Source: Planctomycetota bacterium (GTDB lineage: Bacteria; Planctomycetota; Phycisphaerae; Sedimentisphaerales; Anaerobacaceae). Taken from it: 37,135 bases of DNA. A program made the translations under genes and the position numbers. Location of the stretch: contig VGYL01000003.1 of assembly GCA_016872975.1 (NCBI GenBank), positions 1 through 37,135 of the forward strand. Direction: 5' to 3'. The notes under the pieces are model-generated. The model was not told the DNA's origin and did not search any database. It saw only the letters and a list, made by a program, of their open reading frames with translations. Below, one piece after another: positions 1 through 37,135 of this stretch (its first letter is position 1; each line of letters opens with the position of its first letter).

Positions 1-466
1 GCCCGGCCGGTGTCAAGGATTTTTTCGCAGAATTTTTCCGTGGGCCCCACCTGGCATGGGGCAACATCCCCGCGCGTGTGCGAGCTGGGGGGATCGAATT
101 GCCCGGACCGGAGCTTGGCGGCCTGGTGACGTCCCCGCCTTGCCGCCCGGCATTGTCCCCGGACCGGCCCGCCGCCGATCGATGCTCCCCCACGGACCCG
201 GCCGTCCCTCCACGTGGCCGCCGCCCCGCGTGGCTTCGCCGGGCTCCCACCCGCGGGACACGGTCCGTCCCTTGGGACGGTCTGGGAGGATCGGCCCTTG
301 TAGGCCCTGCTGGGGCCTTCCGTGGCGAGATCCCAGGATTCGGCCCCGATCCGCCGGAAATCCGATCCCCAGGACCGCCCAGGAGGGCCGATCTCCCCCC
401 GGTCCGACCCGTAGACCCCCTGGCTTTTCCCCGCCCCCCGGCGGTTGTCAAGGGCGGGGTGGGCGC

Positions 467-495
467 AAAAAGAAACGCCCGTATGTGCCGGGCGT
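467..495 (-). terminator. Rho-independent terminator downstream of the HicBA-like pair
   Basis: On the minus strand ACGCCCG-GCACATA-CGGGCGT (7-bp perfect stem, 475-495) followed by TTCTTTTT; 36 nt past the stop of the 531..779 ORF. A second hairpin CCGGGGAT-GCT-ATCCCCGG lies between. Confidence 0.75.
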
Positions 496-530
496 CGGGC
501 CGGGGATGCTATCCCCGGGGCTCATCGTTG

Positions 531-779
531 TCATCTGTCAGCCAAGATATCCTTGCGGGTTACGCCGAAGGCTCTTTCGATCGCGGCCACGTGAGCATTG
601 CGAAGCTCATCTCCTGGATGGTTTGAGAATCTGTGCCCAATCCGAACCGTCTTCCGGCTTCGCGGCCGGCCGTCATTGGGGGCAGCAATGATGCTATCGC
701 CCCCCTGATTGTAGATGGAATATCCCCGCCTTGTGAAGTAGCGGTGGACATCTCCCCACTTGACAGCGGGCCGGCTCAT
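531..779 (-). CDS. HicA-like (YcfA/mRNA interferase fold) small protein, putative toxin component
   Basis: 82 aa; 'VKWGDVHRYFTRRGYSI...RKTVRIGHRFSNHPGDELRNAHVAAIERAFGVTRKDIL' resembles HicA-like proteins; 4-nt ATGA overlap with the upstream HicB-like ORF. Confidence 0.65.
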   Translation of the reverse strand: MSRPAVKWGDVHRYFTRRGYSIYNQGGDSIIAAPNDGRPRSRKTVRIGHRFSNHPGDELRNAHVAAIERAFGVTRKDILADR

Positions 780-1153
780 GCGCCGATCGGCTCGGGGATC
801 TTGGCGGTGAATGCCCCGCGCGTCGGGGCCTCGACGTCGATCCGGTATCCCTTTGGAAGATTGTTGGTGAACCGCTCCAGGGCGATTTGGAAAACCACGT
901 CGGGCAGGGGCTTGGCTTTCTTGGCGCGACTCACAATCTCGCGGGGCGCTTTCCGGAAGACGGCGATGGTCTTATCCCTTCTCGCGAGCTCCAGGAGGTT
1001 GCGGGTACCGGTCATCAGATCGACAAGGGCATCCACCACACAATCGCCAACGCCAACCTGGTCGGTCTCGAGACTATGGGCGATCCAAGTCTTGTCGGCC
1101 GAGTCGAAATAGATCAAGCATGTGTCCACGAATCCTGCCTCTGTGCTTCGCAT
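776..1153 (-). CDS. HicB-like antitoxin-type protein
   Basis: 125 aa; 'TWIAHSLETDQVGVGDCVVDALVDLM' HicB-like N-terminal segment; translationally coupled to the HicA-like ORF. Confidence 0.6.
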   Translation of the reverse strand: MRSTEAGFVDTCLIYFDSADKTWIAHSLETDQVGVGDCVVDALVDLMTGTRNLLELARRDKTIAVFRKAPREIVSRAKKAKPLPDVVFQIALERFTNNLPKGYRIDVEAPTRGAFTAKIPEPIGA

Positions 1154-1370
1154 CTTGGCCTACTCCGTTGGGTTATGATCCCAATTGCGTGCATCCATAA
1201 GCAAATTATCGGCTTCCTGAGCCGAACGGTCAAGCCGAAAACGCCTCGGACGCCAACAAATCCTTTACCCATCACAGTTTACGATGATGGATTTTTGCCT
1301 CGGTTCGCGGACCGGCCTGGCCGGCCCTATTTGTCATACGCCGACGGCAACAGGCGGGTTCTGAGCCCTC

Positions 1371-1769
1371 TCATCGTCCGCCAACCCCCAGGATCAGGGC
1401 CTCCCCCTTGGGCGTGATTCTGTACTCGTCCAGGTCCGGGGCCTGGCTTCTGACCTCAATCAGCCCCTTGGCTTCGAGGGCCTTCAGGTCATTCACAATG
1501 GCCCGGCGGTTCTGGCCGAGCCGTTTGGCCAGGGCATCCCGCTCAAGTCGGACCCAGCCGCCCTCGGCATTGCGGGCCGCCAACTCTGCCAGCAGGAGCC
1601 GGCAGGCAGGAGATAGACCACTCTGCCCGGACGCAAGAGTCACCGGCATGAACAGGGATGGCTCCCCGCGGTCCATGCCCAAGTACGGCCAGCCCGGGCG
1701 CCGGTTGACCGGGCCTCGTGAGGAGGACTTTTTCTGATCTCGCTGTAGCCGCCGTTTCCATGATGACAT
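1371..1769 (-). CDS. Winged-helix DNA-binding protein
   Basis: Likely start at MSSWKRRL (1769) rather than 1916; C-terminal wHTH 'GWVRLERDALAKRLGQNRRAIVNDLKALEAKGLIEVRSQAPDLDEYRITPKGEALIL'. Confidence 0.6.
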   Translation of the reverse strand: MSSWKRRLQRDQKKSSSRGPVNRRPGWPYLGMDRGEPSLFMPVTLASGQSGLSPACRLLLAELAARNAEGGWVRLERDALAKRLGQNRRAIVNDLKALEAKGLIEVRSQAPDLDEYRITPKGEALILGVGGR

Positions 1770-1803
1770 TTCACACCTCTGCTGTTGAAAAGTACCGATG
1801 CTC

Positions 1804-2997
1804 TCACCCGGTAGCCCGCCACTCTTTGAAGGCGGCATTGATCCGGGCCAGCTCTTCCTTGGCCGCGGCGAGCGAGGCGACGTCCAAGCTGGGGTGGTCT
1901 CCCCGCTGCCGCGCAACGCGGTTCCGCAACCGCTGGCGGGCCTCTTCCCGCTGCTCGGCAGTCTGTGGCACGTGGCCCTCCCGGAAGCCGGCGTCCGTGT
2001 CGGAGATTGTCGGCCGCTGGCGGGCCTTCAGGGCGGCCGTCTGCGCCTTGCGGGCCTCCTGCTTCGCCAGCTTGCTGGCCCGTACCTCGTGACCCTCCTT
2101 GGCGGCCGTGCGGAGCGTGCTGACAACGTAGCCAGGCAGGTTGAATCCGGGCCGGGAATGCTGCTGGACGGCCTGGGCATTGGCAATGGCCTGGTGGACC
2201 GAGTTGGCCGACGACCTTTGGGCCAGCTCCGCCGCGGTGGCCTTCCTGATCCCGATGGCTTCCAGGGCCGCTTTCGCGGCCTCTTGATCCGCAGCCAAAG
2301 GCGAAGACAGACAAGAAACCGCGTTTTCGGTAGCAGGAGGGGTCCTTTTCGTGTCTGTCTCTTTCGGTTCCTTGGAGCTTTCGTTTTCACTCGTCTTATA
2401 GGGGCGCGCAAAGTTGTCACATCTTTTCCCGGGATGATGTGCCACGATTGCCGCCTCCCCCGCGGGCGTCAAGCTGTACTGATTCGACCGGGGCCCCCGG
2501 CGCCGGACCTCGATCAGGCCCTTGGTCTTGAGGCCGTCTATGATCCGGATGACGGATCGCCGGCTGCACCCCAGCCAGTCGGCCAGCTTGTCCTGGCCGG
2601 CCCAACCGTGGTGGTCTTCGTTGCCGCAGGTGTTGAACGAGATCAGGGCCAGACCGAGCCGCTCGGCAAACGTCAGGTCGGTCCGTGCCAAGATGCCGAT
2701 CGTCACCCGCAGATAGAAGCTGTCCTTCACCGACAGGACCCGATAAGCCGTCCGGCCGTCCACCTGCTCGATCGTCAAGCATCCCATCTTGACAAGCCGC
2801 TTGACCGAGGCCCGGATCGTCCGGGCGTCGCATCCCAGCCAACCGGCCCAGGTCTCGGGGTTGGCCCAGGCGTGGTCTTTCTTGTTTTGGCAGAACCGAA
2901 GGAGGCCGAACAGGATCTTATCGAGGGGAAGAAGCTTGGGCCAGCAGAGGATCGAGCCGGGAATGGTGATGAATTGCAGGATCGCTTGGAGGGTCAT
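1804..2997 (-). CDS. Replication-initiator-like protein with two tandem winged-helix (HTH_36-like) domains
   Basis: 397 aa; two wHTH segments ('WANPETWAGWLGCDARTIRASVKRLVKMGCL', 'GWAGQDKLADWLGCSRRSVIRIIDGLKTKGLIEV'); SD-like GGGAGG about 8 nt before the ATG. Confidence 0.65.
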   Translation of the reverse strand: MTLQAILQFITIPGSILCWPKLLPLDKILFGLLRFCQNKKDHAWANPETWAGWLGCDARTIRASVKRLVKMGCLTIEQVDGRTAYRVLSVKDSFYLRVTIGILARTDLTFAERLGLALISFNTCGNEDHHGWAGQDKLADWLGCSRRSVIRIIDGLKTKGLIEVRRRGPRSNQYSLTPAGEAAIVAHHPGKRCDNFARPYKTSENESSKEPKETDTKRTPPATENAVSCLSSPLAADQEAAKAALEAIGIRKATAAELAQRSSANSVHQAIANAQAVQQHSRPGFNLPGYVVSTLRTAAKEGHEVRASKLAKQEARKAQTAALKARQRPTISDTDAGFREGHVPQTAEQREEARQRLRNRVARQRGDHPSLDVASLAAAKEELARINAAFKEWRATG

Positions 2998-3155
2998 CGT
3001 TCGGCCCTCCCGTCGATCGCGGCCAGGATCGCGGCGCGTGCTTCCGGTGGTATCTTGAGCCGCTCAAAGACCGCCTCCAGGTCCTCGCGCGTGCCGCTTT
3101 CTGTACACTCGATTTGGGAAAACGCCGCTGGCGGGGCCCGTAACGCGGTTTCAAC

Positions 3156-3229
<74 letters not shown>

Positions 3230-3525
3230 CAATCTTCCGCAGTGTAATCGCCGGGCCGCCCGGCTGTCAACTCCCAACCGCAAATGGACGGATCTTAATT
3301 CCCGCGGATTTCCGCCACCTCCGAACTGCCTCGCCGCGCGGGGCTTCTTGAAGACGGCAAACGATTCCTTTTCACCTAAGTCGGGCGGCGACAACGAGTT
3401 CGCGTGCGTCCGAAAAAATTTCGGCGGTTTTCGGAAAATCGCGTTATGTTGCGACCGCGTTGCGGCACTACTCAGTGAAAACAACGAGCAACACGTTTTG
3501 CAGCAGAAGGTAAGGTGGTGATACG

Positions 3526-3768
3526 ATGGTCCTTGGCAATAAGAACATGACACGCAAGCCGGTATGGGGCTCGCGAGGCGCTGCCGTCCCCGCTTCCCCC
3601 GGAAGCTGCAGCGACCCGGAGCCGGCCGGGAGGTGCGTGTCGCCGACCATCGGGACGGATCCGGCTTCACCAAGACAAGATAGACCTTTCTACTTAACCC
3701 AGACAATGCCCAGGTCAAGGCTCAAGCCGCAAGCTACACCGACACCGCTATCGTTTCTCTACCGATAG
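3526..3768 (+). CDS. Hypothetical 80-aa protein (orphan small ORF)
   Basis: SD-like AAGGTGGTGAT ending 3 nt before the ATG; strong hairpin 32 nt after the stop; no family recognised. Confidence 0.35.
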   Translation: MVLGNKNMTRKPVWGSRGAAVPASPGSCSDPEPAGRCVSPTIGTDPASPRQDRPFYLTQTMPRSRLKPQATPTPLSFLYR

Positions 3769-3800
3769 CAGCTCTCTATCACCTGCCTCCACCAAGCGTT

Positions 3801-3826
3801 GAGCCCCGCTCGCCCGAGCGGGGCTC
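3801..3826 (+). terminator. Strong hairpin, probable terminator
   Basis: GAGCCCCGCTC-GCCC-GAGCGGGGCTC, 11-bp perfect stem; only a short T run follows (GGCGTTTGGG). Confidence 0.5.
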
Positions 3827-3982
3827 GGCGTTTGGGCCCGACGACCGGCGACCGGAAATCCGATGACTCCTGTGAATCATGGACAGTTCGCGCGGGCGTT
3901 TCTTCCTCTGCCGTCGAACCGCCGGCGCCGTATCGCAGAATAGTAGCATGGGAGACGGCGATTCGATTGAAGGGTGAGAACG

Positions 3983-4630
3983 ATGAAACGGTCCATGAGA
4001 TTCGCATTCCTCGCAACGCTCCTGGTCTTCGGCGGCTGCCAGCGGGTCTATTACGGAACGATGGAGAAGCTGGGCTACCAGAAGCGCCACATCCTGGTGA
4101 GCCGCGTGCAGGATGCCCGGGATGCTCAGCAGGAGGCCGTGAAGCAATTCGCCTCCGCCCTCGAGCAGTTCCGCACCGTCGTCAACTTCCAGGAGGGCGA
4201 CTTGGAGCGGATCTACCGGCACCTCCAGGCGGAATTCGACCGGAGCGAGTCAAGAGCACAGGCCGTGCGCGGCCGGATCGAGAGCGTCCAGGAGGTCGCC
4301 CAAGCCCTGTTCCGGGAATGGAAATCCGAGTTGAGCCAGTACACGGACAAGAATCTCAGAAGGCTCAGCCAGGAGAGACTCAACCAGACACAGCAACGCT
4401 ACACGCAGATGATCGCTGCCATGCAGCGCGCCGAGAGCCGGATCGAGCCTGTCCTGGCGGCCTTCCGCGATCAGGTCCTGTTCCTGAAGCACAATCTCAA
4501 CGCCCAAGCCATCGCCGCCCTGCAGGACGAGCTGACCTCCATCCAGACGAATGTTGCCGCCTTGATCCAGGAGATGAAGACCTCCATCGCCGAGGCCACT
4601 GCGTTCATCGAAGCGATGAGCCGGGAGTAA
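3983..4630 (+). CDS. DUF2959-family lipoprotein
   Basis: Lipobox-like 'LATLLVFGGCQRVYYGTMEKLGYQKRHILVSRVQDARDAQQEAVKQFASALEQF' typical of DUF2959; ORF opens at 3974, ATG at 3983 preferred. Confidence 0.8.
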   Translation: MKRSMRFAFLATLLVFGGCQRVYYGTMEKLGYQKRHILVSRVQDARDAQQEAVKQFASALEQFRTVVNFQEGDLERIYRHLQAEFDRSESRAQAVRGRIESVQEVAQALFREWKSELSQYTDKNLRRLSQERLNQTQQRYTQMIAAMQRAESRIEPVLAAFRDQVLFLKHNLNAQAIAALQDELTSIQTNVAALIQEMKTSIAEATAFIEAMSRE

Positions 4631-4646
4631 CGCGACGGGCGCGGGC

Positions 4647-5750
4647 TCAATTGCCGGCGGTCTGGCTGCCGGCAACGACGAGGCTCACCGGCAGGCCTTT
4701 CTCCGGAGCGATCAGGAAATTGCCCACCACATAGGACAACTCCACCGGCTTCTCCGCGCCCGCCACGTTGATACTGGCCCGGAGCGAGGTCCGCGCCGGC
4801 AAGATCACTTCCTGGGGCCCGAGTTTGCCGGTGCGCTGCAACTCGAGCGCCAGGTCCGAATCGTTCGTGATCGTGAAGCGGGCCACCTTCGGCTCCCGTT
4901 GGATGTCGGTGATTCGCACCGCGCCCTGGTAGAGGGCCTCCACGTACTCCCGGCGTCCCAGGACCTGTTTTTCGAACCAGATGGCGGTGCGGCCGGCCAC
5001 CAAAGCCTCCTTGATCGCCTCGATGGTCTTTTCCTTGACGAACACGAAGGTCATGGGCCGGTGCTTCTCGGAGGTCGTCTTGTCCAGAGGGGACGGCGCG
5101 TGCATATCCGAGTCCGCGATGAAGGTGAGATTCTTGCTCAACGCCCACTCGTGCGCCTCCGGGTAGTAGGACGTGCCATTGACGACCTCGATGCCGCGCA
5201 GGTACTTCTTCTCGTAGAGCGTGGTGTGGATGTCGAACCATCCTTTGTGCTCGGGCTTCCAACCCGGGTGATTCCACCAGATGAACGCCCCCTGCCTGGC
5301 GGCGGCCTCCATCGCTTCCAGCAGGTCCTTGGTGTCCAGCGGCGTGACATCCTGGATGAACAGGGCATTGAAGTGTCCCGGCGGGGTGTCCCGCGTGATC
5401 TCGGTTCCCTTGACCAGCAGAATGCCCCGCTCTTTCGCCCGTGGCAGCGCGATTTCATACGAACGATTGTGGTTGGTGGGGACATCCTGCTTGTGCGGCT
5501 GGTACTCGATGTGGTCCGTGATGGAAATCGCGTCGAGCCCTTCCCGCCAGGCCTCGTCCACGCGGACCGTGGGCCAGACCAGACCGTCGGAAAATACGGT
5601 GTGCAGGTGGAAGTCACACTTGAGCGTCTTGTATCCCATGATGTCCGGGATACGGATTTCCTGCCGTACCTGGCCCAAGGCGTAAGACGCCTGCAGCAGG
5701 AGGACAACGACAGTGATGGCTACGAGCCGGGATCGGGGGGTTCGGTTCAT
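4647..5750 (-). CDS. Secreted PHP-domain phosphoesterase, Sb-PDE family-like
   Basis: Signal peptide 'MNRTPRSRLVAITVVVLLLQASYALGQ' then 'LKCDFHLHTVFSDGLVWPTVRVDEAWREGLDAISITDHIEY' (PHP metal-binding motifs). Confidence 0.8.
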   Translation of the reverse strand: MNRTPRSRLVAITVVVLLLQASYALGQVRQEIRIPDIMGYKTLKCDFHLHTVFSDGLVWPTVRVDEAWREGLDAISITDHIEYQPHKQDVPTNHNRSYEIALPRAKERGILLVKGTEITRDTPPGHFNALFIQDVTPLDTKDLLEAMEAAARQGAFIWWNHPGWKPEHKGWFDIHTTLYEKKYLRGIEVVNGTSYYPEAHEWALSKNLTFIADSDMHAPSPLDKTTSEKHRPMTFVFVKEKTIEAIKEALVAGRTAIWFEKQVLGRREYVEALYQGAVRITDIQREPKVARFTITNDSDLALELQRTGKLGPQEVILPARTSLRASINVAGAEKPVELSYVVGNFLIAPEKGLPVSLVVAGSQTAGN

Positions 5751-5909
5751 GGTGTGGTCCTTTCTTTGAATTCCTACCCAACCATCACTCGATCCGCCGC
5801 CGGATCGAGTGGGCGTAGGATACCATGTCCCGCGGCGGCCGGCAACCACCCAATCGCAGTCTTATCGCGCCGCCTGGCGGGGGGTGAGAGCGATTCCGCC
5901 GGGATCGGT

Positions 5910-6725
5910 TCAGTCTTTGATCCGGCTCAGGATGTCCGGGTGGGTCTTGCGGTTGGCCGCCACGAGGCGGAAGCTCTGTCCTTCGTAGCGGTCAAGATCG
6001 ATCGGGAAAACTCTTTCTCCCTTCCAGTCGGTCACCACCGCGCCGGCGGCCTCGGCGAGCGCCACGCCGGCCGCGATATCCCACAGCTTGGGGGTGCACA
6101 TCAGAGCGGCCACCAGCCCGCCCCTGGCCACGTAGGCCAGGTGCAGCGCGGTCGTCCCGAAATTGCGGAACCGCGACTGCTGAATGATCCGGCAGACCCA
6201 CGCCGGCAGGGCATCATCGAAGTGGCTGTCCAAACCGACGCTCGTCAGCGGGCCGATCTCCTCGTCGCCGGCCCAAATCCGCCGGCCGTCCAGTTGGGCC
6301 TCGCCGCCTTTGACTGCGGTGAACATGGAATCGCCGGCCGGCTGAAAAACCACTCCCACGACCGGCTCGCCCTCGAACAACGCGGCGACGCTGACGGTGA
6401 AGACCGGGATTCCATGGGCGAAGTTGTTCGTCCCATCGATGGGATCGATGGCCCACCAGATGGGCGGGTCGCTCAAAGGCGCCCGCTTGAACATCCGGCC
6501 CTCCTCCCCCTCCTCGGCGATGAAACCGTGATCGGGGAAGGTCTCCCGGATCCGCTGAATAATGATCTTCTGGCATTGCGCGTCGGCCTGGGTGACCAGC
6601 TCCCCCTCGTTCTTTTTGACGGCTTTGACGTAGCCCATCTGCTCCAGCGCGTGCTGGCCCGCCAGGCGGGCGGCGACCACCGCCGCCTCCAGAATTTCAC
6701 TTAAGTCTTTTTGCTCCAAGGACAT
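5910..6725 (-). CDS. Inositol monophosphatase family protein
   Basis: 'FIAEEGEEG...WAIDPIDGTNNFAHGIPVFTVSVA' and C-terminal 'WDIAAGVALAEAAGAVVTDW' (IMPase signatures); start at MSLEQKDL. Confidence 0.9.
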   Translation of the reverse strand: MSLEQKDLSEILEAAVVAARLAGQHALEQMGYVKAVKKNEGELVTQADAQCQKIIIQRIRETFPDHGFIAEEGEEGRMFKRAPLSDPPIWWAIDPIDGTNNFAHGIPVFTVSVAALFEGEPVVGVVFQPAGDSMFTAVKGGEAQLDGRRIWAGDEEIGPLTSVGLDSHFDDALPAWVCRIIQQSRFRNFGTTALHLAYVARGGLVAALMCTPKLWDIAAGVALAEAAGAVVTDWKGERVFPIDLDRYEGQSFRLVAANRKTHPDILSRIKD

Positions 6726-6744
6726 AGTACTCCTGCCGTGTCGA

Positions 6745-6773
6745 TTGACATTTCTATAAGCACCCAATATTCT
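6745..6773 (+). promoter_or_regulatory. Sigma70-type promoter
   Basis: TTGACA (6745-6750) - 17 nt - TATTCT (6768-6773), immediately upstream of the 6783 ATG. Confidence 0.6.
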
Positions 6774-6782
6774 ACAGGGTAT

Positions 6783-7250
6783 ATGGGGAAATGCCAACAA
6801 GTTAGCCAAAGCAAAGTAGTACGACAAGCCACCGGCAGACAGCGTGCGATCGCGGGTCTCCTGGTGTCGGTCATCCTGGCGTTTTTCGGCGGTCTGTGGC
6901 TGTTGCAGCGCGCCGGCGTCGATTTCGGGGTGCTCTTCAGTCCCTGCGGCATGAAGCAGCGGACAGGTCTGCCCTGCCCGACCTGCGGGATGACCACCTG
7001 CGTGCTGGCCTTCGCGCGCGGCGCGTGGCTCACCGCCTTTTACGTCCAGCCGGCCGGGGCCTTTCTCTGCTCGGTGCTGGTCGTGACGGCATTTTTCGCT
7101 TTGCTTGTCGGGGTTTTCGGCGTATATTTCAACTTCCTTGACCGGCTATGGGCCGAGCTCAAGGTGAAGTGGATGGTTGCAGGTGTGCTGGTGATTCTGG
7201 CCGCCGGATGGGCCGTAACGTTGGCCCGAGCGGTAGCAGCACAGGCCTGA
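6783..7250 (+). CDS. DUF2752-family membrane protein
   Basis: 'FSPCGMKQRTGLPCPTCGMTTCVLAFARGAW' CPxCGMTT motif with transmembrane segments; upstream ATG at 6711 possible but overlaps the divergent gene. Confidence 0.75.
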   Translation: MGKCQQVSQSKVVRQATGRQRAIAGLLVSVILAFFGGLWLLQRAGVDFGVLFSPCGMKQRTGLPCPTCGMTTCVLAFARGAWLTAFYVQPAGAFLCSVLVVTAFFALLVGVFGVYFNFLDRLWAELKVKWMVAGVLVILAAGWAVTLARAVAAQA

Positions 7251-7327
7251 GAAGGCTCCCCGACGCGAGCCATCATCATGGCGGGCCTGCAGACGAAAAA
7301 CAGGTTGGGGCTTTTTGGGAGACTGGT

Positions 7328-8917
7328 ATGGTTAGAGTGCTGATCACAGACAAGCTCGCACAGGAAGGAATCGATCTGATCAACGCCACGCCGGGCGCGG
7401 AAGCCGTGGTCAAGCTGGGGATCGGTGAAGAGGAACTGGCGAATATCATACGCGACTATGACGGTTTGATTGTCCGCAGTGAAACGAAGGTCACGGCCAA
7501 GGTCCTGTCCCAACCCGGGCGGTTGAAGGGCGTGGCCCGCGCGGGCGTGGGCGTCGACAACATCGACGTGCCCGCGGCGACCCGCAAGGGCATCCTCGTG
7601 ATGAACACGCCCGGCGGCAATACGCTCAGTGCGGCCGAGCATACGATGGCTTTGATGCTGGCCATGAGCCGCAACGTTGTGCAGGCCTGCTGGAGCCTCA
7701 AATCCGGCGCCTGGGACCGCAAGAAGTACATGGGCAATCAGCTCAACAACAAGATCCTGGGCGTGATCGGCCTCGGCCGCATCGGCATGGCGGTGGCCCA
7801 CATGGCCCGCGGCTTCAACATGAAGGTCCTCGGCTACGATCCGCTGGCCGCGCCCAAGAACGCCGAGCAGGTGGGCGTCGAGGTCACCGACAACCTGGAA
7901 CGGATCTTCCGGGAGGCGGATTTCATCACGGTCCACGTGCCCCGCAGCACCTCGACCATGAACATGATCGGGGCCGAGCAGATGGGCATGATGAAGCCGA
8001 CGGTGCGGCTGATCAACTGTGCCCGGGGCGGCATCATCAATGAAGACGCCCTGTACGAGGCCCTGGCCCAGAAGCAGATTGCCGGCGCAGCGCTCGATGT
8101 CTTCTCCGAGGAGCCGCCGAAGAACCTGCAGTTTGCCAAGCTCGACAACTGCATCGTGACCCCGCACCTGGGCGCCAGCACCGAGGAAGCCCAGGTGGAG
8201 GTGGCGGTCGAGGCGGCCGAGATCCTGCTGGAGGCGATCCACGGCGGCCCGATCCGCAACGCGGTCAACGCCCCGTCGACAGCCGGGGCGATGCCGCCCG
8301 CGGTGAACAAGTACTCCGATCTGGCGCGGCGGATCGGCAAGCTGATCGGCATCATCGCGCCGGGCAATATCAAGGACGTTCAGGTCCAGTATCGCGGTTC
8401 CATCGCCGGGATGGACGTGCAGTCGGCCACGCTGAATTTCGCCATCGGCCTGCTGCAAAAGCATTTTGACATGCCGCTGAATATGATCAATACGCCCGTA
8501 CTGGCCAAGGAACGCGGCATCAGCATCGACGAGACCAAGAACACGGAAGCGCGGGACGTGGCGTCGAGCTTCAGTGCGACCGTGGCCACGAGCCAGGTCA
8601 CGCGGACGGTCCGCGGCTCGGTGTTCGGGGAGACCCTGCTGCGGATCATCGAGATCGACGGCTTCAACATCGAGATGACGCCGCAGGGCACGGTGCTGGT
8701 GATCTTCAACGACGACCGGCCCGGCGTCATCGGCGCCGTCGGCACCCTGCTGGGCCAGCACGGCATCAACATCGGCACGATGGGCGTCGGCCAGAAACCG
8801 GAGCAGCAGAAGGCGGTCTTGGCGGTCAGTCTCGACAAGGAGCCGGACGTGGCCACCGTCGAGGAGCTGCGCAAGCTGGACTTCGTCAACGAGCTCTACG
8901 TCTGCGGGCTTGACTGA
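7328..8917 (+). CDS. serA: D-3-phosphoglycerate dehydrogenase
   Basis: 'MVRVLITDKLAQEGIDLI...GVARAGVGVDNIDVPAATRKGILVMNTPGGNTLSAAEH', NAD site 'LGVIGLGRIGMAVA', C-terminal ACT domain. Confidence 0.96.
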   Translation: MVRVLITDKLAQEGIDLINATPGAEAVVKLGIGEEELANIIRDYDGLIVRSETKVTAKVLSQPGRLKGVARAGVGVDNIDVPAATRKGILVMNTPGGNTLSAAEHTMALMLAMSRNVVQACWSLKSGAWDRKKYMGNQLNNKILGVIGLGRIGMAVAHMARGFNMKVLGYDPLAAPKNAEQVGVEVTDNLERIFREADFITVHVPRSTSTMNMIGAEQMGMMKPTVRLINCARGGIINEDALYEALAQKQIAGAALDVFSEEPPKNLQFAKLDNCIVTPHLGASTEEAQVEVAVEAAEILLEAIHGGPIRNAVNAPSTAGAMPPAVNKYSDLARRIGKLIGIIAPGNIKDVQVQYRGSIAGMDVQSATLNFAIGLLQKHFDMPLNMINTPVLAKERGISIDETKNTEARDVASSFSATVATSQVTRTVRGSVFGETLLRIIEIDGFNIEMTPQGTVLVIFNDDRPGVIGAVGTLLGQHGINIGTMGVGQKPEQQKAVLAVSLDKEPDVATVEELRKLDFVNELYVCGLD

Positions 8918-8942
8918 CCTTCCGGCGGCCGGGATAACCACG

Positions 8943-8968
8943 GAGGTCCGGTTCTCGGCCCGGACCTC
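8943..8968 (+). terminator. Hairpin downstream of serA
   Basis: GAGGTCCGG-TTCTCGGC-CCGGACCTC, 9-bp stem 26 nt after the serA stop; poor T tract. Confidence 0.4.
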
Positions 8969-8997
8969 GGGATTTCTCCTGAGAGCGTGTGTCAAAA

Positions 8998-9095
8998 GGG
9001 TGGCATCGTCAAGGCCGGTAGGCCTTGGCGATGGTCCGGCGCACGGGAAATCCACCATCGCCAAGCTCCGAAGACTCCGCTTGACGATGCCACCC
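8998..9095 (+). repeat. Structured intergenic repeat, family R1 copy 1
   Basis: GGGTGGCATCGTCAAG / CTTGACGATGCCACCC 16-bp outer stem; CTTGGCGATGGT / ACCATCGCCAAG inner stem; invariant CTCCGAAGACTCCG. Confidence 0.9.
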
Positions 9096-9142
9096 GGGGA
9101 GCAGGTAGTCGATCACGGGGCGATAGAAACGGAGTGAGTGCT

Positions 9143-10570
9143 ATGGCGGAAAGTCTCATCATCAGCGTCAGCGGGATGAGAGGGGTGGTCGGTGAGAACC
9201 TTACCCCCATCGTCGCGGCGGAGTATGGCTGCGCGTTCGGAACCTTCCTGCGGAGCAGTATCGACACCGGCGGCCGGCCGTTCACCGTCTGCATCGGGCG
9301 GGATTCGCGCGTCAGCGGCTCCATGCTGCTGTCGGCCGTGGCGGCGGGCCTGTGCGCCATCGGCGTCAGCGCAGTCGATCTGGGAGTGGTCCCAACGCCG
9401 AGTGTCGGCATCATGTTGCGCCGGTTCCGTTGCCAAGGGGGTGTCATAATTACGGCGTCGCACAACCCGCTCCCCTACAATGGAATCAAGCTACTGCTCG
9501 GCAATGGGATGGCCCCGCCCATCGCGATGGCGAACGAGATCCGCCGAATCTTCTGGGACCGGCATTTCCATTTCGTCGATTCCTCCCACTGCGGCAAGGT
9601 GACCGGGAACAGCGACGCCTACCGCGTTCACATCGAGCAGGTGCTGCGCCTCGTCAACGTGGAGCAGATCGCCGCCCGGCGGTACAAGGTCGTTCTCGAC
9701 AGCGTGAACGGGGCGGGCGGGGATGTCACGAAAGCCCTCTTGGCGGAGTTGGGCTGTGAAGTAGTGGCCATCAACGACGAGCCGACCGGGCTGTTCGCGC
9801 ATGAACCCGAACCCACTGCGGAGAACCTGACGGGGCTCTGCTGGCGCGTGAAGCAGGAGCACGCGGATCTGGGGTTGGCCCAGGATCCCGACGCCGACCG
9901 GCTGGCTATCGTCGATGAACAAGGCGCGTACATCGGGGAGGAATACACCCTGGCCCTGGCGGCACTGCAGGCGTTCTCGAAAGGGACCGGCACGGCCGTC
10001 GCCAATCTGTCCACGTCGCGCATGCTCGACGACGTGGCCCGGCGCGCCGGCGGCAGCGTCATCCGCACGCCGGTGGGAGAAGCCCACGTGGCCAACGCCA
10101 TGATCGAGCACGGCGCCCTCATCGGCGGCGAAGGCAACGGCGGCGTGATCGACCTGCGCGTCGGACCCATCCGCGACAGTCTGGTGGGCATCGTCCTGAT
10201 CCTGCAACTGATGGCCGAGACGGGCAAGACCATCAGCCAATTGGTGCAGGAGATCGGCGGCTACTCCATGCACAAGGACAAGTTCCGCGCCGACGCCCAG
10301 CAGGCCCGGCAGATCCAGGAGATGGCGGTCGCACGGTTCGACAACGCCGCGATGAACGTCTCGGACGGTCTGCGGCTCGATTTCCCCGACGGCTGGATGC
10401 ACCTGCGCACGAGCAATACCGAGCCGGTGATGCGGGTGATCGTGGAGGCCCGGGACGAGCCCACCGCGCGACGCTACCTCCAAGCCGTCGCGGACATCCG
10501 CCGGGCGGTCCTGCAACCGGCCGCGACACCGGACGAACGCGCCAGGGCGAACGCAAAGCCCGGAGAGTGA
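9143..10570 (+). CDS. glmM: Phosphohexomutase, phosphoglucosamine mutase / phosphomannomutase family
   Basis: Phosphoserine loop 'GVIITASHNPLPYNGIK', metal loop 'DPDADRLAIVDE', 'GGEGNGGVID', C-terminal 'RTSNTEPVMRVIVEA'. Confidence 0.88.
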   Translation: MAESLIISVSGMRGVVGENLTPIVAAEYGCAFGTFLRSSIDTGGRPFTVCIGRDSRVSGSMLLSAVAAGLCAIGVSAVDLGVVPTPSVGIMLRRFRCQGGVIITASHNPLPYNGIKLLLGNGMAPPIAMANEIRRIFWDRHFHFVDSSHCGKVTGNSDAYRVHIEQVLRLVNVEQIAARRYKVVLDSVNGAGGDVTKALLAELGCEVVAINDEPTGLFAHEPEPTAENLTGLCWRVKQEHADLGLAQDPDADRLAIVDEQGAYIGEEYTLALAALQAFSKGTGTAVANLSTSRMLDDVARRAGGSVIRTPVGEAHVANAMIEHGALIGGEGNGGVIDLRVGPIRDSLVGIVLILQLMAETGKTISQLVQEIGGYSMHKDKFRADAQQARQIQEMAVARFDNAAMNVSDGLRLDFPDGWMHLRTSNTEPVMRVIVEARDEPTARRYLQAVADIRRAVLQPAATPDERARANAKPGE

Positions 10571-10589
10571 GTACCTGGACGTCGTCAAC

Positions 10590-10690
10590 GGGTGGCAGCG
10601 GCAAGGCCGTAGGCTCTGCGCAGGCCTTGCCGATGGCGGACGGGCGAAACCATCGGCAAGCTCCGAAGACTCCGCTTGCCGCTGCCACCC
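10590..10690 (+). repeat. Structured intergenic repeat, family R1 copy 2, followed by CATACAACAAACGACTTTGCGTTTGCCCTG tail
   Basis: GGGTGGCAGCGGCAAG / CTTGCCGCTGCCACCC outer stem; CTTGCCGATGG / CCATCGGCAAG inner stem; same CTCCGAAGACTCCG block. Confidence 0.9.
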
Positions 10691-10875
10691 ATACAACAAA
10701 CGACTTTGCGTTTGCCCTGACGAACGCGCGGCCACCTCTTGATGCGCACGCCTCTCTGGCGTAAAATAGCCTGTTTCCGGAGTGGAGATGCAAGCGGTGA
10801 CGATAGGCCGTTCTTTCCGGCCGGCGCCGCCGGCAGATTGGGAAGCGTGATTTTGAGCAATACGCGGGTGAAGAA

Positions 10876-12255
10876 TTGAGTAGTCATTGGACAGATTCCA
10901 AACCGGTCGTCCTGGTAGTGGACGACGAACGGGACCACGCCGACGGCATGGTGGAAGCCCTCGGCAAGCTGCCCGTCGAAGCCCTGGCGGTCTACACGGG
11001 CGAGCATGCCATCGAGGTCCTGCGCAACCAGCGGATCGACGTGGTCGTCACCGACCTGAAGCTGGAAGGCCCGGCGGATGGGCTGGAGGTGCTGCGGGAG
11101 GCGAAGCAAAACGGCAGCCCGACGGAGGTCATCCTGATCACCGCCTATGCCACGATCGACAACTGCAAGGAGGCCCTGCGACAAGGGGCTTTCGATTATC
11201 TCGTCAAGCCGCTGGACATCGACCAGATGCGCACCCTGGTCGAGCAGGCCGCCCGTAAGGCCCGAACGGCTCATGCCCGGCAGGCCCAAGCCGAACCGGA
11301 GCCGGAATCCTTCTTCTTCGATGGGATCAAAGGCGCCAGTCCGGCCATGCAGGGCATCTTCGAAGTGATTCGCCGCGTGGCCCCGACCAATATCTCGGTC
11401 CTCATCGAGGGGCCTTCCGGCAGCGGCAAAGAGCTGCTGGCGCGGGCGATTCACGTGAATTCGCTCCGCCGGGACAAGCCGTACAAGCCGGTCAACTGCG
11501 CCGGACTGACGGAGACCCTGCTCGAAAGCGAGCTGTTCGGGCACGTCAAAGGGGCGTTCACCGGCGCCAACACAGACCGCAAGGGCCTGTTCGAGATCGC
11601 CGACAAAGGGACGCTGTTCCTCGATGAGATCGGGGATATGCCGCTGACGATGCAGGCGAAGCTGCTCCGCGTGATCGAGGATGGCATCGTCACGCCGGTC
11701 GGCTCCAACAAGCCGACCGTCGTCGATGTCCGCATCATCAGCGCCACCAACCACAACCTCACCAAGCTCATCGAGCGAAATACGTTCCGCCAGGACCTCT
11801 ACTTCCGGATTCGGGGCGTGAACCTCGTGGTGCCCCCATTGCGGGAGAGGCCCGAAGATATCCCGATCCTGGCGCAGCACTTTTTGCAGGAGGCGGTCGA
11901 GGAGACCGGATCGAAGATCACAGGCATCACCGAGGCCGCGCTGAGCATCCTCACCGGCTACGAGTGGCCGGGCAACATCCGCCAGCTCAAGAACGCGATC
12001 CGGACGATGGTCGTGATGTGCGACCGGCCCAAGATCGATCTGCCGGACCTGCCGCCCGAGATCTCGCCCCGCCGGCAATTGCCGGGCGCCAGCGCGTCCC
12101 CGGCCAGTCTGGCGGGCGTCTCGCTCAACGATCTGGAGAAGAAGGCCATCGCGGATACGCTGGCCAAGACACAAGGCAACCGGGAGAAAGCCGCCAAGAT
12201 CCTCGGCATCGGCGAGCGCACGCTCTACCGCAAGATCCGCGAGTACAACCTTTAG
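10876..12255 (+). CDS. NtrC-family sigma-54-dependent response regulator
   Basis: Receiver domain '[11 protein letters not shown]...VVVTDLKL...DYLVKPLD', AAA+ with GAFTGA motif, C-terminal Fis-type HTH '[26 protein letters not shown]'; TTG start as given in the ORF track. Confidence 0.93.
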
Positions 12256-12320
12256 AATCGATGAAGGATGCTTGACAATTGATTATTGGGCGGGCTGGCC
12301 GCGGCCCTGGCAGCGGGCGG

Positions 12321-12470
12321 CTCAGTACCGCATTTCGTAAGTCCGGAGACTATGAGTAGAGATTGCTTCGTCGCTGAAGCTCCTCGGAATGACATACTTG
12401 GGCGCCCTATGTCATTGCGAGCGCGGCTCGCCGAGCGCGGCAATCTACCACCCATAGTCGCACTACTCAG
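12321..12470. repeat. MITE-like repeat family R2, copy A
   Basis: CTCAGTACCGCATTTCGTAAGTCC...GAGATTGCTTCGTCGCTGAAGCTCCTCGGAATGACATA...TATGTCATTGCGAG...; shared with 17468-17790 and 36462-36585. Confidence 0.75.
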
Positions 12471-13123
12471 CGGCGGGCGGGGGCGTCGGACTGCATCTTC
12501 TGAAGCCACGGGGGCATCTGCTCCGGCGTGACATTTTTCCAGAGGCCCTGTCCGGCGGCGCGCGCGGCGGCCTCCAGTTGCAGGTATTTCTGGTAATAGC
12601 CGTGCCGAAAGCGGCGGTCGGCGTAGACGCAGCCTTGCGACAGCAACTCCTCGTTGAGAAATCTGCCGTCCGGAAGCGCAATGTAGGCGAGCAACCGCTG
12701 ATAGCGATCCCGGCTCCCCGCGCGTTCATCGAGGTAAACACGGACCGTCTTACGGTACGCCAGGCGCTGGGCGAGGGCTGTGGCTTCCTCGGCAAAGTAC
12801 ATCCGCTGGCTCCGGTTCGTGCCCATCTCCGGGGCATCGATGCCCACCAGCCGGACCTTGGTCGTCTCGTCCGCCAGATCGGCGGCGGCCAGGTGGAGCG
12901 TATCGCCATCGACGATCCGGACGACCGGGAACGCCTGTCCGTGGTAACGGGCCGAATCCGTGGCAAACGTCTGTCCGCGCGCGGTGGACGGCGCGGACCA
13001 TTGCGGCGCGACGACATCCCGGTCCAGCCAAGCCAGCAGGGCCGCCCCGATCAGACCGAGAACGACCAGGACGGCTCGTTTGCGCCTGCTCAGCGCACGT
13101 CTGCTCTTTCGCCTGCGTGCCAA
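12467..13123 (-). CDS. Thermonuclease (SNase-like) family protein with N-terminal membrane anchor
   Basis: 'VVRIVDGDTLHL...VRLVGIDAPEMG...VRVYLDERAGSRDRYQRLLAYI...LLSQGCVYADRRF'. Confidence 0.9.
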   Translation of the reverse strand: MARRRKSRRALSRRKRAVLVVLGLIGAALLAWLDRDVVAPQWSAPSTARGQTFATDSARYHGQAFPVVRIVDGDTLHLAAADLADETTKVRLVGIDAPEMGTNRSQRMYFAEEATALAQRLAYRKTVRVYLDERAGSRDRYQRLLAYIALPDGRFLNEELLSQGCVYADRRFRHGYYQKYLQLEAAARAAGQGLWKNVTPEQMPPWLQKMQSDAPARR

Positions 13124-13142
13124 TGACTATGTTCCCTGTTCC

Positions 13143-14381
13143 TCAGACCGGTTTGCGCTGCCGGGCGGGCTTGTCCAACTCGAACGCCAGACAGACCGCT
13201 TCCAGCGCCCTTTCGATCTCGTCGCGCCCCACGGCGCAACTGATGCGAATCTCGCTGGTCGTAATCGAATCGATGTTGACCTTCGCCTTGGCCAAGGAGC
13301 CGAACATCTTCTCGGCCACGCCGTACTGCGACCGCATGCCCACGCCGATCACGGAAACCAGCGCGATGTCGTCGCGCACGAACAGTCCGTCGCAACGGAG
13401 CTCCTTCTTGATCTCTTCCGCCACCTGTTTGGCCTTGGGGAGGTCGGACGTCCCGACCAGGAAGGCGATATTGGCCTTCTCGGGGCTGATCTCCGTCTGG
13501 ATGATATCGTCGATCACCACCTTGGCTTCCGCCAGGCGGGCAAACACCTTGGCGGCGGTCCCCGGCACGTTGGGGAGCCCGATCAGACTGATCTTCGCCA
13601 TATCCTTCTGGATTGTCGCACTGGACACCGTCACGCCTTCCATCTGAGGCACCTCGTGAGTAATCACCGTTCCCGGATTGTCATCGTCGCTGTTGCGCAC
13701 GCGGATCTTGACGTTATAGCGCTTGCCGACCGCCACGGAGCGCAGGGGAAGCACCCCCGCCCCGAGGCCGGCCATTTCCAGCATCTCATCGTAACTGATC
13801 TCATCCACCAGGACGCCGTTCTGGAACATGATCGGGTCCGCGGTGTACACGCCGCCGGCATCGGTGAAGATCTCGCACTCCTCGGCCTTCAGCGCGGCCG
13901 CCAAGGCCACGGCGCTCGTGTCCGAGCCGCCCGGGCCGAGCGTGGTGACATTGCCCTGCAGATCGACGCCCTGGAAACCGGCGACGATGACCACACGGCC
14001 GTGATCCAACTCGCGGCGGATGAAGCCGGCATCGACGCTCTTGACCTGGGCGTTCATGTAGACGTTGTCGGTCCGCAGACGAACCTGTCCGCCGGTGAAG
14101 CTGATCGCCTGGCAGCCCATGGCATCGAGCGCCATGGCAAACAAGGACGCCGCCTGCTGCTCGCCCGTGCTGAGCAACTGGTCCATCTCCCGCGTGGGCG
14201 GGTTCGGGTGGAGGTCCCGCGCATCGCGGATCAGCTCCTCCGTCTGCTGCCCGCGGGCCGAGGCCACGACCACGATCTGGTAGCCCGCTTTCGTTCGCTC
14301 CATGACCCGCCGCGCGGCCCGGCGGATCTTCTCCGCATTTGCCATCGAGCTGCCGCCGAACTTCTGCACCACAATTGCCAT
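13143..14381 (-). CDS. lysC: Aspartate kinase
   Basis: 'MAIVVQKFGGSSMANAEKIRRAA', 'GFQGVDLQGNVTTLGPGGSDTSAVALAAAL', C-terminal ACT domains. Confidence 0.96.
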   Translation of the reverse strand: MAIVVQKFGGSSMANAEKIRRAARRVMERTKAGYQIVVVASARGQQTEELIRDARDLHPNPPTREMDQLLSTGEQQAASLFAMALDAMGCQAISFTGGQVRLRTDNVYMNAQVKSVDAGFIRRELDHGRVVIVAGFQGVDLQGNVTTLGPGGSDTSAVALAAALKAEECEIFTDAGGVYTADPIMFQNGVLVDEISYDEMLEMAGLGAGVLPLRSVAVGKRYNVKIRVRNSDDDNPGTVITHEVPQMEGVTVSSATIQKDMAKISLIGLPNVPGTAAKVFARLAEAKVVIDDIIQTEISPEKANIAFLVGTSDLPKAKQVAEEIKKELRCDGLFVRDDIALVSVIGVGMRSQYGVAEKMFGSLAKAKVNIDSITTSEIRISCAVGRDEIERALEAVCLAFELDKPARQRKPV

Positions 14382-14390
14382 AGTCGTCTC

Positions 14391-15578
14391 TCAACTCTTG
14401 AGGAAATACTCCATTAGCTCGCATCCTTTCTCGATGCGAAATCCCGCGCGGGCGGCGTTCGCCTCGCTGAAGCCCGACTGGAGGACCCCGCTGATCTTCG
14501 TCCCGGCCATCGCGAAGGGAACCGGCTCGGCCGAATGGGCGCCGCCGCGGACCGGCGTCGGATGGTCCGGCAGCACCAGGATGCGCCAGCTCTCCCGTTG
14601 CTCCAGCGCCTGCAATATGGGACCTACGATGTAGCGGTCCACCTGTTCGATGGCCGTCTTCTTGGCTTGGGCGTCGCCCTGGTGGCCGGCCTCGTCCGGC
14701 GCCTCGATGTGGACGAACACCAGGTCGTATTTCTCCAGCGCCCGGACGGCCGCCTGCCCTTTGCCCTCGTAATTCGTATCCAGGAATCCGGTCGCACCGG
14801 GCACGTCGATCAGGTCGAATCCCACCAGCTTGGCCAGCCCGCGCACCAGGTCCACCGCCGTGATCGCCGCTCCCTGGAGGCCGTAGCGCTGGCGGAAGCT
14901 GTCCAGCCGGGCCTGCTTGCCCTGGCCCCAGAGCCAGATCGAGCTGACCTGGTTCTCCCCGAGGTCCTGCCGGACCCGGTTGACATCGTGGCCGGCGAAC
15001 AGGTGCTGCGACTGGTTGATCAACTGGATCAGCAGCTCGGCGCCCTTGCCGCGCGGCAGGATCTTCTCGACCGGTTTGCCGATGTGATCGTGGGGCGGGT
15101 AGGTGCGGACCTCGAACTCCATGCCGCGGAAGACGAGCAGGTGCCGATAGCTGACGCCGGTGTGCAGACGGATGCGCTCGTCCGCAATGTGCGACTGCAG
15201 CTCTTCGATGAGACTGCTCGCCTCTTTGGTCGAGATGTGCCCGGCGCTGTGATCGACCATCCGATCGTCGGCGATAGTCACCAGGTTGCAGCGGAAGACC
15301 CAGTCTTCCGGCCCCAGGCGAATGCTCCGGGCCGCCGCCTCGATGGGCGCCCGCCCGCTGTAGTAGCGCTGCGGATCGTAGCCCAGGAGGCTCATCTGGG
15401 CCACGTCGCTGCCCGGCTCGAAGCCTTCCGGCACCGTGCGCACGAGCCCCTGCCGGCCGGTCGTGCTGACCCGGTCCATGTTCGGCGTCTCGGCCGCCTC
15501 CAGGGGGGTCCGGCCGCCGAATTCCTCCAGCGGCTGGTCCGCCGCACCATCCGGAACGATAATCACGTACTTCGCCAT
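14391..15578 (-). CDS. apgM: ApgM-type cofactor-independent phosphoglycerate mutase homologue; candidate homoserine kinase
   Basis: 'MAKYVIIVPDGAADQPLEEFGGRTPLEAAETPNMDRV...GSDVAQMSLLGYDP', alkaline-phosphatase superfamily; sits between hom and lysC. Confidence 0.9.
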   Translation of the reverse strand: MAKYVIIVPDGAADQPLEEFGGRTPLEAAETPNMDRVSTTGRQGLVRTVPEGFEPGSDVAQMSLLGYDPQRYYSGRAPIEAAARSIRLGPEDWVFRCNLVTIADDRMVDHSAGHISTKEASSLIEELQSHIADERIRLHTGVSYRHLLVFRGMEFEVRTYPPHDHIGKPVEKILPRGKGAELLIQLINQSQHLFAGHDVNRVRQDLGENQVSSIWLWGQGKQARLDSFRQRYGLQGAAITAVDLVRGLAKLVGFDLIDVPGATGFLDTNYEGKGQAAVRALEKYDLVFVHIEAPDEAGHQGDAQAKKTAIEQVDRYIVGPILQALEQRESWRILVLPDHPTPVRGGAHSAEPVPFAMAGTKISGVLQSGFSEANAARAGFRIEKGCELMEYFLKS

Positions 15579-15657
15579 TTTGATGGTTGATGGTTGATGG
15601 TTGATGCAAGAGGCGTGTGGACGCCCCCAAATCAAAAGCCAACCATCAACCATCAAA
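15577..15657. repeat. Short tandem TTGATGG array with inverted counterpart
   Basis: ATTTTGATGGTTGATGGTTGATGGTTGATG ... AACCATCAACCATCAAA flanking ~34 nt. Confidence 0.85.
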
Positions 15658-15662
15658 CTTCA

Positions 15663-16988
15663 CTACGTGTCCTTATCCTGCGGAATATCCACAATCCGTA
15701 TACACACCGGCTTGCCGCTGAGGACATCCAGCCGCGTCAATTCCGCCAGGGCCGTCGCCATGTTTTTCTCCTGGGTCCTGTGCGTCGTGATGACCACGGG
15801 CACGGTATTCGACGGACCGGTCCCTTCGTGCTGGAGGGCCCCCGAGATACTGATCTGGTGATCCGCGAGAATCCTGCTGTAGCGGGCGACCACGCCGGGC
15901 TTGTCTTTGGCCATCACGCGGATATAGAACCGGCTCACGGAATCGTCGATCGGCTCCACCAGCGGCTTGACCTCCGCACGCGGCCGCAGACGCAGGTGCT
16001 GGAACGTCGTCCGGGAGTTGCCCAGGGCCACGTCGATCAGGTCCGCGACCACGGCGCTGGCGGTGGGCATCATGCCGGCCCCGCGGCCATAGTAGAAAAT
16101 CTCACCGACCGCGCTGCCGAACACGCTGAGCGCGTTGAACGAGCCATGGACGCGGGCCAGCGAGGAGTCGGTCGCGATGAACGATGGGTGTACCCGCAGC
16201 GAGATCCGCCCTTCCGGGCTGCGCTGGGCAATGGCCAGCAGCTTGAGGCAGTAGCCCATCTCCCGCCCGTAGCGGATGTCGTCCCGGGCGATGCCGTCGA
16301 GTCCCTGGACGAAGACGTCCTCCAGGCCGATCTCGTAGCCGAAGGCGATGGAGGCGAGAATCGCCAGCTTGTGGGCGCTGTCGCCCCCGGAGATGTCCAG
16401 GGTCGGGTCCGCCTCGGCAAAGCCGCGTTTCTGGGCCTTGGCCAGCGCCGCGGAAAAGGCCTCGTCCTTCGCGCTCATGCTGGAGAGGATATAATTGCAG
16501 GTGCCGTTGACGATGCCGTACATGCCGGTGATCTGGTTGGCGGCCAGCCCCGTGCGCAGGGCGCTGATAATGGGAATCCCGCCGGCGCAACTGGCCTCGA
16601 ACGCGATGCACCGGCCCGTCTCCCGGGCGGCCTGGTACAGCTCATTCCCATGCAGGGCGAGCAGGGCCTTGTTGGCCGTGACCACGTCCTTGCCCGCCCG
16701 CAGCATCTGGAGCTGGATTTCTTTGGCGACGCCGGTGCCGCCGACCAGCTCGATGCCGATGGCAATGCTGGGATCGGCCACGAGTCGGTTCAGATCGTCG
16801 GTCAGGACCCCCTCGGGCAATTGCACCGGACGCGGCTTCTGCGTGTCCACGTCCACGACACAGGCGAGCTCCAACCGAACGCCCATCTTCGCGGCCAGGG
16901 CATCGCCTTCTTCACAGATCAGCTTGGCCACGCCGGCGCCGACGGTGCCGAACCCGACCAACCCCACCCGTACGCGTTTTTCGCTCAC
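15663..16988 (-). CDS. hom: Homoserine dehydrogenase
   Basis: 'VRVGLVGFGTVGAGVAKLI', 'GIVNGTCNYILSSM', 'EADPTLDISGGDSAHKLAILA', C-terminal ACT; GTG start. Confidence 0.96.
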   Translation of the reverse strand: MSEKRVRVGLVGFGTVGAGVAKLICEEGDALAAKMGVRLELACVVDVDTQKPRPVQLPEGVLTDDLNRLVADPSIAIGIELVGGTGVAKEIQLQMLRAGKDVVTANKALLALHGNELYQAARETGRCIAFEASCAGGIPIISALRTGLAANQITGMYGIVNGTCNYILSSMSAKDEAFSAALAKAQKRGFAEADPTLDISGGDSAHKLAILASIAFGYEIGLEDVFVQGLDGIARDDIRYGREMGYCLKLLAIAQRSPEGRISLRVHPSFIATDSSLARVHGSFNALSVFGSAVGEIFYYGRGAGMMPTASAVVADLIDVALGNSRTTFQHLRLRPRAEVKPLVEPIDDSVSRFYIRVMAKDKPGVVARYSRILADHQISISGALQHEGTGPSNTVPVVITTHRTQEKNMATALAELTRLDVLSGKPVCIRIVDIPQDKDT

Positions 16989-17213
16989 AAGGCCACCTAT
17001 GGTGCGTCACACGCCCGGAAATCGCGACGCCGGAAGCAGGCCCCGAGCCTCGTACCTCCAACCTCACGCGCGACCGTTCCGGCCGCCCGGTGACGCAAAA
17101 ATAGCCCCTGAGAATATCCCGTCGCTCTTCCCGGGTCAAGGAAAAACTCCCCTGGTTCGCAGTACGCGCAGTACCGCAGTACGAGTGCGATCGCAAGAGC
17201 ATAGAGAGCCGGG

Positions 17214-17311
17214 GGGTGGCAGCGTCAAGGCCGGTAGGCCTTGGCGATGGTCCTGCGCCCGGGCAATCCGCCATCGCCAAGCTCCGAAGACTCCGCTTGA
17301 CGATGCCACCC
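17214..17311 (+). repeat. Structured intergenic repeat, family R1 copy 3, with the same tail as copy 2
   Basis: GGGTGGCAGCGTCAAG / CTTGACGATGCCACCC (one mismatch), CTTGGCGATGG / CCATCGCCAAG, CTCCGAAGACTCCG; tail CATACAGCAAACGACTTTGCGTTTGCCCTG. Confidence 0.9.
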
Positions 17312-17357
17312 ATACAGCAAACGACTTTGCGTTTGCCCTGCCCTTCGTTCATAGCGG

Positions 17358-17437
17358 GCTCGTAAGAGCATAGAAAGTCAGGGGACGTTGCTTGCGGCTT
17401 CCCTCCATTCCTGGGCCTCTTGCATGCTCTTACGAGC
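17358..17437. repeat. Inverted repeat, 14-bp perfect arms
   Basis: GCTCGTAAGAGCAT (17358-17371) and ATGCTCTTACGAGC (17424-17437). Confidence 0.85.
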
Positions 17438-17467
17438 ACACTACAAACGGAGACCAAACGAGCCGCG

Positions 17468-17790
17468 CTAGTACCGCATTTTGCAGGTCCTGAGACTATA
17501 GGGTAGAGATTGCCTCGTCGCTGAAGCTCCTCGCAATGACATACTTGGGCGCCCTATGTCATTGCGAGTCGCGAAGCCGCTTCGCGGCGGGTAGGAGAAA
17601 GCAACCCGCCGTGTCCAGGGTGCCATGCCTACGCCTCGTAGGCATGTCTACGCAAAGCCGTAGACATGGCACCCAAACCGCCAGTTTCTTAGGAGCGAGG
17701 CTTGCCGAGCGCGGCAATCCTGTCATTGCGAGGAGCGCAGCGACGAAGCAACCTCACCATAGTCGCGGTACTTGTGAAATGCGGTACTAG
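17468..17790. mobile_element. Full-length MITE-like element, family R2 copy B, with nested palindromes
   Basis: Perfect 14-bp terminal inverted repeats CTAGTACCGCATTT / AAATGCGGTACTAG; subterminal inverted GAGATTGC..CGTCGCT..GCTCCTCGCAATGACA motifs; no transposase. Confidence 0.7.
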
Positions 17791-17811
17791 CGCCGGAGGC
17801 GCGCCGGCCCT

Positions 17812-20376
17812 CTACCGCGGGTCGGGCACGGGGTAGCGGGCGATGACGCGGACCTTGTCGTCGGCGGAGTTCACCCGGCTGCGATCGAGGATCGCAATGA
17901 TCCGCTTCTGCGGGCCGTTTGTCCCGATCCGGACCAGAAGGTAGGCGGTGAACACGTCGCTTCGCACCGTCACCAGGTTGCTGATCCGGGTGAAGATCAG
18001 GTCCCGTTCCTCGAAGTCGTCGCGGGCCGTGTCGGGTGTCAGATCCGGTCCGCGCGGCACGTCGCCATGCTGATTATCCCGGCCGTCGAAGGCCAGGGCG
18101 CACAGGGCATCGACCTGCATCAGATCGCCGATGCTTCGGTAGGGGCCGCGGCTCTCCCGGAATTCGACGATGGCCCGCGCCTTCTCGAAGGGAGTGGCAT
18201 CCCCATACTGCATCCACGGGAGTTGGGCCAGGACGAAGGCCGGCGCCGTGTTGACGTTGACGCGGCCCATGATACGGGTCTCCTCGGCCGCAATGCCCGG
18301 ATTCTGCGCGGGATCCATCACGGTCAGGTAGTTGAAGAGCCGGCGATAGGCGGGATTCCGCAGATCGATGAGACACTCGGCGCCGGTCGCCCCTTCCGGG
18401 ATGCTGTAGGCGTTCCGGGCCAGGATCAGGCCCAGCTCGCCGATATTGGTCAGCGGTTTGTTGGCGGGATGCGCCTGGATGACCTCGGGCCGCTGGGTAT
18501 CGATGTAGTTACCGGCGGCGTTGCCCAGTCCCGGTATCGAGGTCTGGGCCTCGGAGGCCCAGAGCCGCCGAATGCACTTGTGCGGCGCGATGTCCCGCTG
18601 CAGACTGCGGGCCACGCCGTCGGCCGTGATCCAGGTATCCGGCACTCTCCTGGAATCGACCACGACCCAGCGTCCCGCCGACCGGACCTGCCGTTGCAGG
18701 GAGATCGTGGCGCCCGCTTCGAACGCGGCCTGGCCCAGATCCTGGACGGTTTTCGTCGCATAGGTCCTGCGGTTGTAGCCGTACAGCGGCATCGTATCGA
18801 CGGGCTCCTCCGGATCGGCGAACACCACGTAATCCCTCGTCAACGGGGCCGCCGCATTCTCGGCCAGCAGGACGTGGAACCGCCGCGATCCGGACCAGGC
18901 AATGTCCAGCTCGAAGTCGGCGGTCGCCGGATTGTCGATCACGATCTTCCAGTCGCCCGGCCGCGGGTCGTTGTCCTCGAAGTACGGCTTGTACAGCTCG
19001 ATCGCATACGAGGTGCGCAACTCGCCCGTGTCCGGGTCCTTCGTCTGCCGGTAGGCCAGCTCGGACAGGTAGATGCAGGGACTCTCAAAACCGTAGTAGG
19101 GAGAGGAAAGCCCCGCGATCACCGTGATCTCATCATCGTCGTCGATGTAATCCATCAGGTTGGCCGTGATTTGAATCGCCTTCTCGACGACCCCGAACGC
19201 GTTCGGGTCCGCTTCGGCCAGGGCCGCCGTGATGACCGCCCGCAGGGTCAGCTCGTCCGCCGTATTGACATTCACCATCCGGCGGAGCTGGGCCCCGGCG
19301 TCGGTGGTCACGGTCTTCGGCAGGAGAATCCGATCCATGTTGTACGTGGTCGCGACGGCGCGGTACGCGTAGTTGGGATCGAGTCCGCCGCCGGCCACCC
19401 GGCGAAACCACGTATGCAGCTCCGCGCCCCCGGAATCCACGGGCGTACGCACGGCATTCTGCCGGAACAGGCCCCAGTTCTCCAGGCGGGTATCCACCGC
19501 GGTCTGGTTCAGGATAAAGCGATAGCGGGTCTCCAATTCGTCGGAAATGTCGAAGGGCGTGTAGGCGAAGGGCGTGTTCGCGTCCAGGCCCGCGACGGCC
19601 GGCCGCTCCAGATAGCGCCAGATGACCTCCCGCTCGTAGGCCGCCAGATCCAGGGCGGCCGGGCTCGCGGTATTGTTGGCGCGGGCCCCGAGCAGGGCCG
19701 CTTCGTGGGCCGCCGTGGCGGGACGTCCTGGTTGGGTCGCCAGGGCCAGGACATTCACCTGGAGCTGGCTGCGGCCGTCGACCCGGGCCTTGTTGTTGTC
19801 GCCCGGGTCGAACCTGTAGCCGGTGTTCACGTTGAGCATGCCGCCGTTGTCGATCAGGCGCACCGCCGCATAGATCGGTTGTCCCTTGCTCGACATCACG
19901 CCGGGCACCGGGAACCAGCGGGCATCGCCCACCCCATCGCCGGCGGCACCGGCGTTCGTCTCCACCCCGTTCGGGTCCGCGCCGATCGGCTCGCGCTCCC
20001 CCACCACGCGGATGCGGACGTTCTGTGTCTGGGACGCCGGCAGGCCCGCCACGTTGCTGATCTGCCGCCAGAAATATACCCCGCCCGCCTCGTACGGCGC
20101 GCCGCTCGCCAACCAGACGTTGTTGGCGTCCGGATAGTCGTAGTACGCCTGGTTGCCGCCGACGCCGGGGAGGTCCGCCACCAGCAGTTCCTGGATCTGG
20201 GCCAGGACCGTATCGAGGGCCAGGTTCAGCTCCCGGTTCTCCGCGGTGGCCGAGGTGGCCATCCTGTCGATCCGGGTCGTCAGGATGAACAGCACGCCCA
20301 CGAGGGCCAGCAGGCTGGTGAGGACCACCGCCAGGATCAGGGCCGAGCCTCGGCGGGCGAAAGCGTGGGTCCCCAA
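17812..20376 (-). CDS. GspK-like large minor pseudopilin
   Basis: Prepilin-like N-terminus 'RRGSALILAVVLTSLLALVGVLFILTTRID'; GspK-type 'GRVNVNTAPAFVLAQLP...ARAIVEFRESRGPYRSIGDLMQV'. ORF is open to 20670; the upstream ~98 codons are repeat-derived, so a TTG start at 20376 is proposed. Confidence 0.75.
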   Translation of the reverse strand: MGTHAFARRGSALILAVVLTSLLALVGVLFILTTRIDRMATSATAENRELNLALDTVLAQIQELLVADLPGVGGNQAYYDYPDANNVWLASGAPYEAGGVYFWRQISNVAGLPASQTQNVRIRVVGEREPIGADPNGVETNAGAAGDGVGDARWFPVPGVMSSKGQPIYAAVRLIDNGGMLNVNTGYRFDPGDNNKARVDGRSQLQVNVLALATQPGRPATAAHEAALLGARANNTASPAALDLAAYEREVIWRYLERPAVAGLDANTPFAYTPFDISDELETRYRFILNQTAVDTRLENWGLFRQNAVRTPVDSGGAELHTWFRRVAGGGLDPNYAYRAVATTYNMDRILLPKTVTTDAGAQLRRMVNVNTADELTLRAVITAALAEADPNAFGVVEKAIQITANLMDYIDDDDEITVIAGLSSPYYGFESPCIYLSELAYRQTKDPDTGELRTSYAIELYKPYFEDNDPRPGDWKIVIDNPATADFELDIAWSGSRRFHVLLAENAAAPLTRDYVVFADPEEPVDTMPLYGYNRRTYATKTVQDLGQAAFEAGATISLQRQVRSAGRWVVVDSRRVPDTWITADGVARSLQRDIAPHKCIRRLWASEAQTSIPGLGNAAGNYIDTQRPEVIQAHPANKPLTNIGELGLILARNAYSIPEGATGAECLIDLRNPAYRRLFNYLTVMDPAQNPGIAAEETRIMGRVNVNTAPAFVLAQLPWMQYGDATPFEKARAIVEFRESRGPYRSIGDLMQVDALCALAFDGRDNQHGDVPRGPDLTPDTARDDFEERDLIFTRISNLVTVRSDVFTAYLLVRIGTNGPQKRIIAILDRSRVNSADDKVRVIARYPVPDPR

Positions 20377-20498
20377 ACCCGAGAGGCCGGATTTGGGGAC
20401 CCTTCCCAAGTGGGAAATCTCATGGGTGGAAATCCGAACGCCGAAATCCGACACCGCGAACGCGGAGGGATCGATCCGAGACCGACATCTCCTTGCGG

Positions 20499-20566
20499 GC
20501 GCAGCGAAGCATTCTCCCCTACTACGGCTTGAGATTGCTTCGTCACTGCGCTCCTCGCAATGACAT
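20499..20566. repeat. Degenerate palindrome of the GAGATTGCTTCGTCGC family
   Basis: GCAGCGAAGCATTCTC ... GAGATTGCTTCGTCACTGCGCTCCTCGCAATGACAT. Confidence 0.65.
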
Positions 20567-20666
20567 ACGCAGGTCTTGTCCGCTGACAGCGTTCTAGTCA
20601 TTTGTGCTTTGAACATTGGAATTTGTTTCGGATTTCGGATTTCGAATTTCGGATTTACCTTCTCCG

Positions 20667-21746
20667 TCAATTATCCAGATAGACGATGTGCGTAAAGGTC
20701 CGGCCCCCCGGGATGAGGCCCCGCGCGTCGTACAGGGTGAACGTAAACTTCAAGGCCCGTCCCAGGCCGGGGACCTGATTGAAGTCCATATTCAATTCCC
20801 GGTACTGACGGCCGCGTCCGAAGACCGCCGCCCGCGGATACCACAGGCCGGGAATCTGGTCCCGGTGCAGGTCGGACCCGTCCAGGAGGAAATCGGAGTC
20901 GTCCGTCAGATCCGCGTTGCCGTTCGGATTGACTTGCGGAATCCAGCGCCCTTCCGCATCGCTCCAGCCCTGGATCTTGAATTGCCCCACCCCCCGGCAC
21001 AGGAACGAGCGCAGCGACGCGGGCTGGGCCGGGTCCACCGTCACGCCCCCGACGGTGGCTTTCTTGTCGCTGGTATACCGCCCGCCCAGATCGACCTTCA
21101 CGTCGCCGATCACCGACAGGAGATCTGCTTTCACCGCCGGCGCGATCAACTCCCAGCCGCGCAGCGTGATCCGATCGAACTCCCCCCCGCTCATCCAGCT
21201 TCGCCAATCGTCATCGGTGAACCGGCTCGTGCCGAGCGGATCGTCGGGATTCACCGCCGCCGACGGCGCCACGAGGATGTGCTCGGTGCGTGCCAGGACC
21301 CGTCGGTGCGGTTCCTGCATCTGGGGCCGGTTCGGCTCGGAGGAACCGGCCGCGGGACCGTTCGCCAGGGCATAGGAGATCCGGGCGAGATTGCCGCGCA
21401 CCGGGGGATCGGCGCCGTAGGTCCGGAAGTCGCCGGTGGCGAAGAACATGATCCGGTCGAAGCGATCGAAGGCCTCTTCGGCATTCGGGTTCTGGCCCGG
21501 CCCGGTGTGCTTCCCGTTGCGGGCGGCGCGCCAGAAGACCAGAATCTCCCCCTCGCGGCGCAGCCCGCGGAAGTCCTCGTCCAACTGTTCCGTGATCGCG
21601 CGGAGCTTTTGCAGAATCTCGGCGTTGGCCAGGGCCAGCCGGTGCGAGTCGATACTGACCCGGAAGATGGTGCCGGCGAAGGACATCACAATCGCCAGAA
21701 TCCCCAGGGCGACGATCATCTCCAGAAGTGTGAAGGCCTTTCGCAT
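20667..21746 (-). CDS. GspJ-like minor pseudopilin
   Basis: 'MRKAFTLLEMIVALGILAIVMSFAGTIFRVSIDSHRLA...AITEQLDEDFRGLRREGEILVFW'. Confidence 0.75.
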   Translation of the reverse strand: MRKAFTLLEMIVALGILAIVMSFAGTIFRVSIDSHRLALANAEILQKLRAITEQLDEDFRGLRREGEILVFWRAARNGKHTGPGQNPNAEEAFDRFDRIMFFATGDFRTYGADPPVRGNLARISYALANGPAAGSSEPNRPQMQEPHRRVLARTEHILVAPSAAVNPDDPLGTSRFTDDDWRSWMSGGEFDRITLRGWELIAPAVKADLLSVIGDVKVDLGGRYTSDKKATVGGVTVDPAQPASLRSFLCRGVGQFKIQGWSDAEGRWIPQVNPNGNADLTDDSDFLLDGSDLHRDQIPGLWYPRAAVFGRGRQYRELNMDFNQVPGLGRALKFTFTLYDARGLIPGGRTFTHIVYLDN

Positions 21747-21747
21747 C

Positions 21748-22530
21748 CTAGTTTCCCGGGAATTGCAGAACCTGCTGGTACACCGCGACGGCCGGGTTCC
21801 TGCCGCCGGAGGCGGCCGGGGGGATCACCCACGCCCAGGCGCCGGTCCAGGGCCGATCCAGCAGGACCCGGTCCGGCGCGTGGGCGTACCGTTCCAGCAC
21901 GCGGTAAGTGTGTCCCGTGGCGTCGTCCACCAGGATCGAGCCGTCATTGACGAAGGCCCGCTCGTCCACGGCATCCGTGGGCACGGCGTCCCGGATCAGG
22001 GCCTCGTTCGCGTTGGTCGCGGCGGCATCCGGCACGAGGTTGAGGCGCAGGGGCCGGGACAGATCGGGATTGGCCGTCCCCAGTTGCGGCCAGTCGGCGC
22101 CGGTCCGGCGCACCCAATACGTGGCGCCGGCGGTCTGCCGGCTGATGAACACGACACACTGGATGAGCCGGCTGCCGGAGCCCATCCGGCGGCAGAGCGC
22201 CGACCAGGAGTACTGCCGGGAGGGATCTTCCCGCGTCGACGGGTAGAGATACTCCTCGGCCGGGATCGTCACGAGCTGCTCGTAGGGCACGAAGCCCTCG
22301 CTCTTGAGGCTCGCATGGTTCGGGTCCAGGCCGTAGATCCGCAGCTTGGCCAGGGCCTCGTCGGCCGCCACCGCCGCAATGGTCCGCTCCGTCGAGGCGG
22401 TCGAGAGATAGAGCGCTGTCAGGAACGTGCCGGCGATGAACATCAGACCGATGCCCAGCGTGCTGACGGCCAGCAACGTTTCCATCAGGGAGAATCCAGC
22501 TTGCCTGCTGTGTTTCGCCATAACCGTCAC
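21748..22530 (-). CDS. GspI-like pseudopilin
   Basis: 'QAGFSLMETLLAVSTLGIGLMFIAGTFLTALYLS' class III signal peptide. Confidence 0.7.
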   Translation of the reverse strand: MTVMAKHSRQAGFSLMETLLAVSTLGIGLMFIAGTFLTALYLSTASTERTIAAVAADEALAKLRIYGLDPNHASLKSEGFVPYEQLVTIPAEEYLYPSTREDPSRQYSWSALCRRMGSGSRLIQCVVFISRQTAGATYWVRRTGADWPQLGTANPDLSRPLRLNLVPDAAATNANEALIRDAVPTDAVDERAFVNDGSILVDDATGHTYRVLERYAHAPDRVLLDRPWTGAWAWVIPPAASGGRNPAVAVYQQVLQFPGN

Positions 22531-23373
22531 TCACCGCGACGCAATCAGGCTTCCCGCGTACGGGCTCACGTGAAAAGCCTCATCCTTCAACTTGCTCAGA
22601 TACGCCGTCCACGGCATCCTGGACCCATAGGCCGCTCGCAGCGTGGGCAGATCGTAGATCACAAAACTGGTTCGGCTGGACTCGCGGCCCAAACCGAGAT
22701 CCGCCCCGTTCGTCCCGTTGCGCGGCGAATAGTCGTCCTGAATGAACATGCCCTGCCGGTACCGGCAGATGTTGTCCACGGAATTGAACACGTCATCGGT
22801 GGCGATCTGCGTGGAGCCGGGACTGTTGTTGGGACGGTAGACCCCCTGGCGGTTGCGGACCCGGACCTCGTGCACCGCCAGCTTGCCCGAAGGCGCGAAC
22901 ACGATGGAGAACGTGGTCGCGTCACTGAGCTCGAACAGCTCATCAATGGCGGCGTCACTGGCGATCCCCGTCAGGTCCATCACGCCCATCGTGTCGGGCA
23001 GCTTGATCGGCTCCATCCCGTCCATGGCCCGGAACCCGTTGGCCAGGCCGCCGAGTTTCTTGGGCTCTTCGTGCACGATGAAGATCATGTACTGCGGGGC
23101 GTTCAGCACGTCCTGGAGCGGATCGAGCGGATTGGTGGACGTGCAGAGTTTCTGGAACCGGACGCCCACGTATCTTTGATTGCTCATCGCCATGGCCCGG
23201 GCCGAGCTCAGGGCGGCCTCGACCATGCTCTGGACGCCGCTGTGCGTGTGGAACGATCGAACGAGGGTCCGGACGGCCGGCACGGCGAAGCCCACCAACA
23301 GCGCCATCGTCGCGACGACCAGCGTCATCTCGATCAGCGTCAAACCAGTTGTCCTGCGTGCTCGATGCGACAT
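22531..23373 (-). CDS. GspH-like pseudopilin
   Basis: 'TTGLTLIEMTLVVATMALLVGFAVPAVRTLVRSFHTHSGVQSMVEAALSSARAMAMSNQRYVGVRF'. Confidence 0.75.
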   Translation of the reverse strand: MSHRARRTTGLTLIEMTLVVATMALLVGFAVPAVRTLVRSFHTHSGVQSMVEAALSSARAMAMSNQRYVGVRFQKLCTSTNPLDPLQDVLNAPQYMIFIVHEEPKKLGGLANGFRAMDGMEPIKLPDTMGVMDLTGIASDAAIDELFELSDATTFSIVFAPSGKLAVHEVRVRNRQGVYRPNNSPGSTQIATDDVFNSVDNICRYRQGMFIQDDYSPRNGTNGADLGLGRESSRTSFVIYDLPTLRAAYGSRMPWTAYLSKLKDEAFHVSPYAGSLIASR

Positions 23374-23415
23374 ACGCTCTACGCTCTCATCGTCTCTACG
23401 AGAACGAACGTGGAT

Positions 23416-23495
23416 ATGTCATTGCGAGGAGCGCAGCGACGAAGCAACCTCAATCCCACGGAGGGGAGATTGCTTCGCTTCGCTCGCAATGACAT
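23416..23495. repeat. Palindromic repeat of the GAGATTGCTTCGTCGC family
   Basis: ATGTCATTGCGAGGAGCGCAGCGACGAAGCAACCTC - 14 nt - GAGATTGCTTCGCTTCGCTCGCAATGACAT. Confidence 0.85.
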
Positions 23496-23517
23496 GGAGA
23501 TAGTCTTCATTCCGGCT

Positions 23518-24000
23518 TCACCGCTTGCCCTTGCTGTTGATATCGTCGCCGGTGCCGAACTGCCGGTCCGGGCCGGCCGAGATCAACTCCGGAAAGGTAT
23601 TCCCCGCCACATAGATATAGTCCATCACGGTCCCCCAGGGGTCGCGCAGCGACCGGGCGTCCGCGAGCCCGCCGTCGCTTTGGACCAGCGCGGGGTCAAG
23701 CTTCTCGAGGATCTGCCGTGCGGCCGGCACCGAACGCAGCTCCTGGACCATCAGGGTCATGTGCGCCAGGGCATTGGCGGCATTGCGCTCCGGCTGCGGC
23801 GGAAACTGCCCCTTGAACTCGTAGTACTCGCGCAGCGCACCGCCGACGACGGCGAAGGCATTGCGCACCACATTCTCCTTCGCCTGACTCTCCACGCGCA
23901 GCGTCACCGTGACCACGAGGGCGGCCAGGGCCATGATGACGCCCAGCACGACCAGGATCTCCACGAGTGTCACGCCGCCGTTATGTTTCGGGTCCGTCAT
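23518..24000 (-). CDS. GspG-like major pseudopilin (1 of 3)
   Basis: 'NGGVTLVEILVVLGVIMALAALVVTVTLRVESQAKENVV'; C-terminal 'ELISAGPDRQFGTGDDI' Ca-site-like motif. Confidence 0.8.
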   Translation of the reverse strand: MTDPKHNGGVTLVEILVVLGVIMALAALVVTVTLRVESQAKENVVRNAFAVVGGALREYYEFKGQFPPQPERNAANALAHMTLMVQELRSVPAARQILEKLDPALVQSDGGLADARSLRDPWGTVMDYIYVAGNTFPELISAGPDRQFGTGDDINSKGKR

Positions 24001-24027
24001 GCGCTGCTCCCGCGCCACCCCGCGCGG

Positions 24028-24945
24028 CTATCGTCCAAAATTGCGGATATCGTCGTCCGTGCCGTAAAGCCCGTCGGCGCCGGCCGAGATCAACAGATAG
24101 GAATCCGGCCGGTACGGCCAAGGCCGCGCCTGCACCCGCGGGTCGCGGATGGACTCGTAGAAGTACTGGAACCCCGGCGCGACCAGATCCGGCAGGAACT
24201 GGTGCTGGCGCCGCAGGTTGGCCGGTTTCAGACCGTCGGCCACCCGGCCCAGGCCGACCAGCGGCGCGTTGTCCCGCGCGCAATAGATGCTCGCGTCCGC
24301 GGCCGCCGGATCGTGAAGCTTGCTCGCGACATTGGCCCGAAAGTAGAGAATCGGCGTTCCCGGACTGACCATCTTGCCGTCGGGCATCTGGATCTTCCGG
24401 TCGCCGACACTGAAGACATCGCACAACACGTACGTGCGGGCGGCCAACGGCTGGGCAGTCACGAAGAGCCCGTCCTGCGCGCCCCCCCCGCTCCAACTGA
24501 GCATGAAGGGGTTGACGATCTCCGCCTCCACGTACCGGCCCCGGCGCTTGTCCAAGGTGACCGAGGCCGGATTCGCCTTCAGGGGGTCATACGTGGCCGG
24601 GCCATTGTTGCGGTCCAGGCCGTCCGCCCGCCACGCGGAATCCGGATGGAACCCCAGCAGGTCCCAGCCCAGCAACGCCTCCGCCAGTTTCTGCGCGCCG
24701 CAGTAGTCCTGCCGGCCGCCCGGGAGGGTCGGATTCCACCAGCTCGACGGCGGGTAGTCCCCATAATCGCTGCGGAAGGCCGCCAGTCCGAGTTCGATCG
24801 ACGTGAACTGGGCCTTCTGCTTGGTCTCCTTGGCCATCTTCTGCACCGTCTGCACCGCCGGCAGCAGCAGACCCACCAGCAGCGCAATGATGCCGACCAC
24901 GACCAGGATCTCGATCACTGTCAGGCCTGACGTTCTCGTTTTCAC
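24028..24945 (-). CDS. GspG-like major pseudopilin (2 of 3)
   Basis: GTG start; 'TSGLTVIEILVVVGIIALLVGLLLPAVQTVQKMAKETKQKAQFTSIELGLAAFRSDYGDYPPS'; C-terminal 'LLISAGADGLYGTDDDIRNF'. Confidence 0.82.
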   Translation of the reverse strand: MKTRTSGLTVIEILVVVGIIALLVGLLLPAVQTVQKMAKETKQKAQFTSIELGLAAFRSDYGDYPPSSWWNPTLPGGRQDYCGAQKLAEALLGWDLLGFHPDSAWRADGLDRNNGPATYDPLKANPASVTLDKRRGRYVEAEIVNPFMLSWSGGGAQDGLFVTAQPLAARTYVLCDVFSVGDRKIQMPDGKMVSPGTPILYFRANVASKLHDPAAADASIYCARDNAPLVGLGRVADGLKPANLRRQHQFLPDLVAPGFQYFYESIRDPRVQARPWPYRPDSYLLISAGADGLYGTDDDIRNFGR

Positions 24946-25075
24946 GATATTCCTCTTTCCATGTCGAGGTGATGACTCCGGAGCCGTCCTTTGCCTTCCT
25001 CGACGGCTCGATCCAAGCAAGACATCCGCGGCGTCGCGCCGGCGCATCTGCCGCGCCCGCCGGGGAGACCCAGTG

Positions 25076-25990
25076 CTACTCCCGGTACTTCCACTCGAAG
25101 TTGCAGATGTCGTCTGCCGTGCCGTATTCGTTGTCCCAGCCGGCGGAGATCAGGATGAACGTGTCCGCCCGGAAAGGACGCATGGTGGTGCTGATCTGCG
25201 TGCTGCGGACATTGCGATAGAACCGCGCCGGATCGGCCATCTTGTGCACACTCCCCGCCTGGCCCGTCGCCCCGCTCGTCTGCCAGGGCTTGCCAAGCTG
25301 GACCAGGTCGTGATTGTCCCAGTAGTTGTAGATGTTGCCCCGGCTGTCCGCCCGGGTCATGGCACTGACGAAGTTCGGGTCGTGGTAGCTGTTGGCCGTA
25401 TCCGCCCGATAATAGAGGATCGGCATGCCGGTCTTCTCGCCGGACCGCATCTGGCGGGCGTACACATCGCACAGCACGAAGGTGTTCGGAAGGTACTGGC
25501 CGACGTTACCGGTGCCGTAGATATCCTGCAACCGCCAGGCATTCGCGTTCTCCGCCTGCAGGAAGGGGCCTTTGCGAGCCTTGAGATTGTTGTCGCGGAG
25601 AGCCGGCGTCAGCGCGTCGATATTCACCGGGTACAGGAGCTGGTTCGCGGCATCGAGACCGTCGCGACGAAAGACGGAACTCGTGTGGAAGCCGAGCAGG
25701 TCCTTGCCCATCAGAGCCTCGCAGAGTTTCATCGAGCCGCAGTACGGCGCGCCGGTGGGATCCAGCGCGGTAGAAGGCGGATAGCCGTCGAATTCGTTGT
25801 TGAACAGCTCGACGGCCGCGTTGATGGCGTTGAACTGCGCCTTCTGCTGCACGTCCCGGGCGTAGCGGCGGACCTTGTTGAGCGCCGGCACCATCAGTCC
25901 GATCAGGATCACGATGATGCTCATTACGGTCAGCAGTTCCACAATGGTGAACGCCCTTTTCTTTCTGGCTTGGCTCACGGTCGGTTTCAT
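25076..25990 (-). CDS. GspG-like major pseudopilin (3 of 3)
   Basis: 'KRAFTIVELLTVMSIIVILIGLMVPALNKVRRYARDVQQKAQFNAINAAVELFNNEFDGYPPS'; C-terminal 'ILISAGWDNEYGTADDICNF'. Confidence 0.82.
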   Translation of the reverse strand: MKPTVSQARKKRAFTIVELLTVMSIIVILIGLMVPALNKVRRYARDVQQKAQFNAINAAVELFNNEFDGYPPSTALDPTGAPYCGSMKLCEALMGKDLLGFHTSSVFRRDGLDAANQLLYPVNIDALTPALRDNNLKARKGPFLQAENANAWRLQDIYGTGNVGQYLPNTFVLCDVYARQMRSGEKTGMPILYYRADTANSYHDPNFVSAMTRADSRGNIYNYWDNHDLVQLGKPWQTSGATGQAGSVHKMADPARFYRNVRSTQISTTMRPFRADTFILISAGWDNEYGTADDICNFEWKYRE

Positions 25991-26043
25991 GGTCTTCTCC
26001 TTCTTTTCAGATGCACCTTCTTGGATCGTGGGGAATCGTTCGC

Positions 26044-27297
26044 TTACCCAGCGGCACTGAGGCTGGTAATCACCTGGATCATCGGCAAGAACACCGCCAG
26101 CACGATGACCATCACCGTGCTGCCGAGCACGAGAATGATGATCGGCTCGAGCATGGACATGAGACTGCCGACGAGCACGTCCACCTGCTCGTCGTACTGA
26201 TCGGCCACTTTCAGCAGCATCTTGTCCAAATCGCCCGTCTCCTCGCCGACGGCCACCATATTGGCGACCAGCAGGTCCACCGTCTTGGAGGCCCGCAGGG
26301 GTCCCGCGAAGGTGTCGCCCTGGCGAATGGAGTTGTGGACGTTGGCGAGCATTTTCGCGTAGACTTCGTTGCCGGCGGTCTCGCGGGTCACGTTGATGGC
26401 GTCGAGAATGGGCACGCCGGCGCTGATCAGCGTACCGAGCGTCCGGGTCCAGCGGGTGATCGAGATCTTGCTCGTCAACTGCCCGATGACCGGCAGCTTC
26501 AAGTTGATGGTGTCCAGCACGAACCGGCCCGGCTGGGTCTTGCGCACGAGGCGTAGAAAAAGGACAAAGCCGAAGGGAACGCCGCTGAGCACGGCCCAGC
26601 CATAGCGATGGGCAATCCAGTCGCTGATGGCCAGCACGGTCGTCGTCACGGGATTGAGCTTGCCGCCGACCATTTCCTGGAGCACGCCCTGGAAGGTGGG
26701 GATCACGAACGTCATCAGGCCCAGCACGATGCCGAAGGCCGCCGTCATCACGACGATCGGGTAGATCATGGCCCCTTTGACGCGTCCCTTCAACCGAATG
26801 GCCTTCTCCTTGAAGTCGGCGATACGGGCGAGGATCAGATCCAGCACGCCGCCGGCCTCTCCGGCGGCCACCATGTTGATGAACAGCCGGTCGAAGGCCC
26901 GCGGGTACTTGGCAAAGGCCTCGGAGAGGGTCGAGCCGCCCTCGATGTCGTCGCAGACGTAGCCGATGATCCGCTTGAAGCTGCCGGCCTTCTGCTGCTC
27001 TTCGAGAATACGCAACGACCGCAGAATCGGCAGACCCGCGTCCTGGAGGGTCGAGAGCTGCCGGGCGAACTGGGTGACGTACTTGACCTTGACCTTGGCG
27101 CCCGCCCCCCGCCGCCGCACGGGTTTGGCGCCCGCTTTCGCCGCCCCGCCTTTGACCGCCCCTTTCGGGCGGACTTTCGTGGGGAAATACCCCATGGTGC
27201 GGATCTTGCTGATCGCCTCTTTTTCGCTGAGGGCCTCGATTTCGTCCTTGATTTCCACGCCCTGGGAATCGAGCGCCACATACTGAAAGACGGGCAT
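26044..27297 (-). CDS. gspF: GspF/PilC inner-membrane assembly platform protein
   Basis: 'YVTQFARQLSTLQDAGLPILRSLRILEEQ', 'GAMIYPIVVM', 'GVPILDAINVTRETAGNEVY', 'EPIIILVLGSTVMVIVLAVFLPMIQV'. Confidence 0.93.
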   Translation of the reverse strand: MPVFQYVALDSQGVEIKDEIEALSEKEAISKIRTMGYFPTKVRPKGAVKGGAAKAGAKPVRRRGAGAKVKVKYVTQFARQLSTLQDAGLPILRSLRILEEQQKAGSFKRIIGYVCDDIEGGSTLSEAFAKYPRAFDRLFINMVAAGEAGGVLDLILARIADFKEKAIRLKGRVKGAMIYPIVVMTAAFGIVLGLMTFVIPTFQGVLQEMVGGKLNPVTTTVLAISDWIAHRYGWAVLSGVPFGFVLFLRLVRKTQPGRFVLDTINLKLPVIGQLTSKISITRWTRTLGTLISAGVPILDAINVTRETAGNEVYAKMLANVHNSIRQGDTFAGPLRASKTVDLLVANMVAVGEETGDLDKMLLKVADQYDEQVDVLVGSLMSMLEPIIILVLGSTVMVIVLAVFLPMIQVITSLSAAG

Positions 27298-27358
27298 TAT
27301 CCTACCTCACTTTCACGCTGTCTATTCCCACTCACCGGATCGGGTCCCCGGGGACCCC

Positions 27359-29125
27359 TTAGCCCTCGATCATCGTCTCTTTCGAGATTTCATCGATCGT
27401 GGTAATGCCATCGTAGATCGCGATCAGACCGTTGTCGCGAAGCTGCCTCATGCCGGTCTTCTGGGCCGCCACGCGCAAGACGTTGGTCGAAGCGCGATTC
27501 ATGACCAACTCGCGGATTTCGTCGTTGAACACCATTATTTCGAAGATGCCGACTCGGCCCTTGTAGCCGGTGCCGTTGCACTTGCTGCACCCGCGGCCGT
27601 AATAGAATCTCTTGCCCTTGATCTCTTCCACCGTCAAGCGCAGATCCTTAAGCTGCGCCTCGTCCGGCTGAAAGGCTGTCTTGCAGTTCGCGCAGATCCG
27701 CCGCACCAGGCGCTGGCTCACGATTCCCTCGATGGTCGCGGTCAAGAGGAAGGGCTCGACCCCCAAATCCAGCAGACGGGCAATCGTGCTGGGGGCGTCG
27801 TTCGTGTGCAGCGTGGTGAACACCAAGTGGCCGGTCAGCGAAGCCTGGGCGGCGATTTCCGCCGTCTCCAGGTCACGAATCTCACCGACGAGGATGATAT
27901 CCGGGTCCTGCCGCAGGATAGACCGCAGACACCGGGCAAACGTCAGGCCGATGTCGGGTTTCATCTGGACCTGGATCATGCCGTCCATATCGTATTCGAC
28001 GGGGTCCTCGGTCGTGATGATCTTGCTGTCGATCGTGTTGAGTTCGTTGAGGGCCGAGTACAGCGTCGTGGTTTTGCCGCAGCCGGTGGGGCCGGTGACG
28101 ATAACGATACCGTTCGGCTTGTTGATCAGCAGACGGATCGTCTTGATGTCGTTGGGCCGCAGACCTAGTTTCTCCAAGTCGAAGCTCACCTGGCTGCGGT
28201 CCAGAACGCGCAACACGACGCTCTCGCCGAACATCGTCGGCAAAACGCTGACGCGCAGGTCCACCGGACTGCCCTGCACCGTCAGCGAGATGCGGCCGTC
28301 CTGAGGCAGACGCCGCTCGGCAATATCGAGGCTCGCCATAACTTTGATGCGGGAACTCAACGCCGCCGCGATGTACTTCGGCGGCGGGATCATCTCATAC
28401 AGCACGCCGTCGATCCGGTACCGCATCTTGTACTCGGTCTCGAACGGCTCGAAATGGATATCGGACGCCTTGTCGCGAATCGCCTGCAGCAGAACGAGGT
28501 TCAGCAGTTTCTTGACCGGGTTGGACTCCGAAAGCTCCTTCAACTCATCCAGGTCGATACTTGTGTTTCTACCGTCAAATTCGGCCAGAAACGCATCCGA
28601 CTGAATCTCGTCGATCAGTTCGGTGATGTTGTCGTCCTGCTTGGTCTCGTAGTATTTTGTCAGCGCGGCCTCCAGGCTGTCACGATCGGTCATCTTGGCC
28701 GTCACGGTAAAGCCCATCAGCGTGCGCAAGTCATCCGTCGCACGGAAGTTATCGACATTATCGAGCGCCACCGTCAGCTCGTTCTTCTCCTTGTTGTATC
28801 CGATGGGAAGGATATGATAGGTCTTGGCCATCTGGGCCGGCACCTTCTCGATGGTCTCGGCGGCGATGTCCAAGCCGTCAATGCTGGTGTATTCCATGCC
28901 GCGCTTGGCCGCCAAGGCGATCTGGAGTTCGGTCTCGCTCACTAACCCCAGCTCCAAGAAGATCTGCCCGATGCGGACATTCCCCCCGCGCTGCTTCTGC
29001 ACCTCCAGGCATTCGTGGACCTTCTCCCGGCTCAGGACGCCCATTTTCATGAGAATTCTGCCCAAAGGCCGGCCGCGGAGTTGTTCGACGGGCGGGAGCT
29101 TATCGAATGCCTTTGTCTTTCCCAT
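27359..29125 (-). CDS. gspE: GspE/PilB-type assembly ATPase with N-terminal MshEN-like domain
   Basis: Walker A 'IVTGPTGCGKTTTLYSALNELN', 'IILVGEIRDLETAEIAAQASLTGHLVFTTLHTNDAPSTIARL', zinc CxxC 'CANC...CSKC'; start MGKTKAFDKLPPV. Confidence 0.95.
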   Translation of the reverse strand: MGKTKAFDKLPPVEQLRGRPLGRILMKMGVLSREKVHECLEVQKQRGGNVRIGQIFLELGLVSETELQIALAAKRGMEYTSIDGLDIAAETIEKVPAQMAKTYHILPIGYNKEKNELTVALDNVDNFRATDDLRTLMGFTVTAKMTDRDSLEAALTKYYETKQDDNITELIDEIQSDAFLAEFDGRNTSIDLDELKELSESNPVKKLLNLVLLQAIRDKASDIHFEPFETEYKMRYRIDGVLYEMIPPPKYIAAALSSRIKVMASLDIAERRLPQDGRISLTVQGSPVDLRVSVLPTMFGESVVLRVLDRSQVSFDLEKLGLRPNDIKTIRLLINKPNGIVIVTGPTGCGKTTTLYSALNELNTIDSKIITTEDPVEYDMDGMIQVQMKPDIGLTFARCLRSILRQDPDIILVGEIRDLETAEIAAQASLTGHLVFTTLHTNDAPSTIARLLDLGVEPFLLTATIEGIVSQRLVRRICANCKTAFQPDEAQLKDLRLTVEEIKGKRFYYGRGCSKCNGTGYKGRVGIFEIMVFNDEIRELVMNRASTNVLRVAAQKTGMRQLRDNGLIAIYDGITTIDEISKETMIEG

Positions 29126-29165
29126 CGCGATCACCCTTAAAGACCCGATAATCCAGTACGCTTGC

Positions 29166-29193
29166 ATTGTAGCAAAGTAAACAATGATGGCAA
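29166..29193 (-). promoter_or_regulatory. Sigma70-type promoter upstream of gspE (27359..29125)
   Basis: Minus strand TTGCCA (29188-29193) - 16 nt - TACAAT (29166-29171), within an AT-rich intergenic patch. Confidence 0.5.
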
Positions 29194-29339
29194 AGAAAAT
29201 TATGAATGAGACATCTGGTTAATGAGACACCGCCAAACGCCCCAAAACGGCGGGTACGCCGTGGGTGCCCATCATGGGATGGTACTGTCCCGTCCCCCGC
29301 CTCCATAAACCCCCGCCGCAGGTAGGAGTTCCCGGGCCC

Positions 29340-30491
29340 TTACGTCTTGAGGATCGGCCCGAGATCTTCCAGCTCCTTGGCCGCTTCGTCGGCCTTCTTC
29401 TTCATCTTGCCCTTGGCGCCACTGATCTTGTTCACCGCCTTCTGCTGCAGGGCGCCCGGCTGGCGGCCCTTCTCCAACATGCTCTCGAGGGTAATCTTGC
29501 CCGCGTCGTAGAGGCTCCACAGGTGCTCATCCAGCAACTGCATACCGAGTTTCTTGCCTGTCTGGATGCTCGAATCGATACGATACGTCTTGTTCTCGCG
29601 GATCAGGTTGGCGATGGCGGGCGTGACGACCATGAACTCATAGGCGGCACAGCGGCCGCGTCCGGTCGCCAGCGGACAAAGCTCCTGGCTCAGAACCGCG
29701 ATCAGGTTACCGCTGAGCTGCGTGCGGATCTGCTCCTGCTGCTCGGTCGGGAACACGTCGATGATACGGTTGACCGTCCCGGCGGCGCTGGTCGTGTGGA
29801 CCGTACTAAACACCAGGTGTCCCGTTTCCGCGGCACGAATCGCGTTACTGATGGTCTCCAAGTCGCGCAATTCGCCGACCAGAACCACGTCCGGGTCCAT
29901 ACGGAGCACGCGCCGCAGCGCCTCGGCAAAGCTGGGCACATCGACGCCGACCTCGCGCTGATTGATGATCGACTTCTTGTGGGGGTGATAGTACTCGATC
30001 GGGTCTTCGACCGTCACGATATGCCGGTCGAAATTCTCATTGATGTAGCTGATCATGGTGGCGAGGGTGGTCGTTTTTCCGCTGCCCGTAGGCCCGGTAA
30101 CCAGAAAAAGACCGCGGGGCCGTCGGCACAGGGCCGCGCAGATCTTCGGCAGACCGATCTCCTCGAAGGTGAGGATCTTATAAGGGATTTGCCGCAAGAC
30201 GATGGAGACATTGCCTTTTTGCTTGAACACGGAGACGCGGAAGCGGGCGGCCTCACCGAAGGCAAAGCCAAAGTCCGTACCGCCTTCCTCCTGGAGCTCC
30301 TGCTGGCAGCGGTCCGGCGCGATGCTCTTCATCAGGGCCATGGCGTCGTCCGGCTCGATGACCTTCGTCTCCAGGGACCGTAGGCTGCCGTCGATCCGCA
30401 ACACCGGCGGCCGCCCCACACTGATATGAATGTCGGAAGCCCCCTGCGTGACGCACGCCTGGAGGAGTCGATCCATGTTCAAAGTGCCCAT
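29340..30491 (-). CDS. pilT: PilT-type retraction ATPase
   Basis: 'MDRLLQACVTQGASDIHISVGRPPVLRIDGSLRSL', 'LFLVTGPTGSGKTTTLATMISYINE', 'AIRAAETGHLVFSTVHTTSAAGTVNRIIDVFP'. Confidence 0.94.
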   Translation of the reverse strand: MGTLNMDRLLQACVTQGASDIHISVGRPPVLRIDGSLRSLETKVIEPDDAMALMKSIAPDRCQQELQEEGGTDFGFAFGEAARFRVSVFKQKGNVSIVLRQIPYKILTFEEIGLPKICAALCRRPRGLFLVTGPTGSGKTTTLATMISYINENFDRHIVTVEDPIEYYHPHKKSIINQREVGVDVPSFAEALRRVLRMDPDVVLVGELRDLETISNAIRAAETGHLVFSTVHTTSAAGTVNRIIDVFPTEQQEQIRTQLSGNLIAVLSQELCPLATGRGRCAAYEFMVVTPAIANLIRENKTYRIDSSIQTGKKLGMQLLDEHLWSLYDAGKITLESMLEKGRQPGALQQKAVNKISGAKGKMKKKADEAAKELEDLGPILKT

Positions 30492-30567
30492 CTTGTTGTC
30501 ACCCCTAAACTTGCCATGGCCGTCTTCCCCCGGGCGACCCCGTGTCTGCCTTTCCGAAAAGCCGGCG

Positions 30568-32310
30568 TCATTCCGTGATAACCCCCTCAATCTGCGCGGT
30601 GCTCGAGACCTCCTGGGGCGTCGAAATGCCTTTGAAGACCTTGAGGACCCCGTCCTCGGCCAGCGTTCGCATCCCGCTGGCCTTTGCCACCATCCGCAAC
30701 TCACCGGTGGCCGCCCTCTTGTACGCCAATTCCCGCAGCTCGTTATTCATCTCGACCATCTCGAAAATGGCGAGCCGGCCCTTGTAGCCCGTGTTGTGAC
30801 AGGCCGGGCAACCAAGCCCCTTATACACCGGCCGCTTCTTGGTCTCCGCCGGATCGATTCCCAGGAGCCGCAAATGCTGGGGATTCGGGTTCTCATCCAC
30901 GGCCTTGCATTTCTTGCAGATCACGCGGATCAGCCGCTGGGCCATGATGGCCTGAATCGAGCTGGCCACCAGGAAGGGTTTGACCCCCATATCGATCAGA
31001 CGGGTGATCGCACTGCACGCGTCGTTGGTGTGCAGGGTACTGAACACCAGGTGTCCCGTCAGAGCGGCCTGGATGGCGATGTTGGCGACTTCGTGGTCGC
31101 GAATTTCGCCGACGAGGATGATATTCGGCGCCTGACGCAACATGGCACGCAGAATGAGATCGAATTTCAGGCCGATTTCTTCCTTGACCTGGCACTGGTT
31201 CATGCCCGCGAACATGTATTCCACCGGATCTTCGGCGGTAATGATCTTCTTGTCCGGCTTGTTCAGCTCCTGCAGCGCGGCGTACAGCGTCGTGGTCTTG
31301 CCGCTGCCGGTCGGCCCGGTCACGAGGAAGATGCCGTTGGGCCGCTTGATGATCTGTTGGAACATCTCATAGTTGTCTTGCTCGAAGCCGAGCGATTCGA
31401 TGCCGATGTTGACGGCATCCGGCCGCAAAATACGCAGCACCACGCTGGGACCGTGGACGCCCGGCAGGGAGGAAACGCGAAAATCGATGTCCGAGCCGGC
31501 AATCATCCGCTTGATACGGCCGTCCTGCGGCAGCCGCTTCTCGGCGATGTCCATGCCCGAGAGAATCTTGAAACGCGTCACCAGCGGCGCCTGCATGTTC
31601 TTGGGAATGTTGTCCTTCTCGAGGCAGACGCCGTCGACGCGATAGCGGATGCGGACCCGATCGGCCATCGGCTCGATGTGAATATCGCTGGCCCGCATGT
31701 GGTAGGCAGTATCGATAATGAGGTTCACGAGCCGAATGATGGGGCCTTCATTGGCGTCGCCCGACGCCTGGGCCCGCTCAGCCAGTTCCGCCACGGTGAT
31801 ATCGACACTGTGCTTGATGCCCTCGATGGTGTCCTTGACGTTCTTCCAGGCGTCGTCCTTGCTCTGAACATCGGCCTTGTCCTCCAGGGAGGTCTCGATG
31901 TAGGCGCGGATCTTCTTCGGATTGGCGACGTGATACTCCAGCTCCTTGTTGAGGCGAAGCCGGACCGAGTCCATCATGTCCAGATCCATCGGGTCGCTGA
32001 TGACCAGCGTCAGACGGCCGTTGTTGACGCTCAGCGGCAGGATATTGTGCCGCTTGATGAGGTCCTCGGGCACGATCTTGGTGGCGTCGGGCGGGATGGT
32101 CACGTCATCGAGGTTGACGTACTTGAGGCCGAATTGCTTGGCAATGGCCTTGGCCAACATATCCTCATTGATCAGGCCGAGATCGAGCAGGACCTGGCCC
32201 AGGCGCTTGTTGCTCGACTTGGCCGTCTTGATCGCGTTAATCAACGCCTGCTTTTCGACCAACCCTGCCTTGAAGAGGATTTCCCCTAAGTGCATGCGTT
32301 GTTTGGTCAT
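30568..32310 (-). CDS. gspE: Second GspE/PilB-type assembly ATPase with N-terminal MshEN-like domain
   Basis: 'RLGQVLLDLGLINEDMLAKAIAKQFGLKYVNL', 'LVTGPTGSGKTTTLYAALQELN', 'CKKC...CPAC', 'IILVGEIRDHEVANIAIQAALTGHLVFSTLHTNDA'. Confidence 0.94.
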   Translation of the reverse strand: MTKQRMHLGEILFKAGLVEKQALINAIKTAKSSNKRLGQVLLDLGLINEDMLAKAIAKQFGLKYVNLDDVTIPPDATKIVPEDLIKRHNILPLSVNNGRLTLVISDPMDLDMMDSVRLRLNKELEYHVANPKKIRAYIETSLEDKADVQSKDDAWKNVKDTIEGIKHSVDITVAELAERAQASGDANEGPIIRLVNLIIDTAYHMRASDIHIEPMADRVRIRYRVDGVCLEKDNIPKNMQAPLVTRFKILSGMDIAEKRLPQDGRIKRMIAGSDIDFRVSSLPGVHGPSVVLRILRPDAVNIGIESLGFEQDNYEMFQQIIKRPNGIFLVTGPTGSGKTTTLYAALQELNKPDKKIITAEDPVEYMFAGMNQCQVKEEIGLKFDLILRAMLRQAPNIILVGEIRDHEVANIAIQAALTGHLVFSTLHTNDACSAITRLIDMGVKPFLVASSIQAIMAQRLIRVICKKCKAVDENPNPQHLRLLGIDPAETKKRPVYKGLGCPACHNTGYKGRLAIFEMVEMNNELRELAYKRAATGELRMVAKASGMRTLAEDGVLKVFKGISTPQEVSSTAQIEGVITE

Positions 32311-32344
32311 ACGAACCTCATGTGCTGCGATTACAGGTCTGTAT

Positions 32345-32374
32345 ATTATATCACATTGAGACCGGACCTGTCAA
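32345..32374 (-). promoter_or_regulatory. Consensus sigma70 promoter for the pilus/secretion locus
   Basis: Minus strand TTGACA (32369-32374) - 18 nt - TATAAT (32345-32350); -35 lies in the last codons of cinA. Confidence 0.75.
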
Positions 32375-33622
32375 ATCCAGCCGCAAACGCAGGATATTCA
32401 GTGCCGTCTGCGCCGCCCGCAAACGCACGGAACCGCGATCGAACGAGAATACATGGCGCGACGTCTCCGTACCGTCGTGGTTGTCCACAGCAATGTATAC
32501 AAGCCCGACGGGTTTTTGTTCGGTGCCGCCGCCGGGACCGGCGATACCGGTTATGCTGAGGGCATAGTCTGTGCCGGCGGTACGGCGTGCGCCCTGCGCC
32601 AGGGCCCGGGCCACCGGCTCGCTGACGGCGCCGTACGTCGCGATCGTCGCGACAGGCACCCCCAACGCGCGCGTCTTTGCCTCATTGCTGTACGTAACCC
32701 ATCCATAGGTAAAATACTCGCTGGAGCCGGGAATATCCGTAATCAGCTTGGCCAGGAGTCCCCCGGTGCAGGACTCCGCGACCGCCAGGGTCCGGCCCGT
32801 TCGCCTGAGACGGTCACCCACCACCTCCGCCAGGGTCTGGTCCTCGACGCCATAGACCAAGGAGCCCAGGGCCGAACGAAGGGAGCGTTCCTCCCTTTCG
32901 GCCATCTCCTGAGCCTCCGTCTGCGTGTCCGCTGTCGCCACGACCTCCAGTGTGATCACGCCCAGATGGACGGTGCAGTTGACCAAGGGATTCCTGCCGC
33001 GCCGCATGACGTCGCCGATCATTTCGGCAATCGTGGACTCGCCCGCCCCGAAGCACTTCAACCTGCGCACGGCCAGGGCCTGCCCGCTCACCAGCGGCTG
33101 CAACTGGGGCAGGACCTGCGTCTCCAGCATGTGCCGCATCTCGGCGGGCACACCCGGCAACGCGAAGAGCAGCTTTCCGTCTCTCTCGGCCCGGATGCCC
33201 GGGGCCGTCCCCAACTCATTCTCGAGGGCCGCCGCCCCGCGGGGAATACAGGCCTGGATCGAGTTCCGGGTAGGCATCGCCACCCCGCGGCGGTCGAAAA
33301 ACTGCTGGATCTTCTCCAGCAAGTCGGGACGGAGCACCAGCTCCACGTCCAGAAACCTGGCGAAGGCCTGCCGTGTCAGGTCATCATCGGTCGGCCCCAG
33401 ACCGCCGGTGGCGACCACCACGTCCGCCTCACCGGCCGCCAAGCCCAGCGATCGCTCGATCGTCCCTTCTTCATCCGCCACGGCATGCACGCTGACCACG
33501 GGCAGACCGATGCTCCGCAGACGCCCGGCGATGTACGCGGCGTTCGTATCGACGGTCCGCCCGCTCAGCAACTCGTTGCCGATGCTGAGGATAGCGGCCT
33601 TTTTGACGTGCTCATCACCCAC
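32351..33622 (-). CDS. cinA: CinA family protein (competence/damage-inducible; MoCF-like plus nicotinamide-nucleotide amidase domain)
   Basis: 'KKAAILSIGNELLSGRTVDTNAAYIAGRL', 'VVATGGLGPTDDDLTRQAF', C-terminal 'LAVAESCTGGLLAKLITDIPGSSEYFTYGWVTYSNEAK'. Confidence 0.95.
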   Translation of the reverse strand: MGDEHVKKAAILSIGNELLSGRTVDTNAAYIAGRLRSIGLPVVSVHAVADEEGTIERSLGLAAGEADVVVATGGLGPTDDDLTRQAFARFLDVELVLRPDLLEKIQQFFDRRGVAMPTRNSIQACIPRGAAALENELGTAPGIRAERDGKLLFALPGVPAEMRHMLETQVLPQLQPLVSGQALAVRRLKCFGAGESTIAEMIGDVMRRGRNPLVNCTVHLGVITLEVVATADTQTEAQEMAEREERSLRSALGSLVYGVEDQTLAEVVGDRLRRTGRTLAVAESCTGGLLAKLITDIPGSSEYFTYGWVTYSNEAKTRALGVPVATIATYGAVSEPVARALAQGARRTAGTDYALSITGIAGPGGGTEQKPVGLVYIAVDNHDGTETSRHVFSFDRGSVRLRAAQTALNILRLRLDLTGPVSM

Positions 33623-33634
33623 AGGAATTGCGGC

Positions 33635-34669
33635 TCACATCTCGATCATCGCTTTGACGACTCCATCCCGGTACCCGGCGACCAACTCGAAGGCCTCCTG
33701 AATCCGATCGAGCGGGAAACGATGGGTCACCATGAAGTCCGCCCGGACCTTTCCGGAAGACACCAGGTCCATGGTCGCCTGCGTGCAGCCGTTTTGGCGG
33801 CGGATGTTGACGATCGTGACCTCTTTGCGCCGTATCTTATCGATGGCAAAGGAGATACGGTCTTCGCGGGGGATGCCGACCAGGATCAGTTTGCCGCCGG
33901 GCCTAAGCAGATCGACCGCCTGATCGATCGTCTCCTGCTGGCCGGCGCACTCGAAGGCCACGTCCACCCCCAACGGCTGCCGCTCCAGAACCGCGGCCAC
34001 CACGCCTTGCTTCAGCGGATTGCCGACCCAGGTCGCCCCGCCCTGGAGGGCCGTTTGCACCCGCTCCGGGATCTTCTCGGTCATGTAACAGGTCCGCACC
34101 CCTTCGGCTTTGGCACAGAGCATGCAACTGAGACCGATGGGCCCGGCCCCGAGAATCGCGATATCCGCCCCCGACGGCAGGCGGGCCTGGCGGACCGAGT
34201 AGAAACCGATCGCCAGCGGCTCGCAGAGGGCCCCCTGCTCCAACGTAAGGTTGCCCCTGCTGGGCAGGCAACACTCCTCGGGCATGACAAGCAACTCGCT
34301 CAGGCAACCGCCCCCCTGGCCGGGCGTGCCGAGAAACCGCAGGCCGAAACAGGTATTCTCGCGTCCCCTGCGGCATTGATCGCAGTCGTGACAGGGCACG
34401 GCCGGCTCGACCACTACCTGATCGCCCACTTTGACATGTTTGACCGCTTTGCCCACGGCCGCCACGGTCGCGGCACACTCATGTCCTACGATAAACGGGT
34501 ACTCGACGACCTGGGACCCGATCCGGCCGGTCTCAAAATAGTGGACATCCGACCCGCAGACCCCCACGCGCTCAATTTTCAGCAGGACATCCGTATCCTT
34601 CTCGATCCTGGGCTCAGGGACCTGCCGGAGCTCCATCCGACCCAGTCCCGTCAATACCGCCGCTTTCAT
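33635..34669 (-). CDS. Zinc-binding MDR alcohol/polyol dehydrogenase (sorbitol/xylitol dehydrogenase-like)
   Basis: 'VGVCGSDVHYFETGRIG...PFIVGHECAATVAAVG', 'CDQCRRGRENTC', 'ALCEPLAIG'; start at MKAAVL (alternative 34681). Confidence 0.9.
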   Translation of the reverse strand: MKAAVLTGLGRMELRQVPEPRIEKDTDVLLKIERVGVCGSDVHYFETGRIGSQVVEYPFIVGHECAATVAAVGKAVKHVKVGDQVVVEPAVPCHDCDQCRRGRENTCFGLRFLGTPGQGGGCLSELLVMPEECCLPSRGNLTLEQGALCEPLAIGFYSVRQARLPSGADIAILGAGPIGLSCMLCAKAEGVRTCYMTEKIPERVQTALQGGATWVGNPLKQGVVAAVLERQPLGVDVAFECAGQQETIDQAVDLLRPGGKLILVGIPREDRISFAIDKIRRKEVTIVNIRRQNGCTQATMDLVSSGKVRADFMVTHRFPLDRIQEAFELVAGYRDGVVKAMIEM

Positions 34670-34683
34670 CGATGATCCCACTC

Positions 34684-35754
34684 CTACACGTTAAACCTGA
34701 AGTTGATGATGTCCCCGTCCTTTACCACGTACTCTTTGCCTTCGAGCCGCATCTTGCCGGCGGCCTTGACGGCCTTTTCGTCGCCCAGTGCTTTCAGGTC
34801 GTCATACGCCATGGTCTCGGCTCGAATGAAGCCCCGCTTGATGTCGGAATGCACTTTGCCCGCCGCATCCCAGGCGATTGTCCCCTTGCGAATCGGCCAG
34901 GCCCGTACCTCATCCGAGCCGACCGTCAGGAAGCTGATCAGGCCCAGCGCCGAATAGCAGATCTGGACGAATTTCTCCGCCGCGGACTCCTGGATACCCA
35001 GGTCCGCCTTGAACGTGGCCCGGCTTTCTTCATCCAACTGGGCCAATTCGTGCTCCAGCTTGGCACACATCGTGACCGCCGGCACCGCGCCGCCCATCAC
35101 GTCCCCGAGATCGAAGGACTTGTCCAGATCGTTCTCTCCGACGTTGATGACGACCGCCATGGGCTTGAGCGTCAGGAAACCGAGCGACTTGATGGTCGCC
35201 AGCTCGTCTTCCGTTTGGATTGCCGAGCTGATGGGTTTTTCGGCCTCGATGGCCTCCTGAAGGCGTTTCTGCAGGGCCAATTCGGCCTTGTCCTGGGCCT
35301 GGGTCTTCGTCGGCCGGGTGACCTGCTTTTCCAGCTTTTCGATCCGGGTCGTCACGAGTTCCAGGTCGGACAGCAACAGCTCTGTCTGCAACTCCGCCAG
35401 GTCACGCTTGGGATTGACGCTGTTGCGATACGGCGGCACCGACGGATCTTCGAACGCCCGGACCATCAGGACCAGCATCTCCACGGTCCGGATCTGGCCG
35501 ATCAGCCGCCGGGCGGCCGCCCGCCCGTGCTCGTCCGTGAAGCTGAAGCCCGGCAGGTCCAGGACATCCACCGTCGCGTGGACCCTCTTTTCGGGCTGGT
35601 ACAGCTTTTCCAGCCATAGCAGACGCTCATCCGGCACCGGCACGATCGCCTCTTCGATGACGTTCAGACCCGCCGGCGGGATGGCCTTGCCGCTGAGCGC
35701 CGAGAAAATCGTGCTCTTGCCCGATTGAGAGAGCCCCAGCAACGCCGTTTTCAT
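34684..35754 (-). CDS. ychF: YchF-like GTPase/ATPase (DUF933 C-terminal domain)
   Basis: P-loop 'LLGLSQSGKSTIFSALSG', 'VDVLDLPGF', C-terminal 'LISFLTVGSDEVRAWPIRKGTIAWDAAGKVHSDIKRGFIRAE'. Confidence 0.88.
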   Translation of the reverse strand: MKTALLGLSQSGKSTIFSALSGKAIPPAGLNVIEEAIVPVPDERLLWLEKLYQPEKRVHATVDVLDLPGFSFTDEHGRAAARRLIGQIRTVEMLVLMVRAFEDPSVPPYRNSVNPKRDLAELQTELLLSDLELVTTRIEKLEKQVTRPTKTQAQDKAELALQKRLQEAIEAEKPISSAIQTEDELATIKSLGFLTLKPMAVVINVGENDLDKSFDLGDVMGGAVPAVTMCAKLEHELAQLDEESRATFKADLGIQESAAEKFVQICYSALGLISFLTVGSDEVRAWPIRKGTIAWDAAGKVHSDIKRGFIRAETMAYDDLKALGDEKAVKAAGKMRLEGKEYVVKDGDIINFRFNV

Positions 35755-35778
35755 CTCATACTCCAGACAGGACGAGGA

Positions 35779-35874
35779 GTGGAATGATGGAATGTTGGAA
35801 TAATGGCATGATGGGTAAACCACCACCGCCTTCCCCAACATTCCACTGTTCCATTATTCCAGTATTCCATTCCT
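35779..35874. repeat. Short tandem/inverted TGGAAT-type repeat
   Basis: GTGGAATGATGGAATGTTGGAATAATGGCATGATGGG ... CCCCAACATTCCACTGTTCCATTATTCCAGTATTCCATTCC. Confidence 0.75.
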
Positions 35875-35876
35875 TC

Positions 35877-36458
35877 TTACTCCGTACCTTCGCTCTGCAA
35901 TTCGTTGTAGACAGTCCCGCCGACGGCATCATACGCGACCACGGCGGGGAAATCAACCACCTCCAGCTTGCGAATAGCCTCGGTGCCCAAGTCTTCATAT
36001 GCAACGACCTCGGCCCGGACGATGTGGCGGCTCAGCAAAGCGCCCGCGCCACCGAGCGTGGACAGGTGCACGGCCCCATATTCCTGCAGCGCCCGGCGGA
36101 CCTCCTCATTGCGGTACCCTTTTCCAATCATCGCCCGCAGGCCATGGGCGATCAGCTTGGGGCTGAAGGGGTCCATGCGGGCGGAGGTCGTCGGTCCGGC
36201 CGCACCGATCACCCGGCCCGGGCGGGCCGGCGTGGGGCCCACGAAGTAGATGATCGCGCCTTCGAGCTCGATAGGGAGGCTCTCGCCGCGGTCGATTGCC
36301 CGGCAGAGCCGCTGGTGGGCCATGTCGCGGGCCGTATATACGGTCCCGTCGAGGATAACTTCATCGCCTGCCCTCAGTTGACGGACATCCGCCTCCGTCA
36401 GTGGGGAACGCAATCGTTTCACGCCAGTGATCTCCCGAAGTCCGTCATTCCAACCCAT
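35877..36458 (-). CDS. Fumarate hydratase class I beta / tartrate dehydratase beta-type subunit
   Basis: 'AIIYFVGPTPARPGRVIGAAGPTTSARMDPFSPKLIAHGLRAMIGKGYRNEEVRRALQEYGAVHLSTLGGAGALLS...AYEDLGTEAIRKLEVVDFPAVVAYDAVGGTVY'. Confidence 0.92.
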   Translation of the reverse strand: MGWNDGLREITGVKRLRSPLTEADVRQLRAGDEVILDGTVYTARDMAHQRLCRAIDRGESLPIELEGAIIYFVGPTPARPGRVIGAAGPTTSARMDPFSPKLIAHGLRAMIGKGYRNEEVRRALQEYGAVHLSTLGGAGALLSRHIVRAEVVAYEDLGTEAIRKLEVVDFPAVVAYDAVGGTVYNELQSEGTE

Positions 36459-36461
36459 CCA

Positions 36462-36585
36462 CTAGTATCGCATTTCGCAGGCCCCAAGACTATAGGGTAG
36501 AGATTGCTTCGTCGCTGAAGCTCCTCGCAATGACATATTTGGGCACCCTATGTCATTGCGAGGAGCGCAGCGACGAAGCAATCTC
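36462..36585. repeat. MITE-like repeat family R2, copy C
   Basis: CTAGTATCGCATTTCGCAGGCCCCAAGACTATAGGGTAGAGATTGCTTCGTCGCTGAAGCTCCTCGCAATGACATA ... TATGTCATTGCGAGGAGCGCAGCGACGAAGCAATCTC. Confidence 0.85.
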
Positions 36586-36765
36586 CTTCCGTTGGCCGCA
36601 GGACTTCTGAAACACGGGACCAGGTTCGATATCCTCGATTTCGAGGCTTTGCCCTGCAGGCAAAGCCGGCCGAAGGGGGGAGTATACCATATCTGCCATT
36701 GCCTCAACATATTTTGGGAAGATTCCTGTCGCGTGGCGGCGTATCGGTCCGCTATAATCACTTGT

Positions 36766-37135
36766 ATGGCGAAGTACCCGATATTCCTGGAATTGGGCGG
36801 CCGGCGGGCCGTGGTTGTCGGCGGCGGCGCGGTAGCCGTGCGCAAAGCGGCCTCCCTGCTGGAAGCCGGTGCCCGGTTGGTCGTAGTCGCCTTCAAGCCA
36901 AGCGATGCCATGCTCGATCTGTGCACCCGGCACGGCGCCGAGCTGATCCGCGACAAGTACGCCAAGCAGTACATTGCGGAGGCCGTCCTCGTCATCGCGG
37001 CGACCGACGATCCCACGGTCAACGAGCAGGTGTATCGGGACTGCCAGGAGCTGGAGATCCTCTGTAACGTGGTCGATGAGCCGCGGCTCTGCGATTTCTT
37101 CGTGCCCGCGGTGGTCAAGCGGGGCGATCTGCAGA
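36766..37135 (+). CDS. Precorrin-2 dehydrogenase / sirohydrochlorin ferrochelatase-like (CysG N-terminal type), truncated at window end
   Basis: 'MAKYPIFLELGGRRAVVVGGGAVAVRKAASLLEAGARLVVVAFKP...AVLVIAATDDPTVNEQVYRDC...LCNVVDEPRLCDFFVPAVVKRGDLQ'. Confidence 0.9.
   Translation, partial: MAKYPIFLELGGRRAVVVGGGAVAVRKAASLLEAGARLVVVAFKPSDAMLDLCTRHGAELIRDKYAKQYIAEAVLVIAATDDPTVNEQVYRDCQELEILCNVVDEPRLCDFFVPAVVKRGDLQ

Follow-up and report, generated by a model that had tools for sequence, protein, structure and literature searches.

What kind of machine would be served by three consecutive GspG-like genes, when the T2SS of other bacteria has one GspG, the subunit of a short secretory piston, and these three stand in tandem with PilT and a second PilB as partner motors? 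The question is raised by the window analysed here, a stretch of 37,135 nucleotides from a planctomycete genome available as a fragmented MAG. The named relatives that can be reached through the first of the three proteins are Phycisphaerae, one of them labelled Sedimentisphaerales. The original prediction for this DNA described three ORFs ending in GspG-like calcium loops and took them for a triplicated major pseudopilin of a T2SS. Our verdict is that the three-ORF observation was right, and firmer than could be known from the letters alone, and that the frame of a triplicated T2SS has to be replaced by an old array of several subunits in a distinct PilT-bearing machine. More specifically, the reading that we favour as probable is a type IV filament machine which differs from T2SS and T4aP alike and builds a Ca-stabilised and probably retractable filament out of several GspG-type subunits that are conserved together. 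The rule of one major pseudopilin per machine, with no PilT in T2SS-like systems, appears to be broken by a machine conserved in a class known for polysaccharide degradation. With a partial coverage of the literature, we found no published work on this planctomycete locus, which is weak evidence of novelty.

Three Tandem Prepilin Genes

The three consecutive ORFs are all found on the minus strand with the C-termini claimed for them, in the order G1, G2 and G3. The first gene, G1 (25076-25990), encodes a large GspG-like prepilin of 304 aa with an insert of the YCG..DLLGFH type and the tail SAGWDNEYGTADDI. Its paralogue G2 (24028-24945) encodes a prepilin of 305 aa, also large and GspG-like, which ends in SAGADGLYGTDDDI and starts at the GTG at 24945, with AGAGGA ahead of it, the upstream ATG at 25047 not being the start. 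The third gene, G3 (23518-24000), encodes a prepilin of GspG size (160 aa) with a DPWG motif and the tail SAGPDRQFGTGDDI, and its start is most likely the ATG at 24000. All three leaders are of the prepilin type, short and positively charged, and the three proteins share a long hydrophobic helix and a Glu at mature position 5. At the predicted cut site of the G1 leader, RA^FTIVE, position -1 is occupied by Ala, a replacement of Gly that occurs in most members of the G1 family. The paralogy seen between the two larger ORFs holds, with 39% identity between G1 and G2 and the motif YCGxxKLxEALxGxDLLGFH in both. The same can be said of the long insert, as about 210 residues lie between the N-helix and the calcium loop in the model of G1 vs about 75 in G3.

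The C-Terminal Calcium Loop

A Ca-type loop is indeed present at the three C-termini, whose tails follow the pattern SAGxDxxxGTxDDI and are near-identical to the Ca loop of E. coli GspG, SAGPDGEMGTEDDI. In this line, the C-terminus of the E. coli K-12 protein, YDLLSAGPDGEMGTEDDITNW, is almost identical to that of G2, LLISAGADGLYGTDDDIRNF. Across the six frames of the window, the pattern AGxDxxxxTxDD gives three matches, which are the C-termini of G1, G2 and G3 only, and composition alone would give it with a probability of about 3e-6 per 40-residue tail. All 43 long-type relatives and 16 of the 22 short-type ones retain the motif G-x-D-x(3-4)-x-T-x-D-D, and a looser form of it is seen in all 65; in the 22 short-type proteins, the first Asp and one later Asp are invariant. 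In the structure of EHEC GspG (3G20), the Ca2+-bound loop PGPDGVPNTEDD offers main-chain ligands from P114 and V119 and side-chain ligands from D117, T122 and D125 (PMC3396595). Residues D286, T291 and D294 of G1 align with these side-chain ligands and are invariant in the 43 long-type relatives, and from the sequence of the loops we infer that G1, G2 and G3 bind Ca2+. The PERCAL motif GxDGxx[GN][TN]xDD (PMC3396595) agrees with the three loops in spacing and acidic residues, although the strict G after D is missing in G1 and G3, and loop position 9, reported as D/E for GspG (PERCAL, PMC3396595), is A, D or G in these proteins.

Relationship to GspG

The relationship of the three ORFs to GspG, as originally proposed, is supported by the C-terminal loop and the operon position and, in the case of G3, also by DPWG. 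Profile scores set G3 apart, which reaches 22.2 bits with PF08334 (T2SSG; cut-off 21 bits) and 37.1 bits with TIGR01710 (cut-off 88.85). With the latter model G1 and G2 obtain 28.5 and 41.1 bits, far under the cut-off and with the N-terminus alone matched, while the GspG proteins of the same genome on contigs C66 and C310 obtain 105 and 121 bits and E. coli GspG 184. Moreover, PilA, a type IV pilin of a related genome, scores 41.9 bits, on par with G2. Scores of the N-terminus with the GspG model were consequently discarded as evidence, and it is the C-terminal loop and the position that link G1 and G2 to GspG.

Structural models follow the same division. The AlphaFold model of G3 (pLDDT 86) has GspG structures as its top Foldseek matches, including the Ca-bound PulG (5o2y), with a probability of 1.00, though with E values of 4e-3 to 6e-3. 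The model of G1 is confident (pLDDT 91, pTM 0.84) and comprises a helix at 16-67 followed by a large head, for which the Foldseek search against solved structures gave nothing significant (best E 0.91). On the basis of these models, we propose that G3 may retain the compact GspG fold, and that G1 and G2 would be enlarged GspG derivatives, keeping the polymerising N-helix and the Ca loop and carrying an extra globular head. Compared with the GspG proteins of T2SS (PulG, EpsG, XcpT; TIGR01710, PF08334), the N-helix with Glu5 and the Ca loop are common to all three, and G3 also shares DPWG and, judging from its model, probably a GspG-like fold, whereas G1 and G2 differ by a head about 130-140 residues larger and by scores under the GspG cut-offs.

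The Motor Cassette

The three prepilin genes form part of an operon-like cassette on the minus strand, which ends at 17812 and has the order PilB-PilT-PilB-PilC-G1-G2-G3-H-I-J-K (E1-T-E2-F-G1-G2-G3-H-I-J-K). Its first gene, E1 (30568-32310), encodes one of two PilB/GspE ATPases, with an MshEN domain of the c-di-GMP type (596 bits with PilB, 561 with GspE). It is followed by T (29340-30491), a retraction ATPase of the PilT family that scores 457.9 bits with TIGR01420 against a cut-off of 319.1 and has a conserved start at about 30491. The other assembly ATPase, E2 (27359-29167, with a true start possibly at about 29122), scores 627 bits with PilB and 619 with GspE, both just under the cut-off; for E1 and E2 alike the PilB score is slightly higher than the GspE score, and neither cut-off is reached. 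The inner-membrane platform F (26044-27297) is matched equally by the GspF and PilC profiles. On the other side of the array, position and weak profile matches identify three minor pilins, H (22531-23373) at the GspH position, I (21748-22530) at that of GspI/PilV and J (20667-21746) at that of GspJ, whereas K (17812-20373) is an enlarged GspK-like protein of about 853 aa with a helix-hairpin-helix domain (HHH_3 above its cut-off; T2SSK at 22.0 vs 24.2).

The upstream neighbour of the cassette, also on the minus strand, is a gene for a CinA-like protein (32351-33622), conserved in much of the order. At the end of this gene and directly upstream of E1 lies a match to the sigma-70 promoter consensus, TTGACA-18-TATAAT with TG before the -10 (32345-32374, minus strand), which agrees at 12 of 12 positions and is to be read as a consensus match only. 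A REP-like inverted repeat, GTCATTGCGAGGAGCGCAGCGACGAAGCAA, is dispersed over the window (17719-17760, 20486-20574, 23408-23496 and 36549-36590), and in one copy, located between G3 and H, it folds into a strong stem (z -4.7). The stem may alter the expression of the pilin genes vs the downstream genes and, as it is missing in the relatives checked, any such effect would concern this strain only.

Conservation and Age of the Array

All the loci of the order (24 of 24) have three or four G-type genes after F, followed by H, within an order-wide arrangement E1-T-E2-F-[3-4 G]-H-I-J-K. The array is mostly long-long-short in families f1 and f2, and long-short-long-long in f7 and f4. When the long forms are placed in a tree, the G1 and the G2 proteins of family f1 make up two distinct groups (100/100 and 94/94), and long forms from other families fall in with each of them, which indicates that the gene was duplicated before the families of the order diverged. 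What was taken for a triplication is thus no recent event, but an ancient array whose copy number varies and which the class has retained. An orthologue of F occurs in 111 of 120 genomes of the class (E <= 1e-100), nearly always as a single copy. Most of 20 loci from other orders of the class share this gene order and usually contain two to four G-type genes, the Ca loop being present in many; a few loci are truncated, or have one G-type gene or none recognisable (e.g., L180). At a larger scale, the E-T-E-F motor module recurs across Planctomycetota, with downstream pilins often beyond the reach of the profiles. A restriction of the long type to one order, suggested by a phylum scan with the long-type profile, was dropped, since six candidates per genome were scored in that scan and the loci around the F orthologue contain long-type homologues in other orders.

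Conservation is uneven along the array. Within Sedimentisphaerales, it is consistently highest in G1 among the pilins of the cassette, and markedly lower in G2 and G3, which speaks for a version of the pilus-like machine where one of the three proteins (probably G1 or G3) is the sole major subunit of the filament and the remaining two, as minor pilins of low abundance, decorate or cap it. The variable number and order of the array, such as the long-short-long-long of f7, would also be expected for accessory pilins. However, the Ca loop and the leader are the same in all three proteins, and the G1-, G2- and G3-types are retained together in every locus of the order examined. We consider a single major subunit possible but rather doubtful; as a sub-model of the pilus-like machine, its probability overlaps that of the filament with several GspG-type subunits that we favour.

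T2SS, T4aP or a Distinct Machine

Homologues of GspE, F, G, H, I, J and K occur together in the locus (H-K by position and weak profile matches), with secretin, PilM-like and peptidase genes elsewhere in the genome. They could belong to a true but divergent T2SS, with G3 as the working GspG, G1 and G2 as accessory or specialised pseudopilins for particular cargo, and the secretin and platform encoded elsewhere. The GspG-type Ca loop and DPWG, the GspH/I/J/K order with a K bearing HHH, the many secretins of the genome and the richness of Sedimentisphaerales in putatively secreted CAZymes (PMC11131199) are all in its favour. Nevertheless, the operon keeps a conserved PilT, which is frequently lost in T2SS (Denise et al. 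2019, PMC6668835) and makes the cassette unlike a standard one. Moreover, none of GspC, GspD, GspL, GspM and GspO was found among the ORFs around the cassette, and two other loci of the same genome have one canonical GspG each. A T2SS with a triplicated major pseudopilin, as first suggested, is on these same grounds not supported, with PilT and two PilB/GspE ATPases in the operon, and even in its divergent form a T2SS looks unlikely.

The T4aP motor set of PilB, PilT and PilC is found in the cassette, in the order PilB-PilT-(PilB)-PilC of the pilB-pilT-pilC module and with PilT over its family cut-off. On the other hand, a T4aP-type major pilin is missing from the cassette, whose filament subunits are of the T2SS pseudopilin type and bear GspG Ca loops, and PilMNOPQ are unlinked. 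Related genomes (L113, L114, L115 and L118) have, besides the cassette, a separate T4aP-like locus with PilB, PilT, PilC, a 145-aa pilin, minor pilins, PilM/N/O-like proteins and a secretin. Trees of the E and F proteins with E. coli and local references showed long branches and gave no firm placement with either T4aP or T2SS.

A further, conserved operon (L107 4732-8998; also in L108, L109, L110 and L111) encodes a PilM fused to a membrane span and a PilN-like domain, followed by a pair of periplasmic proteins, each with a single span and no Pfam match, and adjoins a methylthiotransferase-like gene. It occurs once per closely examined genome of the order, and a linkage to the cassette, sought in all the loci examined, was not found. 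This PilM/N-fusion operon is a candidate for an assembly platform acting in trans for the cassette.

A Probable Filament with Several Subunits

In the type IV filament superfamily, a leader of this kind marks a protein for processing and for polymerisation by PilB and PilC, and PilT disassembles the filaments. One filament machine with several GspG-type subunits is the most economical reading. T4aP-like motors (two of PilB type, one PilT and PilC) would be joined here to T2SS-like subunits, namely the GspG-type proteins and the minor pilins of the H/I/J/K type. A prepilin peptidase encoded elsewhere would trim G1, G2 and G3, which PilB and PilC would polymerise into a filament started by an H-I-J-K tip. 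Ca2+ would then lock the C-terminal loops of the exported subunits, and PilT would be able to disassemble the filament. The three proteins could mix as co-subunits in a single heteropolymeric filament, or take turns as the major subunit as conditions change, and, judging from the genes, the heteropolymeric or alternative fibres of the original prediction are plausible. The conservation of this unusual combination across the class suggests a mixed-subunit or switchable surface filament. If so, it would offer a natural system where the choice of subunit tunes a piston vs an adhesin vs a retractable pilus, and would also bear on the point at which T2SS split off from T4P.

Streptococcus sanguinis has a heteropolymeric T4P built from two major pilins, PilE1 and PilE2 (PMC6497953, PMC10628169), which resembles the case proposed here in having paralogous major pilins served by one machine. 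That bacterium, however, is a monoderm whose two major pilins have been shown to co-assemble, whereas the compact and enlarged Ca-loop forms described here come from a planctomycete and are known from genes. Among planctomycetes, Fimbriiglobus has been reported to have type IV pili that help it to adhere to chitin, as cited in PMC11131199. More tentatively, and with less confidence than in the machine itself, the cassette could represent a Planctomycetota class of machine, separate from T2SS and T4aP, whose PilB/PilT motors would drive a composite, Ca-gated and retractable surface filament with two to four different major subunits of the T2SS Ca-loop type, some of them with heads that match no solved fold.

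Related Proteins Elsewhere

The genome of the window also contains over 60 orphan proteins whose N-terminus is GspG/T4P-like and whose C-termini are different. Spread over many contigs (e.g., L036-L042), they are possible clients or decorating subunits. Their similar N-terminus recalls the proviso of the original prediction that G1, G2 and G3 might be general planctomycete prepilin-like proteins of the DUF1559 type without relation to the machine, an identity that we rejected as highly improbable, as none of the three has a Pfam match to PF07596, the orphans inspected have different tails without the Ca loop, and the three genes hold a constant place after PilC and before H, in an operon that is conserved throughout the order and, for the most part, in the class.

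A G1-like orphan, with 59% identity, is encoded on contig C20 of the same genome (L034, L059 9178-10155) without a motor cassette nearby. Orphan G1-like proteins occur as well in many relatives, in some instances near another E-T-F cluster (L054, L057). Finally, several relatives have one or two extra ORFs between G1 and G2 with C-terminal dockerin/EF-hand-like repeats, one of them with a significant Dockerin_1 match (L066 14478-15452, L067 13202-14266, L068 7773-9668, L070 13943-14944 and L071 13098-14195). These ORFs are missing from the genus of the window, and their products are possibly exported proteins associated with the filament.
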